From assembly GCA_022819585.1 (NCBI GenBank), contig JAJEGY010000001.1, positions 1 to 64,000 of the forward strand: a DNA stretch of 64,000 nucleotides, read 5' to 3'. This document shows, one piece after another, positions 1-64,000 of the stretch. This stretch comes from Dehalococcoidia bacterium (GTDB lineage: Bacteria; Chloroflexota; Dehalococcoidia; Lucifugimonadales; Lucifugimonadaceae). Both the position numbers and the translations under genes were made by a program. The stretch's first letter is position 1. Each line of letters begins with the position of its first letter. The notes beneath the pieces were generated by a model, which saw only the letters and a list, made by a program, of their open reading frames with translations, did not search any database and was not told where the DNA came from.

Positions 1-350
1 CGAACTCCGAACGGTGCACCAAAGCACCGCGCCGACGACCAAGCACGCGGTCTGGCGACGCGTGCCGCGTCTGGATATGGAAGCTAGCGGTCTGACACAC
101 CGCTCTGCGCAGCATCTGACCCCTCTCCGGGGTCGTCCTCTCGCTTTCGGGCAAGAGGCGATGGAGAGGGAAGGAGCCGAGGTCTCGGCGCTGAGACCGA
201 AGCTCAAGGACCAGGGCAGTACATTCGGCCCCATGACCCGACCTCCTAGGTCACATCCAATGGCGACGTAACAGGAAACCAAAAGATGATGCCAACCCTG
301 CGCCCCTGAAAAGGCGCAGGGGGAGGATACCCATCGACAAACAGCCACAT
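1..350. other. Unassigned hairpin-rich region upstream of ligA (possible structured RNA or repeat element)
   Basis: Consecutive perfect inverted repeats: 12-17/24-29 CGGTGC/GCACCG, 43-49/59-65 GCACGCG/CGCGTGC, 86-91/99-104, 118-123/129-134, 137-141/154-158, 181-186/193-198, 240-244/248-252, 296-304/313-321. No convincing protein. Confidence 0.35.
296..321. repeat. Strong inverted repeat (CCCTGCGCC...GGCGCAGGG), terminator-like but without a T tract
   Basis: 9-bp perfect stem read directly; followed by GGGAGGATACCC rather than poly-T. Confidence 0.45.
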
Positions 351-469
351 GGGAGTGGACATACAACCACGCCCAACCAAAAACCAATCCCCCAACAACA
401 CAACAACAAAATCCCAGAAATCCCTGCAATCCCAAAAATCCCAGTTCAGACAAACAACCCTCCAAATAG

Positions 470-3245
<2,776 letters not shown>

Positions 3246-3249
<4 letters not shown>

Positions 3250-4508
3250 ATGCCAATCCTCTCAACACCAACCTTCTCCCAAAGCACCTCCGGCAAAACA
3301 ACACTCCCATCCGCCTGCAACCCATTCTCCAACACCGCAATGAAAGTCCTCGGCATCCCCAGCGCCGACCCATTCAAAGTATGCGGGAACCTTGTGCCCC
3401 TGCCGTCCTTCGGCCGGTACCGAGTATTGTTCCGTCGAGACTGAAAATCTGTGCAAGTCGACAACGAGCTGATCTCCAACCACTCCTGAGCACCCGGCGA
3501 CCAAACCTCAATGTCATAAGTCTTCGCCGATTGAAACGCGATATCCCCCGCACAAAGCTGAAGCAACCGAGTAGTAAACTCAAGCCTCTTGCACAACTCC
3601 AACGAAATCTCAATCATTTCCTGCAACGCCTCCTCCGAATCCTCCGGCTCCACAAACCGGAACATCTCCACCTTCTCAAACTGCTTCACCCGCTTCATAC
3701 CCCGAACATCCCGACCAGCCGCCGCATGCTCCTTCCTGAAACAAGGCGTGTGCGCACAATACTTCAACGGCAACTCATCGTCAATGATGTTCCCCTGAAA
3801 AATCGCATTCAACGAAACCTCAGACGTCGGGATCATCCACAACCCAGCTTCATCATCCCGATACAGATCATCCGCAAACTTCGGCAGATTCCCCGATCCA
3901 ACCAACGTATCCTCCCTGACCAGATACGGAGGGTTCGTCTCCTCGTACCCAAACTCATCAACCAACGTATCCAGCAACCAACTCACAATCGCCCGGTGCA
4001 GCCTCGCTCCCTGACCTCTCAACATGTAGAACCGACTACCCGAGATGTTCGCAGCACCCTCCATGTCGATGATGCCCAGCTGCTCCCCAATCTCCCAATG
4101 CGGAACCTCCCAATCTCGAGCCGCGGCTGGTTCATCAGTCCTCACCACAACATTGCAACTCTCATCCAAACCATCCGGCACCTCATCAAGCGGCAAGTTC
4201 GGCAACCCGAGCATCAAATCCCGCAACCTACCCTCTACATCACGCGCCTCCCCTTCAAGCTCAGAGATCCGATCGCCGGTTGCCCGCATCTGCTGGATCT
4301 CTTCATCCGTCGGACGTCGTCTTTCCTCACCTATCCGCCTCGAAACCTCATTCCGAAAGTGTCGAGCCGAATCCGTCTCCTGAATCAACTCGCGGCGACG
4401 CACATCCAACGCCAATATCTCATCGATCGGAGCATCGTCCTCACCGCGCTTTATCAGCCCAGCCCGAACCGCGTCGGTTTCATTAACTATCCTGCGCAGA
4501 TCCAACAT
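3246..4508 (-). CDS. serS: Seryl-tRNA synthetase
   Basis: MLDLRRIVNETDAVRAGLIKRG; class II motifs (TSEVSL, CFRKEHAAAGRDVRGMKRVKQFEKVE, NGSALGMPRT). Confidence 0.97.
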
Positions 4509-4520
4509 CGCTCTAAGCCC

Positions 4521-6089
4521 TCAAGATCTCAACTGCGGAAACAGCGTCACTTCACGTATCGAACTCTCACCAGTAACCAACATCGCCAACCTGTCAATCC
4601 CAATCCCCAACCCACCGGTAGGCGGTAATCCATGCTCCACCGCCAGCAAAAACGACTCGTCCAACCGATCCGCCTCAACATCATCGAACTCCGCACGCAA
4701 CCGCTCCTGCTCCTCAAATCGTTCGCGCTGATCGACCGGGTCATTCAACTCCGTAAACGCATTCGCCAACTCCCTGCCCAACACAAACGCCTCAAACCTC
4801 TCAACAACATCGTCAAATCCCGGCTTCTTCTTAGCCAACGGCGACATCGCCAGAGGATAGTCCACCAAAAACGTCGGAGCCACCAAAGTCGGTTCCACCG
4901 CGGCAGAGATCACCTTGTCCAACAATTGCTGCCAAGTCGAGTTCGCCTCGACATGCATCCCGCGCTCATCCATCGCCGCAGCCAAAGCATCCCGAGTCGG
5001 ACAGGCGCGGAAGTCAATACCAGCCGCATCAATGATCGCCTGCCGCAAATCTATCCGCGGCCAAGGCGGTGCCAAATCGATCACATCACCCTCTTCACCT
5101 TCGGGCACCGGCACCTTGGTAGTCCCATTCACTTCCACCGCAACATACGCCACCAGATCTTCCGTCATCCGCATCACGTCGTTGTAATCCGCGTACGCCT
5201 CATAGCTCTCCATCGTCGTGAACTCAGGATTATGGTCAGCATCGATCCCCTCATTCCTGAAAATCTTCCCAACCTCAAACACCTTGTCCAGCCCGCCCAC
5301 GATCAACTGCTTCAGATACAGCTCAGTCGCGATACGCAGGAACAACCCACGCCCCAACGCATTGTGATACGTCTCGAAAGGCTCCGCAAACCCGCCCGCT
5401 GCAACAGGAACCAATATCGGTGTTTCCACCTCGATAAACCCGCGCTCCTCCATGAACCGACGCACAGCAGACGCAACCTTCGATCGCGACTTCGCGTTGC
5501 GAACCACACGCTCATTCGACAACAGATCAAGATACCGTTGCCTCACTCGCGTCTCCGCATCCTGCAGACCATGCCATTTCTCCGGCAAGGGTCGCATCGA
5601 CTTCGAGATGATCCCAAACGAATGGGCCTCTACCGAGATCTGCCCTCGCCGAGTCCGTATCACCGGACCAGAAATCGACACGAAATCACCAATATCCAAC
5701 ATCCCGAGCAACTCGAATTCGTCCACCAACACATCAGCACGAGCCTGCACCTGAATCTGACCGCTCCCATCCCGCAAGTCAAGGAAAGACATCCTACCCA
5801 TCCCTCGCCTAGCCATCACGCGACCTGCAACACCCACAGCATCAGTCCGGATCTGAGCACCATCCTCATCACCGCCACAAGAAGACTCGCACTCCTCAAA
5901 CAACGCAACCGCATCTGCAATCGAATGGCTCCGCTCAATACGCGCCGGAAAGGGGTCGATGCCCTGCTCCCGCAGCTGCTCAACCTTGCGCAGTCGATCA
6001 AGTTCCAGACGCGAGTAACGCGAAGCCTCCCCAGCTTCAAGTGCAGCGTCCGAATGTCCCGACGACTGGCTCAATTCCAACCTTTCCAT
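4521..6089 (-). CDS. lysS: Lysyl-tRNA synthetase (class II)
   Basis: RVMARRGMGRMSFLDLRDGSGQIQ OB-fold; FRNEGIDADHNPEFTTMESYEAY; GIGIDRLAMLVTGESSIREVTLFPQLR. Confidence 0.97.
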   Translation of the reverse strand: MERLELSQSSGHSDAALEAGEASRYSRLELDRLRKVEQLREQGIDPFPARIERSHSIADAVALFEECESSCGGDEDGAQIRTDAVGVAGRVMARRGMGRMSFLDLRDGSGQIQVQARADVLVDEFELLGMLDIGDFVSISGPVIRTRRGQISVEAHSFGIISKSMRPLPEKWHGLQDAETRVRQRYLDLLSNERVVRNAKSRSKVASAVRRFMEERGFIEVETPILVPVAAGGFAEPFETYHNALGRGLFLRIATELYLKQLIVGGLDKVFEVGKIFRNEGIDADHNPEFTTMESYEAYADYNDVMRMTEDLVAYVAVEVNGTTKVPVPEGEEGDVIDLAPPWPRIDLRQAIIDAAGIDFRACPTRDALAAAMDERGMHVEANSTWQQLLDKVISAAVEPTLVAPTFLVDYPLAMSPLAKKKPGFDDVVERFEAFVLGRELANAFTELNDPVDQRERFEEQERLRAEFDDVEADRLDESFLLAVEHGLPPTGGLGIGIDRLAMLVTGESSIREVTLFPQLRS

Positions 6090-6280
6090 ACGATCGTGCG
6101 CATACCTATGGAATCAATCTTACAGACCTCAAACCTTTGCACAACTCATCACCAGAAACGCCACTAATCGCATCGCGCATCGTTGAAAGACGCCTAACCC
6201 GATTCCGCATAATCGTAAGCAACGCACCCACAACCAGTGACCGTGCGATGGAAACACCGCGCTCGCAATGAATATAAGGA

Positions 6281-6832
6281 GTGAGATACAGCAACAGGAA
6301 TCCACGTAGGCAACGACACGGATTAAGGCCGACATCATCGAGAACCCGTTCAGCCATCATCTCCATGCTAGGGCCGAATGGAGCAGAAGGGATGACCGTC
6401 CTTGAACTCTTCGCCGGGACCGGCGCCGTAGGTTTCGATCTCCTGGAACACGGAGCCGAACATGTCGACTTCGTCGAGATTGACCACGGACGAACTGCTG
6501 AAATCAAAATCCAAGCCCAAAGACGACGACTCGAGTCCCGAGTAACAACCTACAGATCTGACGCAATCAACATCCTCCCGAAACTCGCAGGCAACCAATA
6601 CGACATCGTCTTCGCCGATCCGCCATACGAAATAGACCCATGGGCACAAATCATCGACAGACTGCAAACGCACAAGCTTCTCAAACCAAACGCCTGGATC
6701 ATCGCCGAACACGCCACCCGCAATCCACCACCCGACAATATATCCGGAACTAACGCAATCAACAGAAAAAGATACGGCGACTCGACCATCACCATCTATC
6801 AGACCCGCAACCAAGATTCACGACGAACATGA
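6281..6832 (+). CDS. rsmD: 16S rRNA (guanine966-N2)-methyltransferase RsmD-like
   Basis: LRPTSSRTRSAIISML, VLELFAGTGAVGFDLL, FADPPYEID; GTG start; precedes coaD. Confidence 0.9.
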   Translation: MRYSNRNPRRQRHGLRPTSSRTRSAIISMLGPNGAEGMTVLELFAGTGAVGFDLLEHGAEHVDFVEIDHGRTAEIKIQAQRRRLESRVTTYRSDAINILPKLAGNQYDIVFADPPYEIDPWAQIIDRLQTHKLLKPNAWIIAEHATRNPPPDNISGTNAINRKRYGDSTITIYQTRNQDSRRT

Positions 6833-7323
6833 GCGCAATCACAGCCCTGTACCCCGGCACGTTCGACCCCGTAACCAACGGGCATACCGACGTCGTCCGG
6901 CGCGCCGCAGCATTGTTCGATTCGTTAATCGTCGCCGTATACGAAGGATCACAAAAGAGCGTGACATTCAATGTAGAGGAACGCATCGAAATGTTCCGCA
7001 ATGCCATTGCTGATGCTGACAACGTCGAGGTGACGTCATTCAATGGACTCACCGTTAACTTCGCACGCTCCGTCGGTGCCAAAGCGATAGTCCGTGGGCT
7101 TAGAATCACGAGTGACTACGAGTATGAGAGCGCAATGGCACTCATGAACCGGCACCTCATCAACGACATCGAGACGGTATGCCTGTTCTCGTCCATCGAG
7201 AATCAATATGTAAGCTCTTCACGCGTCAAGGAGATAGCCGCCTTAGGTGGAGAAATCTCTGGCCTCGTACCCCGCAACGTTGTCGAACCCACTAACGCCA
7301 AATTGGCACCCGTACCCGCATAA
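6829..7323 (+). CDS. coaD: Pantetheine-phosphate adenylyltransferase
   Basis: ALYPGTFDPVTNGHTDVVRRA; YVSSSRVKEIAALGG. Confidence 0.96.
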   Translation: MSAITALYPGTFDPVTNGHTDVVRRAAALFDSLIVAVYEGSQKSVTFNVEERIEMFRNAIADADNVEVTSFNGLTVNFARSVGAKAIVRGLRITSDYEYESAMALMNRHLINDIETVCLFSSIENQYVSSSRVKEIAALGGEISGLVPRNVVEPTNAKLAPVPA

Positions 7324-7396
7324 CCGCCAAGGAAAAACCTAGCAACCACATAAATAGTGCGAAAAGTTCGTTGAACTCGAGCACAAGGAGAACAAA

Positions 7397-8113
7397 ATGG
7401 CCCTTGAAACCCGCGTCAGCTACAACTCCGAGAGCAGCGAATTCGTTTCGGCTCAGCCAGTCATATACGAACTCCTCTCCCGCATCGCCAACTCGATCGA
7501 AGAGAACCGAGTTCGCGCCACTGGACGCAGTCTTGTCCGGTCCGACGAAACCATCGGACTCATCGAGGAACTAAAGCGAGAGCTTCCGAAGGTCACATCC
7601 CTCTCCGACCAGATCGTCACCAAACGCGACCAGATGTTGAGCGACGCCGAGGAGTTCATGGTCAGCGCCAGAAACGACGCAATGCGCGAGGCGGAAGAAC
7701 TTCGCCAGCGAGCGGAAGAAGAGCGCGACATCATTCTTGCCCAAGCCCGCAAGAAGGCCATGGAGACTATCGACCAGACTTCAGTCGTGAACGCTTCCAA
7801 AGAAGAGGCGAAACGCATTGTCAACGAAGCTGAAGAAGAGGCCGAGAAACTCCTCATCCGCGCAAAACGCGAAGCCAACACGATCGTCGAAAACTCCGAA
7901 GAGCGATCGCATCGTCAGACAAACGAGACCGACGAATACTCACGACGCATGCTGATGAGGCTCGAAGAGCGATTGTCCCAAACCCTCATGCAGGTTCGCC
8001 AAGGTATCGACATGGTCAACGAGAGCATGGAAGATCGCAAAAAGCAACACGCTCAGCACGTGACCATGCAAGCGGCCAAGTTCAACCCGCACAACGCTGG
8101 TCAGGCCCGCTAG
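7397..8113 (+). CDS. DivIVA / ATP-synthase-b-like coiled-coil protein
   Basis: Long heptad-rich charged helix (DAMREAEELRQRAEEERDIILAQARKKAMETI). Confidence 0.55.
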   Translation: MALETRVSYNSESSEFVSAQPVIYELLSRIANSIEENRVRATGRSLVRSDETIGLIEELKRELPKVTSLSDQIVTKRDQMLSDAEEFMVSARNDAMREAEELRQRAEEERDIILAQARKKAMETIDQTSVVNASKEEAKRIVNEAEEEAEKLLIRAKREANTIVENSEERSHRQTNETDEYSRRMLMRLEERLSQTLMQVRQGIDMVNESMEDRKKQHAQHVTMQAAKFNPHNAGQAR

Positions 8114-8140
8114 GACAGCCTCCTCGACCAGTATCAGAAC

Positions 8141-8180
8141 TTTTCCCCTCTCCTGATTCTTCTAGGAGAGGGGATTTTCT
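8141..8180 (+). terminator. Intrinsic terminator after the coiled-coil CDS
   Basis: CCCCTCTCCT/AGGAGAGGGG perfect 10-bp stem followed by ATTTTC. Confidence 0.8.
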
Positions 8181-8239
8181 TGCCTTAAACCGAGTCCAGA
8201 CCAAGGCCCGGTTCATTCGTTTCTTGGTTTAAGACGATG

Positions 8240-8752
8240 TTATTCGTCGCTGGAAATTTGGTCGTAGTAGCTCTGGCCGACCATGACCACCCAAGACACA
8301 CCCACGATTGCGAAGTAGGTAGTATGCCAGATGAGCGGGGTCGGTCGGGCTGCAGTCACCACGTTCGCAAACGTGAACACCGTGAAGATGAGTGCGCTGA
8401 AGAAGAGTCCGAAGAAGATCCACGAACGTCTTGCGCTGTTGCCCATGATGAACTGGATCAGTGCCCAAAGGAACACGATGCCTAGCAACAGTTCCACGAC
8501 TCCTGTGAAGTAGAAGGCGAAGTCTCCTAAGCCTGTGCCCCACCCCATTTTGTCGAGTGTCCCGGCGAACGGATTCATTTCACCTTTAGGTGCGAATTTG
8601 ATTCCGATGTGCACGCCCGGGATCAGCTTCGCCAATCCGTTTGCGAGCCAGAAAAGCATCCAGAAGATGATTGTTATGAGCTCAAGCGAACCCAGTTTCG
8701 ACATGATGTTGTTCATCACAATTCCTCCTTCTGTGATGACACGGGGTCTCAA
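8240..8752 (-). CDS. Hypothetical multi-pass membrane protein
   Basis: Four hydrophobic segments; likely true start is the MNNIMSKLG methionine. Confidence 0.6.
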   Translation of the reverse strand: MRPRVITEGGIVMNNIMSKLGSLELITIIFWMLFWLANGLAKLIPGVHIGIKFAPKGEMNPFAGTLDKMGWGTGLGDFAFYFTGVVELLLGIVFLWALIQFIMGNSARRSWIFFGLFFSALIFTVFTFANVVTAARPTPLIWHTTYFAIVGVSWVVMVGQSYYDQISSDE

Positions 8753-8873
8753 AGAATCAACCCATGCGCGCAGTTTACCACCCTCCTATGTCTTTCGGTT
8801 GAGAAGGCTTAGCAGGGCCTTAGCGCAATGTTTAACCCCAGATTGGAATTGGGAAATGTGTCTCGTCGACCCT

Positions 8874-9707
8874 TTATGGACGTTTCCATCCGCGGACCGT
8901 GATGCTACGGACATGGTCTGCCCACCCGGAGTCGTCTGAGCTGGAGCGCATCGGGACATTTGACAGTATCTCAATGTCGGTGAATCCCGAGTTTTCCATA
9001 CGCGTAAGGTATCGCGATAGAAGATCGGCACCTCCGACGCACGCTACCCACTCTTCGGCAGAACAGCGGACTTCTTCGGGCAGTTCTTCGGTTACAACCA
9101 TGTCTGACACGACGAAACGACCACTGGATTTGAGCACGCGATATATCTCGTCAAAAACGCGGTCCTTATCGGATGACAACGCAATGACGCAGTTTGAAAT
9201 GATCAGGTCAACAGATTCGTCGAGTTGCGGGATCGCTTCGATCTTGCCGAGTTTGAAAACTACGTTGTCGGCTCCTATTTTGACGGCGTTTTTCCGAGCG
9301 AGGTCGATCATGGCATGTGTCATGTCGATTCCAATTACTTGACCATTTTGACCAACCCGCTCGGCCGCCAAAAAACAATCAATTCCGCCGCCGCTACCCA
9401 AGTCCAACACCGTTTCGCCAAGATTGGCATCTGACAATCCTATGGGGTTGCCGCATCCGGCCGAAGCAGCCATCGCTTCGGGCGTCAAATTCGTCAATTC
9501 GTCTTCGCTGTAGAGCGCGTCGGCAACAGTGACCGCACTATCGCCACAACACCCGCCGATCGATTGTTCATCGGTGCAGCAACTCGCTGTACCCGCTGCT
9601 GCCCCTCGCTCCGCAACCTGCGTGTATCGATCACGCACCGCTTCCTCCACAGAACCAGCGTCGAATTCTCGGCGATCAAAAACCTGTAGTGTCTCGGCCA
9701 ATCTCAT
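8874..9707 (-). CDS. arsM: Arsenite methyltransferase-like SAM methyltransferase
   Basis: CGNPIGLSDANLGETVLDLGSGGGIDCFLAA; ISNCVIALSSDKDRVFDEIYRVLK; N-terminal Cys pairs SCC/GGCCGDS. Confidence 0.88.
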   Translation of the reverse strand: MRLAETLQVFDRREFDAGSVEEAVRDRYTQVAERGAAAGTASCCTDEQSIGGCCGDSAVTVADALYSEDELTNLTPEAMAASAGCGNPIGLSDANLGETVLDLGSGGGIDCFLAAERVGQNGQVIGIDMTHAMIDLARKNAVKIGADNVVFKLGKIEAIPQLDESVDLIISNCVIALSSDKDRVFDEIYRVLKSSGRFVVSDMVVTEELPEEVRCSAEEWVACVGGADLLSRYLTRMENSGFTDIEILSNVPMRSSSDDSGWADHVRSITVRGWKRP

Positions 9708-10063
9708 TGCCCTCCTAAATAGGCGCTATAGGGAACATCTTATCGTCGTCCAACTCGCTTCTTGGCCTGAAGCACCCTACCCACTAGCGACCAACAACAA
9801 AGCCCGATACACAAAGGGGGAAGTTACGGGAAACCAAGCGCAATTTGCCGCAGGGTCAACCGTCAGTCGAAGTCATGCGAATACTCCTATCCGTATAGCC
9901 ACGATCAATGGAGTGACGGTTCGATAATCACTTTGATTTTGTAGGAGGTTTGACGCTCGTATTCAGGGTGAGACAACCATCAACAAGATTTGTCGGGCGC
10001 CAATGAGCGACAACGACAGCGTTACTACCTGCCCAACCAACCGAAACAGGCCGGCAATCTGTC

Positions 10064-10483
10064 TCATGCAGGCGTGAAGTTCGGCAACGTGTAATCATCG
10101 CTGATTTCGGTGAACACCACTTTGAGCGGCATACCGATCGTCAGGTTATCTGGATCGGGGTCTACACCGACGATGTTGGCAGCCATCTTGGGTCCCTCTT
10201 GAAGCTCGACTATTGCCGTGATATAGGGAATATCGCCGGCGAATGACGGGTGCGGGGGGATGTGGACTATTCCGAAGGTGTGGAGGGTTGCCTTCCCGGA
10301 CGCCTTGACCCACTCAAGTTCACCGCCGGGGGTAGCAAGGCTGTGGGCACGGGGGTAGAACTGGTATTCGCCTGTGGTCTTGTCGCGTTGGATCCAGAGT
10401 TCGCCGTTTCGTGCGCCTTCCCAGTATTGGTCCGATTCGGGTTGCGATACTGGCTCAAGCCGTGCTGGGGCGTTGGTGGTCAT
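10064..10483 (-). CDS. Zn-ribbon/OB-fold (DUF35-like) acyl-CoA associated protein
   Basis: QYWEGARNGELWIQR...YQFYPRAH architecture; adjacent to a thiolase-like gene; the usual ribbon cysteines are absent. Confidence 0.75.
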   Translation of the reverse strand: MTTNAPARLEPVSQPESDQYWEGARNGELWIQRDKTTGEYQFYPRAHSLATPGGELEWVKASGKATLHTFGIVHIPPHPSFAGDIPYITAIVELQEGPKMAANIVGVDPDPDNLTIGMPLKVVFTEISDDYTLPNFTPA

Positions 10484-10551
10484 AGTTTGATTCCTTCGTT
10501 CTTGCGTTCAATGTGGTCTATTAGGTTCGGATTCGATTGACCATCCCGTAT

Positions 10552-11715
10552 CTACGGCGCGGCCAGTATCACCGTTCCCGTCGATGACAGATATCCGCCG
10601 GTTCCGTGGGCGATCGCGAAGTCGCAGTCATCCAACTGCCGCTCACCGGTCTCGCCGCGCAACTGCCGAACCGCCTCTACGACGGTGAAGATTCCGTACA
10701 TTCCGGGGTGGGTGTAGGAGAGTCCTCCGCCGGAGGTATTGACCGGGAAGTCGCCGCCTGGGGCGGTACGCTGGTTCGCCACTAGGTCTGGGCCTTCCCC
10801 TGGGCCGCAGAAGCCTAGGTTTTCGAGGGACACCAGCACGGTGTATGTGAAGGAGTCGTAGATCATCATGAGATCGAGATCAGAGTGGGAGACACCTGCC
10901 ATATCGAGCGCCTGTTTGCCGGTGTTGCGGCCGAATGCGCAGGTCAGGTCAGGCATCTGAGAGATCATCGAGTGATCGTGACCTTCGGCTGCACCGAGGA
11001 TGGCGACGCCTCCTTTCGCACAATCCTTTGCCCGCTCCGCGGTCGTGACCACAATCGCCGCTCCTGCATCAGTAACCAGACAGCAATCCAGCAGATGGAA
11101 CGGCCAGACGATCCAGCGCGACTCGTGATAGTCATCGAAGGTGGCCGGTCGGTCGTAGAAGTAGGCTTTTTCGTTCATGTTTGCCCACTTGCGAGTTGCT
11201 ACGGAGATATTGGCCATGGCTTCGCGGGTGCGGTCTTCGCCGTACTGATGCATGTAGCGACGCGCTGCCATCGCATACGAGACCGGCGGGCCGATAATGC
11301 CGTAAGGGCGCTCGTATTGGTTCTGGGGAGTGCCAAGATTGGGGGCGGCGGGTGATCGGTCGTTGCGTCCAGCCTGGCCGTGGGTGATAAGGGCAACTTC
11401 GCAGTATCCGGCTTGGATGGCGGCGATTGCGTGTGCGATGTGGATGACGAAGGATGAGCCGCCGACTGATGTGCTGTCGGTGAAGCGTGGTTGGATGCCG
11501 AGATACTCCGCAACATCCAAAGTCGACCATCCCGCGGTCATCAACCCGTCGACATCCGAAAGGGATAGCCCGGCGTCGTCCAAGGCGTTGATGGCAGCTT
11601 CGGCGTGGTGGGCAAGGGGAGATTTGTCGGGAACGTTGCCAATCTGATCCGATTCGGCGACTCCGACGATTGCGGATTGCCCTGACAGCGCTTTCAGTCT
11701 GTTGATGTTCGGCAT
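10552..11715 (-). CDS. Thiolase / lipid-transfer-like acetyl-CoA acetyltransferase
   Basis: AIVGVAESDQIGNVPDKS; MIYDSFTYTVLVSLENLGFCGPGEG; NTSGGGLSYTHPGM. Confidence 0.85.
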   Translation of the reverse strand: MPNINRLKALSGQSAIVGVAESDQIGNVPDKSPLAHHAEAAINALDDAGLSLSDVDGLMTAGWSTLDVAEYLGIQPRFTDSTSVGGSSFVIHIAHAIAAIQAGYCEVALITHGQAGRNDRSPAAPNLGTPQNQYERPYGIIGPPVSYAMAARRYMHQYGEDRTREAMANISVATRKWANMNEKAYFYDRPATFDDYHESRWIVWPFHLLDCCLVTDAGAAIVVTTAERAKDCAKGGVAILGAAEGHDHSMISQMPDLTCAFGRNTGKQALDMAGVSHSDLDLMMIYDSFTYTVLVSLENLGFCGPGEGPDLVANQRTAPGGDFPVNTSGGGLSYTHPGMYGIFTVVEAVRQLRGETGERQLDDCDFAIAHGTGGYLSSTGTVILAAP

Positions 11716-11857
11716 GATGAAGGCCTTGCTCCGTTCGGGTTTGTGGTGTGCGGGTCTAGCGCAACGAGTATTTTATGCGCGCCACACTGAAAGTAAACTT
11801 GAACCGCTCACTATCGAACCTCAATCATCTCATCAGCTGTCAGAAAGAACTACTGCT

Positions 11858-12328
11858 ATGCCCGACGAAAAAGGCGCTCCTCCACAAGTCAAAATCGAAT
11901 CTCTCAACGACTATCTGGAAGTGATGTCGAAGGCCGTATTCCAGAGCGGCATGTCGTGGCGGGTTGTGAATGCCAAGTGGCCGGACACTAATGAGGCGTT
12001 TCACGGCTTCGAGATCGGTCGAGTAGCGGCCCTCACCGAGGAAGAGCTAGATGAACTGGCGCAAGATAAACGAGTGATCCGAAATCGCCGGAAACTCGCG
12101 GCGGTCGTCTACAACGCTCAGCGCATCATCGAACTCGACACGGAGCATGGGGGTTTCATCAACTACCTACGATCGCATGGCGATTTCTACGACGTAGCGA
12201 AAGACCTGAGGAAGCAGTTCAAGTTTCTAGGCGACACGGGTTGCTACTTTTTCTTGTATGTGGTTGGCGAGCCAGTTCCGCCGCACGAAGAGTGGATGCG
12301 GGTCAGGGAGCAGTCTGCGCGGAGGTGA
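11858..12328 (+). CDS. DNA-3-methyladenine glycosylase I (Tag)-like, divergent
   Basis: FQSGMSWRVVNAKWPDTNEAFHGFEIGRVAALTEEELDELAQDKRVIRNRRKLAAVVYNAQ resembles Tag; start set at the internal ATG of the longer ORF. Confidence 0.7.
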   Translation: MPDEKGAPPQVKIESLNDYLEVMSKAVFQSGMSWRVVNAKWPDTNEAFHGFEIGRVAALTEEELDELAQDKRVIRNRRKLAAVVYNAQRIIELDTEHGGFINYLRSHGDFYDVAKDLRKQFKFLGDTGCYFFLYVVGEPVPPHEEWMRVREQSARR

Positions 12329-12390
12329 TGGTGTCCTGCTAAATTACTTGGCAACGTACCGCCCGCGCTAAGTTTGAACAGGAACCCGCC

Positions 12391-13365
12391 GTGAAAGTTG
12401 TAGTCACCCCCATGCCCGGAGGCGTCGGACCGGGAGAACCCGACGATGTCGTCATCCGAGACCTTGAAGCCACGTTCCCAGACATCGACTTCGTCTGGTG
12501 CAAGACGGAGGAGGACCAGCTGATCGCGATCGAAGACGCAGATGCGTACTGCGGTTGGCCGACGCGGAAGGTTTTCCTAGCCGCCAAGAATCTCAAGTGG
12601 ATACACTGCGCGGGCACCGGGATCGACGGGATCATGAAGATACCCGAACTTATCGATTCCAACATCCCGGTAACAAACTCGCGGGAATCGCATGTGAGTC
12701 CGATGGCGACGCATGTATTTGCGCTCATCACGTCGTTGGCTCAACGTTTGCCGGAGATGTTGCCGCAACAGATGGCGCGGGAGTGGCGGCCGGAGGATTA
12801 TGGATGGAGGCAGATCGAGCTTGAGGGGTCGGTTCTCGGCATCTACGGTTTTGGGAATATCGGACGGAGAGTTGCCAAGCGCGCCTTGGGCTTCGATATG
12901 CGGGTCTATGCGGTGGACAAGCATCCACGAACGTCCGAATTTGCGGAGGAGGTTTGGGGATTGGACAGGCTAGATGATCTGGTGGCGATGTCGGATTGGT
13001 TTGTTGTGGCCTGTCCTTACACTGACGAGTCGATGAACTCGATAGATCAGCGGCGGATCGGGATGATGAAGCCTACGGCGCACATCATCGTCATATCCCG
13101 AGGTGGCATTGTTGACGAAACGGCGATGTGCGAGGCGATCCGTAACGGTGAGCTGGCGGGAGCCGGGTTAGATGCGATGGAGCCTGAGCCGCCTGATCCT
13201 GACAGTCTGCTCTGGGACACGCCGAATGTGATCTTCTCGCCTCACGCGTCGGCGTTGGTGCCAGACATGTATCTCGGCAGACGAGAAGTGTTTAAGGCGA
13301 ATCTGCGGCGGTATCTTGTTGGGGAGCCGTTTATCTATGAGTGTGACAAGGCGGCAGGGTATTAG
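12391..13365 (+). CDS. D-2-hydroxyacid dehydrogenase family protein
   Basis: GIYGFGNIGRRVAKRALGFDMRVYAVD Rossmann motif; ISRGGIVDETAMCEAI; DALDAMEPEPP-type region; FSPHAS. Confidence 0.9.
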   Translation: MKVVVTPMPGGVGPGEPDDVVIRDLEATFPDIDFVWCKTEEDQLIAIEDADAYCGWPTRKVFLAAKNLKWIHCAGTGIDGIMKIPELIDSNIPVTNSRESHVSPMATHVFALITSLAQRLPEMLPQQMAREWRPEDYGWRQIELEGSVLGIYGFGNIGRRVAKRALGFDMRVYAVDKHPRTSEFAEEVWGLDRLDDLVAMSDWFVVACPYTDESMNSIDQRRIGMMKPTAHIIVISRGGIVDETAMCEAIRNGELAGAGLDAMEPEPPDPDSLLWDTPNVIFSPHASALVPDMYLGRREVFKANLRRYLVGEPFIYECDKAAGY

Positions 13366-13374
13366 TCCGCCTCC

Positions 13375-13701
13375 TCACTGCATCGGCGAATAATCCGTTG
13401 GAGCCAGCAAACGGTTCTCTACGTTCTTAACTAAGATGCCGTCTTTGTGAGATTCTTCGAAGACGCGTTGCCACTCGGGGTCGGCTCGGAAGCTGGCCCA
13501 TGCTTCGGCTCTTTGGTTGTGGTCTTCAAAGGCAACTAGGTAGACGAGTTGGTTGCTGTTCGGACCGACGTCGTGGGTCCAGTAGCCGATGTTCTTGATA
13601 CCGTGCTTCTCGAAGAGGGCCATGGTGTGGTTTCTGAAGCGGTCGTTGAGGTTCGGCAGTTTGCCAGCGAAGCATTCGTAGATTCGGAGTTCGTAGATCA
13701 T
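13375..13701 (-). CDS. NIPSNAP-family protein
   Basis: MIYELRIYECFAGKLPNLNDRFRNHTMALFEKHGIKNIGYW. Confidence 0.85.
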   Translation of the reverse strand: MIYELRIYECFAGKLPNLNDRFRNHTMALFEKHGIKNIGYWTHDVGPNSNQLVYLVAFEDHNQRAEAWASFRADPEWQRVFEESHKDGILVKNVENRLLAPTDYSPMQ

Positions 13702-13778
13702 GGTGTGGGCTCCTAGGGATGGAGATTGGTTTCAGTCACTCGATATCGTATCGCGCCGTTAACTCCGGTGACCTGTAG

Positions 13779-14600
13779 TCAACTCGAGCGCGAGTAGTGT
13801 GATTCGGCATCGCCAGGAAATTTGCCTTCTCCGACGTCATCAACATATTGTTTGACGGCGTCCACGATCACTCCTGCCAAGTCGCCGTAGTGGCCTGCGT
13901 GGCGCGGGCGGAACGTCGGGTCGAGGCCTAGCATGTCGTGGAAGACTTGGATTTGTCCGTCGCAGTGTGGGCCTGCACCGATGCCGATCGTGGGGATACT
14001 CAACTGCTCGGTTATCTCTTTTGACAGCTCTGACGGCATGAGTTCCAGCACTATTGAGTATGCTCCGGCGCGTTCGACTGCGAGGGCGTCCTCGATGACA
14101 CGCTGCGCGTTTGCGCCTCGACCTTGGACACGATATCCGCCGAAGGAGTGGATGGACTGGGGTGTGAAGCCTACGTGCCCCATGACAGGGATCCCCGCCG
14201 AAACCATGGCCTGTATCGTCTCCTCGACCGCGATCCCTCCCTCGAGCTTCACGGATTGGGCGCCACCCTCTTTCATGAGGCGGACAGCGTTGCGGACAGC
14301 TGTCGGGATGTCTGACTGGTAGCTGCCGAACGGCATGTCTGCGACTACGAAGGCACGTTTGGCACCGCGTGTAACTGCGGCCGTCGCGCGTACCATGTCA
14401 TCGACCGTTACCGGGACCGTCGAGTCGTATCCAAGAACCACGTTTCCGAGACTGTCGCCGACCAATATAGCCGGCATCCCTGCAGCATCGGTCAACAGCG
14501 CCTGATTGTAGTCGTACGCCGTCACCATGGGGATCAACTCGCCCCGATCTTTGGCGGTCTGGAAGTAGCGGACGGTGAGCCGTCGCGGAGGTTCTGTCAT
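13779..14600 (-). CDS. panB: 3-methyl-2-oxobutanoate hydroxymethyltransferase
   Basis: [83 protein letters not shown]. Start placed at MTEPPRRL rather than the ORF start. Confidence 0.95.
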
Positions 14601-14795
14601 ATTGCAATTATCTACGTTGGAGGGTATCTGAACTGGATTCATAGAATTTGGAGGATCGGGGCTGGGTTTGGGGTTTCGGTTGTTTGCCCACCCTCCGCCT
14701 CCCACTATCCTTGGGTTCTCGTTTTCGTGGGAATGACGAGGAAGGAAATTCGACGGATATCGCCTTGGATTTTTGATTAGTTTAGGATTCTGGGA

Positions 14796-15314
14796 ATGAG
14801 TGAGAATGCGAATGGTCCTTTGGTTTCAGTGATAATGGGCAGCCGGTCGGACTTGCCTACGATGCGTCATGCGGCGGAGGTTTTGGGGGAGTTGGGGATT
14901 AGTCATGAAGTGCGGATTGTTTCGGCGCACCGGACGCCGAGGTTGATGACGGAGTTCGCGAAGGAGGCTAAGGATCGGGGGGTGAAGGTGATAATCGCAG
15001 GGGCTGGTGGTGCGGCGCATCTGCCGGGGATGGTTGCAGCAAACACGAATCTGCCGGTGATCGGGGTGCCGGTGGAGAGTTCGGCTTTGAGCGGGCTGGA
15101 TTCGTTGCTGTCGATAGTTCAGATGCCGCGGGGAGTGCCGGTGGCTACGGTTGCGATCGGGAGGTCGGGAGCGGTGAATGCGGGGTTGTTGGCGGCGCAG
15201 ATTGTGGGGACGTTTGACGAGGAGGTTTTTGCGCGGTTGGTGGAGCGTAGGGAGAGTGCGGAGGCGGAGGTTTTGGGGGGGACGTTTGTTGGTGAGGAAG
15301 ATCTGACGGGGTAG
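14796..15314 (+). CDS. purE: 5-(carboxyamino)imidazole ribonucleotide mutase
   Basis: [42 protein letters not shown]. Confidence 0.97.
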
Positions 15315-15327
15315 ATCGGTTTCAGGG

Positions 15328-16485
15328 ATGTCAGGACGAGAATTGCACCCCGGTTCGGCCATCGGGATTTTTGGTGGTGGACAGTTGGGTCGGATGTTGG
15401 CTGTGGCCGCGCGGGTGATGGGGTATCGGACGATTTCGTTGGGTCCGGCAGTGGATTGTCCAGCTTCACAGGTTACGGATTTTCATATCGCGGCTGCGTA
15501 TGATGATTTGGGTGCTGCTGAGGAGTTGGCGGAGCGGTCGGATGTTGTGACGTATGAGTTTGAGAATGTGGATGCGGCTGCGATCGAGAGGATTGCGGAG
15601 TTGAAGCCGGTGTTTCCTTCGCCATCGGTGCTAAGGGTTTGTCAGGATCGGGAGATTGAGAAATCGACGATGAGGGAGTTGGGGATCGGGGTACCGGAGT
15701 TTCGGGTTGTTCGGAGTGTGAGGGAGGCGGTTGAGGCTGTGGGGGAGATTGGAGCGCCGGTGGTGATGAAGACTACTCGGTGGGGGTATGACGGTAAGGG
15801 ACAGAGCGTGGTTCGGGATGATGGTGAGGCTGCGTCAGCGTTTGATGGTTTGGGAGGGACAGAGGATGCGCCGGTGATTGTTGAGGGGTTTGTGGATTTT
15901 GAGATGGAGGTTTCCGTGGTTTGTGCTCGGAATTTGGATGGGGAGATGCGGACATTTCCGGTTTCGGAGAATGTGCATGTCGAAGGGATTTTGGATACGT
16001 CGATTGTTCCGGCGCGGTGTTCGGATGAGATGAAGGCCGAGGCAGAACGGGTGGCGATGCGAATTGCTGAGGGTTTGGATGTAGTCGGACTGATAGCGGT
16101 GGAGATGTTTGTGACGCGGGATGGCGAGGTTTTGGTAAATGAGTTAGCGCCGCGTCCGCATAATTCGGGGCATTACACGATTGAGGGTTGCGAGACTTCG
16201 CAGTTCGAGCAGTTGGCGCGAATCATGTTGGGAATGCCGATGGGTGATGTGGGATTGCGCTCGCCTACGGTGATGGTGAATCTGTTAGGTGATGTGTGGG
16301 AGGCGACTGATGGGTCGCCGGATTGGGCGGCGGTATTGGGGATCGAGAGGGCGCATCTGCATCTTTATGGGAAGTCTGGTTATCGGGTTGGTCGTAAGAT
16401 GGGTCATATAACGATTACGGGTGAGACGGCAGAAGAGGCGTTAGCAGTTGCGGTCGCTGCGCGTGAAGCGGCGGCGTGTGCTTGA
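15328..16485 (+). CDS. purK: 5-(carboxyamino)imidazole ribonucleotide synthase
   Basis: IGIFGGGQLGRMLAVAARVMGY; ATP-grasp; NELAPRPHNSGHYTIEGCETSQFEQ. Confidence 0.97.
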   Translation: MSGRELHPGSAIGIFGGGQLGRMLAVAARVMGYRTISLGPAVDCPASQVTDFHIAAAYDDLGAAEELAERSDVVTYEFENVDAAAIERIAELKPVFPSPSVLRVCQDREIEKSTMRELGIGVPEFRVVRSVREAVEAVGEIGAPVVMKTTRWGYDGKGQSVVRDDGEAASAFDGLGGTEDAPVIVEGFVDFEMEVSVVCARNLDGEMRTFPVSENVHVEGILDTSIVPARCSDEMKAEAERVAMRIAEGLDVVGLIAVEMFVTRDGEVLVNELAPRPHNSGHYTIEGCETSQFEQLARIMLGMPMGDVGLRSPTVMVNLLGDVWEATDGSPDWAAVLGIERAHLHLYGKSGYRVGRKMGHITITGETAEEALAVAVAAREAAACA

Positions 16486-16503
16486 GGGTTTGAGCGAGCA
16501 GTC

Positions 16504-17577
16504 ATGCCAGCATTTGTAGTTTCAGCGCCTTCCGAGTCGCGGCGGTTGATCCGTCGTCGGCGTTGGAATTTGTTCCGCGGGATAATGGCGCTGTTGACGG
16601 TGCTGGCGATCGGTGTGGTTGGTTTCAAGGTGATCGAGGGTGATGATTGGACGTGGATGGATGCGGCGTATATGTCGGTGATCACGATGTCGACGGTGGG
16701 ATTTGAGGAAGTGAGGCCGCTGAGCGAGCTGGGGCGGGTGTTTTCGATAGTGATAATCATCACCGGGGTGGGGGCGTTTGCGTATACATTTGCGACATTG
16801 GGGGAGCAATTGATATCAGGTCAGCTAGTTTCGAACTTGCGGCAACGCGGGACAGAGGCGATGATGCGGCGGTTGAAGGGTCATCACATCGTGGTGGGTT
16901 ACGGCGATACGGGGACGATTGTGGCGTCGGAGTTGAATGCCACGCTGGGAACACGAGTGGTGGTTATCGACAACAACGGCGAGGCGGTTCGGAACGCGTC
17001 AGAGGATGGTTACATCGGTATCCATGGTGATGGCGGTCAGGACGAGGTGTTGATGAAGGCTGGGATTGAACGTGCGTCGAGTTTGATCTGCACAGTGTCG
17101 CCGGATTCGGCGGCGTTGATGACGGTGTTGACGGCGCATGTTATGGCGCCGGAGCTGGAGATTGTTGCGAAGGCGACGCTGCCGGAGTCGGAATCGAAGC
17201 TACTGCGTGCGGGCGCTTCAAACGTGGTGTCGATGCATCACATTGCTGCTCGGAGCATCGTGGAGGCGATATTGGATCAGGACGCGCCGATGGAGATCGG
17301 GAACGCGGCGATCGAAGTAGAAGGCGGACGGTTGGCAGTGATTACGGAAGAGGTAGTGGTGATTCGCGGCGGCGGGTACGACGGCAAGACAATTGGAGAA
17401 TGTGGCGTCGCTACGGCTAGCCGGGCCGATGTAGTCGCAATGCGGCGCGGGGATTCAGGAGGGATTATCGACGTAACCGACGATGTTGTTATGCGCGGCG
17501 GCGACGCGTTGATTTTGATCGGTGCGCCCGCGCATGTCGAAGGGGCGGTTGAGGTTTTGATGCGGGGTCAGGAGTAA
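16504..17577 (+). CDS. Two-TM potassium channel with TrkA-N and TrkA-C domains
   Basis: Selectivity-filter-like STVGFEEVRPLSELGRVF, then HHIVVGYGDTGTIVASEL Rossmann domain. Confidence 0.88.
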   Translation: MPAFVVSAPSESRRLIRRRRWNLFRGIMALLTVLAIGVVGFKVIEGDDWTWMDAAYMSVITMSTVGFEEVRPLSELGRVFSIVIIITGVGAFAYTFATLGEQLISGQLVSNLRQRGTEAMMRRLKGHHIVVGYGDTGTIVASELNATLGTRVVVIDNNGEAVRNASEDGYIGIHGDGGQDEVLMKAGIERASSLICTVSPDSAALMTVLTAHVMAPELEIVAKATLPESESKLLRAGASNVVSMHHIAARSIVEAILDQDAPMEIGNAAIEVEGGRLAVITEEVVVIRGGGYDGKTIGECGVATASRADVVAMRRGDSGGIIDVTDDVVMRGGDALILIGAPAHVEGAVEVLMRGQE

Positions 17578-17616
17578 CGACCCCCAAGCATGAGGGCAAC
17601 CACAAGGGTCGCCCCT
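17578..17616. repeat. Dispersed GTAGGGGC... palindrome-like repeat between convergent genes
   Basis: Minus strand reads GTAGGGGCGACCCTTGTGGTTGCCCTCATGCTTGGGGG; related sequences at about 25942 and about 63497. Confidence 0.45.
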
Positions 17617-19651
17617 ACGTGACGGGTTCGCGTTGTTTTTGGAGTGCCTCTTTGCCGGCATTTAGGGTTTCGATGATGGAGTCGGTGTCGAAGACGCAGC
17701 CGCCCCAGATGCCGCCGGATGCAGATTGGAGTGCGGCCCAGAGTCGCGAGTCGTCGGGGATTTGTGGATGGGGAGTCAGGTTATCAGGGGTTGGTCGGTC
17801 TTCGAGTTCTTGGGTGCCCCAGTTGGCACCGTGGTAGGTGTCGTTTTCACCGACGAGATTTATGGAGCCGGTGAGGTTGGTGCGATCAATGATGATTTCG
17901 ACAAGGTCGCCTTCTCGAACGCGTCCGATGGGGCCGCCTGCGAGTGCTTCGGGTCCGACATGCCCGATACATGCTCCAGTTGAGACTCCGGAGAACCGGG
18001 CGTCGGTGATGAGGGCGACGTGTTTGCCATAGGAGAGGTGTTTGAGCGCGGCGGTGATTTGGTAGAGCTCTTCCATGCCTGTGCCTAAGGGTCCGCCGCA
18101 GTTGACGATCATGATGTCGCCAGCTTTGATCTTGTGGTCATCGTCGCGGGTCTTGATAGCCGCGATGGCATCGCGTTCGGATGTGAAGACGCGGGCTTTG
18201 CCGGTGTTTCGGTAAACGCCATCGTCATCGACGACTGTTGGGTCGATGGCGGTGGACTTGATGACTGAGCCTTGCGGCGCGAGGTTTCCGCCGGGGAATG
18301 TGACGGTGCTGGTGAGGCCTTTGGATTTCGCGCGGTCAGCAGACATGATGACGTTGTCGGGGTCTATTCCGTCAACGTTTCGGAGGTAGTTGCGCATGTC
18401 TTGGCGTCGATCAGAGGCTTCCCACCAATCCAAGTTCTCATCGAGGGACTGTCCGGTGGCGGTTAGGACTGTGGTGTCGAGGAGGCCTAGATTGCGTAGG
18501 TGGAGCATGACCTCGGGTACGCCTCCAGCGGCGTAGAGCTGCGCGGTAGGGTGTCCGATGGGACCGTTGGGGAGGACATCTACGATGCGGGGGACTTCGT
18601 CGTTGACCCGTCGCCAGTCGTCGACATTCATTCGTCTTCGTCCGGCGGCGTGAGCGATCGCGGGGGTGTGGAGTAGAAGATTGGTGGAGCCTCCACATGC
18701 TGCATGGACGACCATTGCGTTTTCAAATGCGGCGTCGGTGAGGATGTCGTTGGACTTGATGCCGCGGTTTTCGGCCATGACGAGTGCGCGTGCGGATCGA
18801 ACGGCGACATCGAACCATGCGGGGGTTCCGGAGGGAGATAGTGCGCCGTGGGTGATGGCTAGTCCGAGGGCTTCAGATACGACTTGAGACGTTCCGGCAG
18901 TTCCGAGGAACTGGCACCCGCCGCCGGGGGAGGCGCAGGCGCGGCATCCGACGTCTTGTGCATATTCGAGGGTGACTTCGCCTTGCGCGAATCGGGCACC
19001 GATGGACTGGATCATGCCAGCATCTTCGCCGGATTTAGGGGCGAGAGTGACGCCGCCGGGGACGACTACTACAGGTTTGTCACGGAGTCCGGCGACGGCC
19101 ATCATCATTGCGGGTAGGCCTTTGTCGCAGGATGCGATGCCTAAGACGCCGCGGGCGGTTGGTAGAGACCGGGCCTGGCGTCGGAAGACCTGAGCTGCAT
19201 CGTTCCTGTATGGCAGGGAGTCCATCATGCCCGTAGTGCCCTGCGTTCGACCATCGCACGGGTCGGAGCAGAAAGTGGCGAAGGGGAGGCCGTTCAAACG
19301 GTCGAACTCTTCAGAAGCGGCCTTGACCATTGAGGAGAGTTCGAAGTGTCCGGTGTGTAGGCCGAGGGCGACTGGTGTGCCGTCTTCTTCTCGGAGGCCG
19401 CCAGCGGTAGCAAGGATGATGAACTGCTTCCGCATGAGTTCAGCAGGATTCCATCCCATTCCCGCGTTTTGGGTCATGCCGAAGTGATCACCGCTGGGAC
19501 TGTTGGTGAGGAAATCGGCAGTGAAGGGGAGGACACCTGAGGGCCCGTCAGCACGGGTGCGGATTTCGCGTAATCCGGCTGGTTGTTCAGTGCCTAGAAC
19601 ATCTTCCGGGGTGAGTTCTGTGGTCTCGTTGCTGCCGTTTTTGGTGGTCAT
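17615..19651 (-). CDS. Dihydroxy-acid dehydratase / IlvD-Edd family dehydratase
   Basis: [85 protein letters not shown]. Confidence 0.93.
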
Positions 19652-19846
19652 GGCGGTGGTCTCGAAGGGACTATCTGACGAATTTGGGATGTCGTCTCAG
19701 TGCAGTTTTTCACCTATATAATCGGTTGGCGAAAGTATAGAAGATGGCGTCGTGTAGGGGTTTGATCGCATTCCCCCGTTACCCCGCCCCTCTGGATTCC
19801 GGCCTTCACCGGAATGACGGAGATCCCGTGAAGGCGTGAAGCTGGA

Positions 19847-20620
19847 TTGACAGAGCCGATTCTGAAGGTTGAGGACGCGGTCTGCGCGTTCGGGGGATTG
19901 CGCGCGGTCGACAACTGTTCGTTCGAGGTTGAGGCGGGGACGATCACGGGTTTGATCGGACCGAATGGTGCCGGGAAGTCGACGATGTTCAATCTGATCA
20001 CGGATATGGTGCCGTTGCAGAGCGGTCGAATCTTCTTTGACGGGCGACGGTTGGATGGGATTCCTCCGCATTCGGTTGCCCGACGGGGTGTGGCTAGGAC
20101 TTTTCAGATACCAGGTGAGTTGGGTCGGATGACAGTGTTGGAGAATTTGGCGCTGGTACCAGAGGGACAGATTGGAGAGGCGATGTTCACGTCGGTGTTT
20201 GCGCCGATGTTGGTGAGGAGACAGGAGGAGAACATACGGGCGCAGGCGAGGGAGGTGTTGGAGCTTTTGCTGTTGGATCATCTTGAAACGGAGTTGGCAG
20301 CGAACCTCTCTACAGGGCAGAAGAAGCTTTTGGAGATTGGTCGGGCGTTGATGGCGTCGCCGAAGCTGGTTCTATTGGATGAACCGGCGGCGGGAGTGAA
20401 TCCCACGTTGATGCAGAACATCGTTCGAACGATTAAGAATTTGAGGGATGAGCAGAATATCACGTGGGTGATCGTGGAGCATGATGTTCCGCTGATCATG
20501 GAGATGTGTGATTCGGTGATCGTGATGGCGGAGGGGAAAGTGATCGCGCATGGGACGCCGGAGGAGGTGCGGAGCGATGCGCGGGTTTTGGAAGCGTATC
20601 TCGGGGGGATCGAGGCGTGA
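19847..20620 (+). CDS. Branched-chain amino acid type ABC transporter ATPase (LivG-like)
   Basis: GLIGPNGAGKSTMFNLITD; LSTGQKKLLEIGRALMASPKLVLLDEPAAGVNP. Confidence 0.92.
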   Translation: MTEPILKVEDAVCAFGGLRAVDNCSFEVEAGTITGLIGPNGAGKSTMFNLITDMVPLQSGRIFFDGRRLDGIPPHSVARRGVARTFQIPGELGRMTVLENLALVPEGQIGEAMFTSVFAPMLVRRQEENIRAQAREVLELLLLDHLETELAANLSTGQKKLLEIGRALMASPKLVLLDEPAAGVNPTLMQNIVRTIKNLRDEQNITWVIVEHDVPLIMEMCDSVIVMAEGKVIAHGTPEEVRSDARVLEAYLGGIEA

Positions 20621-21381
20621 GCTCTGCGGCTGCGGATAATGGGACCCCTCCGGCGCTTGAGATTGCGGATTTGGAGGCGGGTTATGGGCCGACTGTGATC
20701 GCTCGTGGGATTTCTATTGTTGTGAACAAGGGCGAGATGGTCACGATAATCGGGCCGAACGGATCTGGCAAGTCGACGACGATCAAGGCGATATTCGGTT
20801 TGGCGGATGTTGAAGGTGGATCGATACGGCTGCACGGTGAGGACATAACGGGTGAGCGTGCTGACAGGTTGATTGCGAAGGGGGTCGGGTACGTGCCGCA
20901 GGCAGGGAACATCTTCCCTACTTTGTCGGTTCGGGAGAATGTGGAGATGGGGGCGTTTACCTTGCATGGGGATCTGGACGCACGGATTGAGAAGGTACAG
21001 GATCTGTTTCCGCTTTTGAGAGAACGGTGGAAAGAGAATGCGGGGCACCTGTCGGGTGGTCAACGCCAGATGTTGGCGTTGGCGAGGGCTTTAGTGGCGG
21101 AACCGAGCGTATTGCTGTTGGATGAGCCGACTGCAGGGTTGGCACCGCAGATCGTAGATCAAGTTTTGGAGCAGATTCGCGAGATTAATCGGAGCGGGGT
21201 TTCGATATTGCTGGTGGAGCAGAACGCGATCAAAGCGTTGCGGCATAGCGATAGGGCTTATGTGCTGGCTCGCGGGCGGAACTTCTTCGACGACACGGCT
21301 GACGGGCTTTTGAACAATCCGGATATCGGTCGGGTCTTCTTAGGACTAGGCGGAGCAGATGAGGAAGGCTCGGATGGTTAA
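20617..21381 (+). CDS. Branched-chain amino acid type ABC transporter ATPase (LivF-like)
   Basis: IIGPNGSGKSTTIKAIFGL; LSGGQRQMLALARALVAEPSVLLLDEPTAGLAP. Confidence 0.92.
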   Translation: MSSAAADNGTPPALEIADLEAGYGPTVIARGISIVVNKGEMVTIIGPNGSGKSTTIKAIFGLADVEGGSIRLHGEDITGERADRLIAKGVGYVPQAGNIFPTLSVRENVEMGAFTLHGDLDARIEKVQDLFPLLRERWKENAGHLSGGQRQMLALARALVAEPSVLLLDEPTAGLAPQIVDQVLEQIREINRSGVSILLVEQNAIKALRHSDRAYVLARGRNFFDDTADGLLNNPDIGRVFLGLGGADEEGSDG

Positions 21382-22462
21382 CGTCGGAGATCGGTTGTCA
21401 ATGATTTTTAACCGGAACGCGATCAGGGACGCGGTGATTGCGGTTGTGGGTGAACGCGGGTTGATGGTTATTGAGAGATCGGCGCTGATAGCGGTTGGTG
21501 GTCTAGCGATTTGGGCGTTGATTTGGCAGTTGGATTTGACTGTGAATGGATTGTTGGTGGGATCGGTGTATGCGCTGGGGGCTGTGGGATTGTCGTTGGT
21601 ATATGGGAATCTGCATCTCCCGAATATTGCCCACGGAGACTACATGACGTTGGGAGCGTTTGCGGCCTTGTGGGTATTTACCTCAGTATTGCCTGATGCT
21701 TGGAGCATGAATTCGGTGGGCCCGTTTACGTTCAGTTACACGTTGTTTATCGCTTTGCCGATTGGGGTTTTGTTTGTAGCGGTTTTTGCGGTGGTGGTTG
21801 ATCAATTGGTTTATCGGACGATGCGAAGGCGAGGCGCGTTGCCCGGGGTGATGGCATTGGCGTCGTTAGGAGTGGCGATTGCGTTGCGGGGTTTCATCCA
21901 ATACATCTGGGGGACCGAGGTGGAGCATTTCCCCCGTGAATCGAAGAAGTTTTTCATCTGGACCGTCGATCTCTTTCATCTGCAAGACGTGGTGGTCCGG
22001 ATACCGCCGGACATGATCTTTGTGGCGATTGCGGCGATTGTGCTGACGCTGGCGACGTATCTGTTCTTGAACATGACGAAGTGGGGAAAGGCGATGCGTG
22101 CGGCGGCGGACAATGAGGATTTGGCGCGAGTGACGGGGATTGACGTTGAGCGGACTAATCTATTGACGTGGGTGATCGGCGGTGGGATGGCTGCTGCTGC
22201 TGGAATTTTGTTCGCCACAGGTCAGGGACAGCTGTTGACGATATCGGGTTGGAAGATATTGATCCCGCTGTTCGCGGCGGTTGTGGCTGGTGGGATCGGG
22301 AACCCTTACGGGGCGTTTGCAGGGGCCATCTTTGTGGGAGTTGTAGGGGAAGTATCGACAGCTTGGTTGGATCCTTCGTATAAACCGGCGGTGTTCTTTG
22401 CGGCGATCATCGTGCTGCTTCTAGTGCGGCCTAACGGTCTGTTCGGGCAGAGCCGGAGTTAG
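21359..22462 (+). CDS. Branched-chain amino acid type ABC permease (LivH-like)
   Basis: TVNGLLVGSVYALGAVGLSLVYGNLHLPNIAHGDYMTLGAF. Confidence 0.9.
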   Translation: MRKARMVNVGDRLSMIFNRNAIRDAVIAVVGERGLMVIERSALIAVGGLAIWALIWQLDLTVNGLLVGSVYALGAVGLSLVYGNLHLPNIAHGDYMTLGAFAALWVFTSVLPDAWSMNSVGPFTFSYTLFIALPIGVLFVAVFAVVVDQLVYRTMRRRGALPGVMALASLGVAIALRGFIQYIWGTEVEHFPRESKKFFIWTVDLFHLQDVVVRIPPDMIFVAIAAIVLTLATYLFLNMTKWGKAMRAAADNEDLARVTGIDVERTNLLTWVIGGGMAAAAGILFATGQGQLLTISGWKILIPLFAAVVAGGIGNPYGAFAGAIFVGVVGEVSTAWLDPSYKPAVFFAAIIVLLLVRPNGLFGQSRS

Positions 22463-22467
22463 GCGAG

Positions 22468-23445
22468 ATGTTTGGCGAGTTTGAAGGTCTGATCCTGCAC
22501 ATCGGGAGTTTCTTGGTGATCGCGGGAATCTACGCGATCATCAACGTCGGATTGAACGTGCACTACGGGCACACGGGGTTGTTCAACATCGGGATTGCGG
22601 CGTTTTTCGCGCTTGGGGCGTATACAGCTTCGATTTTGGTGATGCCGCCACCCAATCCAGACCTCTACCAGCGTTACGAGTGGGGTGGGAATCTAGCATT
22701 TACGCTGGGAGCAGAGCGGATCGGCTTTGATCTGTGGTTCCCGCTGGTCTTGATTGCTGCAGCAGCGGTGTGTGCGGCGGTGGCGTATCTGGTCGGAAGT
22801 ATCACGATTCGGTTGCGCGGAGACTATCTTGCGATAACGACATTGGGGCTGGGCGAAGCAGTGCGGTTGGTCTTCACTAACGAAGGGTGGTTGGCAGACG
22901 GTACGCGTGGGTTGAACGGTATTCCTCGTGTGCTAGATGGTCTCGTCGATCCGCACTGGTACGATTTTGTGTTTCTGCCTCTGGTGCTGATCGTGCTTTT
23001 GATCGTCTACTTCGTGTCGCAGCGGTTGGCGGGATCACCATGGGGTCGGGTGATATTGGCAATACGGGAGAATGAAGACACGGTTGAGATGGTTGGAAAG
23101 AACGCGTTTCAGTTCAAGTTGCAGGCGTTTGCCTACGGTGCGGCGTTGATGGGTATCGGTGGAGCGTTGTATGCGTTCGCCAAACACTCGATCACCCCAC
23201 AGGCGTTTGAGCCGTTTTTCGCGACGTTCATAATCTGGGCGATGCTGATACTAGGCGGTAGCGGTAACCATCGGGGAGCGATCTTGGGCGCGTTCGTGTT
23301 GTGGGTGGTGATTTCAAGTTCGCAATTCCTGCCCGGTTTCTTGGCAGACCCGAACCTCAGGTTGGCAGTGATCGGATTGATCATCGTGGTCGTGTTGCTG
23401 GTCCGGCCAGCAGGGATCATACCTGAGACACGGACGCGGACGTAA
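22468..23445 (+). CDS. Branched-chain amino acid type ABC permease (LivM-like)
   Basis: INVGLNVHYGHTGLFNIGIAAFFALGAYTASIL; RGDYLAITTLGLGEAVRLV. Confidence 0.9.
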   Translation: MFGEFEGLILHIGSFLVIAGIYAIINVGLNVHYGHTGLFNIGIAAFFALGAYTASILVMPPPNPDLYQRYEWGGNLAFTLGAERIGFDLWFPLVLIAAAAVCAAVAYLVGSITIRLRGDYLAITTLGLGEAVRLVFTNEGWLADGTRGLNGIPRVLDGLVDPHWYDFVFLPLVLIVLLIVYFVSQRLAGSPWGRVILAIRENEDTVEMVGKNAFQFKLQAFAYGAALMGIGGALYAFAKHSITPQAFEPFFATFIIWAMLILGGSGNHRGAILGAFVLWVVISSSQFLPGFLADPNLRLAVIGLIIVVVLLVRPAGIIPETRTRT

Positions 23446-23626
23446 ACGGCGCTTTACCCGGGCGTCGGTTTACTTCGCAGGTATTTGCATTAACATTCAA
23501 TTGTTCGTTGGCCTGACGATCGCGGGTTAGCCGCGCGGAGGTTCAACGAATCCAAAACATGGCGAACGGGTCGTCGCGCCAGGCAGGCGTAGTCGACATC
23601 AATATGAAAGCAGGAGGACCATCTGA

Positions 23627-25915
23627 ATGGTAGCCACTTTCGAAGAGAAGACTGATTATTCGGTAGTCGGGACACGTCCGATCCGGCACGATGGGCTGGA
23701 CAAGGTGACAGGACGTGCCGTTTATGGCGCGGATGTCAAGTTGCCGGGGTTGATCTGGGGAGACGTGTTGCGCACGGACCAGGTTCACGCCCGGATTTTG
23801 AGCATCGACACGTCGGAAGCTGAAAAGCTGCCGGGTGTTTTCGCAGTTGTGACGCACAAGGATTTTCCGATCGCAGCGGATGTTGAGGTTGAGACTGGCG
23901 AAGAAGTGCTGAACATGAAGCGCACGCAAGACAATGTGATGGCTTCGGACAAGGTGCTTTACAGAGGTCACGTAGTTGCTGGGGTTGCGGCGGTCGACAG
24001 GAATACCGCGACTGAGGCGGTGAGGCGGATCAAGGTTGAGTACGAGACGCTTCCTCCAGTGCGGAACGTGGATGAGGCGATGGCGGATGGCGCGCCGATA
24101 CTGCTCGAGGATCTGGTTGGAAACCACTTCGGGGAGCGCGTGCCGAACACCAACGTCGCCATAGCCGTGAGGCATGAGTTTGGCGATCCTGACGGGGCGT
24201 TTGACGAATGCGATCTAGTGGTGGAACGCGAGGTATCACTCGAGTCAGTTCACCAAGGCTACATCGAGCCGCACAACGCGACGGCGGTCTGGGACGAGAA
24301 CGACCATGTTCGCGTATGGGAAAGCACACAGGGAATGTTCGCGGTCAAAGAGCAGACTGCGGCACTAGTAGGGCTACCGGACTCAAACGTCACCGCCGAG
24401 TCGGTCGAGATCGGTGGCGGCTTCGGTGGCAAGACCAAGACCTACCTGTCGCCGGTAGCGGCGATTTTGTCGAGAAAGTCGAACCATCGACCTGTCAAGA
24501 TGGTCATGGACCGCCCTGCGATCTTTATGGCAAGTGGCCCCGCACCCGGCGGCAAGGTCCGCGTGAAGATGGGCGTGACGAAAGACGGGAAGATCCACGC
24601 TTTCGATGGCAAGCTCCGATATGAGGCGGGCGGCTACCCGGGTTCGTCGTTCACCGCGGGTATCAACTGCATGAGAGCAGCGTACGATGTTGCGAACTCT
24701 CGCATCGATGCTTACGACGTGGTGGTCAACAAGCCAAAGTCGGCGGCATATCGTGCTCCTGGCTCTCCGCAGGTATGTTTCGCAGTCGAGACGGTTGTAG
24801 ACGAGATCTGCGACACGATGGGCTGGGACAAGATGCAGTTCAGGCTGGACAACGCGTCGAAGGAAGGCACTCGAAATGGCAACGGTGTGATGTTCAATCG
24901 CATCGGTCTGGTGGAAATGCTGGAGCAGGCGCGAGATTCTGACCACTGGAACTCGCCTTTGGGTGAACCTGCACCGGGCAGGAAACGCGGTCGCGGTGTC
25001 GGTGTTGGGTTCTGGATGAACGGCGGCGGAAAGTCGACCGTTGACCTGATGCTGCAAGATGACGGCACGGTTGCGATGAACGAGGGTTCACAGGACATCG
25101 GCGGGTCTCGGGCATCGATCGCGATGCAGGCGGCCGAGGTCTTGGGTCTGGACGCTCACGATGTTCACCCAAGCATTCCGAACACGGATGAGATCGGTTA
25201 CACGGGGACGACCGGCGGTAGCCGAGTGACCTACGCCACGGGCTTTGCGGCGTGGGAAGCTGCGATCAAGATGGTCGACGAGATGAAGGTCCGCGCAGCT
25301 ACGCTCTGGGGCATAGACGAGGACGATGTCCAATTCTCGGACGGAATGTTCAGCAGCAAGTCTGATCCTGAACTGAGCCTTGGCTTCAAAGACCTAGCGT
25401 CGAGGCTGGGCGACACTGGTGGTCCGATCTCCACTACGTCGTCGGTCAACCTGGCGGCTGCCGGTAACGCGTTTGGCCTGCACATCTGCGATCTTGACAT
25501 TGATCCCGACACCGGAAAAACCGACGTGGTCCGCTACAGCGTGTTCCAAGACGCCGGGAAGGCGATCCACCCGTCGTACGTCGAGAACCAGATGCAGGGC
25601 GGCGCCGCTCAGGGCATCGGTTGGGCGCTCAACGAGGAGTACTTCATGAATGAAGATGGCTCGATGGCCAACTTCAGCTTCTTGGACTACAGGATGCCGA
25701 CTTCGCTAGACTTGCCGATGCTCGAGACGCATATCGTCGAGGTTGCGAACCCGATGCATCCGTTTGGTGTGCGTGGTGTTGGTGAAGTCCCGATTGCACC
25801 GCCGCTTGGGGCGATCCCGAACGCCATCAACGATGCGATCGGCGTCAGGTTGCAAGAGCAGCCCATGAAGCCGGGTCGAATCTTGGAGGCTTTGGCGGCT
25901 AAGAACGGAGGGTAG
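23627..25915 (+). CDS. Xanthine dehydrogenase family molybdopterin-binding subunit
   Basis: VGTRPIRHDGLDKVTGRAVYGADVKLPGLIWG; VEIGGGFGGKTKTYLSPVAA; AYRAPGSPQ; GVRGVGEVPIAPPLGAIPNAINDA. Confidence 0.93.
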   Translation: MVATFEEKTDYSVVGTRPIRHDGLDKVTGRAVYGADVKLPGLIWGDVLRTDQVHARILSIDTSEAEKLPGVFAVVTHKDFPIAADVEVETGEEVLNMKRTQDNVMASDKVLYRGHVVAGVAAVDRNTATEAVRRIKVEYETLPPVRNVDEAMADGAPILLEDLVGNHFGERVPNTNVAIAVRHEFGDPDGAFDECDLVVEREVSLESVHQGYIEPHNATAVWDENDHVRVWESTQGMFAVKEQTAALVGLPDSNVTAESVEIGGGFGGKTKTYLSPVAAILSRKSNHRPVKMVMDRPAIFMASGPAPGGKVRVKMGVTKDGKIHAFDGKLRYEAGGYPGSSFTAGINCMRAAYDVANSRIDAYDVVVNKPKSAAYRAPGSPQVCFAVETVVDEICDTMGWDKMQFRLDNASKEGTRNGNGVMFNRIGLVEMLEQARDSDHWNSPLGEPAPGRKRGRGVGVGFWMNGGGKSTVDLMLQDDGTVAMNEGSQDIGGSRASIAMQAAEVLGLDAHDVHPSIPNTDEIGYTGTTGGSRVTYATGFAAWEAAIKMVDEMKVRAATLWGIDEDDVQFSDGMFSSKSDPELSLGFKDLASRLGDTGGPISTTSSVNLAAAGNAFGLHICDLDIDPDTGKTDVVRYSVFQDAGKAIHPSYVENQMQGGAAQGIGWALNEEYFMNEDGSMANFSFLDYRMPTSLDLPMLETHIVEVANPMHPFGVRGVGEVPIAPPLGAIPNAINDAIGVRLQEQPMKPGRILEALAAKNGG

Positions 25916-25941
25916 TTCCCCGTACACCGGTGAATAGTTCG

Positions 25942-25975
25942 CAGGGGCAACCAAATCGGTTGCCCCTGTTTCTTT
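25942..25975 (+). terminator. Intrinsic-terminator-like hairpin after the XDH-family gene
   Basis: CAGGGGCAACC(25942-25952) AAATC GGTTGCCCCTG(25958-25968) perfect 11-bp stem, then TTTCTTTG. Confidence 0.7.
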
Positions 25976-26099
25976 GCAACCCGTCTCAAGAGATAAATGA
26001 AACAGTCCCGTAACTTGCGGGTGGTATCCTCGTTACGCGAGTGGCTTGGTTGGCTACTCAGCGTGAAATCAGTCGGAGCCGGGAGGGTTGCACAGTATG

Positions 26100-26360
26100 G
26101 CGAAGGTGTTTTTACCGTATGAGTTGCGCCGCTACGCCGGCGGCAAAGGTGAGTTGGATGTTGCGGGAGCAACGCTGGGAGAGATGGTGAAGAACTTGGA
26201 GGAGATGTGTCCCGGTATATCGGAGCATCTGCTTCAGGATGGCCGACTTAAGCCGGGGTTGGCAGCGGTGGTGGGTCATGCTGCGACGCGTCAGGGGTTG
26301 TTGCAGCCTTTGGAGCCTGATACTGAAGTGCACTTCGTGCCGGCCATTTCGGGTGGATGA
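26100..26360 (+). CDS. MoaD/ThiS-family ubiquitin-like protein
   Basis: AKVFLPYELRRYAGGKGELDVAGATLGEMVKNLE...VHFVPAISGG; C-terminal GG. Start adjusted to MAKVFLP from the ORF start at 26088. Confidence 0.85.
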   Translation, partial: AKVFLPYELRRYAGGKGELDVAGATLGEMVKNLEEMCPGISEHLLQDGRLKPGLAAVVGHAATRQGLLQPLEPDTEVHFVPAISGG

Positions 26361-26416
26361 CCGGGCATTAGTGATACTATGTCTCTATGGAGGTGAGAGA
26401 TAGTGGAGAGTAGCAG

Positions 26417-28600
26417 ATGAGACGCCCCATTCTGGTATCGAACCGCCTGCCGGTAACTATCGGCGTCGATCCCTCAACAGGCGAACAGACGTTGACGCAT
26501 AGCGTGGGCGGACTGGTGACGGGGTTGAGGCCGTTGCATGAGAGTTCCGGAGGTTTGTGGGTCGGGTATCCGGGCGCCGATCCGAGCGACAAGATACGCA
26601 GTCTGTTGACAGAGAGCAATCTTGTGCCCGTAGATCTCGATCCGCAAGATTACGACGATTACTACGAAGGCTATTCGAACGATGCGATTTGGCCCTTGTT
26701 CCACTATTTCACAGAGTTCGGTTCGTTCGTGCCGGAACAGTTTGAGGCGTATAGGCGAGTCAACCAACGGTTTGCAGATGTGGTTTGTGAAATCGCGGAA
26801 CCTGGCGATGCGGTGTGGGTGCATGACTATCACTTGATGCTTTTGCCGAGGATGCTGCGGGATCGGGGATTGGATTGCCGGATCGGTTTCTTCCTCCATA
26901 TTCCATTCCCCGCAGACGAGACGTTCCGCATCTTGCCGCAACGGGTAGAGATCTTACGCGGCCTGCTAGGTGCTGACCTTATCGGGATGCACACGTACGA
27001 CTACACGTACAACTATCTGCGCAGCGTTAGGCGGATATTGGGTATCGAGTCGCAGGCCGGTACGGTGAGGATGCGGGATCATAATGTGCGTGTCGAGGTG
27101 CATCCGTTGGGTATCGACACCGACGAGTTTCGCGAGAAAGCGTATTCGGAGAACGCTGAGCGGTTTTTGGCGCAGTTGAAGCGGACCATCGGAGATAGGC
27201 AGGTGATTTTGGGAGTCGATCGTCTTGACTACACGAAAGGCTTATTGCTGAAGCTTCAGGCGTTCGAGCGATTGCTGGAACGGTCGCCACGGTGGGCGGA
27301 GCGGGTGTTGTTCATGCAGTTGGCCGTGCCAACCCGGTCTGGGATTGACACCTATCAGGACTTGAAGAATGAGGTGGAGCGACGGGTCAGCGAGATCAAC
27401 GGGATCCACGGATCGCCATTGAGAAGCCCAATCAACTACCTGTATCAAACCGTGACTCAAGAGGAGTTAGGGGCGCTGTACCGGGTTGCGGACGTCTGCT
27501 TTGTGTCGCCGGTCCGTGATGGATTGAACTTGGTGGCAAAGGAGTACGTGGTCTGTCGGGAAGATGGTGGCGGTGCGTTGGTGATCAGCGAGTTTGCCGG
27601 TGCGGTTAGCGAGTTGGGCGAGGCGTTAAGGGTCAATCCTTGGGATATTGAGGGCATGGCCGATCAGTTGGAACGTGCTTTAGAGATGAGTCTGGGTGAG
27701 CGCAATGAGCGGATGATGCCGATGTTCAGTCGGATTCTGCAGAACGATGTGCATCGGTGGGTTAGCGATTTCATGTCGTCGCTCGAAGCTACTGAAGCGG
27801 CGCAGACTAGTTCGCCGCCGATGTTGCAGTCTTCGGTCTTGGCCGAGTCCCTTGCCAACGACTTCAAAACGGCCGATGCTTCCCTCGTGATGCTTGACTA
27901 CGATGGTTCGTTGCGCGAATTCTGCGACCGTTACGAGGATGCGGTCCCGACTGACGAGATTTTGGAAATCCTTCACGAGTATGGACAACGGGATGACGTG
28001 AAGGTCTTCATCAACAGCGGCCGCGACCACCAGACTCTCGGTGAATGGTTCAACGAGTGCCCGATCGATTTAATTGCGGAGCATGGGGCATGGATGAAGG
28101 CTGCTGGCGAAGAGGAGTGGCGGTTGTTAGGAGTGTTAGACACCAGTTGGAAGTCTGATGTGGTGGCGTTGTTGGAGGACTACGTAGGTCGGACGCCTGG
28201 ATCTCGCATCGAGGAGAAGGAGACGGCGCTGGCATGGCATTACCGTCAGACCGAGGAGTCGTTAGGCAACTGGCAGGCGCTGGAGCTGGTGTCAGTATTG
28301 GAGAACACCTTGCGCGGACAGCCCGTGCAGGTGCTTCATGGCTCGAAGGTGGTCGAGATACGACAACAGGGCCTTACAAAGGCTCGAGCCTATGACTTAG
28401 TGATGGAGAAGTTCGGACCGTTCGACTTCGAAATGGCGACGGGCGATGACAGAACGGACGAAGATCTTTTCGTCCATGTCGGGCCGGAGGTACACACAGT
28501 TAAGATCGGCTCGGGCAGTTCAGCGGCCAAGGTTGCGGTTGCGTCGCCGCGCTCGTTGAGAGAGATGCTGATGGCGCTGTTGCGGGCGAAGGTTGGGTGA
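26417..28600 (+). CDS. Bifunctional trehalose-6-phosphate synthase / trehalose-6-phosphatase
   Basis: GT20: [55 protein letters not shown]-terminal [27 protein letters not shown]. Confidence 0.93.
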
Positions 28601-28620
28601 GAAATTAGACCTGACGGGTC

Positions 28621-29340
28621 CTACTTCAATCGATCCTCAGTCAGTTCCATCTCGCCGTCTTGCATGGTGTAGATACGGTCGGCCATGTCTAGGAGAGTGT
28701 GATCATGTGTTGTGGCGACTACAGACATGCCTTGGTGGGTGACCATTTCTCTGAAGAGTCCGAAAATGGATTGGGCGTTGTTGGAGTCGAGTTCACCAGT
28801 AGGTTCGTCAGCGAGGACAATGTCAGGCCGCATAGCGACGGCTCGGGCGATGGATACGCGCTGCTGCTCACCGCCGGAGAGTTCGTATGGGCGATGCCGG
28901 GCGCGTCGAGAAAGGCCGACCATCTCAAGGGCATCGTTGGTGCGTTCGGAGCGTTCGCGTGCGGAAAGGCCGGCGATACGCATAGGGAGTTCGACGTTTT
29001 CGTAAGCGGATAGAAGGGGTAGAAGTGCGAATGACTGAAAGACTACTCCGATGCGGTTGCGACGGAGTTCGATGAAGTCGCGTTCGGTGAATTGCGCCAT
29101 GTCGCGGCCTTCGAACAGCACCTTGCCTGTAGTCGGATGATCGAGGCCAGCGAGGAGGTTGAGCAGTGTGGTCTTGCCAGATCCAGAGCGTCCTACCAGG
29201 GCGACGAACTGTCCATGGTGAACGTTGAAGGTAAGTTGCTTGACCGCGGTGACGTCTTCGCCAGCGAGTTGGAAGGTGCGAGTTACTTCGACGGCCTCGA
29301 TGGTCGGGGCGCCGTTGGTCTGTTCATTCTCCTGATTCAA
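28621..29340 (-). CDS. MacB/LolD-type ABC transporter ATPase
   Basis: [64 protein letters not shown]. Confidence 0.93.
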   Translation of the reverse strand: MNQENEQTNGAPTIEAVEVTRTFQLAGEDVTAVKQLTFNVHHGQFVALVGRSGSGKTTLLNLLAGLDHPTTGKVLFEGRDMAQFTERDFIELRRNRIGVVFQSFALLPLLSAYENVELPMRIAGLSARERSERTNDALEMVGLSRRARHRPYELSGGEQQRVSIARAVAMRPDIVLADEPTGELDSNNAQSIFGLFREMVTHQGMSVVATTHDHTLLDMADRIYTMQDGEMELTEDRLK

Positions 29341-30202
29341 GCGTCACCTTTCCTTCGTTGACGGCAACTCGAACGCGGCGATTGATGTCGAGTTGGTCAA
29401 GCATGTCTCGTGGAATCTGGACGGCACCGGTGGAGTCGACGATGAGGAACTCTTCAGTATCGGAGGCGGATCCGCCGACGCGGCGTTGGAATGAGATTTT
29501 GCGAGTGGTCTCAGTGCTTGTCTTGCCATCGCGGATGGTGATGGCGCGGCCAACGCTGGTGGCGACTGCGGGATCGTGCGTGACGATGACAATGGTGGTT
29601 CCGAGTTGCTGGTTGACTTCGTTGAAGAGATCAAGGATTTCTTGACCGGTGAGGTCGTCAAGTTCGCCCGTGGGTTCGTCTGCGAGAAGCAATGGCGGTT
29701 GGTTGGCGAGGCTGACGGCAATGGCTACCCGTTGTTGCTCACCGCCGGAAAGTTGTTCAGGTTTGTGTCCTAGACGGTGTCCAAGCCCGACAATCTCAAG
29801 CAACTCCTTGGCGCGGTCGGTGCGTTCCTGTTGTTGAACTCCGGTCAGAACCATAGGGAGTTCGACGTTCTCAGCGGCGCTGAGGTAGGGGAAAAGGTTG
29901 CGTGAAGTTTCCTGCCAGATGAAGCCCACTTCGTGCCGTCGATAGTCGACTATCTCCTGGTTGGTCATATTGAGGAGATCGTAATCCCCTACGCGAGCGG
30001 TGCCGGCGGACGGTGCGTCGTATCCGGCGAGGATGTTTAGCAGGGTCGACTTGCCGGATCCGGATGCGCCGACGATGGCGATGATTTCACCTTCATAGAC
30101 GGTAAGCTCCAGTCCACGCAGGGCGACAACTTCTAAACCGGCGGCTTTGTAGATCTTGTATAGGCCGCTGCAGATGATGTATTCGCGATCTAATGCTTCC
30201 AA
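29324..30202 (-). CDS. MacB/LolD-type ABC transporter ATPase with C-terminal AbrB-like domain
   Basis: [63 protein letters not shown]-term [38 protein letters not shown]. Confidence 0.9.
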
Positions 30203-30256
30203 GTTGTGTCTCTCCGGATGTGTTTCGACCTATGTTTTCCGGTCATTTAGTAGCGC

Positions 30257-33200
30257 TTATCCTTCTCCCATGCGCATGACGCGGTGGATGGCCATGTTGT
30301 AGACGGAAACGAGGCTGATTGCGATGACGACTGCGAAGACGATTGCGAGCAGTCCGAAGGTTGTCGCGAACCCAGTCCAGTATATTTCAAGCGTCATCGG
30401 GGGCACCACGTTGGCGTCTTGACCAGAGCGTGCAAGGTAAGGGATGATGGTGTCACCTAATCGGGTTCCCATGAAGATTCCGATGGCTACGGCGACGCCC
30501 ACGACGATGACTTGCTCAAGGAGGATGAGCAGCAAGAGTTGGCGCATCGAAAGTCCGATAGTCCTGAGCAGGCCGAACTCCGCCAAGCGCCGTCGGAACG
30601 CCACTCGTGTATGTACTACGAATCCGATTGCGCTCACGATCAGGACGGTTACGAACGCGACGCCCAAGAGTGCTCTCCATCCTTCCGATACCAACGGATC
30701 GACGCTGACGTTTGCCAACAGGCTGAGGCGATCATTGATAGGACCAGATCGCAGGCGAAGAAGATCGATGTTGCGTTCAACCGACGACGTTGCTGTGTAA
30801 CGCAATCTGGCACCGCCAGCGTCATCCTTGAGCATCTCGAGTTCTTCGATGGACGGGGTGCCGGCTTCGGTCTTCAACCACGCCTCGTTGGGGATCCGTT
30901 CTCCGCTGTGGCGACGTGCATTTACAAGGTTGTGCGCAGCATCGAAGTCCATGATGACGAAGCTGCTCTCCTCAGGGTTGAGCGTCGGGAAGTAATCGAC
31001 GATGCCAACGACATCTATCGTGGTCCTCTCGTTGTCGATGGCAACGTTGATGGTCTCGCCGACTCTGGCTCCGATCCTGTCGAGGAGGGTTTCGCTAGCT
31101 AAGACGGGGATGTTTTCGATGGTGTTGCCTGAGGATATGCCGCGGAACTCGTTGAGCTGGCCTGCTGCCCAGCGGAGGCGCATGATCCCGGGATTTTCGG
31201 CCTCTTCTGCTGGGAGTGGTGATGGGTCGAAGGTGTCGGCAAAGGCTTCCTGAGTCGGACGCATCAGGTTCCAGTTATAGTCGGATTCACCGTCAAAGAA
31301 CTCGATGCGGTACATCTTCGTGCCGTCGTTGCTGATGGTCGAGATGTCGTCGATATCGACCGCGCCGCTGCGGAGAGAGCCGTCGAATGTCGAAACCCCG
31401 ATGGAGTGGAGCTTGAGAGGGCCTAATGGCAGTAGTACCCGTTCTCGCCCGAAAGGCGCTGGTTGGAGAGATGTTCCGATGCGGCACCAAGTCGGCAGCG
31501 GCAACTCGTCGTTTTCAGGATCAGCGTATTCGAGCGCACAAGGGAATCTCTGACGAGAACGCGATTCTGGCAAGAGCATCCCGAGATCGATGCTGTAGAA
31601 CCGGTCGTTGACATCGCTCAAACGCGCGACGAAGCGAACCTCAGGCATAGGGAAGAGCGGTTTGACGCGAGCAGTCAGGAACCGGGCATCTTCAGGGAGT
31701 GGTATGCCTTCTTCAGAATGGAACGCGATAGCTTGGAACGTCTCTTCGTAACCACTGTTAGTAAAATCACGACGATGCCAGGCGATGTCGCCGATCTCAT
31801 CAGGATCGATCGCGAGCACGGAGAACTGGTCGAAGTTGAAACCAGCGGTAATCGAGCCGCGGAGTCTGTATATGGTGGTAGCTTCTTCGATGCCTTTGAT
31901 GTCTTGGAGGTCTTCTTCCAAGTTGAACGACCGGCCTCCAGGACGGTTGGAAATGCCTGGTACTCGGATCTCGCCTCCTGTCGAGTAAAGGATCTGATCA
32001 TGGGCGCTACGTTCTAAAGTTGCGGCGAAGCTGGCGGCGAAGACACCGAGACCAGCTGTGAGGATCAATAGGAGAGAAACCCTGGAGTAGTGGGCGGGGT
32101 TGCGGGCCATTTGCCAGATGCCGAGAACGACGGCTGGCGAGATTACGCGCGATGCGAGCCCCGTTGTTAACAATCGTCCGAGCAGGTCCATCATCAGCGG
32201 GAATACTCGGAGAAGGACGATGCCTGCAGCTACTAGGAAAAGCGCTGGAACCGCCAATATGGCCTGGTTGACGGTGTTTTCGCCAAAGAGATCAGTGGCC
32301 ACGAACGAACCTTGGCGTTGCAGTTGCCAGAAAAGGAACAGGACCACCGCGAGAAAACCTAGGTCCAAGTAATAACGCTGGATGAATGCCAACCGTTCGG
32401 GTCGACCACGACCCGCGCGTTCCGCTAACACTCCTTGCTGGGTGACGCGAAGCGCAGGGATCATCAATGCGATCATCGTGAGGATCGCACCGATGCCGGC
32501 CATGAGATAGACGTTTTGCGTGAGGTTGGTGGGCAACGCTTCACCGGCGTTAAGTTCCCCGAAGAAGGGCAACGTGCCGAGGAAAGAGACTCCCCAGGTC
32601 GCCAAGAACGGACCGACCACAATCGCGAAGGACGCGATGATCAGAGTCTCGACGGCAAACATCAGAACTAGCTGCTTAGAGGTGGTGCCGCGTCCCCTTA
32701 GGAGCGCAACATCGGCGGACTGAGCTTCGATGAGGAGGCCTGCGAGGGTTGCCGTGTAGTAAACAACCACGAGCACGATGAGGATGAGAACGATGAACAT
32801 CGGCAAGCGGTTGAAGAAGAGTTCAACTTCGTAGCGCAGGAGCGTCTTGTCGAGTTCGGTGTCGAGCACGAAGCCGTCCACCTGCGAACGGAGTTCGTTT
32901 TCAGTGATCTCGAGCGTCTGACGAATGAGTTGGGTATCGGTTGCGTGGATGGTCGTCGGCTCTACATCGAGGAACCACGCGTATTCGGCTCCCATGTTCG
33001 GGAAGTAGACGCCCAATACCTCTAGCATCGATTGCTGGGGGAGCACGAACTGAGCGAACTCCAGAGTGCTGCTGCGTGAACCGAATGCCTGGTCGAAGAT
33101 CCGCCATTCAGGCGCTTCAGGGTGTGCCCTTTCGTAAATCCCGGTGAGTCTTATATTGACGTTGATGTTCTGTTCGTCCCAATGGGGGCGTGCCGGGATT

Positions 33201-33802
33201 ATGTCGCCAAGTTCGAGTTCGAAAACCTCGGCGGCATCCGCGTCAAGAAGGGCTTCTATAGTCAGGTCCGATCCGACTGACTGTTCGGGATTGATTTCGG
33301 GGTACCGTCCGGCAATTAGGTGGATGCTGTGTTCCTCTTCTGGGACGGTCATGCATTGGATGCGGCGACAATCGCATTCGATCAGAGGCTCTTCCCTCTC
33401 GTTGAATGAATCGGGTTCTGCTACCGTCGGACGGCAGGGACATTCACCGAGAGGGACAAGTTCAGGCGGTTCATCGACGAAGAACGTCCAGCTCCGCATG
33501 GCTCGCTGGTAGTCCGTGGTGAACTTCCCGACACGGCTAAGCAAGAGCGTTTCCATAGACGTTGTCAACTCTTCGTGAGTGTCGACGTTGATTGGAGTCT
33601 GGTCGGCCTCGATGAGCATGTCGAGGTCCGATGGGTTTTGGTCTGCGAGTTCCTTCTGCAGGGCTATGTCGCGCAACGACTCGAAATAAACGACGGTCGC
33701 GGACATGATGGTCCCCGCAAGGATGGACCCGATGATGACAGCCGAAAGCAATCGCCAGTTGGCGATCGTTCGCTTGAGCATCAGCTGTATCGTGCTACGC
33801 AT
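30257..33802 (-). CDS. Very large FtsX/MacB-like ABC permease (1181 aa)
   Basis: N-terminal TM plus large extracytoplasmic regions; central and C-terminal FtsX TM bundles (LAEFGLLRTIGLSMRQLLLLILLEQVIVVGVAVAIG). Confidence 0.85.
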   Translation of the reverse strand: MRSTIQLMLKRTIANWRLLSAVIIGSILAGTIMSATVVYFESLRDIALQKELADQNPSDLDMLIEADQTPINVDTHEELTTSMETLLLSRVGKFTTDYQRAMRSWTFFVDEPPELVPLGECPCRPTVAEPDSFNEREEPLIECDCRRIQCMTVPEEEHSIHLIAGRYPEINPEQSVGSDLTIEALLDADAAEVFELELGDIIPARPHWDEQNINVNIRLTGIYERAHPEAPEWRIFDQAFGSRSSTLEFAQFVLPQQSMLEVLGVYFPNMGAEYAWFLDVEPTTIHATDTQLIRQTLEITENELRSQVDGFVLDTELDKTLLRYEVELFFNRLPMFIVLILIVLVVVYYTATLAGLLIEAQSADVALLRGRGTTSKQLVLMFAVETLIIASFAIVVGPFLATWGVSFLGTLPFFGELNAGEALPTNLTQNVYLMAGIGAILTMIALMIPALRVTQQGVLAERAGRGRPERLAFIQRYYLDLGFLAVVLFLFWQLQRQGSFVATDLFGENTVNQAILAVPALFLVAAGIVLLRVFPLMMDLLGRLLTTGLASRVISPAVVLGIWQMARNPAHYSRVSLLLILTAGLGVFAASFAATLERSAHDQILYSTGGEIRVPGISNRPGGRSFNLEEDLQDIKGIEEATTIYRLRGSITAGFNFDQFSVLAIDPDEIGDIAWHRRDFTNSGYEETFQAIAFHSEEGIPLPEDARFLTARVKPLFPMPEVRFVARLSDVNDRFYSIDLGMLLPESRSRQRFPCALEYADPENDELPLPTWCRIGTSLQPAPFGRERVLLPLGPLKLHSIGVSTFDGSLRSGAVDIDDISTISNDGTKMYRIEFFDGESDYNWNLMRPTQEAFADTFDPSPLPAEEAENPGIMRLRWAAGQLNEFRGISSGNTIENIPVLASETLLDRIGARVGETINVAIDNERTTIDVVGIVDYFPTLNPEESSFVIMDFDAAHNLVNARRHSGERIPNEAWLKTEAGTPSIEELEMLKDDAGGARLRYTATSSVERNIDLLRLRSGPINDRLSLLANVSVDPLVSEGWRALLGVAFVTVLIVSAIGFVVHTRVAFRRRLAEFGLLRTIGLSMRQLLLLILLEQVIVVGVAVAIGIFMGTRLGDTIIPYLARSGQDANVVPPMTLEIYWTGFATTFGLLAIVFAVVIAISLVSVYNMAIHRVMRMGEG

Positions 33803-33812
33803 CGTTTAAACG

Positions 33813-36800
33813 TCAGTTGGCGTCGCGGGTAAGTTCATGGATCGGCAAAGTGCGGTACTGGCGCATTATGCGGAAGACCGCAATGAGTGTGGATCCGAGA
33901 ATCACTGCGGCGAGAATGCCCACCGGCACCCAGTTGGTCTGCATCACGAACGGGGGAAGTAGGTCGCCGCCGGTTTGAGTAAACGTCAAACTGCTGACCG
34001 CGAGGCGACTCACATACCATCCACTCGCAATGCCGATCCCGATGCCAAGGACTGCAACCATCAAGTGTTCGATCAATACCAAGATCCCAAAGGAACGTGC
34101 CTTCATACCCATGCTGGAAAGGAGAGCAGACTCTCGACGAGTTCGGAAGGCGTGGGCTGCTAGGTATGTGAAATATCCAAATGCGGCGGCTACGCCGGCC
34201 ATAAGGATCGAAACAATGCTGATGCCGCGCCAACCAGCGACCACGAGAGGATCGACAGTCGAATCTTGAAGCAGGCTCGCCCGATCGGTGTACGTTGTGA
34301 AGCCCAACAACTTGCGCAACTCAATGAGGACTTGGCCGTGCATATCTGGTTCGACCGCGACGAACAACTCGTTTGGACGCTGGGCAGTCAGGCCTCTGAG
34401 CTCAAGGAAGTCGATTGTGGAATCGACATTCGCGACGAGGAACGGTGCCCGGTCAGGGTCAAGAGTCGGGAAGTAGGTGACGGTGTCTTTGATCTCTACG
34501 GGGACGTATCCGCCGCTGATCTGGACGATGAACTGAGAGCCGACGTTCGTGTTTGTCTCGAACATGAACGCGTCGCTGGCGATTACTGGCAACGGTTCGC
34601 CTGTGGCGGTTCGGTAGATGCCTCGCACGCCCTGGTCATTTCCTCGATCCATCTCGACCCGTGCAACCGACGGCCCTCGGTCTCCAGGGACATCGACAGT
34701 CAGGCCGGGCGGTTCGTCGTCGATGCCGAAAATGACATCGAGACCATTGGAAGTGGGCATTCCCGTCCACTCGCTGAACTCGTCGAAGCTGACTAGGATC
34801 GTGCGCTCGCCTCGACTGTTCTCAGCGTACACATCGTCAAAGAATGCAGTTGTCGGCACCGCTCCGTCTGGTCCGGACTGCATGAAGGTTTGCACCGAGA
34901 CCAATTGAGCAGGTTCGGTGAAGGGACTCGAGATATCGGCTGTCTGGTGCTGCCATTCGCTCTCGATCTGACCGAGTGTGATGGTTCGCGACCGACCCTT
35001 CGCGTCTCTGATGACGAGCCACAGGAACAGGTTCTCGACGCGCGGTTCTGACTTCGCCCAAGCTCCGAGTCGTACGGTGTCGCTGGGCAGGAAAATAGGC
35101 TCCGGTTTGACTTCCACCGCGATCTTGGAGGTCAACTCCTTGAATTCCGTCTCAGAGAAGTCTTCGCGGAACCACGCTGTCTCTGCAAAGCGATGAGAAT
35201 CTACCGCCAGCATGTTGAAGCCGAAACCCAAAGACGTAGTCCCGAAGCGACCTGAGGCCCGAAACGCCTCAGTTGCATTCTCTACACCTTCAATTTCACG
35301 GGCTTGCTCGATTACATCGTTCGAAGGTGGGAAAGAAGGCACGAACCTGAAATCGGCCCCCGATTCGTAAAGGATCTGCTCCTCGGTGCTTCGAGCCAAA
35401 GTGGACGCGAGGGTGCCAGAAACAACACCCAATCCTGATACCAGGACCAGAAGCAGGACGGGCCAGACGTACCAGTACGGGCTCCGTCGCAATCTCCAAA
35501 GGCCTAGCGTGACTTCTGCGGACGTGAAACGAGACCCGATAGCAGCGATTATCTGCGCCAATATCGGGAAGAGACGCATGAAGAGCAAGGCAACCACGAG
35601 CAGGAACAATGCCGGAGCGAAAAGCAGCGTGATGTCGGCAGAGTTTTCGCCCTCACGAGTCGACGCTATTACGGAGCCGCGTGTGGTCAGTTCCCACCAG
35701 ACGAGCGATCCGATGACTAAGAAGATCAGGTCTAAGTAGTACCGTTGGAAGAACGGTGGTTGCTCAGGCCGAGCCTCAGATTGGTACTGATCGATTATCC
35801 CGCGCCGAGTCCCCAAGATCGCAGGCAGCAATAATATCCCGAAGACGAACAACCCAGCGCCAATCGACCAGATCCAAGATTGCCAAGCGAAATCAACGCT
35901 CAAGAAAAGCGACTCAGAGACGCTCCGATAGGCGGGAAGTAGGCCTAGTGATGCCACTAGACCGATCCCTACAAGCGGCGCGATGATGGCAGGGACGCCA
36001 GCGATGATGACGCTCTCGATGGCGTAGGAACGGAAGATCTGGACGACTGCTATCCCTCGGCTGCGAAGCATCGAAGTTTCAGTAGCGCGGCGGCGTGCGA
36101 TGATGCCTGCCACCATGAACAAGTAGTAAGCGATAGATGTGATTGCGAGAGCCGCCAACAGCAACATCGGGATACGGGCAAAGAGCATACGTCGCTGCAA
36201 AGAGTTCAAGCGAGACTCGAGGACAGTTAGCACGTCGGCTCTTGTGACCTCAAGGCTTATCCGGTCTTCGAAGTCGGCTAGTCTAGTTATCGAGTCGTTT
36301 AACGTCAACTCTTTGAAATAGTCCCTGTCGACGAATAAGTGCCAACGAAACTCGGCGGGTAAGCCGGCATTGGCTTCGGCGATGGTGTCAAGCATCACCG
36401 ACTCCTCGACTAACAAGACGATGGGGTTCTCGCGACCATCCACGATCGCCTGTGGCCGAATGATGGGATCTGAGAGTCCCACCCAATAATCGTCCCCCGG
36501 AGCAGGGATCGAGAAAATGCCCGTTATACGCGCTCGAACAAGACCTATCCCACGTACTTCTGGCACCGTGTCTATGATGTCTCCCACGCGGATGTCGAAC
36601 TGCGATGCGCGATCCCACACTAGAGCTGCCTCGACAGTAGCAACCCCGTCTTCTATCGAAACAAAACTGGACGGTGCATTTCCGACGATGTATACGATGC
36701 GATCGTTTATGCCGCTCGCTGAGAGGAACATCGCCCGTGATGCTTCGTTGTGACGCCTCAAACCTTGGCCTTCGTAACCCCAGTGTGCTCGACGGGTCTT

Positions 36801-37013
36801 TATAAGCGAAGCGCTGCCTGTGATCGCACCATCGAGAAACTCCTTTTCCGAGGCCGCGATAGCTTGATTGGCATCCTCAGACTTCCCCTTTTCCAACGGC
36901 AGCCATGAAGTGAAGGCCTGAAGATGTTGATAAATAGGAATGACTGAGTCCACCGCGTCCTCAACTCCAGCGCGCTCAAGAGTTCGGAGATAAACAGGCG
37001 CACCTGAGATCAC
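33813..37013 (-). CDS. Very large FtsX/MacB-like ABC permease (1066 aa)
   Basis: Same architecture as the downstream neighbour (ESALLSSMGMKARSFGILVLIEHLMVAVLGIGIGI). Confidence 0.85.
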   Translation of the reverse strand: MISGAPVYLRTLERAGVEDAVDSVIPIYQHLQAFTSWLPLEKGKSEDANQAIAASEKEFLDGAITGSASLIKTRRAHWGYEGQGLRRHNEASRAMFLSASGINDRIVYIVGNAPSSFVSIEDGVATVEAALVWDRASQFDIRVGDIIDTVPEVRGIGLVRARITGIFSIPAPGDDYWVGLSDPIIRPQAIVDGRENPIVLLVEESVMLDTIAEANAGLPAEFRWHLFVDRDYFKELTLNDSITRLADFEDRISLEVTRADVLTVLESRLNSLQRRMLFARIPMLLLAALAITSIAYYLFMVAGIIARRRATETSMLRSRGIAVVQIFRSYAIESVIIAGVPAIIAPLVGIGLVASLGLLPAYRSVSESLFLSVDFAWQSWIWSIGAGLFVFGILLLPAILGTRRGIIDQYQSEARPEQPPFFQRYYLDLIFLVIGSLVWWELTTRGSVIASTREGENSADITLLFAPALFLLVVALLFMRLFPILAQIIAAIGSRFTSAEVTLGLWRLRRSPYWYVWPVLLLVLVSGLGVVSGTLASTLARSTEEQILYESGADFRFVPSFPPSNDVIEQAREIEGVENATEAFRASGRFGTTSLGFGFNMLAVDSHRFAETAWFREDFSETEFKELTSKIAVEVKPEPIFLPSDTVRLGAWAKSEPRVENLFLWLVIRDAKGRSRTITLGQIESEWQHQTADISSPFTEPAQLVSVQTFMQSGPDGAVPTTAFFDDVYAENSRGERTILVSFDEFSEWTGMPTSNGLDVIFGIDDEPPGLTVDVPGDRGPSVARVEMDRGNDQGVRGIYRTATGEPLPVIASDAFMFETNTNVGSQFIVQISGGYVPVEIKDTVTYFPTLDPDRAPFLVANVDSTIDFLELRGLTAQRPNELFVAVEPDMHGQVLIELRKLLGFTTYTDRASLLQDSTVDPLVVAGWRGISIVSILMAGVAAAFGYFTYLAAHAFRTRRESALLSSMGMKARSFGILVLIEHLMVAVLGIGIGIASGWYVSRLAVSSLTFTQTGGDLLPPFVMQTNWVPVGILAAVILGSTLIAVFRIMRQYRTLPIHELTRDAN

Positions 37014-37404
37014 CGTTGCAGTGATGAGGGAACCGACGAAGGCGCCGATGAGGAGCGTCCCCTCACCTGCAACTCGGCGAAGTGTGAACCTGATGAAATT
37101 CAGAGTAAGGGTCCTTTAATCCCTGATTAGGGATTCCAAAGGGTGGGCTGTCGGCATATGATCGCCAAGCTGGACGGATTCGTCGGACGGGGTGACTTGA
37201 GGTGGGTGTTTAGCAACATTTCATTCTAACGCGGGATTTCGAATTCTCCCCTTTCGTCGCACAAAGTCAGTTAAGATACGTAACTCGTCACGCTTCGGTT
37301 TCAGTTTGATCCGAACTAGTCTGGTTCAAAGCTGAAATACGCTGCTAGATATAATCGAGTTAAAGCTTCCTCTTCCATAAAAGTGACCGATCTGGGGTGA
37401 GGAC

Positions 37405-38481
37405 GTGAGACCTCTACAGTGCGTAAATGCAAGGGTGGTGGCGGCGATCAGCGGGATGTTGTTACTCGGTTTACTTGCGACCGCGTGCGTATTTGGCGCG
37501 TCTCCAACTGAAGAGACCAGATCGATAACCAGTGAAGCCACGCCTTCTAACAGATTATCTGGTGAACCTTGGATTCCCGATGTTGTCGAGGCAGTAACTC
37601 CGTCCATTGTCCAAGTCACTGTTCGCCGTGCCGATGGTTCGGGCAGTGGCACCGGAATCGTGTTCGATGGACAAGGCACGATCATCACCAACTGGCACGT
37701 CGTTGAAAGCGCGAGCGAAATTGAGGTTGTCCTTCCTTCGGGCGTCAGGTTGCCCGCTAAGTTGATGCGAGAGGACAGCGATCTTGATCTCGCCGTCTTG
37801 ACGGTGGATGCTGACGAATTGGTACCAGCAGAATTCGGCGATTCCAGCGACTTACGAGTCGGTGAGGATGTCGTGTCGATCGGTCATGCCTTCGGTCTCA
37901 GTGGCGGTCCGAGCGTGAGCCGCGGCGTGGTCAGCGCGGTCAACCGTACCGTCCCCGACTCGGACGGCACGATATTTGAGGATCTGATACAGACCGACGC
38001 CGCCATCAATCTCGGCAGCAGCGGCGGTGCTCTCATCAACTCATCAGGCGAAGTAATCGGAATCAACGTGGGTAGTCTGAGCGTTGGCAATGGCGCGAAC
38101 TTCGCTCTGGACATCAATACCGTCCTAGAAGGCACCAACCGATTGGTCGCTCTGGGGGTGAGAGAGGAGCCCGGTTATCTCGGTGTTGGCGGAGTCGATG
38201 TAACACCGTATCTGGCATTTCAGCAAGCATTGCCGGTCAGCGAAGGATTCGGCGTTCGCTATGTGGATCCTCAGTCGCCCGCTGCCGGCGAGTTTGAGAT
38301 CGATGACATCATCGTGAACATCGACGACACTCGTATCCGAGGCGTCACAGATTTCACTGAATTTCTGCGTACACACCCTCACGGCACCGACATCGTGGTA
38401 ACCGCCATTCGAGGGGCCGGCGATTCCGCCGTCGTCATGGAGATACCCGTCACCCTCGGATCTCCCTCTCCCGACGCATAA
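37405..38481 (+). CDS. DegP/HtrA-like trypsin-family serine protease with PDZ, predicted lipoprotein
   Basis: Signal with lipobox-like [56 protein letters not shown]. Confidence 0.92.
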   Translation: MRPLQCVNARVVAAISGMLLLGLLATACVFGASPTEETRSITSEATPSNRLSGEPWIPDVVEAVTPSIVQVTVRRADGSGSGTGIVFDGQGTIITNWHVVESASEIEVVLPSGVRLPAKLMREDSDLDLAVLTVDADELVPAEFGDSSDLRVGEDVVSIGHAFGLSGGPSVSRGVVSAVNRTVPDSDGTIFEDLIQTDAAINLGSSGGALINSSGEVIGINVGSLSVGNGANFALDINTVLEGTNRLVALGVREEPGYLGVGGVDVTPYLAFQQALPVSEGFGVRYVDPQSPAAGEFEIDDIIVNIDDTRIRGVTDFTEFLRTHPHGTDIVVTAIRGAGDSAVVMEIPVTLGSPSPDA

Positions 38482-38541
38482 TCTCTCGTTCGCGTCCTCC
38501 ACTCCGTACAATTGCTGCTCAGCAGTTGCACGTATACCTAA

Positions 38542-39390
38542 TTGAATTCCCCCGGAGGGACGACGATGTCTGATTCAGAGCGCGAGTTGAGCGGGAAGGT
38601 GGCGATAGTTACCGGTGCTGGAAGGCTGCGCGGGATAGGCCGTGCGACGGCCAACGTTCTCGCAAGAATGGGTGCCGATGTGGTCGTGACGGGAACAGGT
38701 CGTGATCCCTCGACTTTCCCCCCTGATGAAAAGAAGGCGGGTTGGCGCGATATCGATTCGACCGCGGATGAGGTGAGGTCTTTCGGAGTAAAGGCTAAGA
38801 CGGTCGTGATGGACGTCGCCAAATCTGACGAAGTCCAAGCGCTTATAGACGATACCGTGGCTGAGTTGGGCAGCGTCGACATCATCATCAATAACGCTGC
38901 CGCGCCTTATGGGGAAGATCGGGTACCGGTCGTTGAGGTTGATGAAGACGTGTTCAAAAAGGTCTTGGAGGTGAAGGTGATCGGCACTTATCTCTGCTCC
39001 AAAGCAGCGGCAATTCAGATGATCAAGCAGGGCAACGGTGGCCGGATTATCAACATCTCCTCGACCGCGGGCAAGCGTGGCAACGCTCGCATGGCTGCTT
39101 ACAACGCGGCGAACTTCGCGGTAGACGGTTTCACGCAGGCGCTGTCGAAAGAAGTTGCGGAGCATGAGATAACCGCAAACTGCGTCTGTCCTGGAATGAC
39201 GGAGACCGCTCGTCTTGATCCGATCGGCAGAGGCGACGAGTGGTTAAGCCGTGCCGCACAAGTCCCGCTCGGGCGTCCTGCCGAGGACATGGAAGTAGGC
39301 GAGTTGATCGGGTTCCTATGCAGCCCGCGCGCCGCGTATATCACCGGCCAGGCGATCAACATCAACGGCGGTTCGGTCACCGATCGCTAA
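38542..39390 (+). CDS. Short-chain dehydrogenase/reductase
   Basis: KVAIVTGAGRLRGIGRATANVLARMGADVVVTG; IINISSTAGKRG; AYNAANFAVDGFTQALSKE. Confidence 0.93.
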   Translation: MNSPGGTTMSDSERELSGKVAIVTGAGRLRGIGRATANVLARMGADVVVTGTGRDPSTFPPDEKKAGWRDIDSTADEVRSFGVKAKTVVMDVAKSDEVQALIDDTVAELGSVDIIINNAAAPYGEDRVPVVEVDEDVFKKVLEVKVIGTYLCSKAAAIQMIKQGNGGRIINISSTAGKRGNARMAAYNAANFAVDGFTQALSKEVAEHEITANCVCPGMTETARLDPIGRGDEWLSRAAQVPLGRPAEDMEVGELIGFLCSPRAAYITGQAININGGSVTDR

Positions 39391-39413
39391 GGTCGCGAAT
39401 CGCAACGAGCGCT

Positions 39414-41762
39414 TTAGTCCACAAATCCCCGTAGCTTTTGGCTGCGTGTGGGATGCCGCAGTTTTCGAAGAGCCTTGGCCTCAATCTGGCGGACGCGCTC
39501 ACGCGTTACGCCGAAGTAACGGCCAACTTCCTCCAGAGTCTTAGACCTGCCGTCCTTCATGCCGAAGCGGTGTTCAATCACCTGCTTTTCGCGGGCATCT
39601 AGCGTTTCGAGTATGTTCTGGACCGACTCTCTCATCAGGTTCGACGAAGCCTCCTCGATCGGACCGTCTGTGCTGGTCTCGGGGATGAAGTCGCCTAGTG
39701 TCGAGTCCTCCTCGTCGCCGATAGGGGTTTCGAGTGATACCGGTTGCAGAGAGATCTTCAGCGTGTCACGCACCTTCTGTGGCGTCGTCTCCATGTGCAC
39801 CGCGATCTCTTCAGGGGTCGGTTCGCGACCATATTCCTGAACTAATCGACGGCTGATACGCAAGAGTTTGTTGATCGTCTCAACCATGTGAACAGGAATG
39901 CGGATGGTTCGTGCCTGATCTGCGATCGACCTGGTTATCGCTTGGCGGATCCACCACGTCGCATAGGTCGAGAACTTGTAACCGCGCCGATAGTCGAACT
40001 TCTCCACCGCTCGGATCAAGCCGATGTTCCCCTCTTGAACAAGATCCAAGAGATTCATCCCACGGCCCATGTATTTCTTGGCCACCGACACCACCAGTCG
40101 CAAGTTCGCCTTCGTGATGTGGATGTCGGAAGCCGTTCCTCGGTTCCGGATCGTCGTCAAGTGGGCGTCGAGTAGCGGCCCATAGTAGAAGAGTCTCTGG
40201 ACAGCCTCGTTGTCCAGAGACTCTTCGATCTCGAAGATCTGCGGGTTGCTTTCAATCGCGTCCGGCGTCTCATTGGCAATCAACAGCGTCAACAGCGACA
40301 GGTTGCGGATCGTGGCTTTCGATTCGTCCTCGTCGCAATCCATGATGTTCGCCAGATACTCGATCCGTTCGTCGGAGTACGGTTCGTCGAGACACTGACG
40401 GATAATCGGATCCATCAGCATATCGGCGAGATAGGTAGTCGCGAACTGATCGGCGAGACTCAGCATCCATTCCGCGAACTCCTCCGAGCATTTCAGACCG
40501 TCGCGCAGAGTCTTCACACGTTTTTCTTGCGAAGTTTCACGCCAAGCACTGAATAACTTTTGACCATCCAGAGAGAACTCTGTATGACCGAAGTTCGGTG
40601 CCAAATCCTTGACTATCTCGAGCGCGCTTTCCCTCGATCCACCTAATTTCCTGCGGATCGGGGTTGCGGACGTCCTTCTGTAGGGGTCCGCAACGATCTC
40701 GAGCAGCCTTGGTTGAGTCAATACGTCCGCAATTGGCGCATCATCAATTCGATCCACCAGATCTCGGACGATCTCGGCAGTCGAGTTGTCACAATTGAGG
40801 ATTCCTCGGATCGCTTCTCTAACTCCGGCGTTGGGCAGGTTCTTGAACGCTCTTCGTGCCCTGACAGTGCCGACCTTGCGGAAAGTCTCTTCCGGTAACC
40901 TGGTCAAATCTCTGATAACTTCGATCGCTTCCTCTCGTGAGCAGTTGAAGATATCGGAGATGTATCTGACGTCGGGAATCCGGTAAGGATTCTTCAGCGC
41001 TTCATTGATCAACCCGAAGACTTCTGACATCCCCTCGTTGCAGTACCCGGAGTAGATGACCATCGCCTTGGCGGCTTTCTGCATCTTGCCCAGACGATGC
41101 ATCGCCTCGATATTGATCTCCGTTGCCGACGGCTTGGTTTCATGTTCGTTGAGAAAATCCGTCTCGATCTCTCCCACGATGCGCCGCAACTCCAGATTTC
41201 TGGCGAGTTCGCGTTCCTCCTGCGCCGTCAGCAACTCGACCCGACCGATCTCGCGCAGATACATTCGGACCGGATCGTCGGTCAGATCGACGTCCGCAAT
41301 CGTGTTTTCGATACCTATGACTTCTGCGCGCTGCTTTGCTCCAGTCGCCGAGCCATCCCAACTGTCAAGATCCGAGATCGTGTTCGACGGAGAAGACGTC
41401 GATAGCAATGCATTCGCCGGGCTGTCGTTGCCGTCTAGACGGTCGCCATCTCCCTCGTCATCTCCACCCAACATGCCGAAGGTAAGGGTGTCCTCTTCCT
41501 CATCGTCTTCCAACTCCTTGTCATCCTCATCGTCCTCATCGTCCTCATCGCGTTCCGCCTCTACATCCTCAGAATCATCTTGACCTTCAACATCATCAGA
41601 TGCATCCTCGACCTCTGCCGCGGGACGATCCACGGCCGCTTGTCGAGTGGTGCTTGGTGACCCTTCGGAAAATGGGAAATCGGCGGCGTCTTCGCCACCC
41701 ACTTCAACAACCGCCGCATCGCTTCTTGTCACGTGTTCTAGCCCGTCGCTTTCGTTAGACAA
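39414..41762 (-). CDS. rpoD: Primary RNA polymerase sigma factor
   Basis: [88 protein letters not shown]. Confidence 0.97.
40293..40979 (-). repeat. Degenerate protein-level repeats within the RpoD non-conserved region
   Basis: [76 protein letters not shown]. Confidence 0.55.
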
Positions 41763-41774
41763 TCTGAGCGCCTC

Positions 41775-43688
41775 CTAGTAGTTCGGCACCGCGTGTCGCG
41801 GGTTCGCCAGTTCTTTCATGGCGCGGTTGGTATTCACCGCGCTTTTCACATCATCTTCACGCATCAAATTCCCGTTCTCTTTAGCCAGTTGCACCTCCTT
41901 CTTCTTGGTCCGTTTAAGGTAATCCATGTGCGTTCTGTTCGCACAATATTCCGCGATCCGAATTATCGCCGCTTGATCCTCAATCACTTCGACCGAGGGC
42001 GAAAGCGCAACACTTTTCAAACGATTCACCAGCGCCAACACTTCATCGTCGCCGCCGAATCTGGCAACACATGCATCAGCGTTACCACCTACCTTTAGGC
42101 CCTCGAACACACGCATCCGTACAGGATCAGTGAAATGTTGCGGCTTCACCTCTGCGACATGATCAATGGCATAGTCGTATTGGACCATGCAAGCGAGCAG
42201 GTCCAACTCCCAACTCGCTCTAGTTGCCGCGATCGGCATGGCGGAGCTGACGTTTCTCAATCGCCGCGTCTGATTCCTCCGACGCTGATCACTTTCTCGA
42301 GGCGATCCGATGTCGCGCGTGCCGCGACCCGCTCGCTTCCTGATAAGCACGTTCGTCAGGTGGTCGATGTCGACATCCAAACGATTCCCGAGGTCGGCAA
42401 GTAGGCGTTGGTCTCGAATTGTGCGCGGCGGGACACTCGCGAAATAAGGCTCAATATCATTCAATGCCGCATCCAAGCCAGCATCGCTACCAGTATCGTG
42501 ACTCCGGATACTGGCGCGTATCACGAACTCCATCACCTCGTCAGCTTGGTCAATCGATGCAACCCACTCCGCGCTGTCGTTGCGTATCGCCTCATCCGGA
42601 TCTTTTGGTTCGCCATGCTCTGACACGACAGGGCTGGCAACCCTGATGTCTATCTGAGACCGACGAGGGTTGGTTTGACTCGCTGAATGTCGTCCGAACT
42701 CCGAAATCGCGGTCCTTAAACCTCTCAACGTCGCCGCCTGTCCAGCTTCATCGGCATCGAGACACAGGACCACCGACGACGGCTTGTCGGCATCATCGGG
42801 GAGCACTACAGACAGGGTTTGCAGCTGTTCCGCCGTCACTGCCGTCCCCATGCAGGCCACAACATTCTTGAAGCCTCGTTCCTGGGCGGCAATCACATCC
42901 ATGTAACCCTCAACGACGATCGCTCTGGCAGATGCCCTTATCGCATCTACCGCCCAGTGAAGACCGTAGAGCAGCTTCGACTTGTTGAAGATCGAAGTTT
43001 CGTGGGTATTGAGGTATTTGGGCTGAGCATCTCCCATCGCCCGCGCGCCGAACCCCACGATGTTGCCTCGTTGGTCGCGTATCGAGATGGTGATCCGGTT
43101 CGCGAACATATCCCGCCATCCACCGTCGTTTCCTCTAACCACCAGACCGGCTTCTACCGCCGCTTCCGCGTCCGCATCTACCGATCTCAGATATGCGAGT
43201 AACGAATTTACGCCCCCCGGAGCGAACCCGATCCCGCGTCGTCGGGCCGTCGTCGCGTCAATATCCCGCGACTCGAGGTAACTCAACGCCTCTGCGCCTT
43301 GAGCCCCTTCTAACTGACGGGAGAAGAATTGCTCGGCGATCAAGTTGACGTCGTGGAGTGCAGAAGACTCGGTCCTGCGGCGATCATCGTCTTCCTGACC
43401 GCGGAAATCGACATCGATTCCCGCCTTGCCCGCCAGTTTTTCAAGCGCTTCCTTGAACTCGATACCATCCGCGCGCTTGACGAATTCAAACATGTCACCG
43501 CCGACGCCGCATGCGCCCCAGCACCGCCAACTGCCATGCTCTACAGATACGCTGAATGACGGCGTGCGCTCTTCGTGGAACGGACACAGAGCCTTGGGCG
43601 TGCGGGAAGTGGGATTGTCGAGGGCAATGTAGTCAGAGACGACATCAACAATGGTCAGTCGAGATTTAACTTCGTCGACTAAGGTCAT
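41775..43688 (-). CDS. dnaG: DNA primase
   Basis: FHEERTPSFSVSVEHGSWRCWGACGVGGDMFEFV; Toprim VEGYMDVIAAQERGFKNVVACMGTAVT. Confidence 0.95.
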   Translation of the reverse strand: MTLVDEVKSRLTIVDVVSDYIALDNPTSRTPKALCPFHEERTPSFSVSVEHGSWRCWGACGVGGDMFEFVKRADGIEFKEALEKLAGKAGIDVDFRGQEDDDRRRTESSALHDVNLIAEQFFSRQLEGAQGAEALSYLESRDIDATTARRRGIGFAPGGVNSLLAYLRSVDADAEAAVEAGLVVRGNDGGWRDMFANRITISIRDQRGNIVGFGARAMGDAQPKYLNTHETSIFNKSKLLYGLHWAVDAIRASARAIVVEGYMDVIAAQERGFKNVVACMGTAVTAEQLQTLSVVLPDDADKPSSVVLCLDADEAGQAATLRGLRTAISEFGRHSASQTNPRRSQIDIRVASPVVSEHGEPKDPDEAIRNDSAEWVASIDQADEVMEFVIRASIRSHDTGSDAGLDAALNDIEPYFASVPPRTIRDQRLLADLGNRLDVDIDHLTNVLIRKRAGRGTRDIGSPRESDQRRRNQTRRLRNVSSAMPIAATRASWELDLLACMVQYDYAIDHVAEVKPQHFTDPVRMRVFEGLKVGGNADACVARFGGDDEVLALVNRLKSVALSPSVEVIEDQAAIIRIAEYCANRTHMDYLKRTKKKEVQLAKENGNLMREDDVKSAVNTNRAMKELANPRHAVPNY

Positions 43689-43892
43689 CTGCTCTCCCTT
43701 CCAGTGTTGGACTGGTTGCCGACACCGACCATTGCCCTATCACCGAAGTTGCTGGCCAAAGGCTTGCATAACTTGATACAGCGTCCGAAAACGCCTAGGA
43801 CGTACGGAAGTATAAACGAGAATCTGACGGATTCAACGCCTCCAAGGTATTCGCGGAAAAAGAGAGTTTTCGCGTGGTTTTGGGACGTTTCT

Positions 43893-44999
43893 TCAGTGCG
43901 GAGATGGGACGGTGACTCTGCCTTGATAGAGGCCCTCGGCACTGCCAGGCGAAATTCGTTCTAGCGCCATCACCGCAAAGGAATCGGTCATCCCGCTCAC
44001 AAAATCCGCCGCCGCGTATTCCGGCTCCATCGATATCACGCGCATCCACTCCGGGATGTCATGACCGTGCTTCGTGTAGTAATCGTGAAGCATCGCTACG
44101 GCGTCCCGGGCCCGGATGCCTTCGGGAGACGCCGATGTCGGATGATAGACACGCTCAAACATGAAGTCGCGCAACTGCGTAGTCACGTCCCGCATCTCGT
44201 CAGACATGCGGATCCAAATCTGAATGCCCAGACCATCCTTCTCGCCTGTGCAGTCCCACGATGTATCGATCACATTGCAGACCATTGCATTCAGACGAGA
44301 AGAGTGCGCGTCTCCCAACGCATCGCGGACCTCTATAGGCACATCCGCGGTTTCAAGAATTCCATCTCTCTCTGCATCCGCAAGATCATGAGCCAAGTAC
44401 GCGATCGCATCCGATATCCGCACGATCTGCGCCTCCAAAGACATATCCGTAACCGCCTCGGGAACGATGAACTTTCCCTCGGGTTTCGAATGCCGGCGCA
44501 CGGCGTCGACCACCTGATCAGTCAAATTCAAGCCCTGCCCGTGTTTCTCAAGCAGTGTCAACGTACGAACCCCTTGCCGAGCGTGCGTAAACCCATCCGG
44601 CAGCCGCTCATCAAGCACTCGCTCTCCGATATGGCCAAAAGGGGTATGGCCGACGTCGTGAGCCAATGCCGCCGCCTCGACAAGATCTTCATTCAGGTTG
44701 AGCGCCCTAGCGATAGTCCTCCCGACTTGCGCTACCTGCAAGACGTGAGTCATCCGCGTGGTGAAATGGTCTCCCTGAGGATTCACCAACACCTGGCTCT
44801 TGTGCTTCAACCTTCGAAACGCGTTCGAGTGAACCACGCGGTCACGATCGCGTTGGAACGCTGCCCGTACCGCTGATGGTTCCTCGTCAACCCTCCGAGT
44901 TGCGTCCTTTGATTTCGTCGCAAATGGCGACAGCGACTCTTCTCGTTGCTCGATTCGTTCCCGAACGCCAGAGTGAATCGCTTTCGAGCTTGAAGTCAT
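43893..44999 (-). CDS. dgt: dGTP triphosphohydrolase-like HD protein
   Basis: RDRVVHSNAFRRLKHKSQVLVNPQGDHFTTRMTHVLQVAQVGRTIARALNLNEDLVEAAALAHDVGHTPFGHIGE. Confidence 0.92.
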   Translation of the reverse strand: MTSSSKAIHSGVRERIEQREESLSPFATKSKDATRRVDEEPSAVRAAFQRDRDRVVHSNAFRRLKHKSQVLVNPQGDHFTTRMTHVLQVAQVGRTIARALNLNEDLVEAAALAHDVGHTPFGHIGERVLDERLPDGFTHARQGVRTLTLLEKHGQGLNLTDQVVDAVRRHSKPEGKFIVPEAVTDMSLEAQIVRISDAIAYLAHDLADAERDGILETADVPIEVRDALGDAHSSRLNAMVCNVIDTSWDCTGEKDGLGIQIWIRMSDEMRDVTTQLRDFMFERVYHPTSASPEGIRARDAVAMLHDYYTKHGHDIPEWMRVISMEPEYAAADFVSGMTDSFAVMALERISPGSAEGLYQGRVTVPSPH

Positions 45000-46834
45000 G
45001 CAACCGTGACGGTCTTTGCCAGATTCCTCGGGCGATCAGGGTCGATTCCTCGGGCGAGCGCCGTGTGATATGCAAGCTGTTGCAACGGAATCGTCATCAG
45101 AAACGGTGAATGTTCTTCGTCTTCCGACGCGATCGGTATCAACCCGTCGGCTATCGCTTCCACCTCGATATCCCCCTCATGCGCCACAGCGATCACCTCA
45201 CCGCTTCGACTCTGCACCTCGTAGATGCTGGTCAACATCTTCGTCCTCAGCTCTCCGTTTTTCGGCACTAGAGCGATGGTCGGCGTTGATGGCTCGACCA
45301 ACGCGTTGATGCCATGTTTCATCTCAGATGCCGAACAACCCTCCGCGTGGATGTACGCTGTCTCCTTCATCTTCAACGCACCCTCAAGAGCGACAGGATA
45401 AAGATCGCCGCGTCCCAAGATGAGCATATTTGTCACACCATCGAACCGTTCGCGGGCAAGTGCTTCGATTTCGGCCTCTTGCCCAAGAGTGCGGTTAATC
45501 GCACCGGGCAGCGAGACTATCGATTCGATATGCCGTTCAAACTCTGCATCGCTCAATCGACCGGCATCGCGCCCGAGCTGTAGTCCGATCATGTACAGCA
45601 CAAGCATCGTGTTGATGAACGTCTTGGTAGCTGGTACCGCAACCTCCACACCCGATCCAATATCAACAGCAACATCTGCTATCCGTGACGCTTCGCTGTG
45701 AACATTGGCAGTCACGACCGCGACGGTGCTTCCAACACTCTTCGCCTTCTCGATGGCGACCAGCGTGTCGTATGTTTCGCCTGACTGTGTGACCGCTACC
45801 AAAAGGTCCCGCTCGCCCATCACCGGATCGCGATCCGCCAACTCACCCGCATACTCGATTGACGTAGGTATCCTAGCCAAACGCTCGATGCGCCGTGCCC
45901 CGGCCATCCCTGCAAAATGCGAGGTGCCCATCCCCGCCAGCACGATACGGTCCAATTTGGCCGGCAACATGTCAAGTTCAGGAATATCGATTCGCATGTC
46001 GCTGAAATCGACACGCCCGCGCATCGCGCCCTGCACAGCCGCCGCCTGCTCAGAGATCTCCTTGTGCATGAAGTGCGCATGTTCGTTGATCTCCGAGATG
46101 CGACTTCCAGGGAGTAACTTCACAGGTTCTTTTTCGACCAGCTTTCCAGCCACATCTACGATCATGGCATCATCCGGACTGATGCGAACCGCTTCGCAAT
46201 GATCGACATGCACCACCTCGTTCACGTCTCGTGGCATCGCCGCCGCGTTGCTGGCGAGAATCCAGCCATCTCCAGATTTGCCCAACATCAAGCTGCCTGC
46301 ATACCCGATCCTGATCCCCACTACCGCATCCGGCTCATCTGCCGAAATAGCAAGAATCACCGACAGCCCCTTCAGCCGTCTACTCGCCTTCTTCGTCGCA
46401 GAAAGCAGCGAATCACCCGCTTGCATATGACGAGCAATCAGATGAGCGACAACTTCAGAGTCGGTATCGGAGGCAAATTCGATCCCATCCGCCTCAAGCT
46501 TTGCACGCAACCTCCCATGGTTTTCTATGATCCCGTTGTGTGCGATCGCTACCTTCCCGTCATAGCTGAGATGAGGGTGGGCGTTAGTATCCGTTGGGGC
46601 ACCGTGAGTCGCCCAACGAGTATGCCCGATCCCGGTCGTCGCTTGCCCGAACTGACCGTTGATCGTCTCTTCTAGAGCAGAAACTCGCCCCGCGCGCTTG
46701 ATCGTCGTGATCCCGTTACCCTTGATCGCCGCGATACCTGCGCTGTCATAGCCGCGATACTCCAGATCGTGAAGCGCGGACAGCAGAAACGTCTTCGCAT
46801 CACCGTAACCGGCGTACCCTACGATCCCACACAT
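44996..46834 (-). CDS. glmS: Glutamine-fructose-6-phosphate aminotransferase (isomerizing)
   Basis: MCGIVGYAGYGDAKTFLLSALHDLEYRGYDSAGIA; TRWATHGAPTDTNAHPH; SIS domains; NLAKTVTVA terminus. Confidence 0.97.
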   Translation of the reverse strand: MCGIVGYAGYGDAKTFLLSALHDLEYRGYDSAGIAAIKGNGITTIKRAGRVSALEETINGQFGQATTGIGHTRWATHGAPTDTNAHPHLSYDGKVAIAHNGIIENHGRLRAKLEADGIEFASDTDSEVVAHLIARHMQAGDSLLSATKKASRRLKGLSVILAISADEPDAVVGIRIGYAGSLMLGKSGDGWILASNAAAMPRDVNEVVHVDHCEAVRISPDDAMIVDVAGKLVEKEPVKLLPGSRISEINEHAHFMHKEISEQAAAVQGAMRGRVDFSDMRIDIPELDMLPAKLDRIVLAGMGTSHFAGMAGARRIERLARIPTSIEYAGELADRDPVMGERDLLVAVTQSGETYDTLVAIEKAKSVGSTVAVVTANVHSEASRIADVAVDIGSGVEVAVPATKTFINTMLVLYMIGLQLGRDAGRLSDAEFERHIESIVSLPGAINRTLGQEAEIEALARERFDGVTNMLILGRGDLYPVALEGALKMKETAYIHAEGCSASEMKHGINALVEPSTPTIALVPKNGELRTKMLTSIYEVQSRSGEVIAVAHEGDIEVEAIADGLIPIASEDEEHSPFLMTIPLQQLAYHTALARGIDPDRPRNLAKTVTVA

Positions 46835-46842
46835 ACCGTTCC

Positions 46843-47601
46843 CTACACCGACTTTCCGCTTGTTTCCGCGTTCAATGCCGTCTCGGTGCGCGAACCCTTC
46901 ATACCAAGCGGAAGTGGAGATTCCACCGCGCTTGTAAATTCAAAGTTTGCTGGGATTTTGTCGGAAAATATCCCTCGACGCTCCTCCGGCAAATGCATAG
47001 CCAGTCTTGTCATCAACTCTTCCGTGACTCTTTCAAGTTCACCGCGCCCCGACACGTCTTGGTCGATTCTGAACGGTTCACCAACCGACATCCTGATCTT
47101 CGCTATAGGCATCAATACCTTCAGGATATTCTGCAGATTGTCAGTTCCGTAAAATCCGATCGGAATGACCGTCGCCCCAGTCTGCGCAGCGACGAGGGCA
47201 GTACCAACATGCCCCTTCTTCAAGCCCTCCATGTTCCGGCTGCGAGTACCCTCCGGGAACATCACAACAGCCCGGCCATCTTCCAGCATCGTACGTGCCC
47301 ATCGCAACGCGTGTAAATCCGCCGTATACCGACTCACCGGATAGGCGCCCCAGCCCTTCAGCAAGAACGTGAACAACGGATTGTTGAATAGTTCGCGTTT
47401 CGCGAGGAAGAGAGCGCGCCGCGGAAGCACGGACGCCACTATCGGAGGGTCCAGATTGGCAAGATGATTGCAGACGTAGATCACAGGACCACCCACTGCC
47501 AATCGCTCGCGGTTCTTCACTTCGATATCGGCAAACATCGCCAGCGTCCCGCGGAACGCCGTGTTGCAGACCGGAAAGAACCACTGTTTGTTCGCCTTCA
47601 C
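46843..47601 (-). CDS. plsC: 1-acyl-sn-glycerol-3-phosphate acyltransferase (PlsC-like)
   Basis: VCNHLANLDPPIVASVLPR and FPEGTRSRNMEGLKKGHVGTALVA. Confidence 0.9.
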   Translation of the reverse strand: MKANKQWFFPVCNTAFRGTLAMFADIEVKNRERLAVGGPVIYVCNHLANLDPPIVASVLPRRALFLAKRELFNNPLFTFLLKGWGAYPVSRYTADLHALRWARTMLEDGRAVVMFPEGTRSRNMEGLKKGHVGTALVAAQTGATVIPIGFYGTDNLQNILKVLMPIAKIRMSVGEPFRIDQDVSGRGELERVTEELMTRLAMHLPEERRGIFSDKIPANFEFTSAVESPLPLGMKGSRTETALNAETSGKSV

Positions 47602-48383
47602 GCTACCTCCAGCCCCTCGATTTTCCCTTCTCTAGAGAAAATCTCGCTATCGCCAATCATCCATAAGATCTTCTCAACCACCTCTGCCGCAGTCAGGTCG
47701 CCGTTATCGACGATCTTTGCATCCCCTGCCGGTCGCAACGGCGAGTCGGTCCGATTCGAGTCGATCTCGTCCCGCCTTTGAATTGACCTGAGCACATCCT
47801 CGTATTCTTGACCATCGATATTACCCTCATCATCCTCAGCCCTACGACGGGCCCTGACTTCCGCCGATGTCACCAAGAATATCTTCAAAGGTGCGTCCGC
47901 GAGTACCACCGTACCGATGTCGCGGCCAGCCATAACAATCGGACCGCTATCCGCGACGGCTCGTTGCTGCCGCACTAACGCCCTACGGACCTCAGGAATC
48001 GCAGAAACTTGTGAGACGGCCTGATTGATCCGTTCAGCATGTAGAACGTCGGTCAAGTCCTCGCCATCCACAACCAGTCGCCAATCTCTTTTCCCTTGGT
48101 GAATGACCTCGAACTTCGCCGAATCGGCAATCCTAGCCAACGCGCCTACATCATCGAGCGAGACCGATCTCCTCAAAGCCATAAGCGTCACAGCACGGTA
48201 CATCAAACCGGTATCAAGAAATCCAAACCCCAATCGTTCGGCGAGCATCTTGCCTATGGTGGTTTTCCCCGAAGCTGATGGCCCGTCCAACGCGATCCGC
48301 TTTCGTGCGTGTTCTGTTGGCAACTTCATTCGCTGAGGACATGTTCTCGCCTCCCACACTTTCCGTCCCAAACCGCCCTCCAA
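47598..48383 (-). CDS. cmk: Cytidylate kinase
   Basis: RIALDGPSASGKTTIGKMLAERLGFGFLDTGLMYRAVT; MAGRDIGTVVLADAPLKIFLVTSAEVRARRR; true start probably within the ORF. Confidence 0.95.
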   Translation of the reverse strand: MEGGLGRKVWEARTCPQRMKLPTEHARKRIALDGPSASGKTTIGKMLAERLGFGFLDTGLMYRAVTLMALRRSVSLDDVGALARIADSAKFEVIHQGKRDWRLVVDGEDLTDVLHAERINQAVSQVSAIPEVRRALVRQQRAVADSGPIVMAGRDIGTVVLADAPLKIFLVTSAEVRARRRAEDDEGNIDGQEYEDVLRSIQRRDEIDSNRTDSPLRPAGDAKIVDNGDLTAAEVVEKILWMIGDSEIFSREGKIEGLEVA

Positions 48384-48542
48384 CGTCGTGATTCGGTCGA
48401 GGCGACAAACTTATCATTCGATTATAGACAGCGTGGACGAAGTGCGCGTTTATCCTGTGTCGGCCGCGCTTTTGAGACGAGATTTGACGACATCCCCACG
48501 CGATTCGCCGATCCTTGGCGTTCGGTCAACACCCACCTATCG

Positions 48543-49136
48543 ATGAGCGGTCTAGATGGCATATTCATACTCACAATCGCGCTTTTGGCATTTTGGGGAT
48601 TCCGAACTGGAGTATTTGGCACCGCGATCTGGCTTGTCGCTGCCTTCGTTACGATCATCCTCGGCGCACAGATCGTAAGTCGCGTCATCCCGCTTCTCGG
48701 CCTCCCTAACAACTACTTCTCGATTGCCACGTCATTCGCTTACGTGCTCTTTTCGGCCGCGGTGTTCACGATAGCGCGATGGATATCAACGTCCGTCCGA
48801 TTGGTAATCGATTTCACACCGTTGAAGTGGATCAACGGGATCGGCGGAGCACTGCTAGGTGCCGTGATGGGCCTCCTCGTGGTCGCCGCCATGATCGCCG
48901 GACTCGCGATATTCACATACGTCGTGCCCGAAGGCAGTCTCGAATTCGGCGGTGTCTCATACGCAGACTCTTACTCGGGAATCTACATCAGCCACCCTCC
49001 CCGCTCATGGCTGCACGATCAACTCACTCATTCCATCGTCGTTGAAGCATTCTCCGTCTTGCCAGCCTTCATCCTGCCCTTCGCTCCACGCGAAATCGGC
49101 ATTGCCGTCGAGGTGCTGTTCTCCAACGTCCAGTGA
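48543..49136 (+). CDS. CvpA-family membrane protein
   Basis: MSGLDGIFILTIALLAFWGFRTGVFGTAIWL...FTPLKWINGIGGALLGAVMGLLV. Confidence 0.8.
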   Translation: MSGLDGIFILTIALLAFWGFRTGVFGTAIWLVAAFVTIILGAQIVSRVIPLLGLPNNYFSIATSFAYVLFSAAVFTIARWISTSVRLVIDFTPLKWINGIGGALLGAVMGLLVVAAMIAGLAIFTYVVPEGSLEFGGVSYADSYSGIYISHPPRSWLHDQLTHSIVVEAFSVLPAFILPFAPREIGIAVEVLFSNVQ

Positions 49137-49208
49137 CGCCCACTCGGATTTCAATATCGCAACGCAATCGCGAATGTTGGCAACACCCAACATCAACCGC
49201 TATAAAAT

Positions 49209-49772
49209 ATGGGCATTGTGAGTGACTACGCGTTAGTGCTGATACGTTCGAGGGTTTTGGTGCTCAACCAGAACTATCAGCCTCTCAACATCTGCGACGT
49301 GCGCCGCGCCGTTTCACTACTTGGCAAAGGAAAAGCCGAAACGGTTCAATGCGGTGTCGAATACATCCACTCCGTTTCCAGGATGTTCGAACGCCCCGAG
49401 ATCATCCGCCTCGTCTACATGGTCCGCAAACCCCTTCACCGCCGCAAACTCTCGCGCCGAGAGGTCTTCCTGCGCGACGGCAACTCATGCCAATACTGCG
49501 GTACTCGAAGCGCCAACATGACCCTCGATCACGTCATCCCCCGATGCAAGGGCGGCCAGCACACATGGGAAAACGTCGTAACCGCTTGCCAGCGATGCAA
49601 CCATCGCAAAGCAGGCTCCACACCCCGCGAAGCCGGCATGAAGTTGCGAAGGGAACCGATGGAACCCCGTCCAAACCCCTACGCAGGCTTCAGCGCCGAC
49701 CGCGTTGATCCCGCATGGCTCCCGTTCATGCCCTGGTTGGCTAAGCAACCATTGCCCACCGCGGCGGGTTAG
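49209..49772 (+). CDS. HNH endonuclease-family protein
   Basis: RVLVLNQNYQPLNICDVRRAVSLLGKGKAE; CQYCGTRSANMTLDHVIPRCKGGQHTWENVVTACQRCNHRKA. Confidence 0.92.
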   Translation: MGIVSDYALVLIRSRVLVLNQNYQPLNICDVRRAVSLLGKGKAETVQCGVEYIHSVSRMFERPEIIRLVYMVRKPLHRRKLSRREVFLRDGNSCQYCGTRSANMTLDHVIPRCKGGQHTWENVVTACQRCNHRKAGSTPREAGMKLRREPMEPRPNPYAGFSADRVDPAWLPFMPWLAKQPLPTAAG

Positions 49773-50152
49773 TTCTCCGCACCGTTTTGATGGTTCGTCA
49801 ACTCGAGCATCCTGTTGACGAACGAGTTGACGATGTCGCGATGCTCTTCCACTTCTTCCTCGTCCATGAACCCGTGATAGAAGTTCGCGTGCAACATCTC
49901 GGCACTGGAAAACAGGCCTCTCAAAGTAGAGTCGTTGAAATCCTCAGCGAAGGATCTGACAGATCTGATCATCTCTTTGTGGCCTGACTGCTTGATCCCC
50001 CGGCGATGCATTTCGGCAATCACGACGTGAGATGCCGCACCCCAAAGCTTCTCCGAGGCTTGAAAAATGTCTCCCTCAGTGAGTTCCTTGTCAGCGTCGA
50101 CAAGGAACTGTTGGGCAAGTAGTTCGTGCTCAGCAGCCAACATACCAATCAT
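49769..50152 (-). CDS. PaREP1/HEPN-like protein
   Basis: Small helical protein: LAQQFLVDADKELTEGDIFQASEKLWGAASHVVIAEMHRRG. Confidence 0.65.
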   Translation of the reverse strand: MIGMLAAEHELLAQQFLVDADKELTEGDIFQASEKLWGAASHVVIAEMHRRGIKQSGHKEMIRSVRSFAEDFNDSTLRGLFSSAEMLHANFYHGFMDEEEVEEHRDIVNSFVNRMLELTNHQNGAEN

Positions 50153-50205
50153 TCACCGTTTGCTTGATAAATTACGGCCCGGTGATCGGCACCGCGTTTA
50201 TCACT

Positions 50206-51306
50206 TTATCCTAACCCCGGCAACTCCAACATCATCCCATCAAACGCCAACTGCGGATACGCATTGACCATCAACGCATCTCGCGTCTTCTCGATCACCG
50301 ACGCAGCTAGAGCAACATCATCTACCGTCAACGCCTGCGACAACCGGTCCAACTCCTCCATGCGGTCATCGAACACCACATGCTGACTTAAACCGTTCTG
50401 GATCATCGCAATATCCCGGACGATCTCCAGCCAACGTGCCAACTCATCCAAGGCCAACCCGCGATCGCTTCTAAACTGACGCGCCATCTGCGCCGAATAG
50501 TCGAAGCGATCTGCCAAATCGAACCCAAACACGTCGAGTATCCGGGCCGACGATTGTCTTCGAGCATCCAACAACGACGGATCATCTATCGCCGCGATCG
50601 CCCAACCCGGCGCTCCCATCGACATCTTCGCCAACACCTGCGCCTCGTCGCTATCTAGATCGAAACGCGAGGCCAGAGCCTCAGCGATCACTTCACGCGG
50701 CACTGACCGCAGCCTGACCAAATGACAACGAGACACTATCGTTTCAGGCAGCAGTTCTACCGCAGGTGACGTCAGGAAAATATGCACATTCTCAGGCGGT
50801 TCCTCCAATGTCTTCAGCAACGCATTCGCCGCATCCGGCGACATCCGATTCGCATCGTCGATGATGAAGACCTTCACCTTGCCCTCGTAAGGCTGTAACA
50901 AAGCGTCCGACTGAAGGTCCTTTATCAGATCGATCCCGATCATCACTCGTCGCTTCGCCGCCTCAGTATCCGCATCCTTCGAAGTCTGCGTCGCCGATGT
51001 AATCACCTGCACATCCGCAAAGTTAGACCGCGATATCCGATCACAAGCCGAGCATTGACCGCATGGGACCTCCGGCGCCAGTTCCGCCCAGCCCGGTGCC
51101 GCAACATCCGCCGCGTTGCAATTCAGCGCACGAGCAAAATCAAGCGCCAGAGTCCGCTTGCCAACTCGATTAGGTCCGACGAACAGATAGGCGTGTGAAA
51201 CCCGTCCTTGACTAATCGCACCGCTCACCAGGTTAATCGCCGCGGGATTGCCGATCGTGTCCCACTTCCCAGACGCCCCAACTTCCTGCGACGTCCCTAG
51301 CATCAC
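50206..51306 (-). CDS. holB: DNA polymerase III delta-prime subunit-like ATPase
   Basis: HAYLFVGPNRVGKRTLALDFARAL; CGQCSACDRI; KVFIIDDANRMSPDAANALLKTLEEPPENVHIFLTS. Confidence 0.9.
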   Translation of the reverse strand: MMLGTSQEVGASGKWDTIGNPAAINLVSGAISQGRVSHAYLFVGPNRVGKRTLALDFARALNCNAADVAAPGWAELAPEVPCGQCSACDRISRSNFADVQVITSATQTSKDADTEAAKRRVMIGIDLIKDLQSDALLQPYEGKVKVFIIDDANRMSPDAANALLKTLEEPPENVHIFLTSPAVELLPETIVSRCHLVRLRSVPREVIAEALASRFDLDSDEAQVLAKMSMGAPGWAIAAIDDPSLLDARRQSSARILDVFGFDLADRFDYSAQMARQFRSDRGLALDELARWLEIVRDIAMIQNGLSQHVVFDDRMEELDRLSQALTVDDVALAASVIEKTRDALMVNAYPQLAFDGMMLELPGLG

Positions 51307-52628
51307 TCGTATATCGCCGTCGACAGAAGATCCGCGTACGTCTCTCTACGTCGGATCAACCGCACATCCGACTGCTCGGTAACCATCACGATCGCCGGCC
51401 GCGTCTGAAGGTTGTAGTTGCTCGCCATTGGCACACAGTAAGCACCAGATGCCGGCAACGCCAACAGGTCGCCCGGCTTCACATCCGGCAACTTGACATC
51501 CTTCGCCAACACATCGCCAGATTCGCAAAACTTACCAGCGATCGTCGCAGTTCCCTTGAACTCGCCACAAGGATCATCAGCCGACATCACCTCGTACTCC
51601 GCCTCGTACAGCGCCGGACGAATATTGTCTCCCATTCCACCATCAACGCTGACATAGGTGCGGACTCCCGGAATACGTTTGATCCCACCGACGGTGTACA
51701 CGGCGACACCAGCACGTCCCACGATTGAACGTCCCGGTTCAATCGTCATCCGTGGCTCATCCAACCCATACTTCCTGCACGCAGATCTCAGCGAATTCGC
51801 GATCGTCTCCGCATACTCCTCTATCGACGGCGGCAACTTCGACCTCAGGTACCCGATTGCCATGCCACCCCCAGGGCTGAACTCCTGCATATCAAGCCCA
51901 TGGACATACTTCATCCGCGCCGCAAAAGCGCAAACATATTCGATCGCTTCATCATAGGGCTCCAACTCGAAAAGGGGAGAACCAAGGTGGAAGTGCAGAC
52001 CTTTCACATCAAGATTCGGTTGCGACAACGCAGCATCCACCGCCTTCTCCGCATCGCCCGTCTCTATCGAGAACCCGAACTTCGAATCCAGAATCCCGGT
52101 GCTCGTCAAGCGATGAGTATGTGGATCAATGCTCGGCGACAAACGCAGATTCACTGCCTGTGTCTTGCCTAACGCTCCCGCGACCTCGTTCAACAACTCG
52201 ATCTCATGGAACGAGTCGATTGTGATCCGTCCGATCCCGACATCAACCGCCTCCATCAACTCCTGCCGAGTTTTATTGTTCCCGTGAAAGTTGATCTTCT
52301 CGACCGGGAAATCCGCTGCCAGCGCAAATGCCAACTCGCCGCCAGTGACGACATCGATGTGCAATCCCTCGTCCTCGATCACCTTCAATACCGCCGGATT
52401 CGAGAACGCTTTAGTCGAGTACTCGATGTCGGTTTCTGGGTAGAACTGCCTGAAATTCTCCACGAACTCGCGGCACATCCACCGAATCGTCGCCTCATCG
52501 TAGATGTAAAGCGGACTGCCAAACTCCTCCACGATCCCGCGCACATCCCGACCTTGGATCGCCAAACGACCATCACTGTTCAGGGAAGCGGAGATTGGGA
52601 GCACATCGGCGAGAGGGAGATCGTTCAT
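51303..52628 (-). CDS. lysA: Diaminopimelate decarboxylase
   Basis: YSTKAFSNPAVLKVIEDEGLHIDVVTGGELAFAL; HFHLGSP; EPGRSIVGRAGVAVYTVGGIK; start chosen at MNDLPLADV. Confidence 0.95.
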   Translation of the reverse strand: MNDLPLADVLPISASLNSDGRLAIQGRDVRGIVEEFGSPLYIYDEATIRWMCREFVENFRQFYPETDIEYSTKAFSNPAVLKVIEDEGLHIDVVTGGELAFALAADFPVEKINFHGNNKTRQELMEAVDVGIGRITIDSFHEIELLNEVAGALGKTQAVNLRLSPSIDPHTHRLTSTGILDSKFGFSIETGDAEKAVDAALSQPNLDVKGLHFHLGSPLFELEPYDEAIEYVCAFAARMKYVHGLDMQEFSPGGGMAIGYLRSKLPPSIEEYAETIANSLRSACRKYGLDEPRMTIEPGRSIVGRAGVAVYTVGGIKRIPGVRTYVSVDGGMGDNIRPALYEAEYEVMSADDPCGEFKGTATIAGKFCESGDVLAKDVKLPDVKPGDLLALPASGAYCVPMASNYNLQTRPAIVMVTEQSDVRLIRRRETYADLLSTAIYE

Positions 52629-52792
52629 GGCGAGAGTTTTGGCTTGGCGACAACGCGGTTCACGGCAGGTTATGTAATCCATTTTGAGTTCACCCACCTG
52701 CAACGTCAAGGAAACCCCGAAAACTACCATTGATTAAAGCGCGCGAACTCGAACCCGAATCGCGTCAATCGAATGAAACTGACACCTCCAGC

Positions 52793-53842
52793 ATGAGTGA
52801 AAAAGTCCCACGGCTAACCGAACTCGCCAGCTGCGCTGGTTGAGCCGGAAAGCTGAGCCAAGGCGAACTCGCCCAGGTATTGGGCGGGCTGATCGACGGA
52901 GCCGCGTCAGACCCCGATCTGCTCGTAGGCTTCGAAAACGGTGACGATGCCGCAGTCTACCGTCTAAACGAACACGTCGCACTCGTTCTCACCGTCGACT
53001 TCTTCGCTCCAATCGTCGACGATCCATTCACCTACGGTGCAATCGCCGCCGCAAACGCAATGTCCGACGTATACGCCGTCGGAGGCCGACCCATCACCGC
53101 GCTAAACATCGCCGCCTTCCCTCGCACCCTCCCATCGGACATCCCCGCTGAAATCCTGCGAGGAGGAGCATCCAAAGTCGCAGAAGCGGGCGCACTCATC
53201 GTCGGTGGCCACACCGTAGACGACACCGAACCAAAATACGGCCTATCTGTTGTCGGCGTAATCGAACCAGGCCACCAAGTCCAAAACTCAACCGCCAAAC
53301 CCGGTGACGTCCTAGTCCTCACCAAACCCTTGGGAACAGGCGTAATCACCACCGCCCTCAAAAACGGTAAGAAACTCGGAGAAGCCCTAGACACCGCCAT
53401 TAATTCAATGCTCCGCCTAAACCGACACGCCGCCGAAGCCATGGTTACCGCGAGCGTCAACGCCGCAACCGACATCACGGGCTTCGGCATCATAGGCCAC
53501 CTAATGACCATGATGAAGGTCAGCAACACCACCGCACACATCCGTCGTTCAGCACTTCCCATCCTCCCCGGCGTCATCGAACTCCTCAACGACGGCATCG
53601 CCCCCGGCGGCACCCACCGCAACATCGAATCATGTGCCGACAGCGTCACGTGGCATGAATCTCTCACCGAAATCGACAAACTCCTGATGTGTGACCCTCA
53701 AACCTCCGGCGGCCTGCTGATCTCAATACCTGAGGACAGAGCAGACCTTCTCATCACCGATCTGAATTCCCGAGGCGTTACTGGCACCATCGTCGGTGAA
53801 ATCACCGGGTCCGACGGCAAGGCCGTCCAAGTCAATCCCTAA
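52793..53842 (+). CDS. selD: Selenide, water dikinase, predicted selenoprotein (in-frame UGA 52841-52843)
   Basis: ATG at 52793 is in frame with the listed ORF: MSEKVPRLTELASCAG-U-AGKLSQGELAQVLGGLIDGAASDP...; GDDAAVYRL, VGGHTVDDTEPKYGLSVVG, DITGFGIIGHL, DPQTSGGLLIS. Confidence 0.93.
52868..52888 (+). promoter_or_regulatory. Putative bacterial SECIS hairpin of selD
   Basis: Stem CTCGCCCA/TGGGCGGG (8 bp, one G-U), loop GGUAU; loop starts 33 nt after the UGA. Confidence 0.65.
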
Positions 53843-54603
53843 CGGGACTGATCCCAGAGCCGCTCTCTCTCCTCGGCAGGCAACTCGGCAATCGCCGTCC
53901 CTCCTGCCATCTCCTCCGCCCTCAACACACGCTCCCGCAACTCAGAACTCACCTTCAACAACGCCGTCTCCGCATCAACCCCATGCGCCTGAACCGACCG
54001 CACCGCAGCAGCCAAAAACTCCCCCGCCCTCAACTCAACGTCACTATCAGACTCCCCATCTACACGTCCCACAAATCCATCCGAAACCGACTCCGAGCCG
54101 ATATCCAGCCCCGCACGCATCGCCCGTCGCTGCAAAACCGCCGACTGCGCTAATGCCGGCAGAGACTTAGGAATCGAAGCCACTATCGACCTTACCCCGC
54201 CCGCCTCCTCACGCTTGATCCGCTCCCATCTATCCATAACGTCCTCGCCGGTGTCGAGTTTCCTAGCATCACCAAACACATGCGGATGCCTCCTTATCAG
54301 CTTCTCCGCAACCTTCTTACACACCGAATCCGCATCAAAATCCCCAGCTCGGCGAGCAATATCCGCATGAAATACGACCTGTATCAACAGATCCCCAAGC
54401 TCCTCCTCTAAACCCTCAGCATCCCCCTTCTCTATAGCATCCAACGTCTCATACGCCTCTTCAAGCAAGTTCGGCCTCAACGACTGATGTGTTTGCTCTG
54501 CATCCCAAGGGCAACCACCTGGACCCCTCAATGTTCTCACCGTCTCAACCAAGTGTTGATACGCGCAACACACACCACTAGCATCTCTAACTTCACTTGT
54601 CAT
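53839..54603 (-). CDS. mazG: MazG nucleoside triphosphate pyrophosphohydrolase
   Basis: VETVRTLRGPGGCPWDAEQTHQSLRPNLLEEAYETLDAI; EEELGDLLIQVVFHADIA. Confidence 0.95.
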   Translation of the reverse strand: MTSEVRDASGVCCAYQHLVETVRTLRGPGGCPWDAEQTHQSLRPNLLEEAYETLDAIEKGDAEGLEEELGDLLIQVVFHADIARRAGDFDADSVCKKVAEKLIRRHPHVFGDARKLDTGEDVMDRWERIKREEAGGVRSIVASIPKSLPALAQSAVLQRRAMRAGLDIGSESVSDGFVGRVDGESDSDVELRAGEFLAAAVRSVQAHGVDAETALLKVSSELRERVLRAEEMAGGTAIAELPAEERERLWDQSR

Positions 54604-54653
54604 CCGTCACCTGCTCCGTTGTCGACAGTTCTCTCAGGTAGTATTCTCTAGTC

Positions 54654-54986
54654 ATGATTTCGGAGATTAGGAATGCGCGCGCATTGCTCCGCTATGTAGA
54701 CCGCGAAGCCGCTATCTGGGTCATTGCCCTGATCGTCCTCGCACTCGGCAACCCTGAGTCCGATTTCCACTTCACGATATTCTGGCCATACTACGTCTGG
54801 GGAATCCAAAGCCCCGGCTACGGACTAGGCCACTCGATATCGTATCTCTTCCGAGGCGACGTAATCTCATCCTTCGAAACCCACATCTTAGGCATTCCCG
54901 CAGTAGCAATCCTCATCTGGCGAATCACCACTCTACAAACGAAGCTATTCAAGCTGAATAGGAGCAAAACATCATGGCAAACGTAA
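54654..54986 (+). CDS. Small membrane protein, possibly DUF2752-like
   Basis: Two or three hydrophobic segments; IFWPYYVWGIQSPGYGLGHSISYLFRGDV. Confidence 0.5.
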   Translation: MISEIRNARALLRYVDREAAIWVIALIVLALGNPESDFHFTIFWPYYVWGIQSPGYGLGHSISYLFRGDVISSFETHILGIPAVAILIWRITTLQTKLFKLNRSKTSWQT

Positions 54987-55342
54987 TGGAAATCCTGCCC
55001 GAGATTCCTGCCGGCGAGCAAGTCGCGATCTCCGGGATCGTAAACGGAATATCAGACGAAAACACGCAACAGTTCGCAATGGCGTACCGAGCGCAACGCA
55101 AAGACGAAAACACGATACTTCTGCTCACACTTGTCGGGTTCGTCGCCGTCGCGGGCGTGCAACGATTCTTCCTCGGACAGATCGGCATGGGTTTCCTTTA
55201 CCTGCTGACCGCCGGATTGTGCTTCATCGGAACCATAATCGATGTCGTCAATCACAAGAAACTCACCTACGAGCACAACGCGAAGATCGCCAATGAGATC
55301 TCGATGAACTTAAGCCCCGGCGGCTCGTATAGAACGCTCTGA
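54974..55342 (+). CDS. TM2-domain protein
   Basis: TLVGFVAVAGVQRFFLGQIGMGFLYLLTAGLCFIGTIIDVV. Confidence 0.85.
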   Translation: MANVMEILPEIPAGEQVAISGIVNGISDENTQQFAMAYRAQRKDENTILLLTLVGFVAVAGVQRFFLGQIGMGFLYLLTAGLCFIGTIIDVVNHKKLTYEHNAKIANEISMNLSPGGSYRTL

Positions 55343-55377
55343 ACACGGCATCAAACCTGTAATCGCTTTGCCTCTGA

Positions 55378-56106
55378 ATGAGTTTGACTCGCAGGTTTAG
55401 AACACCCGATACTTCCGGTTGGGCGGTACTGGTCCTCGGCATCATCTTCGCCGCCTGCCTCCCCATCTTCATCATCGCCATCAACGTCGGATACATCACA
55501 CACTCCGACTGGCTATATACCTACAACTGGTGGCGCAACGGCATCCCAGACCGAACCGGCCTGCCCATCCAAGAACTAGACTCCGCCGCCGACCAGATCA
55601 AAGACTACTTCCAAAACGACGCCGAACGACTCGACGTCAGAGTCAACACATCCCGCGGCACCGCCAGCCTGTTCGAAGAGCGCGAAATCCTCCACATGAT
55701 CGACGTGAAGGACCTGATGCAAATCGTCTCTGCAGTCTCCATCTGGACCGGCATAATCCTAGCCTTAACCGCCGCCACCGGTCTAGCCATCCGCCGCCAC
55801 CAATTCTGGTTATCCCTCTCCAGATGGCTAAGATACACCGCCCTCATCTGGGGCATCGCCATCGCCGCAATCCTAATCATCGCCGTCATCGACTTCACAT
55901 GGATCTTCACCCAGTTCCACCTCCTCAGCTTCGCCAACGACCTCTGGCAGCTAGACCCCTTCCGCCACTATCTGCTCCTCCTATTCCCCGAACGCTTCTT
56001 CCTAGAAGCCACCCTCTTCATCGCCCTCCTGACCATCATCGAATTCATCGGCCTATACGTCGGCTCTCGATTAATGGAAATCCGCTTCTCAAACCCTCAG
56101 TCGTAA
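55378..56106 (+). CDS. DUF1461/TIGR01906-like integral membrane protein
   Basis: Four TM segments with a large N-terminal extracytoplasmic loop; FEEREILHMIDVKDLMQ. Confidence 0.7.
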   Translation: MSLTRRFRTPDTSGWAVLVLGIIFAACLPIFIIAINVGYITHSDWLYTYNWWRNGIPDRTGLPIQELDSAADQIKDYFQNDAERLDVRVNTSRGTASLFEEREILHMIDVKDLMQIVSAVSIWTGIILALTAATGLAIRRHQFWLSLSRWLRYTALIWGIAIAAILIIAVIDFTWIFTQFHLLSFANDLWQLDPFRHYLLLLFPERFFLEATLFIALLTIIEFIGLYVGSRLMEIRFSNPQS

Positions 56107-56633
56107 ACGATATTCGAGACCACCTCGCACTCCGGATCCTTACCCAATATCAACTCGCGCCCGTCAAGAAATCCCAACTCCACCAAAAACACCTGCCCAA
56201 CTACCTTAGCCCCCTGCCCCTCGACCAGCTCCGCCGCCGCAACCGCCGTCCCTCCAGTTGCCAACAAGTCATCAATAATCACCACCCGCTGACCCTCCGA
56301 CAACGCATCCGACCGAACCTCAACCGTCGACGCCTCCGAATACTCCAACGAGTACTCCTTCTGAACAGTCGGAGGCGGCAACTTCCCACGTTTCCTCACT
56401 AACACCAACGGCAACCCCAACCGATCCACCACCGGCGACGCGAAGATAAACCCCCTCGCATCAATCGCCGTAACCGCATCCGGGGCCAACTCCTCGACCC
56501 GTGCCGCAAACCAATCGATCGCCGCACGAAACGCCCGAGGCTCAGCCATCAACGGCGTCAAATCCTTGAACTGAATCCCCGGCTGCGGATAGTCCGGAAC
56601 ATTCCGCACCCATTCCTTCAGGTCCACACTCAT
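56097..56633 (-). CDS. apt: Adenine phosphoribosyltransferase
   Basis: VPDYPQPGIQFKDLTPLMAEP; DARGFIFASPVVDRLGLPLVLVRKRGKLP; VVIIDDLLATGGTAVAAAELV. Confidence 0.97.
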   Translation of the reverse strand: MSVDLKEWVRNVPDYPQPGIQFKDLTPLMAEPRAFRAAIDWFAARVEELAPDAVTAIDARGFIFASPVVDRLGLPLVLVRKRGKLPPPTVQKEYSLEYSEASTVEVRSDALSEGQRVVIIDDLLATGGTAVAAAELVEGQGAKVVGQVFLVELGFLDGRELILGKDPECEVVSNIVYD

Positions 56634-57838
56634 TGCCCGTAAATCTCCGTCTCAGGATAAAAATCGCTCCACGCAAACCAGAACACATTCACCGCATGAA
56701 CAGGACTCAATCGCGTACCCTGATAGTCCCCGCTCCACGCCTGACCATTCAACGGCAACCACTGCGAACCCGACGCCTCATCCACCATCCACCTCTTCGC
56801 CACGCCATCGACCTCATCCTCGACCATCAACGAAAACTCCAAAACTTCCTCATCCACAACCCTTGAATACGCCAACGCCGTAGTCGTCTGAGAATCGTAG
56901 TAAATCACCACCGACTCCCCATTCACCTCAGTATTCACAACCTCCGCCTCCTGCAACGCAACGTGCGGAAACGCTACCGCACCATCATCAAATCCCAACC
57001 CAAGCACCAGCTCCTTCCCATACAACCGCTCATCCCGGTTCGTCTCCCCGATCACGCCCGCATCTCCGCGCATGTAGTACGTCGTGTACGGATCAACGCT
57101 CGACTGGCCCTTCAACAACGCCTTAGTCTCCGGGAACCTCGCCTTCCACTCAGCCCAAGTAGTCAACACCAACGGCACATTCTCCAGCTTCACACCCTTG
57201 AACTCGCCATCGATACCCTCCGAGAGAAAATGACTCCATAGCGAACGCGTCTGCCGGTCGTACATGATCAACGCATTCATCGTCAGCTTCCCCGACACTC
57301 CGAACGTTAGCTCTTGCCCGTTCACAACTCTGGAATACCCGATCCCAGTGAAGCAGAGCGGTCACCAAGTAACCGCGATCGGTTTACCCCCCACAACATC
57401 ATTCACAATCTCATGGCTGCTCAGCAACGGCACCGAATACGCCCGAGCATCACCATCTATCTCGACGCCAAGCACCAACTCGTGGTCCTTGTAAAACATG
57501 CTCGCCTTCTCAAGATCAGGGAAGAAGCCAGGATTGTCTATCGCCGGAATCGCATCAAACGGCAACAACGTCACAACATCCAGATCCCGCTCAGGAGCCA
57601 CCTCCGCAACAGGCGCTTCTGTTGCCGCCGGAGCTTCCGTAGGCTCTGGCGCAGTCGTCGCTGTTGGCACCTCAGGCTCTGACGTCGGAGTATCCAGTGG
57701 GGGAGAGACACTCGTGGCAGTTGGCTCCATCTCCCGTGCTACAGTAGCAACCCCCGCATCATCACTCCCACATGCCACTACGACAACCGCAAGCACACCA
57801 ACGACCAACGCAATTCGAACTTTGCGGAAGGCATTCAT
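56630..57838 (-). CDS. DUF3179-family predicted lipoprotein, candidate selenoprotein (in-frame UGA 57364-57362)
   Basis: N-part MNAFRKVRIALVVGVLAVVVVACGSDD...YSVPLLSSHEIVNDVVGGKPIAVTW, then TGA, then in the same frame PLCFTGIGYSRVVNGQELTFGVSGKLTMNALIMYDRQTRSLWSHFL...; VVAC lipobox. Confidence 0.88.
57321..57352 (-). promoter_or_regulatory. Putative bacterial SECIS hairpin of the DUF3179 gene
   Basis: UUCAC + UGGGAU, loop CGGGU, AUUCCA + bulge GAGUU + GUGAA; loop begins 21 nt after the UGA with G in its second position. Confidence 0.62.
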
Positions 57839-57895
57839 TTCTCTACATTTCCACAGCCGCGCCCTGCGCCTTCCCACAACCGCCATCCACACACC

Positions 57896-59164
57896 TTGCA
57901 GTCCCGCCGCTGTGATTATGATACGCATTACAGACACTCCAAGGATTGCCGCAACACCACATCCAACTCTTTCCAGAGGCACAACATCCACCTCACACGC
58001 ATAAAACTCAGCGGTTTCCGCAACCACGTCGACACCGATATCAACCTCTCACCCGGCCTCGTCGTCTTCACCGGCGCTAACGGACACGGCAAGAGCGGAC
58101 TGCTCGAAGCCGTCCACATGCTTTCCGTAGGTAAATCCCTACGCGCCAGCAACGACCGCGAGATCGTCAACCACGGAATCGCTCGAGACGGCGGACACGT
58201 CCAAGCACTCGGTGTCTTCAACAGCGGACCCGAATCCGTCCGCGCACAATTCGACCTCCAAATCGCTCCGAGCACCACCGAGAACTTCAACCGCCTGAAC
58301 GTCCAATCCAAAGAATGGCGAATCAACGGCGTCAAAGTCCCTCCCGTCGAATTCGTCGGACGCGCCAACGTCGTCATCTTCGAAGCCGCCGACCTACAAC
58401 TCGCTTTCGGCGCCGCAACCGTCAGACGCCGTTACCTCGACATACTCATCGGACAATTCGACACCGAATACGTCCAAACTCTCCTCCGCCTGAACCGAGT
58501 CCGATCCAGCCGTAACGCCCTCCTCCGGGGAACCTTCGAAGTCCAAGACTTCGAGGAGGAGATAGCCTTCTGGGACTCCCGATTCTGCGAAGAAAGCGCA
58601 AAGATCATCCAGACCCGCAGAGAAGTCATGGAACTCCTCCAATCAAGAGCCGTTCCCGTCCATTCCGAACTCAGCGAAGGCGAAACTCTATACCTAACTT
58701 ACCTGCCAAATCTAGGATCCACCGCTCGTTCCGCCGAATCAAACTCCCTCACCGGCACCGACCTCCGCAACCACATCTACACCTCTCTGATGGCATCCAA
58801 GCGCAAAGAACAATCCGCCAACCACATGGTCATCGGCCCACACCTAGACGACTTCCGCATCGACATCGCCAACGCCCCATCCCGTCGATATGCCTCACGT
58901 GGCCAAGCACGCACCGCAGCCCTCTCACTACGACTAGCCGAAGCATCCCTAGTCTCCGAATTCACAAAACGCGACCCAATAATCGCATTCGACGACGTCC
59001 TTTCCGAAATGGACAGCCGACGCAGAGCCACCATTCTAGATCGCGCCTCCCAATACGAACAAACCCTCCTAACTGTCACCGACGACGCCCTAGTCGGACG
59101 CCAAAGACTACGCAACGCCCAAAACTTCCGGGTACTCCACGGAAACGTAACCCCATTCAGGTAA
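57896..59164 (+). CDS. recF: DNA replication and repair protein RecF
   Basis: LTRIKLSGFRNHVDTDINLSPGLVVFTGANGHGKSGLLEAVHMLSVGKSLR; FDDVLSEMDSRRR; true start probably internal, near HLTRIKLSGF. Confidence 0.92.
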   Translation: MQSRRCDYDTHYRHSKDCRNTTSNSFQRHNIHLTRIKLSGFRNHVDTDINLSPGLVVFTGANGHGKSGLLEAVHMLSVGKSLRASNDREIVNHGIARDGGHVQALGVFNSGPESVRAQFDLQIAPSTTENFNRLNVQSKEWRINGVKVPPVEFVGRANVVIFEAADLQLAFGAATVRRRYLDILIGQFDTEYVQTLLRLNRVRSSRNALLRGTFEVQDFEEEIAFWDSRFCEESAKIIQTRREVMELLQSRAVPVHSELSEGETLYLTYLPNLGSTARSAESNSLTGTDLRNHIYTSLMASKRKEQSANHMVIGPHLDDFRIDIANAPSRRYASRGQARTAALSLRLAEASLVSEFTKRDPIIAFDDVLSEMDSRRRATILDRASQYEQTLLTVTDDALVGRQRLRNAQNFRVLHGNVTPFR

Positions 59165-59228
59165 CCATCACTACCAAACTTTGTAAACTGCTTTCAGCAA
59201 ATCCACTCACTCCCTAACCCATCCAACC

Positions 59229-60500
59229 GTGCCCAACCGAACCAAATACATCACCGCCGACCGAGTAGCAAACTTCCAAATGAACGGTTGGATCCACAAC
59301 GCTGCCGTCCGCATCGTCGAAAACAAAATCGACGACACCCTCCCCATCGACCAACTCCCATCAGACGCCGCCGATAACTCAGAAATCATCCACCTCGGCG
59401 ATGTCTCCCTCATCCCCGGCCTAGTCGACGCCCACTGCCACATGCACTGCAGCGCCACCGCCGACGCCCAAGCTCTCGCTCTCGCCGAAAAAGACGACAT
59501 CCAGCGCCTAACCATGCGCGCTGTCTCCGCAATGCGAAAAGCCGTCCTCGCAGGAACAACCACCGTCCGAGACATCGGCTCACGAAACGAAGTCGCATTC
59601 CCCATCAAACAAGCCATCAAAGACGGCGCAATCCCCGGCCCCCGCCTTCTCGTCACCGGCACCCCGATCACCATCACCGCTGGCCACTGCTGGTTTTTCG
59701 GGACCCAGGCCGACACCGCCGACGAAGTCGCCAAAGCCGTCCGAAACCAGATCCGACAAGGCGCCGACGCCATCAAAGTCATGTCCACCGGCGGAATGTT
59801 CACACCCACCGCCAATCCTCGCCAACCTCAATATCCCGCAGAAACATTAGCCGTCGCCGTCCGAGAAGCCGCCAGATCCGGCATCACCGTCGCCGCACAC
59901 TGTCTGTCTGCCGATGGAGTCAAGAACTGCGTCGAGGCGAATGTGCACAACCTGATCCACGCCCGGTGGTACTCGCAAGACCCGTCCAAGGGATTGGAGT
60001 TCGACTTAGACACCGCGAAGCGCATGGCAGACCAAGGCCAATGGGTAGACCCCACTATCGGCCATGGAATGCTCGGTGAAGAAGCAACCGCCAGAGGCGA
60101 AGCACCTCCAAGATCGGTGCATTGGTCAGTAGCTAGTTCGGATGTCGACAACGAGGAACATTACGAAACCCTGAACCAGATGCGAGACCTAGGCGCACGG
60201 TTCACCAATGGGCTCGACATGGGCATGGCGCACGGCACACACGACCGCTCAGCCGCAAACGCATGGGCCGCCGTGGAACTCCTAGGTTGGGACAATTGGG
60301 ACGCCCTCAGAATGGCAACCATCGACACCGCCGAAGCCCTAGGCCTAGACAACCAAATCGGCTCCATAACCCCCGGCAAAACCGCCGACCTAGCCGCCTT
60401 CAACGGAAACCCCGCCAAAAACATCCGCGACATGGACCGAGCATCCACCGTAATCCAAAACGGAAACATCATCAAACTCAACAACGTCGCATTGGTGTGA
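59229..60500 (+). CDS. Amidohydrolase (imidazolonepropionase-like)
   Basis: LIPGLVDAHCHMHCSATAD; GTTTVRDIGSRNE; SITPGKTADLAAFNGNP; GTG start. Confidence 0.9.
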   Translation: MPNRTKYITADRVANFQMNGWIHNAAVRIVENKIDDTLPIDQLPSDAADNSEIIHLGDVSLIPGLVDAHCHMHCSATADAQALALAEKDDIQRLTMRAVSAMRKAVLAGTTTVRDIGSRNEVAFPIKQAIKDGAIPGPRLLVTGTPITITAGHCWFFGTQADTADEVAKAVRNQIRQGADAIKVMSTGGMFTPTANPRQPQYPAETLAVAVREAARSGITVAAHCLSADGVKNCVEANVHNLIHARWYSQDPSKGLEFDLDTAKRMADQGQWVDPTIGHGMLGEEATARGEAPPRSVHWSVASSDVDNEEHYETLNQMRDLGARFTNGLDMGMAHGTHDRSAANAWAAVELLGWDNWDALRMATIDTAEALGLDNQIGSITPGKTADLAAFNGNPAKNIRDMDRASTVIQNGNIIKLNNVALV

Positions 60501-60506
60501 ACAAAC

Positions 60507-60580
60507 CTAGGGTTCCCCCACTCGTGGGGGAAATGTCCGAAGGACAAAGGGGGATGCCCATCCAACTGCCACATCTGAGC
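60507..60580. repeat. Double-hairpin intergenic element
   Basis: TTCCCCCAC TC GTGGGGGAA followed by TGTCC GAA GGACA, then AAGGGGGATGCCCATCC...GCCACAT, resembling 319-350. Confidence 0.45.
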
Positions 60581-60689
60581 CTATACAAAGGCTTAGTGTG
60601 TCGTCAGGATAGTTGCCTCTCATAGCTTGGCAGAAGCTAAAATATGTGGTAACAAGGGTTAAGCGAAAGTTCGAAGTCAGACGAGACCA

Positions 60690-60938
60690 ATGGCCACTGA
60701 ACAACAAGATGTCGCCGCTGTGTTGGAGCAATTCGAGAAAGACCGCCGCTACATCGAATCGCACTGGGATGAGTTACTAGATCAACACCTAGGTCGGTGG
60801 GTTGTTGTGTATGGAGAAGAGTTGGTGGGAGAAGGTGCAACGTTACCCGACGCGCTTGATGAGGCACGACCGAAGTGCGCCATCGAAAATGCCGCAGTTG
60901 AGTTCATTACGGACGAACCCCGCAACATGCTTCTGTGA
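60690..60938 (+). CDS. Small DUF5678-like protein
   Basis: FEKDRRYIESHWDELLDQHLGRWVVVYGEELVGEGATLPDALDEA. Confidence 0.65.
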   Translation: MATEQQDVAAVLEQFEKDRRYIESHWDELLDQHLGRWVVVYGEELVGEGATLPDALDEARPKCAIENAAVEFITDEPRNMLL

Positions 60939-61378
60939 GTCAGATCAACGGAAGATTTCGGGAGCAGGAACCCCTCCCGTCACCGTTGGTCACAGCCGTC
61001 GTTGAGATCCCGAATCTGGGCGTCTCAGCATCTGTGGAGTTCTTGGTCGATACAGGCGCAGCGCGAACGGTAATCCACCCTGGGGATGTGCTCAAGTTTG
61101 GGATTGACATCGTAACCTACGCCGCTCATGCATGTCCCCGTACCTTTTCCGGCGTTGGCGGCGAAGCCTCCTATGGCGTTGAAGATGCGATACTGCATTT
61201 CAAGAACGTCAAGGCCAACCTCCGCACCTTTATCGGTCCACTGGATCCATGTCAGTTTGATTTCGCTTTGAACAAGAACGTCCCATCGCTCTTAGGTCGT
61301 GATTTTCTCAATCAAGGACGATTGATCGTAGACTACGAGAACAACGAACTCTCTTTCGAGATGCGTCCAGCTATATAA
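60935..61378 (+). CDS. Retropepsin-like aspartic protease
   Basis: VEFLVDTGAARTVIHPGDV (DTGA) and SLLGRDFLNQGRLIVDY; overlaps the upstream stop by 4 nt. Confidence 0.8.
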   Translation: MSQINGRFREQEPLPSPLVTAVVEIPNLGVSASVEFLVDTGAARTVIHPGDVLKFGIDIVTYAAHACPRTFSGVGGEASYGVEDAILHFKNVKANLRTFIGPLDPCQFDFALNKNVPSLLGRDFLNQGRLIVDYENNELSFEMRPAI

Positions 61379-61559
61379 GCAACTCGAAACGCGACGGAAT
61401 TGACTGTTTGCGCGGTAACGTCAGTTTGGCGCCACCGCCACCGCCGGTATCGTCGCCAGTATCTTGATCGACGTCCTAAACAGCTGATTTATCACCCTTC
61501 GATCTTTCCTTTTTCTCGGGAGCGCGACTAACAATCGCCTTTTATGATTCTCAATCGAA

Positions 61560-62441
61560 ATGATCATCGACGCCCTAACCCATATCCTCCCTCCTTACTT
61601 CAACGAACACCGCGACGAAGCTCTCGCCAGCGACCGCACATTCGCCGAACTCTTCGCCAACCCCAAAGCCCGTATCGTCCAGGCCGAACACCTCCTCGAA
61701 GAGATGGAACGTTCGGAGGTCGACCGATCCGTAATCGCCGGATTCGGATGGACCGACCAAGAGTTAGCCAAACGCTCCAACGACTACCTCTTGGAATGTG
61801 CCTCCAAACATCCCGACATCCTCATTCCCCTCTGCAGCGTCAATCCCTTATGGCCCAATGACGCCGCACCCAGAGAAGCCGAACGCTGCCTGAACTTCGG
61901 CGCACGAGGCATCGGCGAACTACACGCCGACACTCAAGGTTGGGTCGATCTTCCTTACAACTGCCTAGACGACATAATGTCCGTCGCCCGACAATACGTC
62001 GAAAACCGCAACAAAATCGCATTCGTCGTAGTCCACGGCTCAGAACCCCTCGGACATACATACCCCGGCAAAGGCACAATGACCCCTGACCGCCTACTCC
62101 AACTCGCCGCCAGATTCCCCGACAATTCCTTCATCTTCTCCCACTTCGGCGGCGGACTACCCATCTACGAACACATGCCCGAAGTCAAACCAGCCCTCGC
62201 CAACGTCGCATTCGACACCGCCGCCGCCCCATTCCTCTACAACTCCGACATCTACTCCACAATCGAAAGCCTAGTCGGTGGAACCCGCATCTTCTTCGCC
62301 AGCGACTTCCCTCTAATCACCCAACGCCGCGCGCTTGAACACCTCCGAAACTCCGAACTGACCCTATACAGGCAGAAGATGATCTTGGAGGTCGCCGGTC
62401 AGTTGTATGATTTCTCTCGTTCTCCAAATACCCGACTCTGA
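61560..62441 (+). CDS. Amidohydrolase family 2 (ACMSD-like) metal-dependent hydrolase
   Basis: MIIDALTHILPPYFNEH; GARGIGELHADTQGW; FIFSHFGGGLPIYEHM; FFASDFPL. Confidence 0.88.
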   Translation: MIIDALTHILPPYFNEHRDEALASDRTFAELFANPKARIVQAEHLLEEMERSEVDRSVIAGFGWTDQELAKRSNDYLLECASKHPDILIPLCSVNPLWPNDAAPREAERCLNFGARGIGELHADTQGWVDLPYNCLDDIMSVARQYVENRNKIAFVVVHGSEPLGHTYPGKGTMTPDRLLQLAARFPDNSFIFSHFGGGLPIYEHMPEVKPALANVAFDTAAAPFLYNSDIYSTIESLVGGTRIFFASDFPLITQRRALEHLRNSELTLYRQKMILEVAGQLYDFSRSPNTRL

Positions 62442-62470
62442 CCCCAATCGAACCAAGGACTCCCACACCT

Positions 62471-63463
62471 ATGGCACTCCTCCTAAACCGATCCGATGTC
62501 CAGCAAGTCTTGACGATGGGCAAGGCCATCGACGCCGTCGAGGCCGCTTTCGGCGAACTCGCTAACGAAACCGCCGAAATGCCTCCCCGAACCGTCATGA
62601 TCGACCCCGCAGTCGGCGGATGGATCGCATACATGCCCGCATACATCAAGACCAGCGGATCTCTAGGCATCAAAGCAGTAACCGTATACAAAGACAACCC
62701 AGCCAAATTCGACCTCCCAACAACCATCGGCACCATCCTCGTACAAGACAACAAGACCGGCGAAGTCGTCGCCGCAATGGACGGTGGATACCTCACCGCT
62801 GTCCGAACCGGTGCCGTCTCCGGCGTCGCCACCCGACACATGGCCAGACCCGACTCCAAAGTCGGTGGCGTCCTCGGCGCAGGCGTTCAAGCCCGACAGC
62901 AAGCCATCGCCATCGCCGAAGCATCAAACATCGAAACAATCCTCACCTTCTCACTAGACGACGAAGAATCACGCCGAGAATTCGCCGAATGGGTAGCCGA
63001 CCAGACCGGCATCGAAACCCGACTCGCCGAAAGCGGCGAAGCACTATGCCGAGAGTCCGACATCGTAGCCCTAGCAACCACCGCCGCAAACCCCATCGTC
63101 AGCGCAGACTGGTGGAAACCCGGAGCACACATCAACGCCATCGGGTCACACGCCCCCGGTGTCCGAGAACTCGACACCGCAACTATCCAACAAGCCCGGA
63201 TCATCTGCGACCAGCTAGAAGCTTGCAAAGCCGAAGCCGGAGACCTCCAAATACCCGTTGAAGACGGCGACTACTCATGGTCAGACATCGCAGGAAACCT
63301 AGGCGACGTAGTAAACGGCACAACCCCAGGCCGAACCTCCAACACCGAAGTAACCCTCTTCAAATCCGTAGGCCTAGCAATCCAAGACATCTCTTGCGCA
63401 ACCCTCGTATACAACGAAGCCCAAGCCAACAAAATAGGCCAAAACTTCAACTTCTCCGCATAA
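62471..63463 (+). CDS. Ornithine cyclodeaminase / mu-crystallin family protein
   Basis: AAMDGGYLTAVRTGAVSGVATRHMARPDSKVGGVLGAGVQARQQ. Confidence 0.93.
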   Translation: MALLLNRSDVQQVLTMGKAIDAVEAAFGELANETAEMPPRTVMIDPAVGGWIAYMPAYIKTSGSLGIKAVTVYKDNPAKFDLPTTIGTILVQDNKTGEVVAAMDGGYLTAVRTGAVSGVATRHMARPDSKVGGVLGAGVQARQQAIAIAEASNIETILTFSLDDEESRREFAEWVADQTGIETRLAESGEALCRESDIVALATTAANPIVSADWWKPGAHINAIGSHAPGVRELDTATIQQARIICDQLEACKAEAGDLQIPVEDGDYSWSDIAGNLGDVVNGTTPGRTSNTEVTLFKSVGLAIQDISCATLVYNEAQANKIGQNFNFSA

Positions 63464-63479
63464 CCCCTTCGAGAACTAA

Positions 63480-63625
63480 CAAGGGGAGCGGAAACCCCGT
63501 AGGGGCCGTTCGAGAACGGCCCGGGGGAGGGGCTGCGAAGGAAGCGAAGCGCCCTTCGCAGAGTGAGGGACGGGTCTGACCCGCACAGTGCAGGCGCATT
63601 CCTGGCTCCGGGTAAATGCCAGAGG
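63480..63625. repeat. Multi-hairpin intergenic element
   Basis: GGGCCGTTC GA GAACGGCCC; CTGCGAAGG...CCTTCGCAG; GGGTC T GACCC. Confidence 0.5.
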
Positions 63626-63675
63626 AGCAGTTAGGAATCCCAGCAAATATCATTGACTCCCGCAAGGGAGACAAA

Positions 63676-64000
63676 ATGACCGCCAACGACAATCACAACG
63701 TAACCATCCACGACATCCGCACCATCATGACCGAACCGGACAATATCCGGCTCGTAATCGTCAAAATAGAAACCTCCGAACCCGGACTCTACGGCGTCGG
63801 ATGCGCAACCTTCACCCAGCGACCATCGACCGTCAAAGCCGCCGTCGACGACTACCTCAAACCCTTCCTCATCGGACGAAACGTCGCCGACATCGAAGAC
63901 ATCTGGCAGTCCTCATACGTCTCCTCATACTGGCGCAACGGCCCCGTCCTCAACAACGCCCTCTCCGGCGTAGACCAAGCCCTCTGGGACATCAAAGGCA
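63676..64000 (+). CDS. Enolase-superfamily (mandelate racemase / mannonate dehydratase-like) protein, truncated by the window end
   Basis: Read by hand: [50 protein letters not shown]...[15 protein letters not shown]. Confidence 0.85.

Follow-up and report, generated by a model that had tools for sequence, protein, structure and literature searches.

A DUF3179 Family Selenoprotein with a Predicted Lipoprotein Anchor in SAR202 Chloroflexota

A gene in the stretch analysed here (the window: 64,000 nucleotides, contig JAJEGY010000001.1 of a Dehalococcoidia bacterium) belongs to the known DUF3179 family, and its product is a genuine selenoprotein; we hold this reading with high confidence. It is adopted because UGA and Cys codons interchange at the site among homologs, the reading frame is conserved, a SECIS hairpin covaries and the selenocysteine (Sec) machinery of the host is complete. 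The internal UGA would be decoded by SelB and tRNA-Sec with the hairpin as the guide. The product is predicted to be exported, anchored outside the membrane and active through a Sec/Cys pair.

One reading frame across an internal TGA

The DUF3179 selenoprotein gene lies on the minus strand at 56630..57838. The TGA at 57364-57362 is the sole in-frame interruption between the ATG at 57838 and the TGA at 56630. The next in-frame stop after it is that terminal TGA (56632-56630). The true start is most likely the ATG, and the upstream ORF start at 58027 is merely mechanical. When the internal TGA is read as U the product has 402 residues with a single internal U at residue 159 (...GGKPIAVTW-U-PLCFTGIGYSRVVNG...). 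Re-reading of the minus strand reproduced exactly the coordinates, the single TGA, the peptide and the lipobox of the first-pass annotation. The existing annotation is thus corrected from two truncated ORFs to one protein.

The Sec-encoding TGA (57362..57364, minus strand), identified from the read-through and the homolog alignment, encodes the first position of a UPLC motif at residues 159-162. The family consensus has C at this position, and (U/C)xxC is invariant in the alignment. The Pfam model PF11376 (DUF3179) aligns over its whole length, straight through the TGA (E 1.4e-83, 281.1 bits against a gathering score of 27 bits, model positions 2-292 of 292). No NCBIfam model matched the protein.

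The same letters might encode two proteins split at the TGA, with a restart at the downstream GTG (57325), where an ORF is indeed present. Such a split would sever the first lobe of the protein through its conserved motif and leave the downstream piece with no export signal. Neither the Cys homologs nor the conserved hairpin would then have a purpose. We consider it very improbable.

Conservation of the UGA, its hairpin and the Sec machinery

Across approximately 200 homologous domains from several phyla, a count that partly overlaps since some loci were fetched twice by different routes, the Sec column holds 149 TGA and 53 Cys codons. A first set (80 fetched stretches plus search loci, realigned) gave 76 U, 42 C and 2 S. 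In a second set, 80 loci taken from named Chloroflexota, Nitrospinota, Poribacteria, Gemmatimonadota, Verrucomicrobiota and Tectomicrobia genomes, the counts were 73 U and 11 C; the two sets have some loci in common. The proposal that the UGA falls on the first motif Cys to make a UxxC site is borne out by this column, whose pattern exceeds chance, and the relatives have UGA or Cys at the site with no pattern of decay. A Cys at +3 is found in every U and C form, and the two Ser forms are the exceptions. These two DUF3179 paralogs, L011 (G000:C20:2837-3799) and L125, read SPIT and SPVN, are without the second Cys and have apparently lost the redox pair.

TGA codons at other columns were found in only 4-5 loci among the approximately 200 domains. 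Two lie at Trp codons, a single base change away, and one lies at the end of a matched stretch. In L141 the TGA falls in a Gly column and the gene is also frameshifted. These off-site codons (L103, L035, L156 and L141) were rejected as second Sec sites and are likely errors or decay.

In six same-genus comparisons, substitutions at the third codon position are approximately 4-8 times as frequent as at the second, both before and after the UGA, and all six have TGA as the Sec codon. DUF3179 is carried by 48 of the 76 genomes of the host's bacterial family, many copies having exactly one TGA. In a FastTree tree of 146 domains, some of whose branches are long, the Sec/Cys/Ser label switches about 10 times, with at least six Sec changes forced by well-supported branches. 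One genome has a tandem pair (L164 49-891 and 1141-2061, the same locus as L059) with one Cys and one Sec copy. The hairpin is mostly lost in the Cys copy.

A bacterial SECIS hairpin (CUGGGAU-CGGGU-AUUCCAG, 7 bp) is located at 57330..57348 on the minus strand. It begins 13 nt past the UGA, its loop (CGGGU) begins 20 nt past the UGA and its minimum free energy (MFE) is -14.0 kcal/mol. The bacterial model, as given in the available text of PMC13188914, has a loop of 3-9 nt, a stem of 4-16 bp, a G in the first two loop positions, a spacing of 16-37 nt and an MFE of -7.5 kcal/mol or lower. The window hairpin falls within all of these limits.

In comparisons across homologs the hairpin covaries where the codon is UGA and is absent from Cys genes. 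A mean of 5.64 of the seven pairs can form in 126 UGA homologs versus 2.81 in 52 Cys homologs; as a control, sliding the positions by 1-3 nt gives 2.0-3.3 in both sets alike. Several pairs covary, with C-G, U-A, A-U, G-C and G-U exchanged, and the loop CG(U/G)GU is almost fixed in the homolog comparison. Synonymous-codon shuffles that keep the protein gave a mean folding z of -1.39 for UGA genes versus -0.18 for Cys genes. Simple shuffles of the single window sequence gave no significant signal (z -0.2 to -0.7). For SECIS, the comparative test alone is informative and single-sequence shuffles are not decisive.

The host genome was checked for the Sec machinery and has all of it: a tRNA-Sec with anticodon TCA, SelA (434 bits), SelB (336 bits) and SelD (381 bits). 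Nearly all DUF3179-bearing genomes of the family also have SelB, the two exceptions being G002 (76% complete) and G037 (56% complete).

These observations bear on the possibility that the TGA is a true stop in a pseudogene, or a miscalled TGC or TGT. The same TGA recurs across many independent assemblies, purifying selection is equal before and after it, the hairpin covaries and the Sec machinery is full. A pseudogene or error is already refuted by the conservation of the UGA in relatives, and we give it almost no weight. The original preference for recoding over a pseudogene agrees with the alike codon-position rates on both sides and the covarying SECIS.

The selD gene (selenide, water dikinase; 52793..53842, plus strand) lies 3 kb from the DUF3179 gene in the same window, and its own TGA is read through. 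That TGA (52841..52843, plus strand, context SCAG-U-AGKLS) encodes Sec at codon 17. A SECIS-like hairpin at 52868..52888 (plus strand; 8-bp stem, loop GGUAU, spacing 32 nt) fits the SECIS model. SelD (TIGR00476) resembles the DUF3179 protein as a neighbouring selenoprotein with the same UGA/SECIS logic; it differs as a cytoplasmic enzyme of selenium metabolism whose sequence is unrelated.

General UGA suppression or an alternative code, with UGA as Trp or Cys, is the least probable reading of all. UGA is the ordinary stop for other genes in the window and for DUF3179 itself, and the UCA-anticodon tRNA among the scanned loci is tRNA-Sec. Besides DUF3179, the only read-through in the window whose coding is coherent on either side of the TGA is selD, apart from lysS/serS. 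The latter (window 3246-6089) share one frame with a single TGA and were rejected as a Sec candidate, being two adjacent genes. They make a useful negative control when a TGA is to be read as Sec.

Export, fold and a putative redox role

The N-terminus, MNAFRKVRIALVVGVLAVVVVAC, is signal-peptide-like and has, by eye, a VVAC lipobox at residues 20-23. The signal peptide ending in this lipobox (57770..57838, minus strand) predicts a lipoprotein with Cys 23 as the lipobox Cys, judging from the sequence and the same-genus homologs. The Cys is conserved among same-genus homologs with a readable N-terminus, and another genus has a plain membrane anchor in its place. The extracytoplasmic lipoprotein proposed at first thus stands as a prediction, and the protein would be exported and held outside the membrane.

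Confidence in the structure model is high from approximately residue 90 onward (pLDDT mostly 93-98). The model consists of two beta lobes, delimited from the model itself and a lobe comparison. Lobe 1 (57101..57565, minus strand) contains HEIVND..GG and the UPLC site. Lobe 2 (56633..57025, minus strand) is a duplicate of lobe 1 without UxxC. Comparison by hhalign shows the two to be homologous (probability 99.9%, E 2e-36, 29% identity), and DUF3179 is an internal duplication with UxxC kept only in lobe 1. Lobe 1 modelled alone has a pLDDT of 95.9. In the model Sec159 and Cys162 are located at the turn following a beta strand of this lobe.

The six best PDB neighbours of lobe 1 in Foldseek are all Rieske-type ferredoxins or NirD-like proteins (probability 0.84-0.97, E 0.13 or worse). 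Rieske-fold ferredoxins and NirD are likewise the best Foldseek neighbours by probability overall (0.84-1.00, target TM 0.49-0.57). When the lobes were compared by profile with 26 Rieske domains from the host's bacterial family, the probabilities were 0.35% and 1.7%, which lends no support. The Rieske ligands CxH and CxxH are absent from the invariant columns and PF00355 does not match. Identity as a Rieske protein was rejected for want of any defining feature, and the resemblance is a fold-level hint only. A sequence search of solved structures with the DUF3179 protein returned nothing meaningful.

The family was also considered as a thioredoxin-fold oxidoreductase and this was rejected. The model is mostly beta, and a thioredoxin fold around the CxxC was found in none of the listed structural matches.

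Because of the Sec/Cys exchange and the UxxC motif, an extracytoplasmic selenol/thiol redox role is probable for the protein. In such a role Sec159 would be the attacking reactive selenol and Cys162 would resolve, the two forming a redox pair. A less probable alternative is that the same selenoprotein uses the UxxC pair to bind a metal or metalloid (e.g. copper or mercury) outside the membrane with no redox cycling. A CxxC/UxxC motif that lies at a beta turn of a fold other than thioredoxin would suit a metal site. Metal-handling proteins are also among the other families listed with this motif in PMC9312934 and PMC13188914, and approximately 2.5 kb separate the host's second DUF3179 copy (contig C7) from a gene whose product has an HMA-like heavy-metal domain. 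Against this, no metal-handling genes lie beside the window DUF3179 gene, and repeated Sec/Cys exchange, as counted on the well-supported branches above, is usual for redox sites. The redox role remains our preferred reading.

We also entertain, as an unlikely proposal, that DUF3179 derives from the Rieske fold by duplication and loss of the cluster, a UxxC/CxxC redox pair having taken over from the iron-sulfur chemistry. The family would then have expanded in aerobic SAR202 as a main selenium outlet outside the cell membrane, with one copy kept beside selD.

Neighbourhood, paralogs and relation to earlier reports

The start of the downstream gene (56097..56633, minus strand) overlaps the DUF3179 stop in ATGA. 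We take this gene to be apt (adenine phosphoribosyltransferase-like) from its sequence. ORF and block comparisons place a membrane protein at 55378..56106 (plus strand) and a mazG-like gene at 53839..54603 (minus strand) in the same conserved block. Divergent from DUF3179 is a recF-like gene with ORF limits of 57896..59164 (plus strand) and an uncertain true start. The order recF, DUF3179, apt, membrane protein, mazG and selD is shared by the same-genus loci and by a further genus, Candidatus Lucifugimonas marina included; contig ends cut some of the compared blocks. The ATGA overlap is found in the window and in five of six same-genus loci, L132 having a short gap. Translation of apt could depend on Sec read-through via this overlap.

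In many genomes of the family a Cys-only DUF3179 lipoprotein pair or singleton, often in tandem, lies approximately 6-10 kb from selB (L212, L213 and L214). That DUF3179 lies close to selenium genes may reflect old synteny and not a functional link.

The host genome has a second Sec-DUF3179 (L217, G000:C7 18000-27177) with a UTLC motif and its own hairpin. The gene approximately 2.5 kb upstream of this copy has an HMA-like N-terminal domain and is a possible heavy-metal ATPase. Five or six TGA-bearing copies are listed in several genomes, e.g. G036. The window gene, UGA included, is also present in the cultured Candidatus Lucifugimonas marina (locus L140).

The first-pass annotation had proposed a candidate new selenoprotein family. 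DUF3179 with UxxC/T is already tabulated as a selenoprotein family in PMC9312934 (2022) and PMC13188914 (2026), and some haloarchaeal-plasmid members are named 'DUF3179 domain-containing (seleno)protein' in RefSeq; the claim of a new family is therefore wrong. For this entry both reviews cite the work of Zhang and Gladyshev 2007 on the Olavius algarvensis symbiont. The tabulated proteins belong to the same Pfam family over its full length and have Sec first in UxxC; the window member differs in its SAR202 Chloroflexota host and its lipobox. The haloarchaeal RefSeq members are of the same family, at 32-34% identity to the window protein, with archaeal hosts, and their name already flags them as possible selenoproteins.

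Several Sec paralogs per SAR202 genome are not mentioned in the available portions of PMC9312934 or PMC13188914. Chloroflexota, SAR202 and Dehalococcoidia have no mention in the main text of PMC13188914, as far as that text is available, and selenium goes unmentioned in the Lucifugimonas cultivation paper. The SAR202 expansion of DUF3179 thus appears undiscussed in the literature searched. The new elements are modest: SAR202 Chloroflexota, among them the cultured Candidatus Lucifugimonas marina, carry several Sec-DUF3179 paralogs per genome, the gene block is conserved, and the predicted beta fold is two-lobed, internally duplicated, weakly Rieske-like and unlike thioredoxin.

The recoding itself will be no surprise to selenoprotein specialists. 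What the finding adds is that SAR202, an abundant group of ocean bacteria from which an aerobic member was recently brought into culture, places selenocysteine in several putatively exported proteins of one family. Since Candidatus Lucifugimonas marina is in culture and carries the same UGA gene, the function of DUF3179 could be tested there.
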